From Roseibacillus sp. (GTDB lineage Bacteria; Verrucomicrobiota; Verrucomicrobiia; Verrucomicrobiales; Akkermansiaceae): a stretch of 52,892 nt of DNA. A model generated the notes under the pieces. It was not told where the DNA came from. It searched no databases and was given only the letters and a program-made list of their open reading frames with translations. The stretch spans positions 1 through 52,892 of the forward strand of contig JAPKFB010000031.1 in NCBI GenBank assembly GCA_028821775.1. Direction: 5' to 3'. Below, piece after piece: positions 1 through 52,892 of the stretch. The position numbers were made by a program, and so were the translations under genes. The first letter of the stretch is position 1. Every line of letters begins with the position of its first letter.

Positions 1-1581
1 GCGCCCCTCGCCTCCGCGCAGGATGGCAAGGTCATGTATGAACAGCTCTGCGGCGCCTGCCACGGCAACGATGGCCAAGGCGCCCAGGAAGGTCAGTTCC
101 CTCCCCTCGCGGATAGCGCGTGGATCAAGGGTGCTCCCGATCGGATGATTCAAGTCGTCCTGCACGGCATGATGGGGGAGGTCACGGTGCCCTCCAAGTT
201 TGCAGCGAGCCCGACCTACAACCTGGTCATGCCGCCGCAGGGAGCGGCCCTCACCAGTGATCAGATTTCCAAGATCACCACCTACGTGCGCACTTCATGG
301 GGGAACAAGGAAGGTGCCATCACGGTCGCAATGGTGGAAGCGCAACGCAAGGCCACCGACGGAAAGACCGACCTCTGGCAGGCCAACGAATTGCTCGAGC
401 GCTATCCCCTCAGCGCCAGCGTCAAGGTGCCCGACGAAAATACCCTGTCGGTCGACGTCCCAATCAGGGATCTGCTCTCCTATGTCTACACCGGTTCGTG
501 GGACAGGCTGCCGGACTGGGGCAAGCTCAAGGCCCAGGCCGTGGAAGAAGAACACAAGGGACTGATCGCTTCCAGCCAGGCCGGCAAAAGCCAAAACTTC
601 GGCCTTGTTTGGGAAGGAAAGGTTATCGCGCCCAAGAGCGGCACTTTCACCTTCCGCATCGATTCCGATGACGGCTCCCGGGTCATCGTGAGCGGTAAGA
701 AAGTCGCCGAGATCAACAGCAACGGCGGGATGGGCCGCGCCACGGAGGGGAAGATCTCACTCAAACAGGGAGAACACCCCATTCGCATCGAGTATTACAA
801 TAAGGGCGGCGGGCACGGGGTCACCCTTGGGATGAAAGGCCCCGGCCTGAAGGGATGGTTCGCCCTCTCCGAGGCAGGGGCCGGTAAAGCCGGGAGCGGT
901 GGTGGTAAAAAGATGCCGATCTATCCGCTCACCAACGAGGCGGTCATTTACCGCAACTTCATTGAGGGCACCACCCCCCGCGGGATTGGAGTTGGTTATC
1001 ACGGCGGCGTGAACCTTGCCTTCAGCGCCGACAACATGAGCATGGATCTCCTCTGGACCGGCAACTTCATGGACGGCAGCAAGCACTGGAACGGACGGGG
1101 CCAGGGCAATCAACCGCCCGCCGGACAGAAGGTGCTCAAGGTCAACCAAGGGCCCTCCTTCGCAGTGCTCGAAAGCCAGACCACGAAATGGCCCGACACC
1201 TGGCAGAAGGAAATCAAGGGCCGCTTCCACGGCTACAAGTTCAATGCCCGTCAGGAACCCACCTTTTTCTTCACCCTCGGGAAGCTCCAGGTCGAAGACA
1301 AACCCCAGGCTCTCATCGGAGGCAACAAGTTTGGCCTGCAGCGCGCGATCACGATCACGGCCGCCGAGGCCGCCCCACGCGATGTCCACTTCCGCGCCGC
1401 CAGCGGCCTCCAAGTGACCGATCTCGGAGGGGGCAGGTATGGCCTCGGCGATCAAGCCGTTCTTGAAATCGGCAAGGGCGCCTCCGGGAAGCCCTACATC
1501 CGCAACAACAATGAACTCCTCATCCCGCTCAGATTGAAACGCGGTGAGAATATCCTCAACCTTCGCTACACTTGGAAGTAA
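1..1581 (+). CDS. Secreted cytochrome c / PA14-domain protein (5' partial)
   Basis: The reading frame is open from base 1, so the true start lies upstream. The visible part begins with a class I cytochrome c domain: the heme motif Cys-Gly-Ala-Cys-His is near residue 18 of the visible frame, and a Met-Pro-Pro that could supply the distal ligand is near residue 77. A PA14-like domain follows at roughly residues 140-290 (YTGSWDRLPDW, then a DSDDGSRV segment), a fold linked to carbohydrate binding. The C-terminal 200 residues are not recognised. Exported cytochrome/PA14 combinations are frequent in Verrucomicrobia and Planctomycetes, where they accompany periplasmic oxidation or glycan use. The next gene starts just downstream and encodes a secreted propeller protein, so the two probably act together. 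Domain calls are confident; the substrate is unknown. Confidence 0.85.
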   Translation, partial: APLASAQDGKVMYEQLCGACHGNDGQGAQEGQFPPLADSAWIKGAPDRMIQVVLHGMMGEVTVPSKFAASPTYNLVMPPQGAALTSDQISKITTYVRTSWGNKEGAITVAMVEAQRKATDGKTDLWQANELLERYPLSASVKVPDENTLSVDVPIRDLLSYVYTGSWDRLPDWGKLKAQAVEEEHKGLIASSQAGKSQNFGLVWEGKVIAPKSGTFTFRIDSDDGSRVIVSGKKVAEINSNGGMGRATEGKISLKQGEHPIRIEYYNKGGGHGVTLGMKGPGLKGWFALSEAGAGKAGSGGGKKMPIYPLTNEAVIYRNFIEGTTPRGIGVGYHGGVNLAFSADNMSMDLLWTGNFMDGSKHWNGRGQGNQPPAGQKVLKVNQGPSFAVLESQTTKWPDTWQKEIKGRFHGYKFNARQEPTFFFTLGKLQVEDKPQALIGGNKFGLQRAITITAAEAAPRDVHFRAASGLQVTDLGGGRYGLGDQAVLEIGKGASGKPYIRNNNELLIPLRLKRGENILNLRYTWK

Positions 1582-1616
1582 CCCCCACTTTGAACGCTCT
1601 AACAGACTCTAACATC

Positions 1617-3062
1617 ATGCGTTACCTCACCCCGTTCCTGTTCGCCCCCGTTCTCGCTTCGGCCGCCCCGACGATGGCGGACTTCTACCAGCGCGAGGAG
1701 ATTCCCCTCCCACCCGGAGAGGTCATGGAGGGTTCCTCCATCGCCATCATCGACAAGGACAAGGTCGCTCTCGGCACCCGCCGGGGCGACGTCTGGATCT
1801 GCCACGGAGCCTTCGGGGATGTCGACAAGGTCAAGTGGACCCGCTTTGCCACCGGTCTGCACGAGCCCCTTGGCATGGCCTACCGCGACGGCTGGTTCCA
1901 CTTCACACAGCGCCCCGACGTCTCCAAGATGCGCGACACCGATGGTGATGGCCGGGCCGATGAATTCCGCACCATTGCCGCCCCCTGGGGCATCAAGGGC
2001 GACTATCACGAATACGCCTTCGGCACCGATCCCGACAAGGATGGCAACATCTGGGTCGTCCTTTGCCTGACCGGATCCTTCAACGCCCACTCTCCTTGGC
2101 GGGGCTGGTGTTACCGCATCACCCCCGATGGCCAATCGATTCCGACCTGTTCGGGGATTCGTTCTCCCGGTGGCATCGGCTTCAACCTGGAGGGCGACAC
2201 CTTCTACTGTGACAACCAGGGCGTCTGGAACGGCTCCTCCTCGCTGAAGCATCTCAAGCCCGGCGGCTTCGTGGGAAATCCCAGCGGCAACATCTTTTAC
2301 GACCAGGCGCCCAACATGGGCAAGCGCCCCACCGAGCCGAAGAGCGGCTCGCGCATCGAGATCGAACGCAAGCGCATCCCTGAGCTCGTCCCCCCGGCGG
2401 TCTGGCTGCCGCACGGAGACCTTGGCCAATCGCCGACCGGGGTGATCCCCGACCACACCAAGGGACTCTTCGGCCCCTTCGCCGGACAAGTCCTCGTCGG
2501 CGAGCAGACTCACTCCCAAGTGCAACGCGTCTTCCTTGAGAAAATCAACGGCGTCTACCAAGGGGTGGCCTTTCCCTTCCTCGAAGGGTTTCGCTCCGGG
2601 ATCGTTCCCCTGCGTCTTGCGGATGATGGCTCGCTCTTCGTCGGCACCACCAACCGCGGTTGGGGTGCCCGTGGCGGATTGCCCTTCAGCTTCGAACGCA
2701 CCCGCTGGACCGGCAAGACTCCCTTCGAAATTCTGGAGATGCGCATCAAGCCTGATGGCTTCGAGCTCACCTTCACCGAAGAGATCGATCCCAAAACTGC
2801 CGGCGACAAGGCCAGCTACTCGATGAACTCCTGGACCTACATTTACCAGTCCAGCTACGGCAGCCCCAAGGTCGACCAGACCAAGCAGGAGATTGTCTCG
2901 GTCACGGTGGGCGCGGACAAGAAGTCGGTCCGCCTCAAGGTCAAGAACCTCCAGGCCGGTCACGCCCATCACCTTCAGTCCAAGGGCCTACGCAGCAAGT
3001 CGGGCCGCGAACTCTGGCACCAGGACGCCTACTACACGATCAACGAGTTTCCCGCCCAATAG
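1617..3062 (+). CDS. Secreted six-bladed beta-propeller protein (PQQ/sorbosone dehydrogenase-like)
   Basis: The start at 1617 gives a signal peptide (MRYLTPFLFAPVLASA), whereas the earlier in-frame ATG at 1572 overlaps the previous gene and lacks one. The mature protein resembles the soluble glucose/sorbosone dehydrogenase-like propellers of PVC bacteria, with motifs such as LGMAYRDGWFHFTQ, a calcium-loop-like DTDGDGRADEF, and SPGGIGFNLEGDTFYCDNQG. No CxxCH heme motif is present, unlike many relatives fused to a cytochrome c; the heme domain sits in the preceding gene instead. The two may form an electron-transfer pair in the periplasm. A TCTAACA doublet lies directly before the start codon (1598-1616). 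The exact substrate cannot be told from sequence. Confidence 0.8.
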   Translation: MRYLTPFLFAPVLASAAPTMADFYQREEIPLPPGEVMEGSSIAIIDKDKVALGTRRGDVWICHGAFGDVDKVKWTRFATGLHEPLGMAYRDGWFHFTQRPDVSKMRDTDGDGRADEFRTIAAPWGIKGDYHEYAFGTDPDKDGNIWVVLCLTGSFNAHSPWRGWCYRITPDGQSIPTCSGIRSPGGIGFNLEGDTFYCDNQGVWNGSSSLKHLKPGGFVGNPSGNIFYDQAPNMGKRPTEPKSGSRIEIERKRIPELVPPAVWLPHGDLGQSPTGVIPDHTKGLFGPFAGQVLVGEQTHSQVQRVFLEKINGVYQGVAFPFLEGFRSGIVPLRLADDGSLFVGTTNRGWGARGGLPFSFERTRWTGKTPFEILEMRIKPDGFELTFTEEIDPKTAGDKASYSMNSWTYIYQSSYGSPKVDQTKQEIVSVTVGADKKSVRLKVKNLQAGHAHHLQSKGLRSKSGRELWHQDAYYTINEFPAQ

Positions 3063-3270
3063 CTGATCGGGGGATTGAGATTCTGGCCCGGGCGGCCGTT
3101 CCCGGTCCGCAAATCCAGGGTGCCCGCCCTGGGCTTTTTGTTGCCCCTCGGCGGTGCGGGTGCCTGCGCATGGCTTGTGCAATCCGCGGCAAACAGCTTC
3201 AACGGTGAGGGTTGGATCGGCAGCGCTTTGTCCTTTACCTTGGCGGGGCATCCCCGCTCTCTCTTGGCTC

Positions 3271-3873
3271 ATGGAAATCGACTTCGACACCCTGGCTCCC
3301 GGGGATCGCTACAAAGTGCTGGCTTCCCTCGTCACTCCGCGTCCCATCGCCTGGGTCACCACCATCGATCCCGGCGGCATCGTGAATGCAGCACCCTTCT
3401 CCTTCTTCAACTGCTTCGGATCCAACCCCCCCATTCTCGCATTTGCGCCGGGCAACAAGGAGCCGGGACTCCCCAAGGACACCGCCCGCAACATCCGGCA
3501 GAGCCGGGAATTTGTCGTCAACATCGCCGACGAGGCCCTTGCAGAACAAATGGTCGCCACCTCCGCCACCCTGCCTCACGGCGAGTCCGAACTCGACGCC
3601 ACCGGGCTCACCTCTGCCGCCTCCTCGGTGGTCAAGGTCCCCCGCATTGCCGAAGCCCCGGTCGCCTTCGAGTGTCGCGAGTGGGCCACCCTCGAGATCG
3701 GATCGAATCGACTGGTAATCGGAGTCGTGCACCACGCCCACGTTCGCGATGGTCTCTTCGACCCTGAAACGATGCGTCTCGATCACACAAAGTTCATTCC
3801 GGTCGGTCGCATGGCGGCCCCGGATTGGTACTGTCGGACTTCGGAACAGTACGAAATCCCGAAACCCGCTTGA
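3271..3873 (+). CDS. Flavin reductase-like (FMN-binding split barrel) protein
   Basis: About 200 residues from ATG 3271. The N-terminus (LAPGDRYKVLASLVTPRPIAWVTT), followed by NAAPFSFFNCFGSNPP and later KDTARNIRQSREFVVNI, is the pattern of the flavin reductase-like family. These cytosolic proteins bind FMN in a split barrel and reduce flavin or act as small oxidoreductases. The frame stays open upstream to 3154, but the extra residues do not look like this family. It stands alone, about 200 bp before mlaF on the same strand. The substrate or partner oxygenase is unknown. Confidence 0.88.
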   Translation: MEIDFDTLAPGDRYKVLASLVTPRPIAWVTTIDPGGIVNAAPFSFFNCFGSNPPILAFAPGNKEPGLPKDTARNIRQSREFVVNIADEALAEQMVATSATLPHGESELDATGLTSAASSVVKVPRIAEAPVAFECREWATLEIGSNRLVIGVVHHAHVRDGLFDPETMRLDHTKFIPVGRMAAPDWYCRTSEQYEIPKPA

Positions 3874-4089
3874 GCCGCCGGTCGCAACCAGGATTCAACC
3901 AGCAGGCGCCAGAATTCAGCCCCCCCACAAAATGCAGGATCGGCCATCCTCCGCTGCCATTCGCTACCCCGATCTCCTCCTGGGTGCGTGATTTGGAGAT
4001 CTCGCCCGATGGCGGCCGGTGGAATTTTTCCGGCAGCCGGACGCTTGTTGATTGGAACTTTCTCCGTTCGCGCCTAACACTCTCCTCGA

Positions 4090-4890
4090 ATGGCTGAAGA
4101 CGATCGCGAAGAGTTCATTAAAATCCGGGGCCTGCATCAGCGTTTCGGATCGAACCATGTGCTTCGCGGTGTGGACGTCGAGGTCTTCCGGGGCGAAACG
4201 CTCGTCATCCTCGGTGGCTCCGGGGGAGGCAAGAGCGTCCTCATCAAGCACATGTGCGGCCTGATGCATCCCTGGAAGGGAACGGTGGTGGTCGAAGGGG
4301 AGGACATCACCAACTTGACCGAGCGTAAGCTGAATACGGTGCGTCGCAAGGTGAGCATGATGTTTCAAGGCGGCGCCCTCTTTGATTCCTTCACGGTGGC
4401 GGAGAACATTGCCTTTCCCCTCAAGGAAGCCGGCGTGCGCGATCCCGCTGAAATCGACCGCCGCGTTTCGGAGGCCCTGGAGATTGTGCGCATGCCCGGC
4501 CAGAAGGAAATGATGCCCGCGGACCTCTCGGGGGGGATGCGCAAGCGAGTGGCTCTTGCCCGTGCAGTCGTCGAAATGCCCGCTTGTATTCTTTACGACG
4601 AACCTCACGCCGGGCTCGATCCCGTCACCGCCGATTCCATTGATCACCTCATCAAGGATCTTCAGGTCGACCATAATATCACCAACGTGGTCATCACCCA
4701 CGAACTGCGAAGCGTTTTCCGAATCGCAGATCGCGTCGTCTTCATGAAGGAAGGCACGATCTACTGGGTGGGGACCCCCGATGAGCTGGCGGCCTCGAAA
4801 GATCCCACCCTCGCCAATTTCGTGCAAGGGCGCTCCGAGAACCACGAAGGCTGGGAGAAGATCGCGCCATGCATTGACACCGGGCGATAG
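4090..4890 (+). CDS. mlaF: MlaF-type ABC transporter ATP-binding protein
   Basis: This 266-residue ATPase has a Walker A (GGSGGGKS, about residue 47), Q-loop (MMFQGGALFDS), ABC signature (LSGGMRKRVALARAV) and Walker B (CILYDEPHAGLDP), followed by the H-loop histidine (VVITHELRS). The QGGALFDSFTVAENIAFPL segment and the GGMRKR signature are typical of MlaF/Ttg2A, the ATPase that powers phospholipid movement between inner and outer membranes. The stop is followed within 10 bases by the MCE-domain gene. The permease (MlaE), usually adjacent, is not beside it here. Confidence 0.92.
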   Translation: MAEDDREEFIKIRGLHQRFGSNHVLRGVDVEVFRGETLVILGGSGGGKSVLIKHMCGLMHPWKGTVVVEGEDITNLTERKLNTVRRKVSMMFQGGALFDSFTVAENIAFPLKEAGVRDPAEIDRRVSEALEIVRMPGQKEMMPADLSGGMRKRVALARAVVEMPACILYDEPHAGLDPVTADSIDHLIKDLQVDHNITNVVITHELRSVFRIADRVVFMKEGTIYWVGTPDELAASKDPTLANFVQGRSENHEGWEKIAPCIDTGR

Positions 4891-4898
4891 GAGAGTGA

Positions 4899-5942
4899 GT
4901 GTGGGGCATGGCGAATTCGCCAAAGCGCACAGAAACCCTCGTCGGCTTCTTCCTTTTCGTGGGCCTTGCCTTGCTGGGGACCCTCATCATGCAGTTCGGT
5001 CGCTTCACTGATCGCTTCCGCGGGGTCTACACCATCACGGTGGCCTTTTCCGATGCTTCCGGCTTGATCAAGGGGAGCCAGGTGCGGCTCGCAGGAGCAA
5101 AGATTGGGCAGGTCGTGGCAGAACCCGATCTCACCGAGCAGGGAAGGGTTCTCGTGGACATTGCCATTCGCGAAGACACTCCCCAACTTGACAAAAATTC
5201 GGCCTTTCAGGTCACCTCCCTGAGTATCCTGGGCGACAAGGCCATCATGATCACCCCGCCCAAAACCAAGGAGGAGATGTCGGGAATTTACATTGAAGAG
5301 GGCGACCTCATTGAAGGCGCGGCTGCCGGGGGCTTGGAGGCCTTGCAGTCCGACGCCCAGAACATCGCTTCCAGTGCCGCAGTGCTCATGGAACGCGGGA
5401 AGACCACCCTGACCAAGGTCGACAACGCCCTCGATGAACTCCGCTCCGTCACCGGTCAACTCACCGAGAGCCTCGATCGCGTCAACACCGGTCTCATCTC
5501 CGACGAAAACATGAAGAATTTTGGGGAGGCTCTTGCCGATTTGAAGGCTGCCACGGGCAACATTCATGACGCCAGCATCCAGTTCAAACCACTCCTTGTG
5601 GACGCGCAAAAGGCGGTTCGCAGTTTCGATCAGGCCGCGGAGGAAGCGCAGGGAACATTTGAGCTGGCCTCTTCCGAGATCAGCAAGCTCGGCCCGACCC
5701 TCAAAAAGATCCCAGAAGCGGTGGACTCCATTGCAGGCGTCGCCAAGGAAGCAAAGGCAACCTTGCAAAATGTGAAAAGCGGTGACGGGCTATTGGGAAC
5801 CCTCGCCTACGACCGCGAGGTGGAGGGCGATGCAAAATTGTTTCTCAAGAACCTCCGCCACTATGGCATCCTGCGCTACAAGGATGCCGGGACCATTGAC
5901 GAACGCGACCCCCGCAATCGATTTCGGGGGAGAAGGCGATAG
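4899..5942 (+). CDS. mlaD: MlaD-type MCE-domain substrate-binding protein
   Basis: The N-terminal membrane anchor (LVGFFLFVGLALLGTLIMQFG, about residues 14-34) is followed by an MCE domain at about residues 40-125 (VAFSDASGLIKGSQVRLAGAKIGQV). A long, probably helical C-terminal region rich in Ala, Glu and Lys follows. MCE proteins form periplasmic rings that carry lipids between membranes. AGGAG at 4889-4893 lies five bases before the GTG at 4899 and fourteen before ATG 4908, so GTG 4899 is preferred. It forms an operon with mlaF. At 347 residues it is about twice the length of E. coli MlaD, as is common for MCE proteins with a coiled tail. Confidence 0.88.
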   Translation: MWGMANSPKRTETLVGFFLFVGLALLGTLIMQFGRFTDRFRGVYTITVAFSDASGLIKGSQVRLAGAKIGQVVAEPDLTEQGRVLVDIAIREDTPQLDKNSAFQVTSLSILGDKAIMITPPKTKEEMSGIYIEEGDLIEGAAAGGLEALQSDAQNIASSAAVLMERGKTTLTKVDNALDELRSVTGQLTESLDRVNTGLISDENMKNFGEALADLKAATGNIHDASIQFKPLLVDAQKAVRSFDQAAEEAQGTFELASSEISKLGPTLKKIPEAVDSIAGVAKEAKATLQNVKSGDGLLGTLAYDREVEGDAKLFLKNLRHYGILRYKDAGTIDERDPRNRFRGRRR

Positions 5943-6039
5943 CTTCCCTTTCGCGTTTCACGCGCACAAGCTGAGGTAACTTGAATCGCCCTTCGCATCG
6001 TTCGGTTGATAGAGCTCCCTAACCAATTCACCCGGGGCC

Positions 6040-6321
6040 TTGAAGATGGCTCTCCGCCCGAAGCCCTGGTTTTCAACCGGGGAGGTCAACTCAACCCCTT
6101 TTGCTTTGAGCGTGTTCTCGATCGTCTCGATCACCGAACAACTCGGACTGTATCTGGAATACGCCGGGACGGTCCGCGAGCTCCCCTACAAATCGCTGGC
6201 CAGCGCCGGGATCACCTGCCAGGCGAATGACAATCTTCAGTTTGATGTCGGCGGCTTGCTCGGCTTGAACAATCCCTCGCAGGATCTCTCCGTCTTCTCG
6301 GGAGTGGCGGGCAGCTACCTC
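6040..6321 (+). pseudogene. C-terminal remnant of a MetA-pathway-type outer-membrane protein
   Basis: One frame here encodes ITEQLGLYLEYAGTVRELP, then AGITCQANDNLQFDVGGLLG and LNNPSQDLSVFSGVAGSY. This follows the last four beta-strands of the putative MetA-pathway-of-phenol-degradation / transporter family, an outer-membrane barrel of about 250-300 residues. The upstream two thirds of such a protein are missing. At the 3' side the similarity runs into the stop codon of pabB on the other strand, and the frame then continues antisense to pabB until 6423. This looks like a fragment left by deletion rather than a working gene. Similarity is judged by eye. Confidence 0.5.
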
Positions 6322-7583
6322 TCCCCACCAAACGCCATTCGGAGTCCCGTAGCCTTCTGTAGGGTCTCTTCGTATTCCATCTCGGGAATGGAGTCCGCAA
6401 CGATCCCCGCTCCGACGCCATAGGAGAGGGTCTGCCCTTCCCGCACGAGGGTCCGGATCGCAATATTAAACTGACTCTCACCGTTGAAGCCGAGATAGCC
6501 CATCGCTCCGGTATAGAGCCCCCGCGGCACGTTCTCGAGTTCTGCGATGATCTCCATCGCCCGCTTTTTAGGCGCTCCGGTGATGCTTCCGCCTGGAAAA
6601 CAAGCCTGCAAGGCATCGAGTTGGTCCGCTCCCTCCCGGAGCTGTCCCGTCACGGTGGAGACGAGATGATGCACTTGTTCCAGTCGCTCGTGCTTGAGCA
6701 TCTCGGTCACCGCCACACTTCCAAATTCACACACTCGCCCGAGATCGTTGCGTTCAAGGTCGGTGATCATGACGAGCTCCGCGATCTCCTTTTCGGAGGT
6801 CTGCAATTCAAAAGCCGATCGACTATCGAGCTCAGGATCGGCGAAGCGTGGACGAGTGCCCTTGATCGGGCGGGTCTCGATGGCGCGTCCATGCATGCGA
6901 AGAAAGGTCTCCGGAGAAGAGGAGAGAATCTCCCGTTCCGGGGTGTGCAGATAGGCCGCCATGGGGGCCGGGGACACTGCCCGCAGACGATCATAGACGG
7001 CAAAAAGTGACCCTTCCTCAGAGAGGGTGGTGCGAAACTGTTGCGAGAGATTGACCTGATAAATATCCCCCCTGGCGATGTATTCCTGCGCCGCATCCAC
7101 CGCCGCGATGAACCCTTCGCGGCTAAAGTTGCTCTGCCACGCGGTCTCGACCTGCACTGCAGGCACGGAGAGTGGTTGCAACTCATCGAGCAACGATCCT
7201 ACTTCGAACCACTGTTGGCCGGCATGCGCATAGACGAGCAGGTTTTCATAGAACCCGAAACGGAACGCGCCATTGTAACTGATCGAGCCACACGCCGCCC
7301 CCAGGGGGAATCCGCAATCAGGACGATCGACTTCCCGCCCTTGCAGCTCCGCCCTCAACTCCGCCACGTCATCAATCGTTCCGCTGAGCACACTCTCCGG
7401 CCGTGCCCCAATGATGCTCAGAGGCTGATCCCCGGAAAGATTTCCGGAGCTGTCGAAGAACGCGAAGCCGGGCAGATGGCACAATCCGGCCGCGATCTCG
7501 GCAGGTGTCAGGGCGAGATTGATGGGGCGGAATCCAGGCGCGGGACGGAGACGACGGGGCAAGGCGGGAATTGATACTGCCAA
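6315..7583 (-). CDS. pabB: Aminodeoxychorismate synthase component I (para-aminobenzoate synthase)
   Basis: A 422-residue chorismate-binding enzyme. The conserved blocks SPETFLRM (about 223) and PIKGTRPR (about 239) are present, and PGGSITGAPKKRAMEII and YTGAMGYLG lie in the C-terminal third. The Lys in PIKGT is the hallmark of PabB, which aminates chorismate to 4-amino-4-deoxychorismate for folate synthesis; TrpE enzymes carry PIAGT. The glutamine amidotransferase (PabA) and lyase (PabC) partners are not adjacent. The start is a TTG, since no in-frame ATG or GTG precedes the conserved N-terminal region; it faces the divergent TPR gene 42 bases away. Confidence 0.92.
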   Translation of the reverse strand: MAVSIPALPRRLRPAPGFRPINLALTPAEIAAGLCHLPGFAFFDSSGNLSGDQPLSIIGARPESVLSGTIDDVAELRAELQGREVDRPDCGFPLGAACGSISYNGAFRFGFYENLLVYAHAGQQWFEVGSLLDELQPLSVPAVQVETAWQSNFSREGFIAAVDAAQEYIARGDIYQVNLSQQFRTTLSEEGSLFAVYDRLRAVSPAPMAAYLHTPEREILSSSPETFLRMHGRAIETRPIKGTRPRFADPELDSRSAFELQTSEKEIAELVMITDLERNDLGRVCEFGSVAVTEMLKHERLEQVHHLVSTVTGQLREGADQLDALQACFPGGSITGAPKKRAMEIIAELENVPRGLYTGAMGYLGFNGESQFNIAIRTLVREGQTLSYGVGAGIVADSIPEMEYEETLQKATGLRMAFGGER

Positions 7584-7625
7584 TCCAGCCCACTTGCAAA
7601 CTCCCCCGCAGCAGGGTGTTCAAAC

Positions 7626-8849
7626 ATGCAGCCCCTTCGCCCAGACCCCTGTTTCCCAAGCTTTGAACCCCTCTCGGACCGCAACCGTGTCATTGACGCA
7701 TCTAACCTCCGCCGCTACCGTCCCGGCCCCGTGTCGACCCACACCCCTCGATCCCAAGTTCGACTGGGCACCTTTCACGCAGCCTGCTGGATGCTCGCCC
7801 TGATCGCGTTCGTCGAGTTGGTGGCGGTCGGTGTCGCGCTCGCTCTGCGCAATTCTGCGTCCAAGGAGCCCATCGTCGTGGAGCGCATCGTGAAGGAGTA
7901 TGTCCCTCTCGACCTCACTCCGGTAGCGACCGTAAACTCTCCTCCAGCTCTCGCCGATCCTCCGGTCGAACGGCTCAGTCCTCTCCCCAAGGCCTTCACC
8001 AACGAGGACCAGTTGATGAAGATTCCAACCGCCGATCCGACCGGCAGCCCCACCCTCAAGACCCCTTTCATCAACGACCCCATTGTTGAGCGCCTCGTGC
8101 GGGAAGCACGGCAGGAGCGCGTAAAGGACAACATCGGAGCGGCCATCGTGAAACTCGAAGAAGCGCAACAGACGGCCCCGGACGAACCCAATGTTCTCTA
8201 CCAATTTGCCGAGATTTTCGGTGCGGTTGGTCACTACGAAAAAGCGGCCGACTATTACGAAAAGGTCTTCGCCCTCGGGCCCCAGAAGGCAGGCAGCCTT
8301 TACGAGCTGTCCGCCCACAAGCTCGCGGTTGGATTCGAGCACGCTCAGAAGATGGAAGGCAAACTCACCCTCGGCCGCATCCGCCATTTCAACGACAAAC
8401 GGGTCACCGAAGGCGAGAAGATCATCCTCACCATCCCGGTCCTTGCCGCTCCGAACCAGGAGATCGATCCCTCCAAGCTCGTGCTCAATGTCCTCTTTTT
8501 TGACAAGCGGAACGGCAAAATCCACCAAGCGACTTCCGACAGCAAGATGCTGGACAAGTGGATCACAGAGCCGCTGAACTGGAAGGACAGTGGCGAGGAA
8601 CTCCTGCAGTTCACCTACATCATTCCGTCTGAAGATGACCGCAACGTCCATCTCCTCGGCGAACGTGAGTATTTCGGCCAAGTGGTCGAGTTGCTCTATG
8701 ACAACGAACTGCTCGACCACCAGGCCTGGCCTCGCACCCTCGCCCTCCATCGCAACGTGCCCGAAGCCAATCCCCTCTTCATTCCGGAGGAATTCATGCC
8801 GGAAGAGCTCAACGAGGCGAACCCGCTTCTCCCGCCGCTCCCGCGCTAG
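7626..8849 (+). CDS. Membrane-anchored TPR protein
   Basis: 407 residues with one transmembrane helix near residues 52-75 (AACWMLALIAFVELVAVGVAL). A TPR-like helical region lies at about residues 150-235 (IGAAIVKLEEAQQTAPDEPNVLYQFAEIF, then VGHYEKAADYYEKVFALGP), and the C-terminal domain of about 170 residues is predicted beta-rich. The first 45 residues are basic and proline-rich and could be over-called, but no better start is visible. TPR repeats mediate protein binding; no partner is suggested by the neighbours. Divergent from pabB. A GC-rich inverted repeat 18 bases after the stop (8867-8885) may end transcription. Confidence 0.8.
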   Translation: MQPLRPDPCFPSFEPLSDRNRVIDASNLRRYRPGPVSTHTPRSQVRLGTFHAACWMLALIAFVELVAVGVALALRNSASKEPIVVERIVKEYVPLDLTPVATVNSPPALADPPVERLSPLPKAFTNEDQLMKIPTADPTGSPTLKTPFINDPIVERLVREARQERVKDNIGAAIVKLEEAQQTAPDEPNVLYQFAEIFGAVGHYEKAADYYEKVFALGPQKAGSLYELSAHKLAVGFEHAQKMEGKLTLGRIRHFNDKRVTEGEKIILTIPVLAAPNQEIDPSKLVLNVLFFDKRNGKIHQATSDSKMLDKWITEPLNWKDSGEELLQFTYIIPSEDDRNVHLLGEREYFGQVVELLYDNELLDHQAWPRTLALHRNVPEANPLFIPEEFMPEELNEANPLLPPLPR

Positions 8850-9407
8850 TATCTGCTAGGATGAATGGCGCGAGGTTCCCGCGCCCCGGAGGGGTCGGGA
8901 ACTCGTCGCAAGGCCCGGCGACTCGTCACGGCGTAGCGGCTCCGCGAAGACGGAAGGGGTCGCAACAATCTCCGCCATGCTCTCAACCTGAATCCAGAAG
9001 TTTTCGAGACGCCTGAGCTTGATCCCATCCGGGATCGAGACTGAGGGGCCTTCGCCTTGCGCCATTCCTGGGTCTACTAGGACGCGTTCGTCAACAGGGT
9101 CCTTGGCGGCCTGTGCTCGAGAATACCCATTCGCGGCACCAAGTGATTCTGGAGTTGGGAGACGGGAGCTCCGCTGGAATTTCCTCCAAGGGGCGTGTCG
9201 GAGAGAACCCGCGGGCCGTTTTTCCTCTGGCTGCGTTCTCGTCCCCGCAGTGTGAGCCTGCCCATCTCAGACGCCGCGGTGCGCCATAATTACTCGCAGA
9301 CACCCTGATTCACTCTGAATTTCTGAGTCTGGATCTTCTATCCGGCGGACTGAATTCTTCTTGCCGCTTGCCGCCTCGCGGCTTGCGAACTAAGAATCGC
9401 AACAACG
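8850..9407. other. Intergenic, no convincing gene
   Basis: The stretch opens with an inverted repeat (GGCGCG 8867-8872 with CGCGCC 8880-8885) that may terminate the upstream TPR gene. Short frames on both strands have skewed composition and no recognisable domain. The minus-strand frames at 8846-9303 look like eroded repeat material. Nothing else is supported. Confidence 0.4.
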
Positions 9408-10529
9408 ATGTCGGAGACTGAACAACAATGGCACTTTATCAGTGTCGTCGATAAGGAGCAGTACGGGCCCTATACCGCGGACCACCTGCAGGACTTTGTC
9501 GCAAATGGAACCCTGACGAAGGAGACCTTGGTGTGGACCGAAATTCTCGATCACCAGTGGATCCCCGCCGGAAACGTGGAGGGTCTCTTCGCCCCCGAGC
9601 GCGCGCGGCCACAACTTCTCACCGGAGCCTCAGCCCAGGCCGTCCACCCGCTCGGCGCGGCACCGGTCGCCCCCGTGCAAGCGGTCCCCCAACAGATGCA
9701 TCCGCAGCCGATGCAGGCCGCTCAACCGGCCCAGCGGGTCGCTCCCGGCATGCTCCCAAGCACCCTCCCCGGCACCATGCCGCAGGCTGCCCTGGGCGCG
9801 GTGCAGGCTGCTCCTCATATCCCCGCCCCCGGGATGCCGGGACAGTTCGTAACGCCCGGAGAGAACTATCCACCACCAGGTCCAGCGAAGGCTTCTTTCG
9901 GTTGGGTCGTGACTCTTGCAAGTCTCAGCATCGTCTTCTTCTTCGGCTGCTTATTCGCCGCCTATGGCCGACTGAACGCCGCCTCCGTGACAACTCCCGA
10001 GCAGATTGCCGAGGTCATCGGCCAGTCCCTCTTCATGATTCTGGGCGGCATGGCCCTCGCCTTCATCTGCTCCCTCTGGTATCACATCATGGCCTTGGTC
10101 TATCTCCATCGGGCTTGGAAGCTCTTGCAGTGGGGAAATGTCCGAACCACCCCGGGCAAGGCGGTCGGGTTTTTGTTTATCCCGCTCTTTGGCCTCTACT
10201 GGCTCTTCGTCGCCTGGGAGGGCTTGGCCAAGGATTGGAACCGCGTCCTCGCTTCCCATCCCAACCTGAACAATGGCCCTCGCATGAGTCCCGGGCTCTT
10301 CGTGACTTTCTGTATCCTCGGGGTCGTTGGGGTCTTCCTTTCCCTTCTCACCAATGATCTCGAAATGATGATGGGGCCCTTGGGATCCCTCAGTCTCCTT
10401 TACCTCCTGACCTACCTCATCATCGAGCTGTTGGTCCTCGCTAAGATCTGCAAGGGCATCAACTACATGGGACAATTGTATCTCATGCCCGTCCAAGGCC
10501 ACCCCGTCACCGGAACTCGGCTCTACTGA
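9408..10529 (+). CDS. GYF-domain multi-pass membrane protein
   Basis: 373 residues. The N-terminus (residues 7-60; WHFISVVDKEQYGPYTADHL, then VWTEILDHQWIPAGNV) is a GYF_2-type domain, which binds peptides and is often found at the cytosolic end of bacterial membrane proteins. A Pro/Gln/Ala-rich linker (about 65-150) precedes about five hydrophobic helices that span the rest. Two helical segments carry WYHIMALVYLHRAWKLLQ and FLFIPLFGLYWLFVAWEG, typical of the GYF/DUF4339 membrane families of PVC bacteria. The function is unknown. Confidence 0.8.
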   Translation: MSETEQQWHFISVVDKEQYGPYTADHLQDFVANGTLTKETLVWTEILDHQWIPAGNVEGLFAPERARPQLLTGASAQAVHPLGAAPVAPVQAVPQQMHPQPMQAAQPAQRVAPGMLPSTLPGTMPQAALGAVQAAPHIPAPGMPGQFVTPGENYPPPGPAKASFGWVVTLASLSIVFFFGCLFAAYGRLNAASVTTPEQIAEVIGQSLFMILGGMALAFICSLWYHIMALVYLHRAWKLLQWGNVRTTPGKAVGFLFIPLFGLYWLFVAWEGLAKDWNRVLASHPNLNNGPRMSPGLFVTFCILGVVGVFLSLLTNDLEMMMGPLGSLSLLYLLTYLIIELLVLAKICKGINYMGQLYLMPVQGHPVTGTRLY

Positions 10530-10647
10530 GCGGAGCGGACCAAGAGGCCCGTTCCTCCCCCGTCTCCCGCCAAACAGGTGGCGACCCTCGGTTCACCACC
10601 AAGGACCGCTCTCACCAGTTAATACGCAACGACAGTCTTCAAATTGT

Positions 10648-11052
10648 TCAGGCGCCCGCGGGTTCCGGGTCGATGTCGATGACCACCTCGCCGCCGCTCG
10701 GCTCTTCGGCCTTCGGCTTCATGGTGTCACAGACCTTGTCCTTCGCCTTTTTGGCGGTGTCCCGACCAGCCTTCGCTCCCTTTGAAAAACTCTCTCTGAC
10801 AGGCTTGGGGATGAGCTCGGAGGCAAACGCTCCCAGGAACACGGCGCCATAAGCCCCGCCATAAGTCAGGTCGTAAATCGCCTCGGCCACGGCCGACTTC
10901 ATTTTGGGAGCGGCTTCCTTCGCCCGGTTGGTGGCATCGTCCTTCGCACTGCGCATGGCCTCCGCCACCGATTCAAACTGGCGCTTCTCATCCTCCTCGC
11001 TCTCGGTTTGCGGGATCTCAGGAGGCTCGTTCTGTGATTGGTGGTCTTCCAT
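10648..11052 (-). CDS. Charged helical protein of unknown function
   Basis: The start at 11052 is chosen because the codons before it lack coding character. The protein of 134 residues is acidic at its N-terminus and lysine/alanine-rich and helical afterwards (VAEAMRSAKDDATNRAKEAA and SFSKGAKAGRDTAKKAKDK). A hydrophobic, glycine-rich stretch sits in the middle (YGGAYGAVFLGAFASELIP). No signal peptide or known domain is visible. Such short Ala/Lys-rich proteins occur as stress- or envelope-associated proteins, but no function is claimed. Confidence 0.6.
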   Translation of the reverse strand: MEDHQSQNEPPEIPQTESEEDEKRQFESVAEAMRSAKDDATNRAKEAAPKMKSAVAEAIYDLTYGGAYGAVFLGAFASELIPKPVRESFSKGAKAGRDTAKKAKDKVCDTMKPKAEEPSGGEVVIDIDPEPAGA

Positions 11053-11316
11053 AATTGTAGCTGGTTTCAGGGTTGCGGTTGTCCTAGTAGACACCCAATT
11101 CGTCAATTTACTCATTATAAATGCGCAAATCGATTATAACCAGCGGGCTCTTCGCCCCAGATTGGGACCTCTGAACAGCGTTACGGCTGCGTTCGATTTC
11201 ACCTTTCGCTCTCTCTCCACCCCGGCTCACCCCCGCCTTCCGCCTCAACTACTCAGTGCGCTTTGGACTCCAAGGGGTCGGTAGGTTCGACCGCCACTGG
11301 GATGATTTTGACGATC

Positions 11317-11484
11317 TTACTTCTCTTTGATGTAGATGATTTCCTTGATGTTGACGATGCCCACAAGCTCCCCGTCTTTCCGCTGGAGCAAAACTGCGCT
11401 CGCATCCGTGTCGATGGCGAGGGCGTCCGCATGAACGATCTGGTGGGCCCGATCTTCTTTGTGTAGGACGATGTATTCTTTCAT
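11317..11484 (-). CDS. Small conserved-looking protein, 55 residues
   Basis: The frame from ATG 11484 encodes MKEYIVLHKEDRAHQIVHAD followed by a short strand-rich body ending VNIKEIIYIKEK. A longer frame reaches 11871 but its upstream part has no protein-like character, so the internal ATG is preferred. The alternating hydrophobic pattern suggests a small beta domain. No family is recognised. It is isolated and transcribed away from feoA. Confidence 0.5.
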   Translation of the reverse strand: MKEYIVLHKEDRAHQIVHADALAIDTDASAVLLQRKDGELVGIVNIKEIIYIKEK

Positions 11485-11790
11485 ATATGAGATCCAAGCC
11501 CTTGCGGGATTATGACACAACCAAGAAGCGTCAATCCGGCCGCTGGCGCCCCCAGAGCAACAGAACGTTCCCCGTCTGGCGGAATGGCCTGACTTTCGGA
11601 CAATAAATAAGAACGAAGCAATTGGCAGCTTTCGCAACCCGCTGGGCACTGAGGCCTGACGAGGTAAGTGCTGGGTTAAGCTAAGATCGAGTACCCACAA
11701 TCCGATGGTCTTTTTCGCAAGATTTCCCCAAAACTCACGTTTCTTATTGCAACCGAGTCTCAATAGCGTTTGAGTCTCCCCACGAACGGA

Positions 11791-12042
11791 ATGTCTGTTG
11801 GACTGACAGAAGCCTTGGAACGCGACAGCGCCCTGAATTTGGATCAGGCGGCGGTGGGGTGTAATTTTCAAGTGACCTCCCTAAAAGGGCCCGCCTGCAG
11901 GCAATTACGGGAGATCGGCTTCTGCGAAGAGATGCGGGTGCGCAAAATCGCAGACGGCCGCACCTTGCTCTGTGCGGTTTGCGGAACGCGCCTCGCCCTC
12001 AGTCGGACGCTCGCCAAGCAGGTCCGCGTCACTCCTGTCTAG
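11791..12042 (+). CDS. feoA: Ferrous iron transport protein A
   Basis: An 83-residue SH3-like FeoA protein (CRQLREIGFCEEMRVRKIAD, then CAVCGTRLALSRTLAKQVRV). FeoA is a small cytosolic partner needed for Fe(II) uptake by FeoB. The frame is open from a TTG at 11770, but ATG 11791 fits the family length better. Its stop lies 24 bases before feoB, and the same operon carries a third, Cys-rich gene. Confidence 0.88.
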   Translation: MSVGLTEALERDSALNLDQAAVGCNFQVTSLKGPACRQLREIGFCEEMRVRKIADGRTLLCAVCGTRLALSRTLAKQVRVTPV

Positions 12043-12066
12043 CCTTCCAACGCTTCCCATCCGCGC

Positions 12067-14151
12067 ATGAGTGAATCCGGGGAGCACACCCTCCTACCTA
12101 AGGTCGCCCTCGTGGGCCATCCCAATGTCGGCAAGACCACTCTCTTCAATGCCCTCACTGGGGAGAACCGCAGAGTGGGAAACTATCCCGGGGTCACGGT
12201 CGAGCGCAGCAGTGCGACCTTGCGCACCCCCCACGGTCATGAGCTCGAACTGTTAGATCTTCCCGGCGCCTATTCGCTTTCCCCAAATTCGCCCGACGAA
12301 ACGGTCACCCGCGATGTCCTCCTGGGCGATCTCCCCGACGAACCTGCACCCGATCTGGTGATCTGCGTGGTGGATGCGGCGAGCCTCGAACGGCACCTCT
12401 ACTTTGTCCTGCAGGTGATCGACACCGGGATCCCGGTCGTGATCGCGCTCAACCAGGTCGACCGCGCCGAGGACAAGGGCCTGCGCATCAACCGGCAGGT
12501 TCTCGCGGACGAGTTGGAGGTTCCCGTGATTGCCTGTCAGGGAACCACCGGGCGCGGGATCATTCAGCTCAAGCAAACCCTGCGCTTCCCCTTTCCGCCC
12601 CCGACTCCACGTCATTGGAAAGGTCCAGGCGCGGTTGAAAAGGCGATCGAGAAGCTCCGCAAGAAGTTGGCTGAGGCCGGAATCGAGCGCGCCCAGGCGC
12701 ACGCCATTCATCTCCTCGCGGACACCGGCTACCGGGTCGAGGCCCAGTCCCACTTGACCCCGGAAGCCCAGGTGGCCGCTCGGGAAATGGCCTCGGAGTG
12801 CATCGCCAAAGACCATCCGCCGGAGGACGAGATCACCGAGGCGCGCTTCCTCTGCATCCGCCGTACCATCAGCGCTTCGGTCATTGAAAAGGGAAGCGAG
12901 GCCGAGTCCCTCTCCGACAAGATCGATCGCTATGCCCTGCACCCGTTCTGGGGTTGGGTGATTTTCGGCGCGGTCATGTTCGCGGCCTTCTGGAGCATCT
13001 TCCGTTTCGCCGGGATTCCGATGGACCTGATCGAGAAAGGCTTCGGCGCGATGGCATCCGGAGTGAGCAGTTTGCTTCCGGAAGGCGATCTGCGCGACTT
13101 GATTTCGAAGGGGGTGATCGAAGGGGTCGGCAGCGTGGTGATCTTCCTTCCCCAGATCGTTCTTCTCTTTCTGTTCATCGGCCTTTTGGAGGGCTCCGGC
13201 TACATGGCTCGCGCCGCCTTCCTGATGGACAAGGTCATGTCGCGAGCAGGACTCACCGGGAAGTCTTTCCTCCCACTCCTGAGCGGATTCGCGTGCGCGA
13301 TCCCGGGCGTGATGGCCGCACGCACCATCAACAGCCCGAAGGAACGTCTCCTCACCATTCTGATCCTGCCCTGGATGAGTTGTTCGGCACGCCTGCCGGT
13401 CTACTTCCTCCTCATCCCGCTCCTCGTGGTCGGGTCGCTCGCGCAGACCATGGTGATGTTCCTCATGTATGCCCTGGGAACCGGCACCGCCCTCCTGGCG
13501 GCGTGGATTCTGGGGAAACGGATTGAACGCTCCGAACCAACGCCCCAGTTCCTCCTCGAGCTCCCCCCCTACCGCCTGCCCGACTTCGGCTACGTCCTGC
13601 GCCACGTGCTAGGCCGCGCCCTCTCCTTCCTCAAGAAGGCGGGCACCGTGATCCTCGGAATCGTGATCATCCTCTGGGCCCTCAGTAGCTACCCCAAGGC
13701 CCCCGAGGGCGAAGACCAACTCGCCCACAGCGTGATGGGGCGGATCGGCCAAGCGATCGAACCCGTGGTGGAACCCCTCGGCTGGGACGGCCGGATGGGA
13801 GGGGCGATGCTGACCTCCTTCGCCGCCCGCGAAGTCTTCAACGGAAGCATGGCGGTCACCTTCGCGGTCGATGAAGACGCGGAGGAGGACGACGACGCGG
13901 TGCGCGACAAGATCCGCGAGCGGATCAGCACGGCCAAGAAGGAGGATGGTTCCCCGCGCTATCCCCCGCTCACCATTTTATCCCTGCTCATTTTCTACAT
14001 CTACGCCCTGCAATGCCTGCCCACCACCATCGTGGTGAAGAACGAGACCCGTTCCTGGCGCTGGGCGCTGGGACAACTTGCAGGGATGAGTGCCTTCGCG
14101 TATGTTGCCGCGTTGGCCGTCTACCAAGGCGGCAAACTGATGGGATTCTAA
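12067..14151 (+). CDS. feoB: Ferrous iron transporter B
   Basis: 694 residues. The N-terminal G domain shows G1 (GHPNVGKT, residues 17-24), G3 (DLPG, about 64) and G4 (NQVD, about 128). The C-terminal half is the FeoB membrane channel with its Gate motifs (for example LLSGFACAIPGVMAARTI and FLKKAGTVILGIVIILWALS) and about nine hydrophobic helices. FeoB imports Fe(II) across the inner membrane. It is the centre of a feoA-feoB-small gene operon. The length is somewhat below that of E. coli FeoB, within the range of bacterial relatives. Confidence 0.95.
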   Translation: MSESGEHTLLPKVALVGHPNVGKTTLFNALTGENRRVGNYPGVTVERSSATLRTPHGHELELLDLPGAYSLSPNSPDETVTRDVLLGDLPDEPAPDLVICVVDAASLERHLYFVLQVIDTGIPVVIALNQVDRAEDKGLRINRQVLADELEVPVIACQGTTGRGIIQLKQTLRFPFPPPTPRHWKGPGAVEKAIEKLRKKLAEAGIERAQAHAIHLLADTGYRVEAQSHLTPEAQVAAREMASECIAKDHPPEDEITEARFLCIRRTISASVIEKGSEAESLSDKIDRYALHPFWGWVIFGAVMFAAFWSIFRFAGIPMDLIEKGFGAMASGVSSLLPEGDLRDLISKGVIEGVGSVVIFLPQIVLLFLFIGLLEGSGYMARAAFLMDKVMSRAGLTGKSFLPLLSGFACAIPGVMAARTINSPKERLLTILILPWMSCSARLPVYFLLIPLLVVGSLAQTMVMFLMYALGTGTALLAAWILGKRIERSEPTPQFLLELPPYRLPDFGYVLRHVLGRALSFLKKAGTVILGIVIILWALSSYPKAPEGEDQLAHSVMGRIGQAIEPVVEPLGWDGRMGGAMLTSFAAREVFNGSMAVTFAVDEDAEEDDDAVRDKIRERISTAKKEDGSPRYPPLTILSLLIFYIYALQCLPTTIVVKNETRSWRWALGQLAGMSAFAYVAALAVYQGGKLMGF

Positions 14152-14160
14152 TTTCGGCTC

Positions 14161-14331
14161 ATGGAATGGCTCGGAGAGAACTGGCAATCTGTGGCGGCCC
14201 TTGCGGTGGTCGTGCTGACCGTCACGATTTTTGCGCTCAAGCTGGCGCGCCCATCAAAGAAGTCCGGTTCCGGCTGCGGAGGGGGCTGCGGATGCGACGC
14301 GAAGAGCCTGCAGGAAGCCGGGAAGAAATAG
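14161..14331 (+). CDS. FeoB-associated Cys-rich membrane protein
   Basis: A 56-residue protein: an N-terminal helix (WQSVAALAVVVLTVTIFALK, about residues 8-27) followed by a short cytosolic-type tail with three cysteines (GSGCGGGCGC). This arrangement matches the FeoB-associated Cys-rich membrane proteins found after feoB in many bacteria. They are thought to assist or regulate Fe(II) import, possibly through an iron-sulfur site. It begins nine bases after the feoB stop and ends a few bases before the convergent GH13 gene. Confidence 0.85.
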   Translation: MEWLGENWQSVAALAVVVLTVTIFALKLARPSKKSGSGCGGGCGCDAKSLQEAGKK

Positions 14332-14346
14332 CCCGGTCCCCTGATT

Positions 14347-16170
14347 CTACCGGGGATCGTCGCGTGGAGTCACAATTTCAAGGAGGGCGACTGCGCAGGG
14401 CTTGAGGTCGGGCAGGGCCAGTCCCTGACGCACAAGTGACTCCGCCTTCACCGTGACAGACCAGTCCGCTGCCACCCGCTCGGCAAATCGCAAGGGACCT
14501 TCCAGGCGCCCGATTCTGCTCAGGCCTTCGCGCGAAAGGAGCACGCGAAGGTCCCGCATCACTTCGGTGCCGTGGAGGTTGACGACCACAAGGAAGGCCT
14601 GCCGCGTTTCCGGGTCGATGCGCAGGAAGGCGTAGAGCCAGTGCCCGCTCGCGCTTTCCTCTCCGATCCGACCGAAGGCAGGGTTGTCCCGATTGCTCGG
14701 GTTGAGCGGAAGAAAGTCTCCGCGCGTGAACGCCGGCTCGGTAAACAGGGTGAGCACCTGGCCGTACCAGGCCCGCAGCTCGCCCTGCTCGGCCGAAAGG
14801 TCCCCGCCATCGTAGCAATGCCCATTCACCCACTTGGTGAGTTCGGGCACCGTGCCATAGTCAAAGATGGAGGTCCGTCCATCATCCCCACTGAATCCAC
14901 TCGCTCCCACCGCGGGCTCACCTACTTCCTGACCGCTGTAAACCATCAGGGGACCGCGCGCACTTCCGAAGAGAATGGCCGACACTGCCCGGCCAACCTT
15001 CATCCCATGGCCGCCCCAGCGGTACGGACTGGCAATCCGTACTTCGTCGTGGTTCTCGGCATAGCGCAGCGCGTTTTGAAACAGCGGTCCCCGCCAAGCC
15101 AGCTCATCGAGGTCGTTCGCCCACTTCGGTCCCTCGTAGATCTGTTGCATGAGCTCGGAGCTCTCTCCGTCGTAGACCGAGTCGAACCCGCTCTCCAGCA
15201 AGGCCTCAAGGACATTGCCATGCCATAGTTTGGCAGGATCCCCGTCGTAGGCTTCGGCGAGGAAGAATGCCTTGCCCTCCGGCCCTCGCGCCCGCGCCCG
15301 CGCAATTGCCCAGCGCCAGAACTCCATGGGCACCATGTGAGCCATGTCCGCACGAAAGCCCCCAATCCCAAACTCCTGCCAATAGGAAAGGACCTCGTCC
15401 ATTTTTCGCCATGTGTCCGGCACTTCGTCCGGGGCCGCATCGATTCCAGGCAGGTGGCTGGTGTCGCCTCCGGTGGTGTAGTCGTGTCCGTAGTTCAGCT
15501 TCACCGTCTCGTACCAATCGTCGCTCGTGGGGGCCCAACTTCGCGCGTTGTTCCCGGTCACTCGGCCGGTGACACGTTCGGGCTCGTAGATCATCTCGCC
15601 CTCCGCGGCCGGCAGGCGAAGCGGTGGCCCCTGGCCGCCTTCCTGGCCACCGAGGTAGTAGAAGTTGTTGTTCCTCTCAAAAGAGCAGTTGAGATCGTCA
15701 CCAACTCCAAAGGAGAGCTCCGGCCTCACATCGGACTGATAGGAACGCGCAACGTGGTTGGGGACGAAGTCGATCAGGGTCTCAAACCCGTGTTCGCGAC
15801 ACCGCCCTACGAGTGCTCGAAATTCCTCCAGGCGCTTCGCGGGCTCCTTCGCGTAATCGGGACTGACATCGAAATGGTCCCGAATGGCATAGGGACTGCC
15901 AGCGTGGCCCTTCACGATGAGAGGGTCATCGGCCGGGCGCTTCGGATAGGCCGTGAGACTCGCGTGCTCCAGCACTCCGGTAAGCCAGAGATGGGTGAAT
16001 CCCATCTCGCGCAAGGACGACAAGGCGGCGTCATTGATGTCTCCAAACTTCCCGCACCCGTTCTCTTCGATGGTACCATTGAGGACTCCACCTTCCCTGA
16101 TGTTCCCAAAGTGGCGGACCATCAGCTGATAGATCAGCACCCGCCTTCGGTCGTTCGCGTCCGCCTTCAT
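14347..16170 (-). CDS. Alpha-amylase family glycoside hydrolase (GH13)
   Basis: 607 residues with the four GH13 regions in order: LIDFVPNHVAR (I), GFRADMAHM (II, nucleophile Asp), FFLAEAYDGD (III, acid/base Glu) and NHDEVR (IV). No signal peptide is present, so it is probably cytosolic. It starts four bases after the malQ stop, so the two form an operon for alpha-glucan or maltodextrin handling. A C-terminal beta domain typical of GH13 follows the barrel. The exact activity (amylase, maltogenic enzyme or transferase) cannot be fixed from these motifs. Confidence 0.88.
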   Translation of the reverse strand: MKADANDRRRVLIYQLMVRHFGNIREGGVLNGTIEENGCGKFGDINDAALSSLREMGFTHLWLTGVLEHASLTAYPKRPADDPLIVKGHAGSPYAIRDHFDVSPDYAKEPAKRLEEFRALVGRCREHGFETLIDFVPNHVARSYQSDVRPELSFGVGDDLNCSFERNNNFYYLGGQEGGQGPPLRLPAAEGEMIYEPERVTGRVTGNNARSWAPTSDDWYETVKLNYGHDYTTGGDTSHLPGIDAAPDEVPDTWRKMDEVLSYWQEFGIGGFRADMAHMVPMEFWRWAIARARARGPEGKAFFLAEAYDGDPAKLWHGNVLEALLESGFDSVYDGESSELMQQIYEGPKWANDLDELAWRGPLFQNALRYAENHDEVRIASPYRWGGHGMKVGRAVSAILFGSARGPLMVYSGQEVGEPAVGASGFSGDDGRTSIFDYGTVPELTKWVNGHCYDGGDLSAEQGELRAWYGQVLTLFTEPAFTRGDFLPLNPSNRDNPAFGRIGEESASGHWLYAFLRIDPETRQAFLVVVNLHGTEVMRDLRVLLSREGLSRIGRLEGPLRFAERVAADWSVTVKAESLVRQGLALPDLKPCAVALLEIVTPRDDPR

Positions 16171-16174
16171 CGCT

Positions 16175-17899
16175 CTATCGGCTTGTGTTGCAAATGAGGA
16201 TGCGCAACTTCGTCGACTCCCCCTTCAAGTCATCGCGTCGTCCCATCTCTTCCACCGTGAAGTGCATGCGCACCGCCCAGTTGACGCCGCCCACCGTGGC
16301 GGGGACATTGAAACGTTCGGTCATGCCAAAAAGATCGGTGATCATGAAGGCCGCGTAGCGGGAGTTCGTTTCGAAGAGCGCCTTCAGCAATTGCCATTGC
16401 ACTTCCTCAACGTAGGGCGGGAAGGACTCCGCATCCTTTGCGAGGGGGATCCCTGCGAACTCACTGAGGACCCGTAGGTTCCAGCGCGCGCCTTCCCGCA
16501 CATCCTCATCACCAGCATCCATCCCGGCCCGAAAATTCTCCCACATGGCAGCCATCGGTGCATGGTCATGGGTGGCGTAGGTTGCGAAGCTGCACTCCTC
16601 ATAATCCGCCCCCGCAATGGGATGCTCGAGGCCCTTTTTGTCGGCGGTCACTTCCCAGTGGCAAATCTTGTACCCGCCAATTCCGATTTCTGACAGATGG
16701 GGCCGCACGTAGTCCGGAACGGCACCCAAGTCTTCCCCCACCACTTCGCTCTCCCCTGCCGCCTCCAAGACCATTTGCAGGTACTCCTCCCCAGCGGCCA
16801 GATTGGCGGCGCAGTTCTCGGGCGTATCATCGTCGTTCGGCAAAAAGCAGGGAAGGCGCCCCCCGGTGCGCGCCTTGGCCTCCTTCGGATCGAGAGTCAG
16901 GAATTCGGCATTGCGCCCCGGCCGCCAGGGAAAGGAGAAAATCCGGTAAAAGCCGAGGATGTGATCGATGCGGAAGATCTGGAACACATCGGTCATCTTT
17001 TCGATGCGGCGGCGCCACCAGGAAAATCCGTGCTCCCGCAGGACGTCCCAGCGGTAGTTCGGGATACCCCAGTTCTGGCCCCAGCGGACCGCGAAGGGGT
17101 CGTCCTTGAAGACCGTCTCGGGAGGCGCGCCCCCGCTCCATTTCAAGTCAAACCATTTGCGTTCGAAGAAGACATCCGCACTCGAAAAGGAGATTCCGAT
17201 CGGCACATCGCCCATCAGTTTGACATCCATGCTGTCGGCATGGGCTCGCAGTTCCCGCCACTGGGTGAAGGCAATCCATTGAATCCATGCCGGAAAGGCG
17301 AGGCACTTTTCAAGCTCCTTCCGCTGACCGGCCCGCTTCTTCGCGATCCAGGCTTCGGCCTTTTCGGCGGTGTTGTAGTTCATGCTCCAGAGGTCCCAGG
17401 TCTCACAGTCGCCCTCCAAGGTCATGAGCCAACGGAACTTGCAGTAGGGATCCAGCCACTCCTCCTCTTCCTCACAGAACCGGGCAAAGGCGAGGCCCCC
17501 CTCCGTCTTGCGGTCTTGAGCCCAGAATCGAGCAAAGGCAACCTTGAGCAAGGCGCGCTTCAGTTTCTTGACGGAGGCATAATCTACTAGATCGTTAGTA
17601 AACACTTCGGGCGCGAGCTTCTGGCGAGCACGGGAAATGTCGTCTTCCGTCAGTTGCGGGACCAAGCCCAGGTCGAGGAGGGAGGGTTCAAGGGCGACGG
17701 AACTGATCGCGTTATAGGGACTGTGATCGAGGCCGGTCTCGTTGATGGGAAGCAGCTGCAAAAACCCCAGCTCGCACCCTGCGGCCCAATCCACCAGTTC
17801 CCGCACTGCGGTCGTATCACCAATGCCGAGCGTGCCGTTTCTCCGGAGACTCCAAACCGGCACCAGCATTCCCGCGCGCCGCAGCCGCCCCTTGCTCAC
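16175..17899 (-). CDS. malQ: 4-alpha-glucanotransferase (amylomaltase)
   Basis: 574 residues of the GH77 family, with RRAGMLVPVWSLR at the N-terminus, FRIDHILGFYRIF carrying the nucleophile Asp, and VVGEDLGAVPDYVR carrying the acid/base Glu. MalQ moves alpha-1,4-glucan chains between acceptors, releasing glucose, in cytosolic maltodextrin and glycogen use. The GTG at 17899 gives the N-terminal RxAG block expected of the family; the internal ATG at 17869 would remove it. It is the first gene of a two-gene operon with the GH13 enzyme. Confidence 0.93.
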   Translation of the reverse strand: MSKGRLRRAGMLVPVWSLRRNGTLGIGDTTAVRELVDWAAGCELGFLQLLPINETGLDHSPYNAISSVALEPSLLDLGLVPQLTEDDISRARQKLAPEVFTNDLVDYASVKKLKRALLKVAFARFWAQDRKTEGGLAFARFCEEEEEWLDPYCKFRWLMTLEGDCETWDLWSMNYNTAEKAEAWIAKKRAGQRKELEKCLAFPAWIQWIAFTQWRELRAHADSMDVKLMGDVPIGISFSSADVFFERKWFDLKWSGGAPPETVFKDDPFAVRWGQNWGIPNYRWDVLREHGFSWWRRRIEKMTDVFQIFRIDHILGFYRIFSFPWRPGRNAEFLTLDPKEAKARTGGRLPCFLPNDDDTPENCAANLAAGEEYLQMVLEAAGESEVVGEDLGAVPDYVRPHLSEIGIGGYKICHWEVTADKKGLEHPIAGADYEECSFATYATHDHAPMAAMWENFRAGMDAGDEDVREGARWNLRVLSEFAGIPLAKDAESFPPYVEEVQWQLLKALFETNSRYAAFMITDLFGMTERFNVPATVGGVNWAVRMHFTVEEMGRRDDLKGESTKLRILICNTSR

Positions 17900-18266
17900 C
17901 CGCCGAACTTGCGGGCATGCACCCGGACCCGCAAGTGCGGAAGAGCCCTGAGCTCATGGTTTGTCCACACCCTGGGACCAGAAGGTGCTGAACGGACGTT
18001 CGCGCGGCCATTGGAGCTTGATAGGCAATGAGTGATCCACTTCTCCCGCCATCCGGGTCATGGGCTCGAATTGTGCTCCGGAGTACTTTTTCTCAGCCTG
18101 TTCACAGCCCGGAGGCCGGAATTCTTCGCCATGGGTGCGGGGGGAATGGAACGGGGAAGGTGGCGGATCTTCACGAGGCCCTCACCCGTTCCCGCGGCAT
18201 CCTTCCTCAGCGAGGACGGGGAATTGCGAACTCATGCTTGAGATCCCCTCCACAGATGGGGCGCCA
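17900..18266. other. Intergenic, no gene seen
   Basis: This stretch separates malQ from the DUF1287-type gene, both on the minus strand. It holds the upstream region of malQ. Short frames show no protein character and I see no RNA gene or clear terminator. Confidence 0.4.
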
Positions 18267-18866
18267 TCACTTCACGCGATAGTGCCCCGTCATAGGATAC
18301 GTGAAGAGAGCGTCCTCTTCTCCCGCTCCCCGTCCGATGTTATGAATGACGAGGGGCACCCCCTGGTCACTCTTCCTGTTGCTCACCACCATGATGTGCG
18401 GCAGGTTGGGTGGCACGGTGCAGGTCACGAGATCACCAGGCAGATAGTCACCTTTCTTCTTCGTCACCGGGAGGGAGTATCCCTTGCGCTTGAAGAAGGT
18501 TTTCAGGTTGGGGACGCGCCGGTGATCGATGTTGCGATCAGTCCGTTTGAGCCCCCAAATCGTCGGATACTTCGAGAAATGAGCCTTCATATCCTCGTGG
18601 ACGAGTTTCTGGAGATCCAGGTTCTTCCCCGTTCGCAGGGCTCGAATGACCACATCGCTACAGACTCCTTTTTCGATCGGAAGGTCGCCGCCCGGATACT
18701 TCAGTGCGACGTAACCCGGATCGTAGGTGGTGGTTTTGCCCACTTGCGCACGGGCGGCCTCGACAAGGCTGTTGGTTGGCGCGTCCCTCTCTCCGGGCGT
18801 TTTTTCCTGGGCCTGGCCACAGGAGACGAATCCTAGCAAGACGACTGTTAGTATGCTGCGCATCAT
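18267..18866 (-). CDS. Exported DUF1287-type protein
   Basis: 199 residues from ATG 18866, with a signal peptide (MMRSILTVVLLGFVSCGQAQ) that may be a lipobox. The body carries the DUF1287 pattern: ARAQVGKTTTYDPGYVALKY, KGVCSDVVIRALR, DRNIDHRRVPNL, GDYLPGDLVTC, LPHIMVVSN and VIHNIGRGAGEED. These proteins look like NlpC/P60-related hydrolases with a Cys/His pair (Cys in KGVCSD, His in LPHIMVV), and a role at the cell wall is plausible. The first ATG overlaps the TGA that would end the gene upstream if its late stops are ignored, which suggests old translational coupling. Confidence 0.85.
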   Translation of the reverse strand: MMRSILTVVLLGFVSCGQAQEKTPGERDAPTNSLVEAARAQVGKTTTYDPGYVALKYPGGDLPIEKGVCSDVVIRALRTGKNLDLQKLVHEDMKAHFSKYPTIWGLKRTDRNIDHRRVPNLKTFFKRKGYSLPVTKKKGDYLPGDLVTCTVPPNLPHIMVVSNRKSDQGVPLVIHNIGRGAGEEDALFTYPMTGHYRVK

Positions 18867-18985
18867 TTTTGTTGGGTGCTGAGATTGGAAAAGATGGCGC
18901 TGGCAACCCGGACCTAAATGTTCTGGTTGCGAGCGTAGGCGCGACTGACCGCGGAACGGATGGAAGCCAGCAGCTCGCCCTGGGG

Positions 18986-19573
18986 TCAAGTCTCCAACGC
19001 ATCGTGAAGGAGAAAGGAGCCAAGGTAGATGAGCTGGTCCGTCAATAGGATTGGGTGGCCGCCAGCCGTCTCGATCCGGTCCCGGAAATACGATTTGCAG
19101 CAGAGCACCACGGCGGCGGGCCTCCTGATGGAGGCCTTGGCAGGAGCGGGCAGCTTGAAGTCCATCAGGCCGTTGTGGCCCAGATAGGCCACCAGCGCAT
19201 CATTGCCTTGCGCCAAGGCCGCTTCAAAGTTCTTGGTGCAGGTTTCGATTGCACTTCCTCGATGGGCAGAAGCCGTGAGGAGGAGGTCGGCGCTGGCATA
19301 CTTGAACTGCTGGCGAACGAGAATGCCCGGGCTGACCTCCTGCTCGGCCTTGATCAGTTTCCACTTCTCACTTCTCTTGAAGAAGCTCGCGAAGCCGTCG
19401 AAGCAACCCCAGTAATGATTGCCGGCCGGCTTCTTTCCATCCCTGATTCTGACGGAAACCGGAGCGATCCTCTGGGAATCGTTGTCACAGAGGGCCACGA
19501 CAATCGTCCGGGGCCCGGCTTCACTCACCAGCATAAAAATGATCAGGAAGAGAATGGTGAGGGGGAACTTCAT
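18986..19573 (-). CDS. Exported protein of unknown function, probably shortened by late stop codons
   Basis: From ATG 19573 there is a signal peptide (MKFPLTILFLIIFMLVSEA), then TIVVALCDNDSQRIAPV, a WGCFDGF segment, VAYLGHNGLMDFKLP and AVVLCCKSYFRDR. I recall this as a conserved exported family of unknown function. The frame stops at a TGA (18986-18988) where relatives, as I recall them, continue with Trp. Reading on gives a family-like tail (ASIRSAVSRAYARNQ), then a TAG (18914-18916), then 16 more codons to a TGA that overlaps the next start codon at 18863. The gene is therefore either a recent pseudogene at its 3' end, misread, or tolerant of losing about 40 residues. Confidence 0.65.
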   Translation of the reverse strand: MKFPLTILFLIIFMLVSEAGPRTIVVALCDNDSQRIAPVSVRIRDGKKPAGNHYWGCFDGFASFFKRSEKWKLIKAEQEVSPGILVRQQFKYASADLLLTASAHRGSAIETCTKNFEAALAQGNDALVAYLGHNGLMDFKLPAPAKASIRRPAAVVLCCKSYFRDRIETAGGHPILLTDQLIYLGSFLLHDALET

Positions 19574-19674
19574 GAAATCTGATGGCGAGGCACTCACCTC
19601 GTAATTTGGTTCGAATTCTCCGGATTGCAAGGAGTCCGGAAGCGAGGACTCTCTTCCTCCATCGCGGCTGGCCT

Positions 19675-20808
19675 CTAACGCAGGAGAGCCTCTAACAGAT
19701 TTTTCACGTGTTCCATCGCTGGGTCATTCAGGTAGCGCCTGGTGGCTTCCCTGCCCCGCACGGGATCGAGTTCGGTGAGGGCGAGCAGGATGGCATAGAC
19801 ATGATAGGCATCGCCCTGTCCGAACTTCGCGGGGAGAGCCTCCACAATCATCGGCGCCGAATCCTGGTAGCGAAATCTTGCCATGGCGGTGGCGACCTCC
19901 GCCCGAATCTGCAAAGCGCCTTTCTTGAGGAAGGGCAAGAGTTGGGGCGCGACCGAGGCCTCGCCAATGCGTCCAAGGGCTTCAATGATCCGGACGGGAT
20001 GCACCTGTTCCGGTTTTTCGAGGAGCGCCACCAGGTTGGGAACGGCCCGCCGCGCCGCGGGCCCCAAGTCGTGAAGAATGAGGACGGCCTCCCCGAGTCG
20101 ATCATCCGGCTGCGCGCTGCGGAGTAGTTCGAGAATCTCCTCGACGGCGTGGCGTCCAAGCTTGGGAAGAACCTGCCTCACCCGCTGGCGATAGGTTGCG
20201 TGATCACCTTCCGGGGAGGTGCGCTCCAAGAGGTAGGCCGCGAGCACGATGGCCTGCTCCTGGGGATGAACAATGGTCTGAGCCTCCGACCACTCCTGGC
20301 GGTCCGCCAGTCCCAGGCGGATTTCTGCTCGGAGATCCTTTTCAGTGGCACACGCGCGATAGGCGACGAGCTCGAGTGGGCCCGGGTTCATCGGTTGTTC
20401 GTAGCGGTAACACCTTCCTTCCTCGATCCAGACGAGCCCCGAGCTTCCCTCTCCAACCGCCGACAGGGAGTGCCACGCGTCTCCCTTACGATTGAGGAAG
20501 CAGATCAGTCGCTGGGACTTGAGCCCCTTCCTGCCTGAGCCTTTGACGGGCGCTTGGTGCCGTCCGCTCCGCACCACCCGACTATGTAGATCGAGCCCCA
20601 TGAGTTCGATTTCTTCGTTCGACCCTTCGCCCTCGGTGGGCGGCAAGAGCCACTCCAAGATCTTCACGCGATTGGCTCCCACCCGCTCGCCCAGCATGAT
20701 GGCCTCCGCCTCCGCACACATCCAATGGGCGGGCCAGGCCGGAAGCTCTTCGCTCTGCAAAAGGCTGGGGGTGAGTGCAATCGCACCCATGAGGGAAAGG
20801 AACTTCAT
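19675..20808 (-). CDS. Exported HEAT-repeat protein
   Basis: The start at 20808 gives a signal peptide (MKFLSLMGAIALTPSLLQSEE). The N-terminal 200 residues are not recognised. The C-terminal half is built of HEAT-like helical repeats (LGPAARRAVPNLVALLEKPE, IIEALGRIGEASVAPQLLPF and EVATAMARFRYQDSAPMIVE). Such repeats form binding solenoids and are common in secreted PVC proteins. Isolated, with no operon partner. The role is unknown. Confidence 0.78.
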   Translation of the reverse strand: MKFLSLMGAIALTPSLLQSEELPAWPAHWMCAEAEAIMLGERVGANRVKILEWLLPPTEGEGSNEEIELMGLDLHSRVVRSGRHQAPVKGSGRKGLKSQRLICFLNRKGDAWHSLSAVGEGSSGLVWIEEGRCYRYEQPMNPGPLELVAYRACATEKDLRAEIRLGLADRQEWSEAQTIVHPQEQAIVLAAYLLERTSPEGDHATYRQRVRQVLPKLGRHAVEEILELLRSAQPDDRLGEAVLILHDLGPAARRAVPNLVALLEKPEQVHPVRIIEALGRIGEASVAPQLLPFLKKGALQIRAEVATAMARFRYQDSAPMIVEALPAKFGQGDAYHVYAILLALTELDPVRGREATRRYLNDPAMEHVKNLLEALLR

Positions 20809-21058
20809 GGCCGGCTTGGGTGGGATTCCCTCCCAAGAGACGCCCGGAACCAAGGAAAATTAGCGAATTATCAGAGCTCGACCTTGAGCAGGGGCAACGA
20901 TCGGCCCGGAAACTAGGACTGATGGGAACCCGCCCATTTCACTTCCTGAAAGCCCGCCGCATGGGGATCTTCTCCTGCCTGGCATCAATCCCCTTCGTGC
21001 CGAGGACAATGGCGTGCGGAGAGTTCGAGGGCGAGCCCGTCGTTCTTCTGGATCGGTC

Positions 21059-21292
21059 TCAGGTCTCCCCCGGAACGCCAACCCTCTGATCCGGCGGCGC
21101 TCCGTGACGACTGAAGGTCTTGCGGTGACTCTCCTTTCCCAGCTTCTTGAGCTGGATCATGAGCTGCCTACAAGTAGGCGGTTTGGGAGTTGCGCCCATG
21201 GCAGCGACGACCCTTGCGAAGGGGAGGAAGCCATCCACAACACCACCGCGCTCTAGCAGGCTGAGCCGCTGCAAGGCCGCGCTGCGCTCCAT
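21059..21292 (-). CDS. Possible small protein downstream of pdhC
   Basis: A 77-residue frame begins at ATG 21292, with GGAAG four bases earlier, 28 bases after the pdhC stop and on the same strand. It encodes MERSAALQRLSLLERGGVVD, then FARVVAAMGATPKPPTCRQL and a basic tail. Amino-acid usage looks protein-like for the first 55 residues. No domain is recognised. It might be a small helical DNA- or protein-binding protein, or chance. Confidence 0.35.
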   Translation of the reverse strand: MERSAALQRLSLLERGGVVDGFLPFARVVAAMGATPKPPTCRQLMIQLKKLGKESHRKTFSRHGAPPDQRVGVPGET

Positions 21293-21320
21293 TTCTTCCG
21301 GCCCAACTTTCGGTCGCTCC

Positions 21321-22694
21321 TTACACCAGCATGAGAGCTGGATTCTCGATGAGCTTCTTGACCTGACCGAGGAAGGCGGCGCCAACCGCCCCGTCGACCA
21401 CACGATGGTCACAGGAGAGTCCGAGGTCCACCCGCAGACCGGGAACGACTTTGCCATTCACCACCACGGGTTTTTGGCTGATCGCTCCGATCGAGAGGAT
21501 GGCAGCCTGCGGCGGATTGATGATGGCATCAAAGGCGTCCACCCCGTAGGCCCCGAGATTCGAGACCGTGATGGTGCCATTATCGAACTCGCTGGGGAGA
21601 AGTTTCCCTTCCCTGGCTCGTGCGGCGAGATCCTTGACCTCGCGTGAGATTTGGAGCAAGGACTTGGCGGCGGCGTCCTTGATGACCGGCGTGACCAATC
21701 CACCCTCCACCGCCACCGCCACCGAAACCCCGATCTGAGCAAACTGGACAATGTGATCGCCGTTGAAGAACGCGTTCACGGCCGGGACCACTTGGAGTGC
21801 GTTGATCACCGCCTTGAGGATGAAGTCGTTCACGGTGTACTTGTTTCCGTGAGTCGCGGTGGCCTGGGCATTGACCTGTTTGCGAATGTCCATGAGCGAT
21901 CCCGCATCCGCCTCCATGTGCAGGTAGAAGTGCGGGATGGTGGTCTTGGAGGTGAGGAGGCGGTCCGCAATGGTGCGACGCAGGGTGGAAAGTTCGATGC
22001 GCCGATCTTCACCGCCCACCGCCGGAGCAGGCCCTAGAGCGGGCTTGGAAGCCGGCGCAGGAGCAGGGCTTGGTTCTGGAGCGGGTGCCGGAGGCGGCTC
22101 CGCAGCAGGAACAGGAGTGGGTGTCCCGCCGATGAGAGCGTCGATATCCTTCTTCACGATCCGGCCTCCAGGGCCACTTCCTTTGATGCTGGCAAGATCC
22201 ACTCCGCTCGCGACGGCCAGTTTGCGGGCGAGAGGAGAGGCCTTGATGCGCTCGGTGGCAGCAGTGGCGGGCGCCGGGACCTTGGGAACGGACGCGGGTT
22301 CCGAGGCCGTCGGGACCGGCTCAGCCGCCGGAGCGAGGGTCGGTTCCGAGGCAGGCTCAGGATGGCGAGCTTGAATGGCGACCGGTTTGAGATTGTCCAG
22401 TGGAGAAGGCTCGGGCGCGGCTTCGGTTTCGGCTTCGGGCGGCTCCGCCGCTTCGCCTTCGTCGCGCAAAACCGCGAGGGTGGCACCGATGGTGGCTTTG
22501 CCACCTTCTGCGATGAGAATCTCTGCGATAATCCCTTCGTCAAAAGCTTCCATCGCCATGGTTGCCTTGTCGGTTTCGATCTCGGCGATTTCATCGCCGA
22601 TTTCGACTTGATCCCCGACCTGCTTGAGCCAGCGCACAACGGTCCCCTCGGTCATCGTGTCCGAGAGTTTGGGCATTTCAATATGGATTGCCAT
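21321..22694 (-). CDS. pdhC: Dihydrolipoamide acetyltransferase (pyruvate dehydrogenase E2)
   Basis: 457 residues in the standard E2 order. A lipoyl domain covers residues 1-80 with the lipoylated lysine in ETDKATM. An Ala/Pro-rich linker follows, then a peripheral-subunit-binding domain at about 150-185 (ASPLARKLAVASGVDLASIKG), a second linker and the acyltransferase domain. The active-site motif near the C-terminus is DHRVVDGA, carrying the catalytic His. E2 moves the acetyl group from E1 to CoA. The gene lies on the same strand as pdhA and pdhB, with a lipoprotein gene and its terminator between, so it probably has its own promoter. E3 is not in the window. Confidence 0.93.
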   Translation of the reverse strand: MAIHIEMPKLSDTMTEGTVVRWLKQVGDQVEIGDEIAEIETDKATMAMEAFDEGIIAEILIAEGGKATIGATLAVLRDEGEAAEPPEAETEAAPEPSPLDNLKPVAIQARHPEPASEPTLAPAAEPVPTASEPASVPKVPAPATAATERIKASPLARKLAVASGVDLASIKGSGPGGRIVKKDIDALIGGTPTPVPAAEPPPAPAPEPSPAPAPASKPALGPAPAVGGEDRRIELSTLRRTIADRLLTSKTTIPHFYLHMEADAGSLMDIRKQVNAQATATHGNKYTVNDFILKAVINALQVVPAVNAFFNGDHIVQFAQIGVSVAVAVEGGLVTPVIKDAAAKSLLQISREVKDLAARAREGKLLPSEFDNGTITVSNLGAYGVDAFDAIINPPQAAILSIGAISQKPVVVNGKVVPGLRVDLGLSCDHRVVDGAVGAAFLGQVKKLIENPALMLV

Positions 22695-23085
22695 GGAGGT
22701 CGGAGAAGTCAGGTGATGGTGGGAGGGGCGCGCAGGGACTTAGCAGAGGTCAGGCTTAGGACAAAACGAATTTCGCACCGGGTTGTTATTCGTTTTCCTC
22801 TCTCAGGCCCTCAAGCCCCCTGCTTTCAGAGCCTGCCCAAGTTGTCCTTGGAGGGTGTGGAGGGAACATCTCCAGACGGCAGGGACGTCCGTGAGCTACA
22901 CCCTGACAGTCCCAAGAGAATGAGTGTGCAGCAGGTCCAACGGCCTTTTCGCGGCCCATGGGGGCAGAGTTCTCTTTGCCCCGGGGAGCGCAAGAACCCT
23001 GGTCTGAAAGTTGGATCGCCCTCATAAAATAAAAAAAGCGGGCCCTCCTCAGGAGAGCCCGCAAGAAAGTGATTACGCTCGGGGC
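22695..23085. other. Intergenic region upstream of pdhC
   Basis: It contains the terminator of the Cys-rich lipoprotein gene at its right end and the presumed promoter region of pdhC at its left end. No coding frame with protein character was seen. Confidence 0.4.
23026..23062 (-). terminator. Intrinsic terminator of the Cys-rich lipoprotein gene
   Basis: On the minus strand a GC stem (23062-23038, GCGGGCTCTCC with GGAGGGCCCGC, loop TGA) is followed by seven U residues and more A/U. It lies 24 bases after the stop of the lipoprotein gene. Confidence 0.85.
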
Positions 23086-23448
23086 TCAGTTTGCGGACGG
23101 TGCAAGCTCCTTCATGGTCGGAATCTGCCCGATATGAGGCTCTCCGCTACCACCTTGAGCGGTGGCACGTCGAAGGACGGCCGTGCTCACGATATCGCAG
23201 CAATCAGGAGCGGGGCAATACCATGAGCCACAAGAGGTGCACTTGACGGCCTTGCGGACGGTCTTAATGACCGGACGACGCACGGTAATAGTGCCGCCAT
23301 TGCCACCCTTTGGGCCAGGGTCGGCAAATACTTCTTCTTCAATCCACTCAGTTTCTTCAATTTCGATGTACTGCTGGGAAGTGGAACAGCAGGAGGAAAA
23401 GGTGAAGACGAGAACAAGAATCGCCGGGACAAACGCCAGTTTTTTCAT
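23086..23448 (-). CDS. Cys-rich lipoprotein of unknown function
   Basis: The start at 23448 gives MKKLAFVPAILVLVFTFSSCC, a signal peptide with a lipobox ending at Cys20 or 21. The mature part has an acidic stretch (IEIEETEWIEEEVFADPGP), a Gly-rich turn, and a cluster with paired cysteines (CTSCGSWYCPAPDCCD) that could bind metal or form disulfides. Single gene between pdhB and pdhC on the same strand, with a strong terminator behind it. Its position inside the pdh set may be accidental. Confidence 0.75.
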   Translation of the reverse strand: MKKLAFVPAILVLVFTFSSCCSTSQQYIEIEETEWIEEEVFADPGPKGGNGGTITVRRPVIKTVRKAVKCTSCGSWYCPAPDCCDIVSTAVLRRATAQGGSGEPHIGQIPTMKELAPSAN

Positions 23449-23603
23449 AGACAAGTGGGAAGTTAGGTATGTGAGACGACGATGCAAACAGATTTTCAGA
23501 GCTCTTGTCCAGCTTCCATGCGGGTGGTTGAAAGTTAAGACCTCAAAAGAGGATGCGGAGATGCAAAATTTGCCCTCCGCCTTGGGAGATTCCGCCGGTG
23601 AGA

Positions 23604-24587
23604 TCAGGCGATGGCGAGAACTTGTTCCACCACCCTGCGTGGGTTGGGCAACTGCTCATTTTCGATGTGTGGCGAGTAAATCGCCGGGGCATCGATGGTG
23701 CAAACCCGCTTCACAGGAGCATCGAGGTGATCGAAGGCGTGCTCCTGAATGAGGGTGGCAATCTGGGAGGAAACTCCAGCGAAGGGCTTGGATTCATCCA
23801 CCAGCACGGCGCGGTTGGTCTTGATCACCGAGTTGATGATGGTGTCCTGGTCGAGCGGACGGATCGAGCGGAGGTCGACCACTTCCGCCGAGATGCTGTG
23901 TTCCGAGGCAAGAGTCTCGGCCGCTTCGAGGGCGTGAAGAACTGAAATTCCGTGCGCGATGAGGGAGATGTCGCTTCCCTCCCGCTTCACCTCCGCGAGT
24001 CCGAGGGGCACGAGGTGGTCGCCCTCGCTGGGATCGGAAACCTCACCCTCGAGGCCATAGAGCTTGGTGTTCTCCATGAAAAAAACCGGATCGTTGTCCC
24101 GGATGGCAGCCTTCATGAGCCCCTTTGCGTCTGATGCGGTGGCGGGTGCACAGACTTTCAGCCCGGGGAACGCGGCAAAGAGAGACTCTGGACAGTGCGA
24201 GTGGGTAGCGCCGACGCCGGTTCCGCCATTGGCGGGACCGCGCACCACGATCGGCACGTTGATCAATCCGCCTGACATGTAGCGCACACAGCTGGCATTG
24301 TTCACGAGTTGATCAAAGGCCACCGAATGGAAGGACCAGAACATGAGCTCCATCACGGGACGAACGCCCAACATGGAAGCGCCCACCCCCATGCCTATAA
24401 AACCCGCTTCGGAGATCGGAGTATCTACAATTCTTTTGTCGCCCCACTTTTCCCAGAGTCCTTCCGTGACCTTGTAGGCCCCGTTGTACTGGGCCACTTC
24501 CTCCCCCATTACGACGACATTTTCGTCGCGTGCTAGCTCTTCATCGAGGGCCTCGCGAATAGCGTGGCGGTATTGCAGTTCTCTCAT
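23604..24587 (-). CDS. pdhB: Pyruvate dehydrogenase E1 beta subunit
   Basis: 327 residues of the transketolase-like E1-beta family: LQYRHAIREALDEELARDEN, VVMGEEVAQYNGAYKVTEGL, SEAGFIGMGVGASMLG, then EVVDLRSIRPLDQDTI and LVDESKPFAGVSSQ in the C-terminal domain. With E1-alpha it decarboxylates pyruvate using thiamine diphosphate. It starts 60 bases after the pdhA stop, so pdhA-pdhB are probably one transcript. The bases before the ATG read TCTAACCG, a variant of the motif seen at other starts here. Confidence 0.94.
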   Translation of the reverse strand: MRELQYRHAIREALDEELARDENVVVMGEEVAQYNGAYKVTEGLWEKWGDKRIVDTPISEAGFIGMGVGASMLGVRPVMELMFWSFHSVAFDQLVNNASCVRYMSGGLINVPIVVRGPANGGTGVGATHSHCPESLFAAFPGLKVCAPATASDAKGLMKAAIRDNDPVFFMENTKLYGLEGEVSDPSEGDHLVPLGLAEVKREGSDISLIAHGISVLHALEAAETLASEHSISAEVVDLRSIRPLDQDTIINSVIKTNRAVLVDESKPFAGVSSQIATLIQEHAFDHLDAPVKRVCTIDAPAIYSPHIENEQLPNPRRVVEQVLAIA

Positions 24588-24647
24588 CGGTTAGACTATC
24601 GATTGGCGGCAAGCAGAGCGATTCTGCAACAATTACCGGCCTGGCCT

Positions 24648-25736
24648 TCAGTCGTTGAAAAAGTGACGGCCGCTGTTGCCTGCTTCGGTGTCTTCATCGA
24701 CTTCCCAGTAAACATGGTGCTGGATGTCCTCGATGGTGGGCGGTGCCGCAGCCTCGGCGAAATTGATCGCGGCCTTGACTTCCTTGGTCGCCTCTTTCTC
24801 GATTTCCTTAAGCTCTTCGGCGGTCGCGATTCCCTCTTCGGTCAGGCGGCGCTCCCAAATGCGGATGGGATCGTGATCGCTTTTGTAGCGTTCAATCTCC
24901 TCCGGGGTGCGGTACTTGGCGGCATTAGCGTCGGCCACCGAGTGTCCGTAGTAACGATAGGTCTGGATCTCCAAAAGGGTTGGGCGATGTTCCTTGCGCG
25001 CCCGCTCCATCGCGATGTGAGTCTTGGCGCGAATCTCGTAAACATCTTCGCCATTGATGAGGTCCCAAACCATGTCATAGGCCTCCGCCCGCTGCGCGAG
25101 GCAATCGCGATAGGCACTCGATCGTAATTGCGAGGTTCCCATCGAATACCCATTGTTCTCGATGACGTAGACGATCGGAACTTCGAAGAGGGAGGCCAGG
25201 TTCAGCGACTCGTGGAAGGCCCCCTGGTTGATCGCGCCGTCTCCCAGGAAACAGAGCGCGCAGCCTTCCAGCCCTTTGTATTTGAGGCCGAAGCCGAGAC
25301 CGAGACCGAGCGGGGTCTGTCCCGCAACGATTCCGTGACCTCCCCAAAAATTCTTGTTGGGTGCGAAGAAGTGCATCGAGCCCCCCTTCCCTTGCGAACA
25401 GCCCGAAACCTTCCCCAGAAGCTCCGCCATGCATTCGTTCATCCCCATCCCGACTGCCAGCGCGTGACCGTGGCAGCGGTAGGCGGTGATGGCGTGATCG
25501 TTCTCCCCCATCAGGGAGACCGTCCCGACTGCCACCGATTCCTGGCCGTTGTAAAGATGGAGAAATCCCCCAATTCGGCCCTTGTGATATTGTGCTAACG
25601 AGAGGTGTTCGAACCGCCGGATGCGGATCATCTCCCGGTAGAAGCCGATCTTGTCGTCGTTGCTGAGATCACGGTTGATCGGTGAGCTGGAAAAATCCAT
25701 CACGGCGAAAGGGGGGGCGGCGGGGTTTTCCTGCAT
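24648..25736 (-). CDS. pdhA: Pyruvate dehydrogenase E1 alpha subunit
   Basis: 362 residues from ATG 25736; ATG 25700 is an alternative start. The thiamine-diphosphate motif GDGAINQGAFHESLNLASL runs to VIENNGYSMGTSQ, and the phosphorylation-loop-like segment YRYYGHSVADANAAKYR is present. The N-terminus (FYREMIRIRRFEHLSLAQY and IGGFLHLYNGQESVAVG) is typical of PdhA. The frame stays open to 26051, but the extra residues have no family likeness. A promoter-like pair lies just upstream. Confidence 0.93.
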   Translation of the reverse strand: MQENPAAPPFAVMDFSSSPINRDLSNDDKIGFYREMIRIRRFEHLSLAQYHKGRIGGFLHLYNGQESVAVGTVSLMGENDHAITAYRCHGHALAVGMGMNECMAELLGKVSGCSQGKGGSMHFFAPNKNFWGGHGIVAGQTPLGLGLGFGLKYKGLEGCALCFLGDGAINQGAFHESLNLASLFEVPIVYVIENNGYSMGTSQLRSSAYRDCLAQRAEAYDMVWDLINGEDVYEIRAKTHIAMERARKEHRPTLLEIQTYRYYGHSVADANAAKYRTPEEIERYKSDHDPIRIWERRLTEEGIATAEELKEIEKEATKEVKAAINFAEAAAPPTIEDIQHHVYWEVDEDTEAGNSGRHFFND

Positions 25737-25754
25737 GCGGGTCGCTTCGGGGCG

Positions 25755-25783
25755 TGCATACTCGGCCCCTCCATGCCGCGCAA
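25755..25783 (-). promoter_or_regulatory. Candidate promoter of pdhA
   Basis: On the minus strand TTGCGC (25783-25778) and TATGCA (25760-25755) are separated by 17 bases. This would start transcription about 12 bases before the ATG at 25736. Confidence 0.4.
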
Positions 25784-25834
25784 GGGTTAAGGTCACCACA
25801 ATTCTGCGGCGGCCCGGGGCTTGGGAGCCCTCCT

Positions 25835-26416
25835 TCAGCGTTGGCGCCGAATGGGAGCAAATTCCCGGCGGGGCTCCAATTTGAGCGCCCATTGGCGCTG
25901 GCCGAGAAGAAAGAGACTGGTGAAGAAAATGTTGGCAAGGAGCCCGCTGCGAAGAAAAACCCAGGTCTCCATGGCGTGATGGGGTGCTCCGGTCCACTGG
26001 GCTTGAATGAATCCGGCCCCATTCTTGGCATAGTCCGGCAGGAGGAGCCACGATCCGGTGTTAGTAACAAAGTAAAAGAGGAGCGCCGCACCCAGCGAAC
26101 CACCCAGGAGCGGAAGCGCTCGCTGCTTGTTGCGAAGAGAGTAGCCCAAGGCCACCGCGAAGCCAAATCCCCCAATCACGATGAGCATCTGCCAATCCCA
26201 GCTGTAGCCGCCCTGAATCAGGTTGGTCAATTGGTAGGAAAGCACCCAAGCCAGCATCGGGATCCACAACCAACGCAATCCCATGCACGCCGCGACACAG
26301 AAAAAGACCGCCGGTAAGGGGCCAAATCCCGGCATGATCCCCTGCAGCATCGGGCCTACAATTCTGAAGAGAACCAGCAGTGCTATCAGCAGAATAATGG
26401 GAAGGGCGCGCTTCAT
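25835..26416 (-). CDS. DUF6580-like integral membrane protein
   Basis: 193 residues with about five or six hydrophobic helices, an N-terminal MKRALPIILLIALLVLFRIV, and later VFFCVAACMGLRWLWIPM. The Tyr/Trp-rich ending of the membrane part (PHHAMETWVFLRSGLLANIFFTSLF) fits the DUF6580 family as I recall it. These small proteins resemble vitamin-transport S components in size, but the substrate is unknown. It lies upstream of pdhA on the same strand. Confidence 0.65.
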   Translation of the reverse strand: MKRALPIILLIALLVLFRIVGPMLQGIMPGFGPLPAVFFCVAACMGLRWLWIPMLAWVLSYQLTNLIQGGYSWDWQMLIVIGGFGFAVALGYSLRNKQRALPLLGGSLGAALLFYFVTNTGSWLLLPDYAKNGAGFIQAQWTGAPHHAMETWVFLRSGLLANIFFTSLFLLGQRQWALKLEPRREFAPIRRQR

Positions 26417-26814
26417 GGGAATCTTGTTACACCCCAGATTGGCTCACCGCACGGAAAATGATGCGTCTTGAATCAGTCGCCCCGCCTTGCTCCGCTGGTT
26501 TCTTCGATGACCGAAGTAGCCGCCTGCATTACCATCACGATTGGTCGCCTGGGCGGGCGGTGCTTCTCGGGTGGTCGCGCGCGTCTCCTGGGAAGAACCC
26601 CCTTCCCGAAACTCGCTGATCCGCAACATGGGCCTGTTCCAAGCCTAACAGGAAGATAACGGGTTTTCCGAGCCCGTTACTTTGCTCTCTTCTTCCTGGA
26701 CACCATCGTTGAGACCGCTCAAGGGCTCCACAAGTTCCCCTTTCACTCTAATCTTCCCGCAGGTCCGGATGACTGCGGAAGGGAGCTCGACCAGATTCTG
26801 TTAGATGGTCGCGC
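26417..26814. other. Intergenic, no gene seen
   Basis: No frame here shows protein character. A TCTAACAGA motif in minus orientation (26797-26805) sits just downstream of the TPR/STN-like gene. No clear terminator was found. Confidence 0.4.
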
Positions 26815-27429
26815 CTACCGGACAAAGGGATCGACTGCCTTCCTGGGGGCCGCCTTCCCCGGTGTGATTTTGCCCCTCGCCGGAACGGGTTTTTTCACTC
26901 CCAGGGGTCTGATCACGATCGCGTGCGGGTCAAAGCGCGCGGTGGCGCGAGCGTTTTCCAAGCAGTATTGCAGAATGACCGAAGCAGGTAGATTTCCCAG
27001 CTTGAGCGTGAACTTGCGTTCCTCGAAAACATCGGTGGGATCCTGCACCAAAAAATTGGGAGTAAACTTCTTGTCCGGTTGCTTTTGGATCAAGGCCTTG
27101 ATCGCATCGAGTGCTTCCGGGAGGGTCAGGTCGTCGAAGTCCACCACCGGGATGATGATTTTCTTAAGCTGCAACTGACGCTTTTTTGCCAAGAGGGATC
27201 CCGAAGTCACATTCAATTGCTTGAGTTGAAACTTCGCGCTTGTGTTGCTTGGCTGCAAGCGAAGCACTTCCTGAAAACATGCTCGGGCCAAATCGGCCTG
27301 GCCTTGATCAATCGCGTGCAACCCTTGTTTGTAGAGGGTGGAGGCCTTCGACCCCGCTGGTTTTTGTCCCAGTGTAGAGGGACCGAGGGCCAAAAGGGCC
27401 CCCACGGTTAGGAGGATGACATTTCTCAT
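26815..27429 (-). CDS. Exported TPR / secretin-STN-like protein
   Basis: 204 residues with a signal peptide (MRNVILLTVGALLALGPSTLG). One or two TPR units follow (STLYKQGLHAIDQGQADLAR and LRLQPSNTSAKFQLKQL). Then comes a domain at about 90-180 with VDFDDLTLPEALDAIKALIQ and NLPASVILQYCLENARATAR. That second part resembles the STN/secretin N-terminal domains used in periplasmic secretin and TonB systems. The tail is basic and Pro/Gly-rich. PVC genomes hold many such proteins; no partner is encoded nearby. Confidence 0.72.
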   Translation of the reverse strand: MRNVILLTVGALLALGPSTLGQKPAGSKASTLYKQGLHAIDQGQADLARACFQEVLRLQPSNTSAKFQLKQLNVTSGSLLAKKRQLQLKKIIIPVVDFDDLTLPEALDAIKALIQKQPDKKFTPNFLVQDPTDVFEERKFTLKLGNLPASVILQYCLENARATARFDPHAIVIRPLGVKKPVPARGKITPGKAAPRKAVDPFVR

Positions 27430-27809
27430 TGTTCTTGGATCGGTTGGTAGTGTTAGTCGAAATCATGAGGTGTGGCATGATCTCGTCAGTCAATTTACTT
27501 TCAGGAATTCGTGCGGTCAAGGGGCCAGAGCGCGAGGGACTTATTAGGGGTTCTTAAGAGGAGGATGTATTTGAAACGTACCCCTTCTTCTTCTTAAAGG
27601 CGGGAACAAGTTGGCCAAATGAGCGTTCCCCGCCTATAGGACGGGCGTTCCACGCCCCCAATAAGTGGGGAGTAGCCTAGGCACGGTGGGCTCCGCTTGA
27701 TCTGACTTTGTTGTGATTCACGATCATCACCAATGCATTCCCATCTTTCCCCCAGCTTGTGATCAGGTTCTCCACGACGCTTGCTCGAATCTGATGGGGG
27801 GGATACAGG
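27430..27809. other. Divergent intergenic region before ribD, with two hairpins
   Basis: Two inverted repeats lie in a row: GGCGGGAAC (27599-27607) with GTTCCCCGCC (27625-27634), one base bulged, and CCCCA (27656-27660) with TGGGG (27666-27670). They precede ribD by about 140 bases. I see none of the conserved core of an FMN riboswitch. They may be part of a leader or simply repeats. Confidence 0.3.
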
Positions 27810-28874
27810 ATGGCTGTGAACGATAGTGAATACATGCGCCGCGCCCTGCAAAAGGCGAGGCGTGGGATTGGACTCACCAGTCCCAACCCTCCCGTGGGCG
27901 CGGTTATTGTGAAGGATGGTCGAGAACTCGGTTCGGGATGGCATCATGCTGCCGGAGAGCCCCATGCCGAAATCGAAGCGATCAATGATGCCTTCTATCG
28001 TCATGGTAGCGCCGCCCTCGAGGGCGCCACGATTTATGTCACCCTCGAACCTTGTTCCACTCAGGGCAGAACAGGGCCCTGCACCACCGCCATTCAACGG
28101 GCCTGCCTTGGGCGGGTGGTCATCGGGGCGAGCGATCCCAACCCAGCCCACCAGGGACGGGGAGGGAATCTTCTTCGCGAAGCTGGGATCAAGGTAGTGG
28201 AAGGGATTGAGGAGGCCCCCTGCGAAGAATTAATTCGTGCATTCTCGAAGGTCCAAAAGACCGGATTACCCTGGTTGATTATTAAGACGGCGATGAGTCT
28301 CGATGGACGCATTACTCGGCCTCCCACAGAGGGGCAATGGTTGAGTGGCGAGGAATCAAGAGACGAGGTCCACCGCCTGCGAGGAGAAGTGGACGCCATC
28401 CTGACCAGCGGACAGACGGTGCGCGCCGATGATCCTCGCCTGACGGTGCGCTCTCCCGAGGTCCCCACCCAGAAGGAACAACCGTGGCGCGTTATCTTGA
28501 CTTCGCGAGATGAGGGCATTCCCAAGTCGGCCCATGTCCTCACGGATGAACACGCGGAGCGGACCCTCATCCATACTCGGCCCCAGCTCGAGCGCGTTCT
28601 GCGCGAGCTCGTCTGTGAGCACGGGGTTCTCACTGTTCTGGTGGAAGCCGGAGGACGCTTGGTGGGTCGTCTTCTCGATGAGGGATGGGCGGATGAGTTG
28701 GTGGTTTACCTTGCCCCCCTGCTCACCGGTGGTCCGACCCCTGCGACCGGAGGGGAGGGAGTGCGTAAAATCGCCGACCGCCTTCGACTGGAGGGTGTGC
28801 GCTTCCAACGCTTCGAGAATGACGTGCGCCTGAGGGCAATTCTCAGGGGCGCGGGCGGCGACTTGGAGCGCTGA
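27810..28874 (+). CDS. ribD: Bifunctional riboflavin biosynthesis deaminase/reductase
   Basis: 354 residues. The N-terminal deaminase (1-145) has the zinc motifs HAEIEAI and EPCSTQGRTGPC. The C-terminal reductase begins near residue 150 (LPWLIIKTAMSLDGRI) and contains ILTSGQTVRADDPRLTVR and VLVEAGGRLVGRLLDEGWAD. RibD carries out the second and third steps of riboflavin synthesis from GTP. The N-terminal MAVNDSEYMRRALQKARRG is typical, which supports ATG 27810. It stands alone without ribE/ribAB neighbours. Confidence 0.93.
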   Translation: MAVNDSEYMRRALQKARRGIGLTSPNPPVGAVIVKDGRELGSGWHHAAGEPHAEIEAINDAFYRHGSAALEGATIYVTLEPCSTQGRTGPCTTAIQRACLGRVVIGASDPNPAHQGRGGNLLREAGIKVVEGIEEAPCEELIRAFSKVQKTGLPWLIIKTAMSLDGRITRPPTEGQWLSGEESRDEVHRLRGEVDAILTSGQTVRADDPRLTVRSPEVPTQKEQPWRVILTSRDEGIPKSAHVLTDEHAERTLIHTRPQLERVLRELVCEHGVLTVLVEAGGRLVGRLLDEGWADELVVYLAPLLTGGPTPATGGEGVRKIADRLRLEGVRFQRFENDVRLRAILRGAGGDLER

Positions 28875-29395
28875 GGCCAGGAGCGATGATGGCGGAGGAC
28901 GATTACATAACGCACTGACAGTAAATTACATATGTAATGTAATGCTCTGGAAAAAAGGAGGCCCAAAGGAGAACCTGTCCTCCGAGTGCGGGAGAGCTTA
29001 GGAGAGGAGGGCCTTCTCCGGGAGATAAGGAATTGGGGGAGGAAGGGCCATAGCTACTAAATCTATAGTATATGTTAGATATCTGCTAGATTGTTAAAAA
29101 CAATGATTTAAGGATCCGGATTTTGGGCGCCAAGGGATAATTTTGGGTAAATCGACACAGTGAAGAGGGGGAAAGGGAGGGAGGTGGCTCCACGGTCGGG
29201 AGAGGAATCGACGGCAAGCGAATACGATGATGAGGAAGAATAGGGAAGCTCGGAGAAGCAGGGGTGCGGGCACGTAGTGGGGAACACTTTGTTGGGGAGG
29301 GCGCGGAGAGTCCGCCATCCGGTGAGCAGGAATGAGGCGGAACTCTCTAACCTGCGAGCGAGGGCCAGACTCGGCAGAATTGCGGGGATCCTCCC
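28875..29395. other. AT-rich convergent intergenic region with palindrome and possible RNA structure
   Basis: Unusually AT-rich patches for this genome occur at 28910-28945 and 29050-29110. A perfect 14-bp palindrome ATTACATATGTAAT lies at 28925-28938. At 28959-29014 AGGCCC pairs with GGGCCT around an inner GGAG/CTCC hairpin. No coding frame is convincing. ribD and mnmG both end into this region. Confidence 0.4.
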
Positions 29396-31273
29396 TTAGG
29401 AGGGCGCAGCGCGCTCTCGTCTGGTCTTCTCAAGCCAGATCGAGAGAAGGGCAATGTCGGCGGGAGTGATCCCGCTGATCCGGGCGGCTTGTCCCAGAGT
29501 GAGGGGGCGGATTTCGGAAAGGCGGTGTTGGGCTTCGCGCTTGAGTCCGGTAATGGCGTGGTAGTCGAGACCAGCGGGAAGGGGACGGAGTTCCTGACGC
29601 GCGACCCGATCGACCTGTTGTTGTTGCCGGAGGATATGGCCTTCGTATTTAAAATCAGTCTCGATGAGGGCCCAAAGTTCCACGGGGAACATGGCCTGCA
29701 TCTCTGAGGGAAGAGCGCTCCAGGTGTTTTCCTCGCGTCGAAACCAGTGATCCAATTTAATCCCTTGGTAGGTGGTTTCCCGAACAAAGCGGGCGGCCTT
29801 GGCGAGGGTGGCGAGCTTGTTGGAAGCGCGGGCGGAGCGGTCCCCAGAGCAGAGCCCGACGGCGGAGGCCAGGGGAGTAAGGCGTTGATCCGCGTTATCC
29901 TGGCGCAGGAGAAGACGATATTCTGCCCGGCTCGTGAACATGCGATACGGCTCGGTGCAGCCCTTGGTCACGAGGTCATCGACCATCACCCCGAGATAGG
30001 CCGCATCCCGGTTGAGGATCAGGGGCTCCCTGCCCATGAGCTTGAGAGCGGCGTTCGCGCCGGCCAGAAGACCCTGCCCAGCGGCTTCCTCATAGCCGGA
30101 CGTTCCATTGATCTGGCCCGCGAAGTAAAGGCCCTCCACCCGTTTGGTTTCGAGGGTGGGGGAGAGTTGGGTAGGTGGGCAGTAGTCGTACTCCACCGCA
30201 TAGCCCGGGCGGACGATCTCGGCGCGCTGGAGCCCCGCAATACTCCGAATGAAGGAAAGCTGGACCTCATAGGGAAGGGAGGTGGAGACGCCATTCACGT
30301 AGTACTCGTGAGTGTGACGGCCTTCTGGTTCCAAAAAGATCTGGTGGCGCTCTTTCTCAGCAAACCTGACGACCTTGTCCTCGATGGAAGGACAGTAGCG
30401 AGGCCCCACCCCTTCGATCTGTCCAGAATACATGGGGCTTTGCTCCAGGTTATTGCGGATGTGCTCATGAGTCTTTGGATTGGTCCAGGTGATCCAACAG
30501 GGACGTTGTTCCACGTGGAAACCTTCATGGCCCCAAGGATTCAAGGTAAAGAGATCATCAGGCCCCTTTAAAATTGTATCAGACAGATAGCTGAAGAGGG
30601 GAGGGGGCGCATCCCCATCTTGGCGCTCACACACCGAAAGATCGAGGGACCGGCCATTGAGACGACAGGGAGTGCCGGTCTTGAATCGTTCCACTTCGAA
30701 GCCGAGTTCCCGGAGGGAATCACTGATGGTCGAAATGGCATCTCCCATCCGTCCCCCCTTCTCGTGTCGTTTGCCCACATGCATGAGTCCCCGCATGAAG
30801 GTCCCGGCGCTAAGGATCACTGCCCGGGTGCGGAGCTCAAACTGTAGATTGGTCTGTAGTCCCGTGATTCGGTCGTTGACGACGAGCAGCTGGGCCGCGT
30901 TTCCCTGGTGAAGGTCGAGGCCCGGGGTGCTCTCCAGAAGGTCCTTCATCCGAAATTGATAGGCCTTCTTGTCGCACTGGGCGCGGGGTGCGCGGACGCT
31001 GGGTCCCTTCCGGGCATTGAGGAGACGCCATTGGATGGCGGTGGCATCTGTGTTGAGGGCCATGGCGCCTCCCAGGGCATCGATCTCCCGAACCATGTGT
31101 CCCTTGCCTAGGCCCCCGATGGCCGGGTTGCAGCTCATCTGGCCAATGGTGTCGAGGTTCTGGGTGAGAACCGCGACTTGGCAGCCCAGGCGGACGGCTG
31201 CCAAGGCCGCCTCTATTCCTGCGTGGCCAGCTCCCACCACCACGACGTCGTATTCTTTGGGAAAGCAAAACAT
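29396..31273 (-). CDS. mnmG: tRNA uridine-5-carboxymethylaminomethyl modification enzyme
   Basis: 625 residues from ATG 31273, beginning [20 protein letters not shown] with the FAD-binding GAGHAG at residues 14-19. Other family blocks are [52 protein letters not shown] and [20 protein letters not shown]. MnmG with MnmE modifies wobble uridines in tRNA. In many bacteria this gene lies near the replication origin and parAB; rsmG and parAB are not adjacent here, but parS-like sites are inside and just upstream of it. Confidence 0.96.
30507..30522. promoter_or_regulatory. parS-like site inside mnmG
   Basis: TGTTCCACGTGGAAAC matches 14 of 16 bases of the TGTTCCACGTGGAACA form of parS, the ParB-binding centromere site. 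It lies within mnmG coding sequence. A second site is 850 bases away. Confidence 0.55.
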
Positions 31274-31290
31274 GGCAATCGAAGGGGACA

Positions 31291-31318
31291 AGGATAGCAG
31301 TTGAGCGTAGGAACTCAA
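31291..31318 (-). promoter_or_regulatory. Candidate promoter of mnmG
   Basis: TTGAGT (31318-31313) and TATCCT (31296-31291) on the minus strand are 16 bases apart, about 18 bases before the mnmG start codon. Confidence 0.45.
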
Positions 31319-31364
31319 GGGCGACACCCTTTAGGTAGTCTGATCACTTGTCCTGAAGAGATAC

Positions 31365-31380
31365 AGTTCCACGTGGAACT
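31365..31380. promoter_or_regulatory. parS-like site upstream of mnmG
   Basis: AGTTCCACGTGGAACT is a perfect 16-bp palindrome whose central 14 bases equal the parS core GTTCCACGTGGAAC. It lies in non-coding DNA 92 bases upstream of the mnmG start. Confidence 0.65.
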
Positions 31381-32145
31381 TTCTTCCTCCGCTCTAGAGA
31401 GAGAAGGGAGGTGCAAGGCAGACCATTCGGGTCAAGGGAGATCCTTCAGCGAATCGACGCAGAAGGCCGTGGCGCGACAATTGATAGTCACCATCTCATC
31501 GGGAGACTACCAACCCCTGTCCATCCTGGGCACCACCAAAACGGAGGACAAGTTCGCTTCATGGGAGGCCTGTTTTACGGCGCAGCGCTTGAACATCGTT
31601 GCAGGAATCTTCTTCAGGAGGGGACGCGAGAGTGGGGAGAAGGCTACCGGATAAATACCTCAGGGATTGAACGGGCTCCGGCGCCATGAGGGCTCGGGCC
31701 TAGGGCAGTCGCAAACCGAGGGGTGCGCTCCGAAGGCATTTTCCGGAGGGAATTAGGGAGAGGAAATTGACTTGATGGTCGCGAGGGACGACTCGCAATT
31801 TGGCCCCTCCAACAACGAGGCCACGTTCGAACGACTGGCAGGATCAATCGCGGAGCGCAATGGTGCCCGATCCCGGATCAGGGCCGGGGGTCTCGCAAAC
31901 GGATGAGTGACCGGGCTCTTTACGGAGCCATGAACTCAGATCCGGGTGTGATGGGAACACCTTTCCTCCCGAGTCTCTCCGGAAGACAGCGATCAAATAG
32001 GGGATCGGATGGAGGCGGAGTTTGGGGAACGGGGCTCGACTAGGTGCATTTTCAATGCGCAATTCACGCCAACGGTCGCGGGGAGTTGGCGAATGAGAGG
32101 TGCCGTCGGCACGACCTTCATCGGATCGCGCGCCACGAGCGGCTA

Positions 32146-32205
32146 TCTAACAAGAGCTCTAACAGAACTCTCTAACAGATCCCTCTAACAGAGAACTCTA
32201 ACAGA
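32146..32205. repeat. 13-bp tandem array of TCTAACAGA
   Basis: TCTAACAGA begins at 32158, 32171, 32184 and 32197, an exact 13-base period with variable 4-base spacers; a diverged unit TCTAACAAGA precedes at 32146. It ends 97 bases before the SGNH hydrolase gene. Single or paired copies of the same core occur right before other start codons in the window (1598-1616, 40923-40930, and TCTAACCG before pdhB). Confidence 0.85.
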
Positions 32206-32302
32206 ATTCTTAACCAAGGTGCGCGAAGAGTGGCGTCGCGAGGGATGGAAGCATCCTGCAAGGGGGCTTGCGGTAGGGAGGATGGGACCCTAAGAGAGGA
32301 GG

Positions 32303-33232
32303 ATGAAAATTTTGCTGTATGCTCTGATCTTGGTCCTCCCAAACATGGTGTTCGCCGCGCCATTGCCCGCGGTGGAGAAGGCGAAGCGGATTGTGTTTCT
32401 TGGAGACAGCATCACTTACGGGGGCCACTATGTGGCTTGTATTGATGCGTGGCTCACGATGAAGCATCCCGGTTCCGAGCGGGTGGTGATTAATCTGGGT
32501 CTCTCCAGTGAGACGGTTTCCGGGCTCAGCGAGGAAGGACATGCGGGGGGCCGCTTCCCACGCCCGGATCTTCACGAAAGGCTCTCGCGGATCCTGGCCA
32601 AGGCTAAGCCGGATTTGGTATTGGCGTGCTACGGAATGAACTGCGGAATCTACCAATCCGCGGATCGAGAGCGACTTAAGGCGTATCAGAATGGCATCCT
32701 GAAGCTGCGTGAGGCGATCAAGGGTGAGGTGATTCACATCACGCCCTGGTCCTATGATCACTCGCGGGGTCGGACCAGGACCAAGGACTACAATGAGGCG
32801 GTGCTGGGTGGATTTGCGAGTTGGCTCCTAGAGAGAAAGGAGAAGGATGGTTGGCATGTGATCGATCTTCATGGGCCGATGAGCGCCGAGATCTTGAAGC
32901 GCCGAAAGGCTGATCCGGAGTTCACCTTTCAGAGGGATGGAGTGCATCCCAATGAAGAAGGCCATTGGTTTGCGGCTCAGCAATTGATCCGCAGTTTCGG
33001 AGATGAGCAGTCAGCGAAGGCGGGAAGCGTGGTGGAGATGATGAAGGAGTTCCCAAACGGGGGCATGATTCTTCCTCTCGTGACGACGCGGATGAAGATT
33101 CTGCGAGATGCCTGGTTGACCGAGACGAAGCATCTTCGTCCCGGGGTGAAGGCGGGCCTCCCAATGGAAGAGGCCGAGAAACGGGTCGTCGATCTCGCCG
33201 ATCTTATCCGGAAGGCACGGATCGCCGAGTAG
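32303..33232 (+). CDS. Secreted SGNH/GDSL hydrolase
   Basis: 309 residues with a signal peptide (MKILLYALILVLPNMVFA) and AGAGAGGAGG directly before the ATG. Block I is VFLGDSITYGG with the Ser nucleophile; the Gly of block II is in NLGLSSETVSG; the Asn of block III is in ACYGMNCGIY; Asp and His of block V are in DGVHPNEEGH. These enzymes hydrolyse esters on sugars or lipids; PVC bacteria encode many, often for deacetylating polysaccharides. The C-terminal 75 residues form an added helical part. It converges with pyrE six bases away. Confidence 0.9.
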   Translation: MKILLYALILVLPNMVFAAPLPAVEKAKRIVFLGDSITYGGHYVACIDAWLTMKHPGSERVVINLGLSSETVSGLSEEGHAGGRFPRPDLHERLSRILAKAKPDLVLACYGMNCGIYQSADRERLKAYQNGILKLREAIKGEVIHITPWSYDHSRGRTRTKDYNEAVLGGFASWLLERKEKDGWHVIDLHGPMSAEILKRRKADPEFTFQRDGVHPNEEGHWFAAQQLIRSFGDEQSAKAGSVVEMMKEFPNGGMILPLVTTRMKILRDAWLTETKHLRPGVKAGLPMEEAEKRVVDLADLIRKARIAE

Positions 33233-33238
33233 AGGCCT

Positions 33239-33808
33239 TTATCCCAGGAGGGTGGAGCGGGTGAAGAGAGGGACGACATCGATTCCCCGTGCTTCGAGGG
33301 CCTGGCGTCCTCCTTCTTCCCGGTCGACGAGGACAAAGGCAAATAGGATGCGGCCCCCTTCGGCCTCGATCGCGTCGATGGCTTTGAGGGTCGAACCGCC
33401 GGTGGTAATGACGTCATCGACGACCACGACAGCCTTGCCTGGGGTGAAGTTGCCCTCTATTCGTTTCCCGGCCCCGTAGCCTTTGGCTTCCTTGCGCACG
33501 GTGAAGACTTGGAGGTATTCTTGGGGTTGTGAGCGGGCGGACTCGACTCCGATGGAGAGGGAGATGGGATCGGCGCCCAGAGTCATGCCCCCGATCGCGT
33601 CAGCGGTTAGTCCGTCTGCGATGAGCTTTTGGTGGACCGCAGCCCAACCGAGCTCTCCGATGAGGCGAGCTCCCCGAGAATCGAAGCTGGTTACGCGGCA
33701 GTCTACGTAGAGGTCGCTTTTTGTTCCGGAGGCAAGGGTAAACTCACCAGTGCGGACCGATTTTTCCAACAACATGTGCTTCAACTCTTCGCGTGTTCCT
33801 TCAGGCAT
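33239..33808 (-). CDS. pyrE: Orotate phosphoribosyltransferase
   Basis: 189 residues from ATG 33808. The PRPP-binding motif VVVVDDVITTGGSTLKAID sits in the C-terminal half; the N-terminus shows LLEKSVRTGEFTLASGTKSD and GMTLGADPISLSIG. PyrE joins orotate to PRPP in pyrimidine synthesis. The longer open frame to 33994 has no family likeness. Single gene. Confidence 0.94.
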   Translation of the reverse strand: MPEGTREELKHMLLEKSVRTGEFTLASGTKSDLYVDCRVTSFDSRGARLIGELGWAAVHQKLIADGLTADAIGGMTLGADPISLSIGVESARSQPQEYLQVFTVRKEAKGYGAGKRIEGNFTPGKAVVVVDDVITTGGSTLKAIDAIEAEGGRILFAFVLVDREEGGRQALEARGIDVVPLFTRSTLLG

Positions 33809-34424
33809 CGGTCTTTGGAAAGCACAAAGCGGGACCGGAGGCGAGGCGGAAGAATTTTCGGTGAACTCAGAGAGTATCCGCTCGCGCGGATTCCGGAATC
33901 GGTTGAGGATGATCGCGGAGAGAAGGCTTGCATCAGGGGCTGCGATCGAGAGGCCATGCGAGCCAGTCTGCTTGGGACGACTCGGGGATCTCACTCTGGA
34001 CCAGACTCCACCCAGGGGCGCGGGTCGCTGGCATGGGCCTTGTTGGGCTGAAAGAGAGGCGCTACAGCGAGACGTCCTGCCCGCCTACCCACCGAGCGGG
34101 CTCTCGACGAATCATGCTCTGGGGGATCTTCGGAAAGGGGCGCAAGAGCGATCAGATCGGGACGATCCAACCGGTCGGTTAGTTATCTGCAAAGATTAAT
34201 TAAATGGCAGAGCCCTCGCCGTTGATAAAATACTGGGAGGATTGTTTGATCTGGATGGCGAATCCGAGAGCGCGAAAGTGAGCCTGCGGGTCATGGGCTT
34301 GAGGAAAGGCCCTGTAGGTTCAAAAATCCCGCCTGTCGGGGAGTTTTAAGATGAGAGAGCCTCTCGGCAGGAGAAATTTTGTGATCGGAGGCGGTCGAAC
34401 TGTCGATGTTCTTCGAGTCCACAA

Positions 34425-34452
34425 AGAAAAATCGCCCTCCAGTCCGGAGGGC
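34425..34452 (-). terminator. Intrinsic terminator, minus strand, without an assigned gene
   Basis: GCCCTCC (34452-34446) pairs with GGAGGGC (34440-34434) around a 5-base loop, followed by GATTTTTCTTT on the minus strand. The nearest annotated upstream gene already has its own terminator, so this hairpin may end a separate small transcript. Confidence 0.6.
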
Positions 34453-34758
34453 AGCTCTCACCTTTTGCTAAATGGGCTCGAAGTCCTCAGGTGGAATTGT
34501 GCGAAAGCCAGAAGGCGAAGAAAATGAAATCTAACCGGTGCTCGGGGATCCAGTCGAAGAGATCAGCCTGGCCAACTTCAAGGGTTGCTCCATTTCACCG
34601 AGCTCCGCGTTCCACGGTGTGGTGGGCCTTTGACGCGATCATAACGATCCTTCCGGTAGAACCACTCATCGTAATAGCGGGGCCGAGGACAATGGTAATC
34701 GAAGTGCTCCGCAGGGCCGGATCTCTTGGCTCGGATCCCACAGATAACTTGATCTCAA

Positions 34759-34782
34759 GATAAAAGGCCCGTCCCTCGGGCC
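34759..34782 (-). terminator. Intrinsic terminator of the prenyltransferase-like operon
   Basis: GGCCCG (34782-34777) and CGGGCC (34771-34766) form a stem on the minus strand, followed by TTTTATCTT. It lies 22 bases after the stop of the last gene of the operon. Confidence 0.75.
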
Positions 34783-34804
34783 TTGATCGATATGGCAGGC
34801 CTGT

Positions 34805-36016
34805 CTACTTCGCTCCCTTGCGACACTCGGAGAGGACGCGGAGGGCGTAGCCGGTGCCATAGGCGTAATGATAGCTGTAGAGAGGGTAGTCCCACCAACA
34901 GCCATTCTTCTCTTGTTTAGAAAGCATGATCTTCGCGTAGTTTTGATAATAAACCGACCGCTCGGTTTGCGGAAGGAGGGCGATACAGTCCATGGCATAG
35001 TAGTGACCATAGAAGTAGAAGTAGCCCGAATTAGCGAAGTGGGTGGAATGGGGAACGGGGCGTTTGCGAGCGAAGTCGACCCAACCATTGCGGAGGATGA
35101 GTCGATCGAGCCAGATCTTGAGGATCTCATTGGTTGGACCCTCATCGCCCCACACCCTGCGGGCCGCGTTGCAAGCTGGTGATCGGCACAGGGAACCGCC
35201 CGGCCGGTTAATGCTGTAGCGGGGCCGATATCGATGGCCGTTGGAATAGACGTAGGCGAAGTCCGGCGTCTGTTGACGCTTCAGGAAAGCAATTCCACGG
35301 GTGACCTCCTTGGGCGGGAGTTCGAGACCCATCACCTCCCGGCCCATTGCCAAGGATATCATGACGGTGGCGGTCGTGAAGCTGGTGGGAATCCCGGTTG
35401 GTTTGCGGGTGGCCTCGTCGAAGTCGTAGTAGCCCCAGCCCCCGTTGACGTCCTCGTAGCGCTGGAGTCGCTCGACCTGAGTCTGCGCAAGATTTTTGAG
35501 AGAGGAGCGCACCGCTTCATTTCCCTCTCGATAAGTGTAGAGCTCGCAGAGCGCGGTGATGCCATAGGAATGTCCCCAGACATTGTACATGGTGTTGACG
35601 GTTGCGCGCCTGAGGCGGGGCAACTCTTTGAGAAACCACGCCTCCGCCTTGTCAATGGCCGCCACGGTTTCCGGGCGCCGGTCTTCGGAAAGGAGGAGGC
35701 CCTGCAGAGCAAGGCCGGTGCTGCCGGCTCGAAAGGCATGGTGGGCACCAGGAATAGGAGCGCTGATATTGAGCCCCTTGGTCATCGTGGCTGCTCCCCA
35801 CGAACCATTCTTATTTTGGCTTGATATCAAGAAGTCTACCCCACGTTTGATCGAAGCATCGATCTGTGCCCGGGTGATCGGCTCGATTTCTGGCAGGGGA
35901 GGCAGCTCGGAGAGCCAAGGCTTCTCCCCGGAGGGGGATTCCTCGGTAGATTCCTGACCCGGAGCAGTGAGACTGCAGAGCCCGATGCCGAGCATGACTA
36001 AGGGGAGAGAGCGCAT
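34805..36016 (-). CDS. Exported prenyltransferase/squalene-cyclase-like alpha-toroid protein
   Basis: 403 residues from ATG 36016, with a signal peptide (MRSLPLVMLGIGLCSLTAPG). The body carries the repeats of the terpene-cyclase toroid: VDFLISSQNKNGSWGA, VNGGWGYYDFD, AIAFLKRQQ-like segments and a final KNGCWWDYP. The DXDD or DCTAE motifs of real squalene cyclases are not obvious, so this may be a scaffold or binding protein like many exported PVC relatives. Its start codon follows the stop of the HlyD-like gene by one base, so the two are translationally coupled. Confidence 0.82.
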   Translation of the reverse strand: MRSLPLVMLGIGLCSLTAPGQESTEESPSGEKPWLSELPPLPEIEPITRAQIDASIKRGVDFLISSQNKNGSWGAATMTKGLNISAPIPGAHHAFRAGSTGLALQGLLLSEDRRPETVAAIDKAEAWFLKELPRLRRATVNTMYNVWGHSYGITALCELYTYREGNEAVRSSLKNLAQTQVERLQRYEDVNGGWGYYDFDEATRKPTGIPTSFTTATVMISLAMGREVMGLELPPKEVTRGIAFLKRQQTPDFAYVYSNGHRYRPRYSINRPGGSLCRSPACNAARRVWGDEGPTNEILKIWLDRLILRNGWVDFARKRPVPHSTHFANSGYFYFYGHYYAMDCIALLPQTERSVYYQNYAKIMLSKQEKNGCWWDYPLYSYHYAYGTGYALRVLSECRKGAK

Positions 36017-36017
36017 C

Positions 36018-37457
36018 CTAACCCTCCTTTTTGAGAGTTTCGGTTTTGGAAGCCTCGGGAGTGATGAGGATCTGCCCCGCATTGAGTCCCGAAAGAACGA
36101 CAATCTTGCCGCCAGATTCGGCACCGACTTGGACGGCGGCCTCGGACACGTTGCCGTCCTTGCCCTTGATTTTAACGGTGTAGGATCCGTCAGCTTCCTC
36201 ATGAAGGCAGTTGAGTGGGATGGCCAGACTGTCACCCTGGTCCCCGGTGGTGAGCTTGATCGCACCCTTCATTCCCGGGACGATCTGCATACCGACTGGT
36301 TTGCCGCTTACTTTTAAGATCACATGATATTTACCATCCGTTGCAGGATGGGTGGTTACCGTAGTCACGGTGACGCTCAAGCGGGAACGAGGAGCAGAGG
36401 TGGGAGCGATGTAGCCCTTCTGACCGGCCTTGAGGCGTCTGACCACCGTCTCGGCCACAAACGCATTGAGCTGGAGCTTGGAGTCGGCTGGAATGACGGT
36501 CGCGAACACGGTTTTGGGCGGGATTTTCCCCCCAACTCTCATGAACTTGGCGGCGCCGGCCGGATTCCAGCGACCCTTGCTGATTTCTCCATGGTAGACG
36601 CGACCGCTGACAGGAGAGGTGAGATCCATCTGACCTCGATCCGCCATCAGTTCGGCTGATTTCTCATCGGCCCGTTGGTCGTCGATGCCAAGCCTCTTGA
36701 CTTCAAGACGTTTTTGTTCGAGCCCGCGTGGGAGAGACTCCCGCTGGGTCTTCCAGGCCACTTCGGCATTTTTGAGCGCTTGTTCCTTGTCGATGGACGA
36801 TCGTGGGATGGTGACTTCAAGGGCGTGCTTGGTAGAGAGCTGGGCAGATTTGAGACGGAATTCCGCGGCATCGACGGCGTAGCGCTGGCGCTTGAGGATG
36901 ATCTCCTCGGTCTCTTCGGTGAGGTCATCCTCCTTATACATCTTGAGGAGCTGCTTGAGCTCTTCGGTCGAGGATTCAAGATAACGCTCGGAACTCCGGA
37001 GGGAACGCTTGGTGGACTCTTCCTGGAGGGGACGACTGATCTCCACGAAGTAGGCGTGATCGCTCTTTGCCCTTTCATATCCCAGCTTGGCGGTCTGGAT
37101 ATTCCAGGGCGTGGTTTTCACGAGCGACTCCAGCTCGAGCTCAGCTGCGACCAGAGTCATCTTGCGTAGCCTGTTGGCGTCCTCGCCGTCTGAGAGTTTA
37201 CGGTCGATGCCCTCAGTGTCCAAGGTCACCACCGGTTCTCCCTCCTTTACCAATCCGCCCTGATCAACAAGGTCGAGGATCGCAAAATCGGTCCATGCCT
37301 TGGGGTCGATCTTGAGGGGGTGGACCTTGTCCGGGAGGAAGGTCCCATCGAGGGAGACGGTTGATTTGAAGGGTTTCTTTTCGACGGTGAACTCACCGGC
37401 AAAGGCGGCTGGAGTAAAGGCAGCGAGGGCGGCAAGGAGCGAGCGATGGTGTTTCAT
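36018..37457 (-). CDS. Exported HlyD/RND-type membrane-fusion-like protein
   Basis: 479 residues from ATG 37457 with a signal peptide (MKHHRSLLAALAAFTPAAFA). It has the layout of periplasmic adaptor proteins: a split biotinyl-lipoyl-like domain (DLVDQGGLVKEGEPVVTLDT, later SPVSGRVYHGEISKGRW), a long helical hairpin between them (about 95-270), and a beta-barrel followed by a C-terminal membrane-proximal domain (VVVLSGLNAGQILI-type segment). No inner-membrane pump is adjacent, which is unusual for an efflux adaptor. Middle gene of a three-gene operon. Confidence 0.82.
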   Translation of the reverse strand: MKHHRSLLAALAAFTPAAFAGEFTVEKKPFKSTVSLDGTFLPDKVHPLKIDPKAWTDFAILDLVDQGGLVKEGEPVVTLDTEGIDRKLSDGEDANRLRKMTLVAAELELESLVKTTPWNIQTAKLGYERAKSDHAYFVEISRPLQEESTKRSLRSSERYLESSTEELKQLLKMYKEDDLTEETEEIILKRQRYAVDAAEFRLKSAQLSTKHALEVTIPRSSIDKEQALKNAEVAWKTQRESLPRGLEQKRLEVKRLGIDDQRADEKSAELMADRGQMDLTSPVSGRVYHGEISKGRWNPAGAAKFMRVGGKIPPKTVFATVIPADSKLQLNAFVAETVVRRLKAGQKGYIAPTSAPRSRLSVTVTTVTTHPATDGKYHVILKVSGKPVGMQIVPGMKGAIKLTTGDQGDSLAIPLNCLHEEADGSYTVKIKGKDGNVSEAAVQVGAESGGKIVVLSGLNAGQILITPEASKTETLKKEG

Positions 37458-37473
37458 GATTGAGTATTCGGCC

Positions 37474-38175
37474 CTAATTGGACTCACGTGGTTGATAGGA
37501 GCCCTTTCGGGCCAGCCAGATGGTAGAGCGTTGCTTCTGCTTCCCCTTGTGTGAAGTGGGGACAATTTCGGAGGTGACGTCAAAGCCGACTTGGCGGAGC
37601 TTGCGCTCAAAGGACTTGTGATCGGCCAAGCAGACGATGGCCAAGAGGGCCCCTTCTTTTAGCGCAGAATGCGCGCGGTGCAAGAAAGAGGAATGGGGAA
37701 CCCCCTTGGTATCAGTGACGCCCTCGATGGGTAGACTGCCTTCGGCATCGAGCAGAATGGCGTGGAAGCCCTCGTTCTGCTTGCGAAAGGCGGCCTGGAG
37801 ACTCTGGGTGTGGACTCCGAGCCGGGGATCGTCGACCTGACCGGGATGGAGTCCCCCGAGAAACTTCCGATGCCAGGAAGGCATGGCCTCGATCGTTTCC
37901 GCCACTTGAAAAACGGCTCGTTTCTGGGGTAATGCTTCGCGGGCAGCGGCCAGGGTGAATCCCAGGCCGAGACCGGCGAAGAGGAGGTGGGGTTGACGGG
38001 CCGAGCGGAGGGGCGCACAGCCCATTCGGGAGAGCTCGACGGCGGCATTGTGCGCGAAACTGCTCTGGAATTGGACCCCGTCGGCTTGCAGATAGTAGTC
38101 GCCATCGTGCTCAATGAGCGCGAGATTGGCCCCGTTTGGGGCAGTTGTTTCGGCCAGAGTAATGGTGGGTTTCAC
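37474..38175 (-). CDS. SpeE-like class I methyltransferase-fold protein
   Basis: A spermidine-synthase-like protein: LLFAGLGLGFTLAAAREALP is the glycine-rich nucleotide-binding loop, followed by QVAETIEAMPSWHR, FHAILLDAEGSL and a LLAIVCLADHKSFERKLRQVG strand-helix near the end. The start is uncertain: no ATG lies near the conserved N-terminus, so GTG 38175 is listed, with TTG 38196 and ATG 38316 as alternatives. It starts the operon, 16 bases before the HlyD-like gene. It could be a polyamine aminopropyltransferase or a distant relative with another substrate. Confidence 0.7.
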   Translation of the reverse strand: MKPTITLAETTAPNGANLALIEHDGDYYLQADGVQFQSSFAHNAAVELSRMGCAPLRSARQPHLLFAGLGLGFTLAAAREALPQKRAVFQVAETIEAMPSWHRKFLGGLHPGQVDDPRLGVHTQSLQAAFRKQNEGFHAILLDAEGSLPIEGVTDTKGVPHSSFLHRAHSALKEGALLAIVCLADHKSFERKLRQVGFDVTSEIVPTSHKGKQKQRSTIWLARKGSYQPRESN

Positions 38176-38369
38176 GAAGGGTGGCAGTGTCGCCAAGAAG
38201 GCTGAGAATTCGATCCAAATTAATTCGGCTGAGCCAAAGTTGCTCACAACGCTTCCGCAAGGGCGACTTAAAACGATCCTGTTAGAAAGCGGCGCGTGGC
38301 GCACCATGGGTGCCATTTCTGAGCTCTACGCTTGTCAGGCTTTCGCTGATAAGGATAACGTGGTCTGTG

Positions 38370-38537
38370 ATGTCAGAAGATTCTCCACCGCCAACACAAG
38401 ATCCCCCGCCAGCAGGCGATAAGCCCGAAGAAACCGACAAGAAGCTCATCGCGGGGCTTCTTGCGATTCTCATTGGATGGGCCGGCGCGCATAAATTCTA
38501 TCTGGGCTACATCAAGGGCAGGAAGCCTTGTTTTTAA
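38370..38537 (+). pseudogene. Truncated TM2-domain protein
   Basis: The frame MSEDSPPPTQDPPPAGDKPE continues into KKLIAGLLAILIGWAGAHKF and YLGYIKG, the first helix and turn of a TM2 domain (usual pattern HKFYLGY). It then ends as RKPCF-stop, so the second helix is absent. Fifteen bases later a MarR gene begins. A deletion that removed the second half of the TM2 gene is the simplest explanation. Confidence 0.6.
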
Positions 38538-38552
38538 ACCGCTGCTCTTGCG

Positions 38553-39014
38553 ATGGGGTTGGGTGAAAAGGACTGGCGTGAGCTCTCACGCTTACGACGA
38601 TCGATTGCGCGGGCAGAGCACGCGCTCAGCGATATTGATCGCACGCTCCTCGCGCCCGCAGGGTTGTGCGAAAGCGATTTGGTCATCCTGGAGCGCCTCG
38701 CACGAAAGGGGGCACGGCCTGTGAACGGCTTGGGCCGCCAAGTGGGATTGACCTCTGGATCGATGACGACAGCGGTGCAGCGCCTCTTGAAACGCGATCT
38801 GGTGGAAACTCGTCGTGATCAGGAGGACAAACGAGTGGTCTGGGTCTCGGCGACTCCAGAAGCGGAAGCTCTTGTCACGCGCTTCAATGACGTCCGCGGC
38901 GAGGTCTTGGCTCAGCTCTTTGAGAAGTGGTCCGAACGTGAGCGAAGCATCCTCATCAATCTCTTGAAGCGGGTGCGGAAAGACGCCGAAGAAGGGGCAG
39001 GGGCAGTGGTGTAA
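38553..39014 (+). CDS. MarR-family transcriptional regulator
   Basis: 153 residues with the winged-helix core: LVILERLARKGARPVNGLGR, VGLTSGSMTTAVQRLLKRDL (recognition helix) and VETRRDQEDKRVVWVSATPE (wing). MarR proteins bind DNA as dimers and usually respond to small molecules. The gene follows the truncated TM2 gene and no obvious target operon is adjacent. Good confidence in the family, none in the ligand. Confidence 0.88.
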   Translation: MGLGEKDWRELSRLRRSIARAEHALSDIDRTLLAPAGLCESDLVILERLARKGARPVNGLGRQVGLTSGSMTTAVQRLLKRDLVETRRDQEDKRVVWVSATPEAEALVTRFNDVRGEVLAQLFEKWSERERSILINLLKRVRKDAEEGAGAVV

Positions 39015-39107
39015 GAGAGGCTCTCGCGAGCCCGCAGGGCATTTCTGAGGGCCGTCACGGGGACGTGGCCCAACCTGAAGCAGCCGCGATAACCCAGTCG
39101 GGGCAGG

Positions 39108-39254
39108 TTACCAATTTCGGCCTTGGCTCTTGTTTTCCAGTCCCTGGCCTGCGCGCTGCATATCCTGCCCCAGTCCGCTGATGGCGTTGCAGGAAGCAAA
39201 AAGCAGTGAACTCGAGCCTACAAGAAGGAGGAGAAGCTTGGTTCGCAGGGTCAT
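39108..39254 (-). CDS. Entericidin-like small lipoprotein
   Basis: This 48-residue frame on the minus strand begins at ATG 39254. It starts MTLRTKLLLLLVGSSSLLFA followed by the lipobox cysteine in ASCNAISG, then GLGQDMQRAGQGLE. The mature part matches the Entericidin A/B pattern (CNTxxGxGxDxxxxGxxxE). Entericidins are tiny outer-membrane lipoproteins linked to stationary-phase lysis as an antidote/toxin pair. Only one copy is visible here. Confidence 0.75.
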   Translation of the reverse strand: MTLRTKLLLLLVGSSSLLFASCNAISGLGQDMQRAGQGLENKSQGRNW

Positions 39255-39448
39255 GAGCGAGCTCCATAGCAGCTGTGGTCAAGGGAGGCAAATCATTAAA
39301 GCTTCTTAACTGGCAGAAAATATGGCAAAATTGCGACGCTCTAGGGCCTGACTCCGGTCATGGAGTGTCTGCCCGAGCTCTGAGAATTTGGCGGATGTTG
39401 CCTTGCCTAGGCATCGGTTGGCCCTACCTTCCCCACCCTTCCTCACCC

Positions 39449-40852
39449 ATGGTTACTTTCTTCAACATTCTCATCGTGGTGATGCTCTTCAATGTCATCA
39501 TCTTTGTGCACGAACTGGGACACTTTCTTGCCGCCCGCTGGCGGGGCCTGCGCGTCGACCGGTTTCAGATCTGGTTCGGCAAGCCGATCTGGAAGAAGGA
39601 GATCAATGGGGTGCAGTACGGCATCGGTTGGCTTCCGGCTGGTGGGTTCGTCGCTCTCCCACAGATGGCTCCCATGGAGTCGGTGGAAGGAAAGAACCGA
39701 GAGGACGAGGATCCGCTCCTGCCGGTCAAACCTCTCGACAAGATCATCGTCGCGATTGCGGGTCCGCTCTTCAGCTTTGGGCTAGCGGTGGTTTCCGCGC
39801 TGGTGGTCATGGGGATTGGAAAACCCAAGGATACGGTGGAAAGCACGGTCCTCGGGTATGTGGCTGAGGATGGCGCGGCAGCCAAGGTCTTGCAGGTTGG
39901 CGACGAGATTCTGGCAGTGAATGGAGAGCCTGTGAACGGATTCCTGGGTTCCGCGGCCTTCGACTCAGTGAAGGAATCCGTGATGCTCAGCGAGGGCGAC
40001 AAGATCGAGTTTCTTGTCAAACGGAATGGGGAAGAGAAAACCCTCACGACAGAATTCAGTATTCCAGGCACCAAGTGGTACAAGCGGAAGGGAATGCGGG
40101 AGGTTGGGATCTGGGTCGAAAACAAGATCATCCTGGCAGGTGTTCTCATAGGAGGGCCCGCCGAAAATGCCGGGTTGAAGACCGGAGATCAGATTATTTC
40201 CGCCAACGGGGAACTCATGCGCAGCAGGCAGCGCCTGATGGAGCTCATCAAGAATTCCGACTCCAAGGAGTTGTTGCTGGTGGTCAAGCGGGGAGAGGGA
40301 GAGGAAAGGGTCCCCGTAAAACCTCTCACGCCCACCAACCTGGAGGGGGCTCAACCGATGATCGGAGTGCACTTCGAACGCGGAGATGAGTTTACCTCCA
40401 CCATTTATCACCCCGGGCCCATGGAACAAGTAGGGGACAGTGTGCGCATGATGTGGGTAACGCTGTCTAAAATCGTCTCCCCCACGTCCGATGTGGGCAT
40501 TCAGCATCTCTCCGGCCCGGTTGGAATCGGCGGGGTCATGTTTGACATGTTGAGCATTAAAGACGGCTGGAAACGCCTCCTCTTTTTCATGGTCCTCTTC
40601 AACGTCAACCTCGCCATCCTCAACATGATGCCGTTCCCAATCCTGGATGGAGGGCACATCGTGCTGTCGATTGGAGAGATACTGGCGGGGAGGCCGATCA
40701 AGGCGCGCCTGCTGGAGGCGGTGCAATTTGTCTTCTTCTTCCTGCTGATGGGACTCTTCCTCTTCATCACCAGCAAGGATATTGGGGATCGTTTAGGGGG
40801 AGGTGGCGGAGGGCCGGAAGAGCTGGAATGGCCCAAGGAAGCGACCTCCTGA
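39449..40852 (+). CDS. rseP: Site-2 intramembrane metalloprotease
   Basis: 467 residues from ATG 39449. The zinc motif HELGH is at residues 21-25 in the first helix (VIIFVHELGHFLAARW). Two PDZ domains follow (AKVLQVGDEILAVNGEP and ENAGLKTGDQIISANGE), then the membrane segment NLAILNMMPFPILDGGHIVL with the third zinc ligand. RseP cuts membrane-anchored anti-sigma factors and leftover signal peptides. The longer open frame to 39275 lacks family likeness. No dxr or bamA neighbour. Confidence 0.94.
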   Translation: MVTFFNILIVVMLFNVIIFVHELGHFLAARWRGLRVDRFQIWFGKPIWKKEINGVQYGIGWLPAGGFVALPQMAPMESVEGKNREDEDPLLPVKPLDKIIVAIAGPLFSFGLAVVSALVVMGIGKPKDTVESTVLGYVAEDGAAAKVLQVGDEILAVNGEPVNGFLGSAAFDSVKESVMLSEGDKIEFLVKRNGEEKTLTTEFSIPGTKWYKRKGMREVGIWVENKIILAGVLIGGPAENAGLKTGDQIISANGELMRSRQRLMELIKNSDSKELLLVVKRGEGEERVPVKPLTPTNLEGAQPMIGVHFERGDEFTSTIYHPGPMEQVGDSVRMMWVTLSKIVSPTSDVGIQHLSGPVGIGGVMFDMLSIKDGWKRLLFFMVLFNVNLAILNMMPFPILDGGHIVLSIGEILAGRPIKARLLEAVQFVFFFLLMGLFLFITSKDIGDRLGGGGGGPEELEWPKEATS

Positions 40853-40933
40853 CGGGACCTCTATGAGCACGTTCGGGGGCGGGGATTCGGTTTCGCTTGC
40901 CCCGATGGGGAATTGTCCCGAATCTAACAGTCC

Positions 40934-42034
40934 TTGAGGAACTTCCTGGCGCCAACTTCGATTAACGTCGCGCGCTTCACTTACCTGTTGGTTTGTGAGC
41001 TGGCTGGGATCGGCGCGGCCATGAGCACCAAGGAATTGGAGGGATATGAGATCCCGATCTGGGTGGGCGTGATGGTTGGTCTGGCGGTGGCGAGCCTGGT
41101 CCTCTTTTTCGAAACCTGCATTCGCAGTTTCACCCTGCGGGGATTCACCAACACCTCCTTCGGGATCCTGGTGGGGCTTTTTTGCGCCTGGCTCCTCACC
41201 AAACTTGATTACGACAAGGCGGTTCAGGGCATTGTCGAGGGAGTGATGGGCAAGAGCGAACCGAACGCCATCGATCTTGCCAGTTCGATCAATTTCGGAC
41301 TAAACATCTTTCTCTTCGCCAGCCTCGCTTTCCTAGGGGCCGTGCTCGCCCTGCGCAGTGGGCGGGACGACTTTGCCTTCATTATCCCCTACGTGCGCTT
41401 TCGCCAGGATGCGGCCTCTGGGCAGCCCCTCATCCTCGATGCCGACGTCATCATGGACGGCCGGGTGCCTCGCATTCTCGCCTCAGGATTCCTGGCCGGA
41501 CGACTCATTGTCCCGCGTTTCGTCCTCGAGGAACTCAAGGTGCTTTCCAGTTCTCCTTCCCCGGGGAAACGCCAACGAGGACAACGCGGGCTCGATTGCC
41601 TGGAGGAGATGCAGAGCGACAAGAACATCCGCATTACCATTCACGAATCCTCGGATGGTTCGTCGTCGGACACCTTGGACACCCGGCTCATTCGGACGGC
41701 CCAGGTGCTTGGTGCTCGTCTCATCACGACTGATGAGAATGTAGCCAAGGTGGCTCGGTTGCAGAGCGCGGAGGTTCTCAACATCAACGATCTCTCCGAC
41801 GCTTTGAAACCCGCGGTGGTGGTCGGCGAAAAAATACACCTCGCCCTCGTTCGCGCTGGGAAGGACGAGCACCAGGGTGTTGGGTATCTTCCCGATGGGA
41901 CAATGATCGTGGTCAACCAAGCGGCACCCAAGATCGGGACGACCCAGGATGTTCTCGTCATCTCGACCCTGCAAACCTCTGCCGGTCAAATGGTCTTTGC
42001 GGAGCTCTATAATCCGGACGAATTCGGATTATAG
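40934..42034 (+). CDS. PIN-TRAM domain membrane protein (YacL-like)
   Basis: 366 residues. Four N-terminal helices (about 10-145; VGVMVGLAVASLVLFFE, FGILVGLFCAWLL, FGLNIFLFASLAFLGAVLA) precede a PIN nuclease domain with acidic residues in LILDADVIMDGRVPRIL, FVLEELKVL, DTRLIRTAQVL and LITTDENVAKVA. A TRAM RNA-binding domain closes the protein (about 300-360). This is the architecture of B. subtilis YacL. The start is TTG 40934, which keeps the first helix; TCTAACAG sits three bases before it. Confidence 0.85.
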   Translation: MRNFLAPTSINVARFTYLLVCELAGIGAAMSTKELEGYEIPIWVGVMVGLAVASLVLFFETCIRSFTLRGFTNTSFGILVGLFCAWLLTKLDYDKAVQGIVEGVMGKSEPNAIDLASSINFGLNIFLFASLAFLGAVLALRSGRDDFAFIIPYVRFRQDAASGQPLILDADVIMDGRVPRILASGFLAGRLIVPRFVLEELKVLSSSPSPGKRQRGQRGLDCLEEMQSDKNIRITIHESSDGSSSDTLDTRLIRTAQVLGARLITTDENVAKVARLQSAEVLNINDLSDALKPAVVVGEKIHLALVRAGKDEHQGVGYLPDGTMIVVNQAAPKIGTTQDVLVISTLQTSAGQMVFAELYNPDEFGL

Positions 42035-42344
42035 TCTGGCGCAAGGGAAATTGGAGGAGGATGCAGGAACCTACTTGTGGGAGGGTGGGGAAGCGTGGGG
42101 GTCGCCGGCCTTGAGAGCAATTACGGCTGTGACCGAGGGAGTAGGGAAGTGGTCAGGCGAAGGCCTCCGGGACTCTGGAGGATCTCCAATCCGCTTGGAA
42201 AACGCGACCACAATGAGCTGTTGCGAGGGAGCGCCGCCTCCACAATTTTGGGAGAATAGAGGGACCAACGTTCTCGCCAAGTGGGGTGAAGGAGGCCTCT
42301 TCGAAAACTTTGCGAGCTCAGCGGTGGATCTATCAGGAGAAGAA
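42035..42344. other. Intergenic, no gene seen
   Basis: The stretch lies between the PIN-TRAM and protease genes. The protease frame is open through much of it but has no protein-like composition. No regulatory element was identified beyond the AGGAGA before ATG 42345. Confidence 0.4.
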
Positions 42345-43196
42345 ATGGTGCGTGCGGTGCTCGCCATTCTCCCGAGAGCTGTGTATGCGGTAACAGGCAT
42401 GAATTTGATCACCCTTTCCTTGGCGGTTGTCCTGCTGCCCCTTGCGCTCTTAGCAACTGTCCGGGCCGATGTCGCCGCGGTGTCGGTTATGAACTGCACC
42501 TTCAAGCTCTTCAATCATGACAGCACCGCGACCTGTTTTCTCCTCCATGATGAGAAGGATCCCAAGCGCATTTTCCTCGCGACCGCTGCGCACGTCTTGG
42601 AGAAAGCGACCGGAAATGAGGCGATCCTCGTTTTGCGGGAGAGGAAGGCGGACGGCACCTATGTGCGCAAGGACGTGCCGGTCAAGATTCGCGAGGGCGA
42701 GAAGGCCCTCTGGACCAAGCACAAGGAAGAAGACATTTCAGTCATGTTGCTCAAGGTGAAGGAAGGGATCAAACTACCCTCTCTGCCGACCTCCGTTTTG
42801 GCTCGGGAGGGAGATCTCAAGGATGAAGAATTCACGGTGTGCAGCAAAGTCTGGATGTTCGGATATCCGGCCCGCATGGAGGCGAATGGCGCGGGCTTTC
42901 CGATTGCACGGAACGGGTCGATCGCGAGCTATCCCCTCGTGCCGGTCGAGCCGCACCGGACCTTTATGGCGGATTGCAGCACCTATGCCGGCGACAGCGG
43001 GGGACCGGTATTCATCACTCGCCAAAAGGGAGAGTCGGCGGGCCAGCCGCTCCTCGTGGGCATGGTGGTGGCGCAGTATCGCAACGACGAGAAACTCAAG
43101 ATGCTGCACGAAGAGCGCTTGATCCGACATCGCCTGAGTCTGGGCAAAGTGGTGCAGGCGGAGTTCATTCGGCAGACCATTGCGGGGGTAAAGTAG
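42345..43196 (+). CDS. Exported trypsin-like serine protease
   Basis: The catalytic triad is visible: His in FLATAAHVLEK, Asp in KEEDISVMLLKV, and Ser in the classic TYAGDSGGPVF. AGGAGA seven bases before ATG 42345 supports that start; the internal ATG 42399 would give a more usual signal peptide (MNLITLSLAVVLLPLALLAT) and is a real alternative. The protease is short, with no PDZ domain, so it is unlike HtrA/DegP. The isolated gene gives no hint of the substrate. Confidence 0.82.
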   Translation: MVRAVLAILPRAVYAVTGMNLITLSLAVVLLPLALLATVRADVAAVSVMNCTFKLFNHDSTATCFLLHDEKDPKRIFLATAAHVLEKATGNEAILVLRERKADGTYVRKDVPVKIREGEKALWTKHKEEDISVMLLKVKEGIKLPSLPTSVLAREGDLKDEEFTVCSKVWMFGYPARMEANGAGFPIARNGSIASYPLVPVEPHRTFMADCSTYAGDSGGPVFITRQKGESAGQPLLVGMVVAQYRNDEKLKMLHEERLIRHRLSLGKVVQAEFIRQTIAGVK

Positions 43197-43371
43197 CGGC
43201 CCATCCAACGGGCTCTGCGCAGTATTCTCGAGAATTTCAACACCCTGCCACCAGGAATGGCCTTAGGTTAAGGCGCTTACCGATCCCGAGCGGAATGAGG
43301 GTGAGAGCATGTCGGAGACCGCTGCGACCCCTCCGGGGGGCGGGCCCCATCTTATCCTTGCGACATCCCTG

Positions 43372-44088
43372 CTAGACTTTCTGATCAACGGATCGCAACA
43401 CGACATCCCCAATCTCGACGTGGGCGGGAGCTTCGAGGATATGGAGGACGGAGCGGGCAATGTCCCTGGCCTCAAGCATGCGGGTGCTTTCGCGCAGGGT
43501 GGAGAGGTCCTCTTCGCGACCGCGGAAGTAGGTATTGACCAAGGGGGTATCCACGAAGCCGGGCGAGACCGAGGCAATTTGATGGAGCGAATTTGCGGCC
43601 TTCAGTTCGTTGCGCAGGGATTCGGTCAGGCCCTTCACCGCAAACTTGGTGGGCGCATAGAAGCCGCCGGTTGGGGGCACGCGGTGACCGCTCAGGGAGG
43701 AGACGTTCACGATGCGACCGCCCTCTGGATTCATCATGCGCAGGGCGTGTTGCGAGCAGATCGCCACGGCGCGCACGTTGACTTCCCACATCTCGTTCCA
43801 CTCCTTCACCTCGCCCTCAAGCAGGCTGGAGAGGTAGGCTATTCCTGCGTTGTTGACGAGAATGTCGAGCGTGGGAGTTGCGTGGCGGAGGATCTCGAAG
43901 GCGTGGGCAATGCGTTCTGGATTTCGGACATCACAGGAGATCGGGGTCGCAGCTTCGGGGATCTTTCCGATCTTGCGGCAGAGTCCGAAGACCGTGGCAC
44001 CGCGCTCTAACAGGGCCTCGGCAATGGCGTGGCCGATACCGCTGGACGCCCCGGTCACAAGGGCAACTTTTCCGGTGAGCATGCTCAT
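43372..44088 (-). CDS. Short-chain dehydrogenase/reductase
   Basis: 238 residues from ATG 44088 (or 44082). The NAD(P) motif TGASSGIG follows VALVTG near residue 11; NNAG is in LDILVNNAGIAYL; the catalytic Ser-Tyr-Lys are in NVSSLSGHRVP and GGFYAPTKFAVKG. A classical SDR that reduces or oxidises an alcohol or carbonyl. Arg in GLCRKIG after the second strand suggests NADPH. The substrate is unknown. Confidence 0.92.
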   Translation of the reverse strand: MSMLTGKVALVTGASSGIGHAIAEALLERGATVFGLCRKIGKIPEAATPISCDVRNPERIAHAFEILRHATPTLDILVNNAGIAYLSSLLEGEVKEWNEMWEVNVRAVAICSQHALRMMNPEGGRIVNVSSLSGHRVPPTGGFYAPTKFAVKGLTESLRNELKAANSLHQIASVSPGFVDTPLVNTYFRGREEDLSTLRESTRMLEARDIARSVLHILEAPAHVEIGDVVLRSVDQKV

Positions 44089-44721
44089 GGCTTCGGAGAA
44101 TGACCTTGGAACGCCCGAGCGAAACTCTAAATATTCTACCCTGAATGCCAAGGGGACTGATTCGAATGCGGGTTCATTCCGAGGTGGGGGAAGTTGACCC
44201 TCCGAAGAAGGGATCGACCCGAACAATTGGCGGTCTCGTCCGACTCTGGCGAGTGGTGGTTAGAGATGCGGGAGCGGTTCGTGAATCCAGATTTCGACGC
44301 GGTTGAGAAATTCATCAAGGCTCCCTTGCCCAATGGGGGGCGGGATTTTTGTTCGGAGCCCAAGTTGGGGGGTCGGCGAAAAGTGCCCGGGCGTAAGCTT
44401 GGGCAGGAGGAGGCCGTGGCGGAAATTGACTGGGTTCTCTCCCGTGGACGGAAAAGAGAGGGGCAGGGATTACCACAAAGCGGGGGTTGCCCATCACCAG
44501 CTACCGATCGCCGCGCTCTCGAGCTCTGGGGATCTCCTCTTGGTCTCCTTGAACGGGGGGACCCGATCCGCCGGCCTCCATGCGTTCTTGGCCTGAGGAC
44601 GAGGATGAGGAATTCGAAACGAGAAGAGCGGATCGCCTTTCCCCGCTCCTTTCGTGGTCAGGGGTCCATTGAGATCGAGTGGTTTCTTGCTCCTCTTGCA
44701 CGCGCCGCCTAGAACTCCGGC
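44089..44721. other. Divergent intergenic region between SDR and trpS
   Basis: Frames here overlap heavily on both strands and none has a recognisable domain or good start. It holds the trpS promoter at its right end. Nothing else is supported. Confidence 0.4.
44687..44715 (+). promoter_or_regulatory. Candidate leaderless promoter of trpS
   Basis: TTGCTC (44687-44692) and TAGAAC (44710-44715) are 17 bases apart. The ATG starts seven bases after the second box, where transcription would begin, so the mRNA may have no leader. No ribosome-binding sequence precedes the ATG. Confidence 0.5.
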
Positions 44722-45687
44722 ATGCGGACACTGACGGGATTGCAGCCGAGCGGAACGTTGCACGTGGGAAACTACTTCGGAGCCATGCGCCCGGCGGTCC
44801 AGCTTCAGGAGCAGGGGGAGGCGTATTACTTCATTGCGGACTATCACGCGATGACGACCACTCACGATCCGGCCGAGCTGCGCGAGAACGTCCAAGGGGT
44901 GGCGGTTGATTTCCTGGCCTGTGGATTGGATCCGGCCAAGTCGGTTTTTTGGAAGCAGAGCGAGGTGCCCGAGGTAAATGAGCTGGCTTGGATTCTTTCC
45001 ACGGTGTGTCCGATGGGGCTCTTGGAGCGCTGCGTTTCATACAAGGACAAGATTGCGAAGGGCATTTCAGCGAGCCATGCGCTCTTTGCCTATCCCGTGC
45101 TAATGGCGGCGGACATCCTCCTCTACGACTCGAACCGAGTGCCAGTGGGTGAGGATCAGAAACAGCACCTCGAAGTGACCCGGGATCTCGTGACTAAGAT
45201 CAATGAGCAATTTGGAGAGGAGACCCTTGTTTTGCCGGAAGCCATCATTCCGGATGCGGTGGCCAAGGTGCCGGGACTGGACGGCCAGAAGATGAGCAAG
45301 AGCTACAACAATACTCTGCCGATCTTTGGCGATGAGAAGCCCCTCCGGAAGACCGTGATGCGGATCGTGACGGATTCCACCGCAGTGGAGGATCCGAAGC
45401 CGACCGAGGGATCGATCATCCTGGAGCTATACAAACTCTTCGCGAGCGAGAGCGACTACGAGGTGATGATGAAGGACCACAAGGCGGGTGGAATCGGCTA
45501 TGGCGATTTCAAGAAGCGGCTGTGGGAGGCCTACTGGGCGTTTTTTGCGTTGATGCGAGAGCGACGCGCGGAGCTTTTGGCGGATCCGGGCTATGTCGAG
45601 CAGGTCCTCGCAGCGGGAGCGGCCCAGGCACGGGAGGAGGCGGATCGGGTGCTGAGGCGGGTGCGACGGGCGGTGGGGCTGCGGTGA
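44722..45687 (+). CDS. trpS: Tryptophanyl-tRNA synthetase
   Basis: 321 residues of the class I enzyme. The HIGH-type motif reads TLHVGN (residues 12-17) and the KMSKS loop is in DGQKMSKSYNNTLPIF (about 192). The tryptophan-site block ADILLYDSNRVPVGEDQKQH is also present. It charges tRNA-Trp. The C-terminus (QAREEADRVLRRVRRAVGLR) is the usual end. Single gene. Confidence 0.96.
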   Translation: MRTLTGLQPSGTLHVGNYFGAMRPAVQLQEQGEAYYFIADYHAMTTTHDPAELRENVQGVAVDFLACGLDPAKSVFWKQSEVPEVNELAWILSTVCPMGLLERCVSYKDKIAKGISASHALFAYPVLMAADILLYDSNRVPVGEDQKQHLEVTRDLVTKINEQFGEETLVLPEAIIPDAVAKVPGLDGQKMSKSYNNTLPIFGDEKPLRKTVMRIVTDSTAVEDPKPTEGSIILELYKLFASESDYEVMMKDHKAGGIGYGDFKKRLWEAYWAFFALMRERRAELLADPGYVEQVLAAGAAQAREEADRVLRRVRRAVGLR

Positions 45688-46098
45688 CTCCGAGAGCTCA
45701 GCGATGACCCAAGTGAGGCATCCAGGGCTCTTATGGCAGGAAACGACCCCCTGTCTCTCTCGCCGGCAAAGCACAAATTTTTTTCAGCCCATTCATAGGC
45801 AAGCTGTCCTTGAAGGCCATGTTCCGAAGAGCCAAGGCCCTTCTCTGACTAGGGGATCCAGCAGCACAAACTGTTGAGGATAAATGGACAACCGGAATGT
45901 GGAGGACCCTCTGGAAGGGATTCTGAGCGAGCCTCTTGGGAGCAAGGAACGGCAAACATCCTCCTCTTACAATCCCTTGAGAATGTGGCTATCAAGAGCG
46001 CTAAGCCCTCGGGGATGCTTGATCTTTTGGGTTTGACTCTAGCGAGAAATTCGTTAGAGATTAGGGGTAGATTAACTAACTTCGTTTAAGGAGGATAG
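45688..46098. other. Intergenic region upstream of the PUR protein gene
   Basis: No gene is seen in the first 330 bases. The right end holds a promoter-like pair and a strong ribosome-binding site for the PUR protein gene. Confidence 0.4.
46033..46060 (+). promoter_or_regulatory. Candidate promoter of the PUR protein gene
   Basis: TTGACT (46033-46038) and TAGAGA (46055-46060) are 16 bases apart in an AT-rich stretch. The start codon follows after about 38 bases with AAGGAGG (46088-46094). Confidence 0.45.
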
Positions 46099-46308
46099 GT
46101 GCAAAACGACTTACTGCACACGGAGAAGATTCTAGCTGACCGGAAAGTGTTCTTTCTCGATCTTAAAGAGAACGCCCGCGGGAGAGTGGTGAAGATTACT
46201 GAAGACGTCGCTGGCAATCGTGACACGATTATGGTGCCCGCGGAAATTTTGGGTGATTTCATTGCGGCCCTCCAGGACATTCAAGCGACCTCGGACGACT
46301 CGGAGTAG
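46099..46308 (+). CDS. Single-repeat PUR-type nucleic-acid-binding protein
   Basis: 69 residues starting at GTG 46099; a near-perfect AAGGAGG five bases upstream decides this start. The sequence VFFLDLKENARGRVVKITED then TIMVPAEILGDFIAALQDI is one PUR repeat (beta strands then helix), as in the PUR-alpha/beta/gamma and bacterial DUF3276 families. These proteins bind single-stranded purine-rich DNA or RNA and act as dimers when they have one repeat. The target is unknown. Confidence 0.8.
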   Translation: MQNDLLHTEKILADRKVFFLDLKENARGRVVKITEDVAGNRDTIMVPAEILGDFIAALQDIQATSDDSE

Positions 46309-46383
46309 CCTTGGCCGGTTTGTTTTGCCGCTCCAAGGGGAGGAGGAGGAACCATGCCTGCCTTGATTGGCCGGGACGATCCC

Positions 46384-46833
46384 CTATCGAATTTGGCGCC
46401 AAGCTTCGTAGAGCACCACGGCGGCGGCGGTGGAGAGATTGAGTGAGCGGGGGCCTGGTTCCTGCATGGGAATGCGGAGCAGCTGGTCACGATGGGTGGC
46501 GATCAGGGACTCGGGTAGTCCCCTGGTTTCACAGCCGCAGATCAGAAAATCACCGGGCTGGAAGGCGACGTCCCAGTGGGCGGTTTCTCCCTTAGTGGTG
46601 AGAAACCAAGTGCGTTCGGGGGCCGCAGAGGCGAGGAGATCGTGTAGGGAGTCCCAAAGCTCAACCTTGACGTCTTTCCAGTAGTCGAGCCCAGCGCGGC
46701 GGACCTGTTTGTCATCGAGAGAGAAGCCGAGAGGTTTGACGAGATGGAGGGTAGAGCCCGTCGCGAGGCAGAGACGGCCAGCTGCGCCGGCATTGTGGGG
46801 AATTTCGGGGGCGACGAGAACGAGGTTGAACAT
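46384..46833 (-). CDS. trmL: tRNA (cytidine/uridine-2'-O-)-methyltransferase
   Basis: 149 residues of the SPOUT family: LVLVAPEIPHNAGAAGRLCL at the N-terminus, LICGCETRGLPESLI in the middle, and the knot motif IPMQEPGPRSLNLSTAAAVV at the C-terminus. TrmL methylates the wobble position of two leucine tRNAs in E. coli. It is full length for the family. It lies downstream of rplU-rpmA on the same strand but after a hairpin. Confidence 0.93.
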   Translation of the reverse strand: MFNLVLVAPEIPHNAGAAGRLCLATGSTLHLVKPLGFSLDDKQVRRAGLDYWKDVKVELWDSLHDLLASAAPERTWFLTTKGETAHWDVAFQPGDFLICGCETRGLPESLIATHRDQLLRIPMQEPGPRSLNLSTAAAVVLYEAWRQIR

Positions 46834-46971
46834 GGGAGGAGAATCTTCGGCAGGGTTGAGTTCTATGCGCTGGACCGGCTCTCGGCAACCAGTCCCAGCC
46901 GGCAGCCCCCAATGAAATCCTACCCCAACTCACGAGCTTCTTGGATCGCAAGCGCTGCCTAGAAACGGCAA

Positions 46972-46992
46972 CGGCCCCTGTAAAAGGGGCCG
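46972..46992. terminator. Probable terminator after rpmA
   Basis: A perfect 8-bp inverted repeat CGGCCCCT / AGGGGCCG with a 5-base loop lies 39 bases after the rpmA stop. A clean U-run is missing on the minus strand, so efficiency is uncertain. Confidence 0.5.
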
Positions 46993-47030
46993 AACCGTGG
47001 GAATTTGGGGATCAAGGAACTTGCCGAGCT

Positions 47031-47285
47031 TTAGTTGGCTTCAGCTTCGGCGACATTGACGCGCCGGCCATTTCGGTCGAAGACGACATTGCCAGGGACC
47101 AAGGCAAAAATGGTATGGTCGCGGCCGATCCCGACATTTCGTCCGGGGTGCCACTTGGTTCCGCGCTGGCGGATGATGATGTTGCCGGCGATGACGACTT
47201 CGCCGCCAAATTTTTTCACGCCGAGCCGCTTGCTGCGTGAGTCGCGGCCGTTCTTAACAGATCCTTGTCCTTTCTTATGAGCCAT
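47031..47285 (-). CDS. rpmA: 50S ribosomal protein L27
   Basis: 84 residues beginning [20 protein letters not shown] and continuing [20 protein letters not shown], standard for L27. The Met-Ala-His-Lys-Lys start resembles E. coli L27, so no N-terminal cleavage extension of the Firmicutes type is present. It follows rplU in the usual operon order with a 30-base gap. obgE, often next, is not here. Confidence 0.97.
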
Positions 47286-47315
47286 GGCGGGAGTGGGGTA
47301 AGTGCTGAGCTTGGG

Positions 47316-47630
47316 TTAGCTGGCGATGCCGGTGATCTCGACTTTGGTGAGAGAGCGGCGAAATCCTTTGGTTTTGTGATGACCCTTACGGCGTTTGAAT
47401 TTAAAGGCGATGCCCTTCGGTCCGCGGAACTGGTCGAGGACCTTGGCGGTCACGGTCGCACCATCAACCAAGGGTTTACCTACGGTGGTGCTGGAACCGT
47501 CATTGACGAGAAGGACCTCGACGAAGCGAATTTCGTCATCCACCTGGACGTCAAGCTTTTCGACATCGAGCTGATCGCCCTCCTGCACGCGGTACTGCTT
47601 GCCGCCGGTTTTGATGACTGCGTAGGACAT
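47316..47630 (-). CDS. rplU: 50S ribosomal protein L21
   Basis: 104 residues from ATG 47630, starting MSYAVIKTGGKQYRVQEGDQ and ending with the L21 signature FKFKRRKGHHKTKGFRRS. The longer open frame to 47723 has no family likeness. First gene of the rplU-rpmA operon; tsaE diverges from it. Confidence 0.97.
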   Translation of the reverse strand: MSYAVIKTGGKQYRVQEGDQLDVEKLDVQVDDEIRFVEVLLVNDGSSTTVGKPLVDGATVTAKVLDQFRGPKGIAFKFKRRKGHHKTKGFRRSLTKVEITGIAS

Positions 47631-47767
47631 ATTTTTAGAAGTGACGGATGAAGAGGGGAAGGGAACCTGCGCCCTGGTAGCGCGGCGGGCCGGGAATTCA
47701 CCACAGCGACACCTCGGGAGCAAGAAATTTTTGCCATTCTGGGCTGAGTCTAGCAGAGTGCCTGCCC

Positions 47768-48214
47768 ATGGAATTTCCCCGTGATTGTGCAGATCCTACT
47801 ACGATGCAAGCGCTGGGGCGGGAAATTGCGGTCGAGATGGCGAGTGGGGGAGTGCTTGCGCTGGATGGGGAGCTCGGGGCCGGAAAAACCGAATTGGTAA
47901 AGGGTTTAGCCGCAGAAGTGGGCTTTAAGGGCCTAGTAACGAGTCCAACCTTTCCCTTGGTGCATGAGTACCGGTCGGGCCAGCAAGTGCTCGTTCACTT
48001 CGATTTTTACCGAGTGGAGGCGGTGGAGGAGGTCCTCGACCTGGGATGGGATGAGTTTCTTGAAGAACCCGGCAGCATCCTTGCGATCGAGTGGGCGGGC
48101 CGCTTTCCGAAGCTCTGGCCTGCCAAGACAATGGCGCTGGAGCTGACAATCCTACCCGGGGGAGCGAGGCGGGTGTCGCGCCATCCCCTCATCTCCGCGG
48201 AGGATTCTTCCTGA
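47768..48214 (+). CDS. tsaE: tRNA threonylcarbamoyladenosine biosynthesis ATPase
   Basis: 148 residues with the Walker A LDGELGAGKTELVKGLA, the switch-like TSPTFPLVHEY, HFDFYRVE and IEWAGRFP. TsaE is the ATPase that helps TsaB-TsaD make t6A37 on ANN-decoding tRNAs. The length and motif order fit the family. tsaB and tsaD are not adjacent. Confidence 0.94.
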   Translation: MEFPRDCADPTTMQALGREIAVEMASGGVLALDGELGAGKTELVKGLAAEVGFKGLVTSPTFPLVHEYRSGQQVLVHFDFYRVEAVEEVLDLGWDEFLEEPGSILAIEWAGRFPKLWPAKTMALELTILPGGARRVSRHPLISAEDSS

Positions 48215-48532
48215 GAGCCCCAATTTTGGATTGGAGCACGATTTCCAAGCCCTCCCTGCGCGGGGGCCGGAGGGGAGGGATTTCTCAAGTTTGGGAGGAT
48301 GGTGGCAGCCAACGGTGGCCCCGCAGTGGTGGCAGCGATAGGAAACGAGAAAAATCACCGGATGAGAGGTCCAAAGCCCGGTAGCTGCCCAAAAACCTGC
48401 ACGCGGAAGAGTGCTTCACATTGTCGGAGGCGTTGAAGAGGGGACCGGCGCAGACGGCGCATTGCGCGCGGGGACTGGGCAACACCCCTAAAAGTTGAGG
48501 GCAAGATAGATCAAGCGAACCTAAATACTTGT
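48215..48532. other. Intergenic with doubtful Cys-containing frames
   Basis: Minus-strand frames at 48152-48358 (YRCHHCGATVGCHH) and 48285-48485 (QCAVCAGPLF) contain zinc-ribbon-like cysteine pairs but change frame between them and resemble no complete protein. They may be remnants. No other feature is seen. Confidence 0.3.
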
Positions 48533-48748
48533 CTATTTGCGCGCGTGCTCCGAGCTGTTCTTGAGGGCGATTCCGTGGGTGCGGGATGCTTCCGCAGTGG
48601 CTGGAGGAGTAGGATCGTCAACGTCGCTGATGGTGCGAACCCCTGCCTGAAGAAGGCGAACGGGGGCCTGGATGAGTTTGTTGGCGAGAGTACAGGAGCT
48701 GAGCGCGAGAGCCAGCGGGCAGAGCAGAAGGGCGGGCAGGTGTTTCAT
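48533..48748 (-). CDS. Small lipoprotein of unknown function
   Basis: 71 residues from ATG 48748: signal peptide MKHLPALLLCPLALALSSC with lipobox Cys19, then TLANKLIQAPVRLLQAGVRT and a polar tail. It lies after the terminator of the selenoprotein operon, so it is probably transcribed separately. No known family is recognised. Confidence 0.6.
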   Translation of the reverse strand: MKHLPALLLCPLALALSSCTLANKLIQAPVRLLQAGVRTISDVDDPTPPATAEASRTHGIALKNSSEHARK

Positions 48749-48804
48749 AGGTGGGAGCAAGTATGGACCGGGACGCCCTCTGAGCAAGTTTGGGGTTTTG
48801 GGAG

Positions 48805-48834
48805 AAAAAAGCGGTCCGGCATTCGCCGGACCGC
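48805..48834 (-). terminator. Strong terminator of the selenoprotein operon
   Basis: A perfect 10-bp stem (GCGGTCCGGC, 48834-48825, with GCCGGACCGC, 48820-48811) around a GAAT loop is followed by six U residues on the minus strand. It lies 29 bases after the stop of the last thioredoxin-like gene. Confidence 0.9.
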
Positions 48835-48863
48835 TGAAAAATCAAATTTTAACCAAGGATGAT

Positions 48864-49595
48864 CTAGGCGTCGGTCTTCTTGAGCTCGGCGACTTTCTGG
48901 AAGACCGCTCCTTTGCCCTCAGCCACGACTTCGCCGTCCTTGTTAATCAGCTTGTAGTTAGGGATTCCAAACCGGCCTGACATGTAGCTATCGAAGCCAG
49001 AGCGCCCGAGCTTGCTCTTCATGACAGTGGGCCAAGGAAAATTTTCCTTGGCGGCCCAGCTCTCGGCGGCTTTTTCGTCATCGTCGAGGCTGACGTGAAT
49101 CATCTCGACGAGAGGATGATCGGCGACTTGCTCGTTGTATTGCTTCACTAACTGTGGAGCAGATGCTTTGCAGGGGCCTCACCAACTGGCGGAATAGTAG
49201 ACGATGTAAAACTCGGGAGCCTTGGTGAGCTCATACTTGGCAAATTTTTGGCCGTCGATCTTCTCGAGGAGGCCTCGGCTGCTGAGTTTGCTCCCGACTT
49301 TCTGGGCTTTCAGCGCCTCCTGGACATTGTCACCGCCACCAGCAGCGGCATCCCCAGCGGCATTCTCCTTGAGGAAGGTTTGGTCTCCTTCGGAGAGTTT
49401 GGCGATGTCGAAGGTCACCGAGTGGCCATTGCGCATGATGACAGTGATCTTCCCGTCATCTTTATAGAAGGCCTTGAGCTCGCCTTCGAATTTCTTGGAA
49501 CCGTCGGCACTGGTCCAAGTACGGGCAGAGACCGCACCGACCCCAATTGATGCAGTTATCCCGATTGTCAGGAGGCATTTTAGTTTCATATGCAT
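48864..49595 (-). CDS. Exported SHD1-thioredoxin-like selenoprotein A (WUGPC)
   Basis: Read through the UGA at 49181-49179, the gene encodes 243 residues. A signal peptide (MKLKCLLTIGITASIGVGAV) is followed by an SHD1-like domain at about 22-75 (RTWTSADGSKKFEGELKAFY and FDIAKLSEGDQTFL), a Gly/Ala linker, and a thioredoxin fold. The fold reads FYIVYYSASW-U139-GPCKASAPQLVKQY, with the cis-proline in FGIPNYKLI. U replaces the first Cys of WCGPC; the second is TGC. A standard gene caller would split it at 49179 into a protein ending SASW and a downstream piece. It stops at TAG 48864. Start could also be ATG 49589. Last gene of the operon; Sec assignment is inferred. Confidence 0.85.
49142..49160 (-). 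promoter_or_regulatory. SECIS-like hairpin of selenoprotein A
   Basis: Eighteen bases after the UGA, GCUCCACAGUUAGUGAAGC folds as a 3-bp stem, one C-A mismatch and a 3-bp upper stem (CAC/GUG) with loop AGUUA. The loop begins 25 bases after UGA, within the range known for bacterial SECIS elements, and has a G among its first two bases. Confidence 0.6.
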
Positions 49596-49648
49596 GACGG
49601 GGGTTAAGCCCCTTAAAGCATCTTAACGCTGCCGCTTGCAAAAAAATT

Positions 49649-50203
49649 TCATTTTAGGGCCGCGATCTTTGAAAAAGCTTCTTTTTCGTCCTTGGTGACG
49701 ATCTTTCCGGCGCTGTCTACGAGGAAGCTTTCGCCGGCAAAGGCTCCATATTCGCTCAATCCCGTCTCCTCATAATGCTCGGCGAGCACGGTCGGCCAGG
49801 GGAATTTGCCTTCTAGAGCCCACTTGGTGGCATCGGCCTCCTCGTCATCGAGGCTCACGTGGATAAGTTCCACCTTCGCATTCGGGACAATCTGCTTCCG
49901 GTATTTCTCCACCAACTGGGGAGCGTGCTTGCGGCAGGGGCCTCACCAGCTCGCGGAAAAAAAGAGCAAGTAATATTCGGGGGCGCTCTGGAGATCTGCG
50001 CTGACGTAGTTCTCGCCCACGAGCACCTTGGTCTTGCCTAGGAGCTTTTTGCCGAAGGGCTGGGCCTCAAGGGCCGTGACCACTTCGGGGGTGGGCGGGG
50101 CGGGAGGCACTTGGGGAATGGTTCCCTCGACCTCCTTCTCGCCGCAGGAGGCAAGAAGGACGGTGGCAGACAGCGCGAGAGTGGGAATCAATTTAATCAT
50201 CAT
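49649..50203 (-). CDS. Thioredoxin-like lipo-selenoprotein B (WUGPC)
   Basis: 184 residues when the UGA at 49945-49943 is read through. A lipobox ends at Cys20 (LLASCGEKEV). A Pro-rich linker leads into YYLLFFSASW-U87-GPCRKHAPQLVEKY. The thioredoxin body continues VELIHVSLDDEEADATKWAL, but the cis-proline loop is replaced by FAGESFLVDSAG, so this paralogue lacks the usual substrate-contact proline. Its own stop is a TGA at 49649, showing that UGA still ends translation in the same gene. It begins 19 bases after gene C and ends 53 bases before gene A. Confidence 0.85.
49907..49923 (-). promoter_or_regulatory. SECIS-like hairpin of selenoprotein B
   Basis: CUCCCCAGUUGGUGGAG forms CUCC/GGAG with a C-U mismatch and a closing C-G below loop AGUUG. 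The loop starts 25 bases after the UGA, as in the two paralogues. Confidence 0.6.
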
Positions 50204-50222
50204 TGCTGCAAACTTTATGAAG

Positions 50223-50879
50223 TCAGGGGGCCTCTTGATCAAGGGCGGCGAAGACCGCGTGCTTCCCCTCGGCGATCTTCTCCCCGTCGGCACTGATCAG
50301 AATATAGCTGGGAATCCCTTGGGGGGAAAACACTTGGGTAAAGTCGTGCTCAGGAGGCCGCGTGCCATCCCGGTCGGTCATCATGATGGACAGCCACGGG
50401 AACTTGGCCTCTCTGGCCCATCCGGCGGCCGCCTTTCGATCGTTGTCCATACTGACTTGAATCAGGGCCACGTCGCGCCGGGCCGCCAGGTTTTTGGTGT
50501 AGTGCTCCACCAACTGGGGAGTAGCCGCCTTGCAGGGGCCTCACCAACTGGCGCTGTAATAGAGGAGGTAGCGCTCAGGGACGTAGCTGAGGTCTACCGC
50601 TTGGAAGGCCCCCTCGACCATCTTGACCGTCCTTCCCAGGAGTTGCGCTCCAATTTTCTGCTGGGCGAGAAGGGCGCGCGTGGTGCTGCCGGGACTTGGG
50701 TGGCGAGGAGATTTTCGTGCCCCCCCAGATGGCGCGCCTTGATCCAGGCTTCCGAGCTGGGGTGGGGGATCCTGAGGCCTTTGACCTCTCGCAGAGCCTG
50801 GGCTCTCCGAATCGCAGGTCGAGAGGGCGACCAGAATGCCGCTGCTGAGAAGGAAGGCGAGGAGGGACCGTGGATGCAT
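50223..50879 (-). CDS. Thioredoxin-like lipo-selenoprotein C (WUGPC)
   Basis: 218 residues when the UGA at 50543-50541 is read through. MHPRSLLAFLLSSGILVALS is followed by Thr-Cys, a probable lipobox at Cys22. A disordered Pro/Ser-rich spacer reaches about residue 70, then YLLYYSASW-U113-GPCKAATPQLVEHY and a thioredoxin fold with the cis-proline in GIPSYILISADG. The terminal stop is TGA at 50225-50223. The start at 50879 was chosen for the signal sequence; earlier frame has no likeness. It follows the hydrolase-like gene by 43 bases and precedes gene B by 19. Confidence 0.85.
50505..50521 (-). promoter_or_regulatory. SECIS-like hairpin of selenoprotein C
   Basis: The same 17 bases as in gene B (CUCCCCAGUUGGUGGAG) lie at the same offset from the UGA, giving the AGUUG loop 25 bases downstream. 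Confidence 0.6.
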
Positions 50880-50922
50880 GCGACTGCAAGTGAGAAGAGG
50901 AAACCCAAGTGTTATTCCCAGC

Positions 50923-51759
50923 CTACTGGTCAGCAGGCTTCCACAGGGCGGTGAGGAAATTTTGCATGGCCTTCCAGGAGGAGGCATCCGCCTTGGCATT
51001 GTAGACGTGGGGAATGTTGAATTTGGCGCCGATCTTATCGGCACCAGGCACGGTGAAGCTCTGCATGGCCGTGCCGAAGTCCATGATGGTCAAATCCGTC
51101 TTCACCGATTTCATCTCCTTCTTGAACTTCTCGATCACTCCTTCTCGAATGTAGGGATCTTCCACCGCGTTGCAGACCAGCACTTTGGCGCGCGCTTTGA
51201 GGATGGGCGGATTGGGTGAATGAACCTTGTAGAACGGATGGAAGGCGATCACCCCGTCCAGTCCGCGCATTCCGTTGCGGGCCATCTGCATGCAGACATC
51301 GCCGCCGGTTCCATAACCGATCGCGGCAATTCGTTCTCCATCAATCTCCGGTCGCGCGCGCAAAAACTTGAGGGCGGCAAGAAAACGAGCGTTCATCTCC
51401 GTCCGGTCGCGCTTGAGCTGGGCATCGAAAAGACCGGCCTGTTTTGGGTCATGGGCGATGTTCCCATCCCCATACAAATCCATGGCCAGCGCGGCGTATC
51501 CGAGCTTGGCCAGCATTTCCGCCCGCATCCGGGTGTAGTCATTGCAGCCCCACCATTCGGGTGCGACGAGGATGGCGGGGTGGGGGCCCGGGGCCTTCGG
51601 GAGAGTGAGGTAGGCCTTGGACGCAATCGTGCCGGCTTGAAAGCGAACTTCCTCGGTGAGGATATCTGATTCCGGCGCCAGAGCGGGGGCGGTCTCCGGC
51701 CCTTGTGCTTGGGCGAAGCCCGCGAGCAAAAGGGGGAGGGCACAGAGGGCGAATTTCAT
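50923..51759 (-). CDS. Exported dienelactone hydrolase-like protein lacking catalytic residues
   Basis: 278 residues with signal peptide MKFALCALPLLLAGFAQAQ. The alpha/beta-hydrolase body follows the dienelactone hydrolase family: PAILVAPEWWGCNDYTRMRA, LGYAALAMDLYGDG, GVIAFHPFYKV and VLVCNAVEDPYI. The nucleophile elbow, normally G-Y-C-x-G-G, reads IGYGTGGDV, and the catalytic His, normally in a V-H-S/A-F segment, is Gln in TAMQSF. The Asp of VEDPYI remains. Two of three catalytic residues are thus absent, so a binding or structural role is inferred. First gene of the selenoprotein operon. Confidence 0.85.
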   Translation of the reverse strand: MKFALCALPLLLAGFAQAQGPETAPALAPESDILTEEVRFQAGTIASKAYLTLPKAPGPHPAILVAPEWWGCNDYTRMRAEMLAKLGYAALAMDLYGDGNIAHDPKQAGLFDAQLKRDRTEMNARFLAALKFLRARPEIDGERIAAIGYGTGGDVCMQMARNGMRGLDGVIAFHPFYKVHSPNPPILKARAKVLVCNAVEDPYIREGVIEKFKKEMKSVKTDLTIMDFGTAMQSFTVPGADKIGAKFNIPHVYNAKADASSWKAMQNFLTALWKPADQ

Positions 51760-51766
51760 GGCCCGG

Positions 51767-51794
51767 AAGATAGCTTCGGACCGCCCGACGGCAA
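51767..51794 (-). promoter_or_regulatory. Candidate leaderless promoter of the selenoprotein operon
   Basis: TTGCCG (51794-51789) and TATCTT (51772-51767) on the minus strand are 16 bases apart. Only seven bases separate TATCTT from the ATG at 51759, so transcription would begin at or next to the start codon. It faces the divergent gdhA gene. Confidence 0.45.
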
Positions 51795-51950
51795 GGGCGG
51801 GAATTCTAGGCCGTGGGATCGCAGAAAAATCGAGAACTTCGTGAGATTTCGTTCGCGCGCGCAGGTCAGATTCGAAGCGGTGTGAAAACCGGATCCCTGA
51901 GGGGGCAATTTACTGGTCCAAGGCGATGGGAAGGTGTTGGGTCATGGCGT

Positions 51951-52892
51951 ATGAAAGAAGCGCTTCTCCAGAGTCCCATCTTCGCCATGGCGGCCCAACA
52001 GTTCGACGAGGTGGCCGACTTCATGGAACTTTCGGAAGAGATCCGCGAGCGCTGCAAATGGCCCAAGCGGCTGATTACCGTCACGATGCCGGTTCACATG
52101 GATGACGGGAGCACAAGGGTCTTCTTCGGGCACCGAGTCCAACATCATCTCTCGCGCGGACCTGTCAAAGGAGGGCTGCGCTATCACCCCGCGGTCGACC
52201 TCGGAGAGGTAGCCGCCCTTGCGATGTGGATGAATTGGAAGTGTGCCCTCATGCGTCTGCCCTATGGAGGGGCCAAGGGTGGCATCAACTGCAACCCTCG
52301 GGAAATGAGCATTCGGGAGAGGGAGAGACTGACCCGTCGCTTTGCCACCGAGATGATTCCCTTCATTGGAAAGGAGATCGACATCATGGCCCCTGACATG
52401 GGCACGGATGAACAGACCATGGCATGGATCGTCGATGTCTACTCCAGCCATGCGGGACACTTGGTGCCGGGGATTGTGACCGGAAAACCAGTGGAGCTGC
52501 AGGGCTCCGAAGGGCGCCGTGAGGCCACCGGACATGGGGTGGCCTTCCTTGTGATGCGGGCCCTCAACAAGATCGACCAGCAAATCGATGGGAGCAGCGC
52601 GGTGGTGCAGGGATTTGGGAATGTCGGATCTTATGCCGCGGAGACCTTGTCGTGGTCTGGGGTGAAGGTGAAGGGCATCTCGGATGTCACTGGAGCGGTA
52701 TGGAACGACGGTGGTCTGGACGTGACCGCCCTGCGCAAATATGTCGCTGAAACAGGGGGAGTAGCGGGATTTGGAGGTGCGGAAGGGCTCGATCCTGAGG
52801 AGATGCTGCTTCAGGAATGTGATGTCCTTATCCCCGCTGCGCTTGAGCGCGTGATCAAGGAGGAGAACGCGGGCAAATTGAAGTGCCGCATT
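51951..52892 (+). CDS. gdhA: Glutamate dehydrogenase (3' partial)
   Basis: The frame from ATG 51951 (MKEALLQSPIFAMAAQQFDE) runs to the window end for 314 codons without a stop. Blocks GPVKGGLRYHPAVDLGEVAA, LMRLPYGGAKGGINCNP (with the catalytic Lys), IMAPDMGTDEQTMAW and the Rossmann motif VVQGFGNVGSYAAETL identify a Glu/Leu/Phe/Val dehydrogenase of the catabolic glutamate dehydrogenase type. It converts glutamate to 2-oxoglutarate and ammonia. Divergent from the selenoprotein operon. About 100 C-terminal residues are beyond the window. Confidence 0.93.
   Translation, partial: MKEALLQSPIFAMAAQQFDEVADFMELSEEIRERCKWPKRLITVTMPVHMDDGSTRVFFGHRVQHHLSRGPVKGGLRYHPAVDLGEVAALAMWMNWKCALMRLPYGGAKGGINCNPREMSIRERERLTRRFATEMIPFIGKEIDIMAPDMGTDEQTMAWIVDVYSSHAGHLVPGIVTGKPVELQGSEGRREATGHGVAFLVMRALNKIDQQIDGSSAVVQGFGNVGSYAAETLSWSGVKVKGISDVTGAVWNDGGLDVTALRKYVAETGGVAGFGGAEGLDPEEMLLQECDVLIPAALERVIKEENAGKLKCRI

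Follow-up and report, generated by a model that had tools for sequence, protein, structure and literature searches.

Gene arrangement at the window end

The window, that is, the whole stretch of 52,892 nt analysed here, carries towards its end a run of minus-strand genes in the order DLH, C, B, A (Table 1), separated by gaps of 43 nt (DLH-C), 19 nt (C-B) and 53 nt (B-A). Genes were called from the sequence and from open reading frame lists made with and without TGA translated as U. Genes A, B and C are each split by a single in-frame TGA, always within SASW-TGA-GPC. A first-pass annotation had reported an in-frame UGA at the first Cys of a WCGPC site in three adjacent genes, and TGA was found at all three positions. 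It had also described similarity that resumes directly past the UGA; pairwise identity is 41% for A-B and 43% for A-C over 150 columns, and 43% for C-B over 108 columns. The start of B is most likely the ATG at 50203.

Table 1. Features of the selenoprotein-like gene run (positions in the window)
Feature	Position	Strand	Description
Gene A	48864..49595	-	243-aa predicted exported thioredoxin-like selenoprotein; stop TAG
Parts of gene A			Signal peptide ...VGAVSA-RTW (by eye), N-terminal SHD1-like stretch, WUGPC thioredoxin domain, cis-Pro at GIPNY
Gene B	49649..50203	-	Predicted lipoprotein of 185 aa; thioredoxin-like selenoprotein with WUGPC, cis-Pro lacking; stop TGA
Gene C	50223..50879	-	219-aa WUGPC thioredoxin-like selenoprotein, cis-Pro (GIPSY), weak lipobox (LSTC); stop TGA
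In-frame TGA of A	49179..49181	-	First active-site position, predicted Sec
In-frame TGA of B	49943..49945	-	Predicted Sec
In-frame TGA of C	50541..50543	-	Predicted Sec
Lipoprotein signal of B	50144..50203	-	Predicted; ends at Cys of LLASC
SECIS-like hairpin of A	49142..49160	-	GCUCCAC-AGUUA-GUGAAGC, one C-A mismatch; loop 25 nt after UGA
SECIS-like hairpin of B	49907..49923	-	Loop 25 nt after UGA
SECIS-like hairpin of C	50505..50521	-	Loop 25 nt after UGA
Terminator-like hairpin	48810..48835	-	Just 3' of A; 11 pairs, 9 of them G-C, then TTTTT
DLH gene	50923..51759	-	Dienelactone-hydrolase family, upstream of C, co-directional; syntenic in 14 related loci

DLH-C-B-A looks like one transcription unit, and a single operon is plausible because of the gaps of 19 and 53 nt and the terminator-like site after A. 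Five terminator-like sites were found against 4.1 in shuffled sequences, and the site after A has the most pairs of the five. No sigma-70-like promoter was found for the gene run, and a scan of the window gave no tRNA and no Rfam match at the gathering score. In an alignment with two dienelactone hydrolases from the PDB, the Cys of their GFCFGG is matched by Gly (GYGTGG) in the DLH-family protein, and a relative at locus L029 has the same Gly; this exported-looking hydrolase fold may lack the usual nucleophile.

Reading of the active-site UGA codon

The genome is a draft of 5.24 Mb in 200 contigs and is 94.5% complete. A tRNA-Sec with anticodon TCA, selB, selA and selD are all present in it with scores over the cut-off. 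The first-pass annotation had proposed a search for selA, selB, selC and selD and had named the absence of selB/selC as an argument against selenocysteine; both are present, and TGA stands at the same codon in other genomes too. Among 14 named control genomes, the cut-off was passed by tRNA-Sec in five, selB in two, selA in one and selD in two, and a weaker profile signal was seen in all 14 for three of the four Sec genes. A second tRNA-Sec profile match over the cut-off (47.5 bits) was identified as tRNA-Ser by ARAGORN. The SelD gene (L018, G000:C109:28605-29528) has an in-frame TGA of its own (SSCAGUASKLG), and its product, too, is predicted to be a selenoprotein. UGA has not become a general sense codon, since TGA terminates 8 of 24 checked genes in the window (a set that includes A, B and C); as noted earlier, it ends B and C normally. 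A search of the genome with the pattern TGGTGAGGNCCNTGY returned six matches, namely the three window genes and three in frames with many stops, the latter of which were not counted.

A scan of species genomes found 115 relatives, of which 80 loci were kept; the best are labelled Roseibacillus, Akkermansiaceae or Verrucomicrobiales and reach 64% identity. The active-site codon in 102 profile matches (loci plus window) is TGA in 44, TGC in 49, TGT in 8 and unresolved in 1; the one initially unclear copy (L041) was later read as TGA. Each of the 27 loci L027-L053, among them two named strains (L045 and L051), has one or more copies with TGA here, in line with the earlier view that three chance nonsense mutations are unlikely, and Cys is found from L054 on. 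These strains, Roseibacillus ishigakijimensis KCTC 12986 (L045) and Persicirhabdus sediminis KCTC 22039 (L051), are cultured and have the A-type UGA. TGA occupies the active-site codon in 59 non-duplicate rows of near kin, and 56 other rows have Cys. U aligns to the Cys of relatives both in the alignment and in the codon counts. Many A-type relatives have UPPC at the active site.

In a search of the family, 182 of 195 genomes gave a match. Among the matches listed, each one down to E 4e-34 has at least one TGA (two in G049, and also a TAG or TAA in G060 and G095), and those listed below E 4e-34 are stop-free forms mixed with a few TGA forms; the in-frame place of TGA was checked for the 30 fetched loci only. 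A selA match was found in 70 of the 195 genomes, in 69 of them over the cut-off. At least 64 family genomes have a TGA copy among the matches listed, 58 of them with a selA match and the other 6 with selB over the cut-off, and 12 of the 70 selA genomes have no TGA copy among the matches listed. The co-occurrence of a TGA copy with selA gives a Fisher p of ~2e-30, the TGA counts being lower bounds.

Coding constraint was compared on the two sides of the codon in A-type genes. After the UGA, pN/pS was 0.22-0.66 in 15 comparisons with pS near saturation, and it was lower after the UGA than before it in 13 of the 15. A-type genes thus stay under purifying selection downstream of the UGA.

The bacterial SECIS model, as given in the available text of PMC13188914, has a loop of 3-9 nt, a stem of 4-16 bp, a G in the first two loop bases and a spacing of 16-37 nt. 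The hairpins of A, B and C fit this model, with a 5-nt loop AGUU[G/A] placed 25 nt after the UGA and a stem of six positions that has a mismatch or bulge in all three genes. Stretches of 60 and 87 nt folded no better than shuffles in any of the six tests on energy (z -0.85 to +0.90), and we therefore judged the hairpin on conservation. Across 41 rows the share of cells that pair is 85.4%, compared with 79.4% for shuffled rows, and one closing pair swaps from C-G (28 rows) to G-C (13 rows) with a peptide change from PQLV to PELL. Of the seven pairs, one alone shows covariation, and two other measures of covariation are not above shuffles (498 of 500 shuffles reach them).

Codon choice is the stronger evidence for the hairpin. 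In the 59 non-duplicate Sec rows, Leu at +10 is encoded by TTR (TTG or TTA) in 57 of 57 Leu rows; the flanking codons of these genes use TTR for 29 of their 361 Leu, and the Cys rows for 6 of 51. The other codons of the Sec rows are Gln +9 as CAG (45/45), Ala +7 as GCT (54/56) and Pro +8 as CCA (54/59). The hairpin codons are constrained beyond the amino acids that they encode, and the hairpin 25 nt downstream of the UGA probably acts as a SECIS. One Cys form, L054 (1915), is nested in the Sec clade (support 99/89) and keeps APQLVEKY without the hairpin codons; it seems to have reverted from Sec to Cys and to have lost the SECIS.

Protein families, export signals and tandem copies

All three proteins pass the Thioredoxin_8 (PF13905) cut-off of 27 bits, with 36.7 (A), 37.8 (B) and 41.9 (C). 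The W-[C/U]-x-P-C motif and the cis-Pro are both present in A and C; B has the motif and no Pro at the cis-Pro column. By prediction, the three are tryparedoxin/ResA-like thioredoxin folds. Tryparedoxins are among the nearest relatives of solved structure, both by sequence and in a fold comparison that covered mainly model residues 97-242 and barely the N-terminal part. The StoA, ResA and DsbE NCBIfam cut-offs were not reached (34.7 of 210 bits for A with StoA, 35.4 of 123 for B with DsbE). No curated NCBIfam selenoprotein family reached its cut-off on A, B or C; among the weak scores were those of SelL-related (16.1 of 120 bits), WAxxUGC (14.6 of 300), TsoB (13.8 of 805) and TUGYCR (11.7 of 100). 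In B-type proteins the cis-Pro column lacks Pro in the window, L027 and L030, and the Pro is shifted by one in L031, L037 and L039. Of 14 B-type relatives, 12 have Thr, Phe or Leu in place of the Trp that precedes Sec.

The first-pass annotation had called the proteins lipoprotein or SHD1-fused forms. The lipoprotein part stands for B, in which a lipobox Cys follows a hydrophobic stretch (LLASC). Nine of the 14 B-type relatives likewise have such a Cys at residue 20 or 30 of a found start, four more have V-S-C close to the start picked, and one (L041) has none. For C it is weaker, as LSTC is not canonical. The SHD1 part needs a qualification: A has an SHD1-like stretch that scores 16.6 bits, below the PF03983 cut-off of 23.7. 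SHD1 was listed in two of seven relatives of A (21.0 and 23.3 bits) and is precomputed on 3 of 27 database relatives, and the model of A has strands at residues 25-63.

The order DLH, B, A, small lipoprotein, tsaE is found as in the window in 14 of 28 loci tested (L027-L031 and L033-L041), the labels small lipoprotein and tsaE being assigned from reading the sequence. Because this order is common to the 14 loci, A and B are an old syntenic pair, and C is the extra copy between DLH and B. Tandem pairs occur in 15 loci (L027-L041). In the tree, A and B each group with their own orthologue clade. The nearest rows of C are lipoprotein forms of another genus (L134 and L122) and one same-genus genome (L032); C has a long end branch of 1.46 and is not firmly placed (open group support 87/93). 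Three adjacent copies were seen in this genome alone among the 31 listed in full; further triplets could be masked by breaks between contigs. Closely spaced Sec pairs also occur in g12 and g10, which are other genera of the family (L135 826 and 1840, G043; G066:C154). The two L135 copies are sister rows (100/98), so duplication seems to have happened more than once.

Proposed function, alternatives and known systems

We consider it very likely that all three UGAs are read as Sec in A, B and C, as exported thioredoxin-like proteins, because UGA stands at the first active-site Cys and the Sec genes lie in the same genome. The first-pass annotation had favoured this reading, and it has gained from the Sec machinery, the U-Cys alignment, the co-occurrence of UGA with selA/selB, the hairpin with its codon constraint and the nested Cys form. 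If the UGAs were true stops or nonsense mutations, the genes would be decaying or yielding short N-terminal fragments. Fourteen of 27 database relatives of A do have the length of the part before the UGA (134-138 aa), and the two of these that were read (P0002 and P0023) end at SASW; but half-proteins would be expected from gene callers that halt at UGA, and with the same codon in three paralogues and 59 non-duplicate rows, the coding constraint downstream, the conserved hairpin codons and the tie to selA/selB genomes, we regard true stops as very improbable. A changed code or a suppressor tRNA might instead read UGA as Trp, Gly or Cys. The public relative P0001 does have Gly written at the Sec site (WGGPC), perhaps from a gene call made with a UGA=Gly code, but TGA ends other window genes as well as B and C, the codon falls exactly where the catalytic Cys belongs, the genome has the full set of four Sec genes and Cys rows do not keep the hairpin codons; this reading is also very improbable. 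Least probable of all is that misassembly made the triplet out of one or two real genes: the assembly is a fragmented draft, and among the 31 genomes listed in full no other has three adjacent copies, yet the copies are only 41-43% identical, A and B fall in their own orthologue clades and the flanking order is that of relatives.

With Sec accepted, the proteins could still serve mainly to scavenge oxidants or to reduce a single dedicated partner, for example an exported peroxidase. Tryparedoxins, which are among the closest solved relatives, serve peroxidases, and a special substrate is argued for by the replaced Trp and the missing or shifted cis-Pro of the aligned B-type rows. Against this, the resolving Cys of UGPC is kept in all three proteins, as in oxidoreductases, and no peroxidase is among the labelled neighbours (DLH, glutamate dehydrogenase-like, small lipoprotein, tsaE and rplU; labels mostly by eye). 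We think such a dedicated role possible and rather doubtful; a general disulfide-reductase role, taken alone, is moderately probable.

For the preferred reading, Sec in general oxidoreductases, the following steps are proposed. The genome's own SelA, SelB, SelC and SelD would decode the UGA of A, B and C as selenocysteine, and the products, plausibly translated from one co-transcribed mRNA, would be exported thiol-disulfide oxidoreductases. A would be soluble in the periplasm once its signal peptide is cleaved; B and C would be lipoproteins anchored to a membrane. The Sec selenolate would attack a substrate disulfide, to be resolved by the Cys of UGPC; the paired Cys residues of tryparedoxin, ResA and TlpA work in this way. 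One DsbD-type transporter was found in the genome (a DsbD_TM gene) and is a likely candidate electron source for A, B and C in the reducing direction. In its widest form, which we offer only tentatively, Roseibacillus and its Akkermansiaceae kin would run a selenium-based thiol pathway outside the cytoplasm with tandem-duplicated exported tryparedoxin-like selenoproteins, a soluble SHD1-type A and membrane-anchored B and C, B having a changed cis-Pro region and, for most of the relatives, a changed Trp at the active site; the three selenols of one operon might then pass electrons to different envelope targets.

On this reading, a family of exported selenoproteins would be widespread in Roseibacillus and its kin, and the short database relatives suggest that many such genes are held as half-proteins cut at the UGA. 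A single mRNA predicted to need three Sec insertions offers a test of the efficiency of bacterial Sec decoding. L054, with its Cys inside the Sec clade, offers a natural experiment on what makes envelope redox proteins keep or lose Sec, and cultured relatives make the question of Sec versus Cys testable.

The first-pass annotation had taken the tandem system to be undescribed. Among the papers listed in the literature searches we found neither Sec in an exported tandem Thioredoxin_8-type family nor tandem Trx-like selenoprotein triplets, which does not prove their absence from print; tandem pairs, on the other hand, are common in the nearest relatives. Planctomycete selenoproteins are treated in PMC4807772 (available part). 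Verrucomicrobia are not named in the available parts of PMC1794560 or of deep-Sep (PMC12013277), and term searches of the accessible text of two prokaryotic selenoprotein reviews (PMC13188914 and PMC9312934) did not return the phylum. The terms PF13905, SHD1, tryparedoxin, lipoprotein and Verrucomicrob- likewise do not occur in the accessible text of the 2026 review (PMC13188914).

Single UxxC thioredoxin-like selenoproteins are known, as stated earlier: Sec-thioredoxins and UxxC redoxins are in print, to judge from the available parts of PMC13188914, PMC9312934 and PMC1088965. Sec-thioredoxin (Trx UxxC, PF00085), as far as it is covered in the available text of PMC13188914, shares with A, B and C the thioredoxin fold, Sec as the first residue of UxxC and an in-frame SECIS. 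Trx is described there as a small thiol-disulfide oxidoreductase, whereas the proteins of the window are Thioredoxin_8/tryparedoxin-like, predicted to be exported, carry an SHD1-like stretch or a lipoprotein signal and stand in tandem. Prx-like thiol:disulfide oxidoreductase, thiol-disulfide isomerase-like, redoxin-family and UGC TlpA-family selenoproteins, in the same available text (PMC13188914), have in common UxxC (or UGC) motifs in TlpA/redoxin-like folds. The exported thiol-disulfide oxidoreductases ResA, StoA and DsbE resemble A, B and C in fold and likely location, but A and B lie far below the NCBIfam cut-offs and predicted Sec replaces Cys. Tryparedoxin/nucleoredoxin-type Thioredoxin_8 proteins, which carry Cys, are alike in the active-site region and fold. 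The active-site motif of tryparedoxin is CPPC, and the UPPC of A-type relatives is its Sec form. Unlike proteins of the tryparedoxin/nucleoredoxin type, A, B and C are bacterial, with predicted Sec and predicted export.
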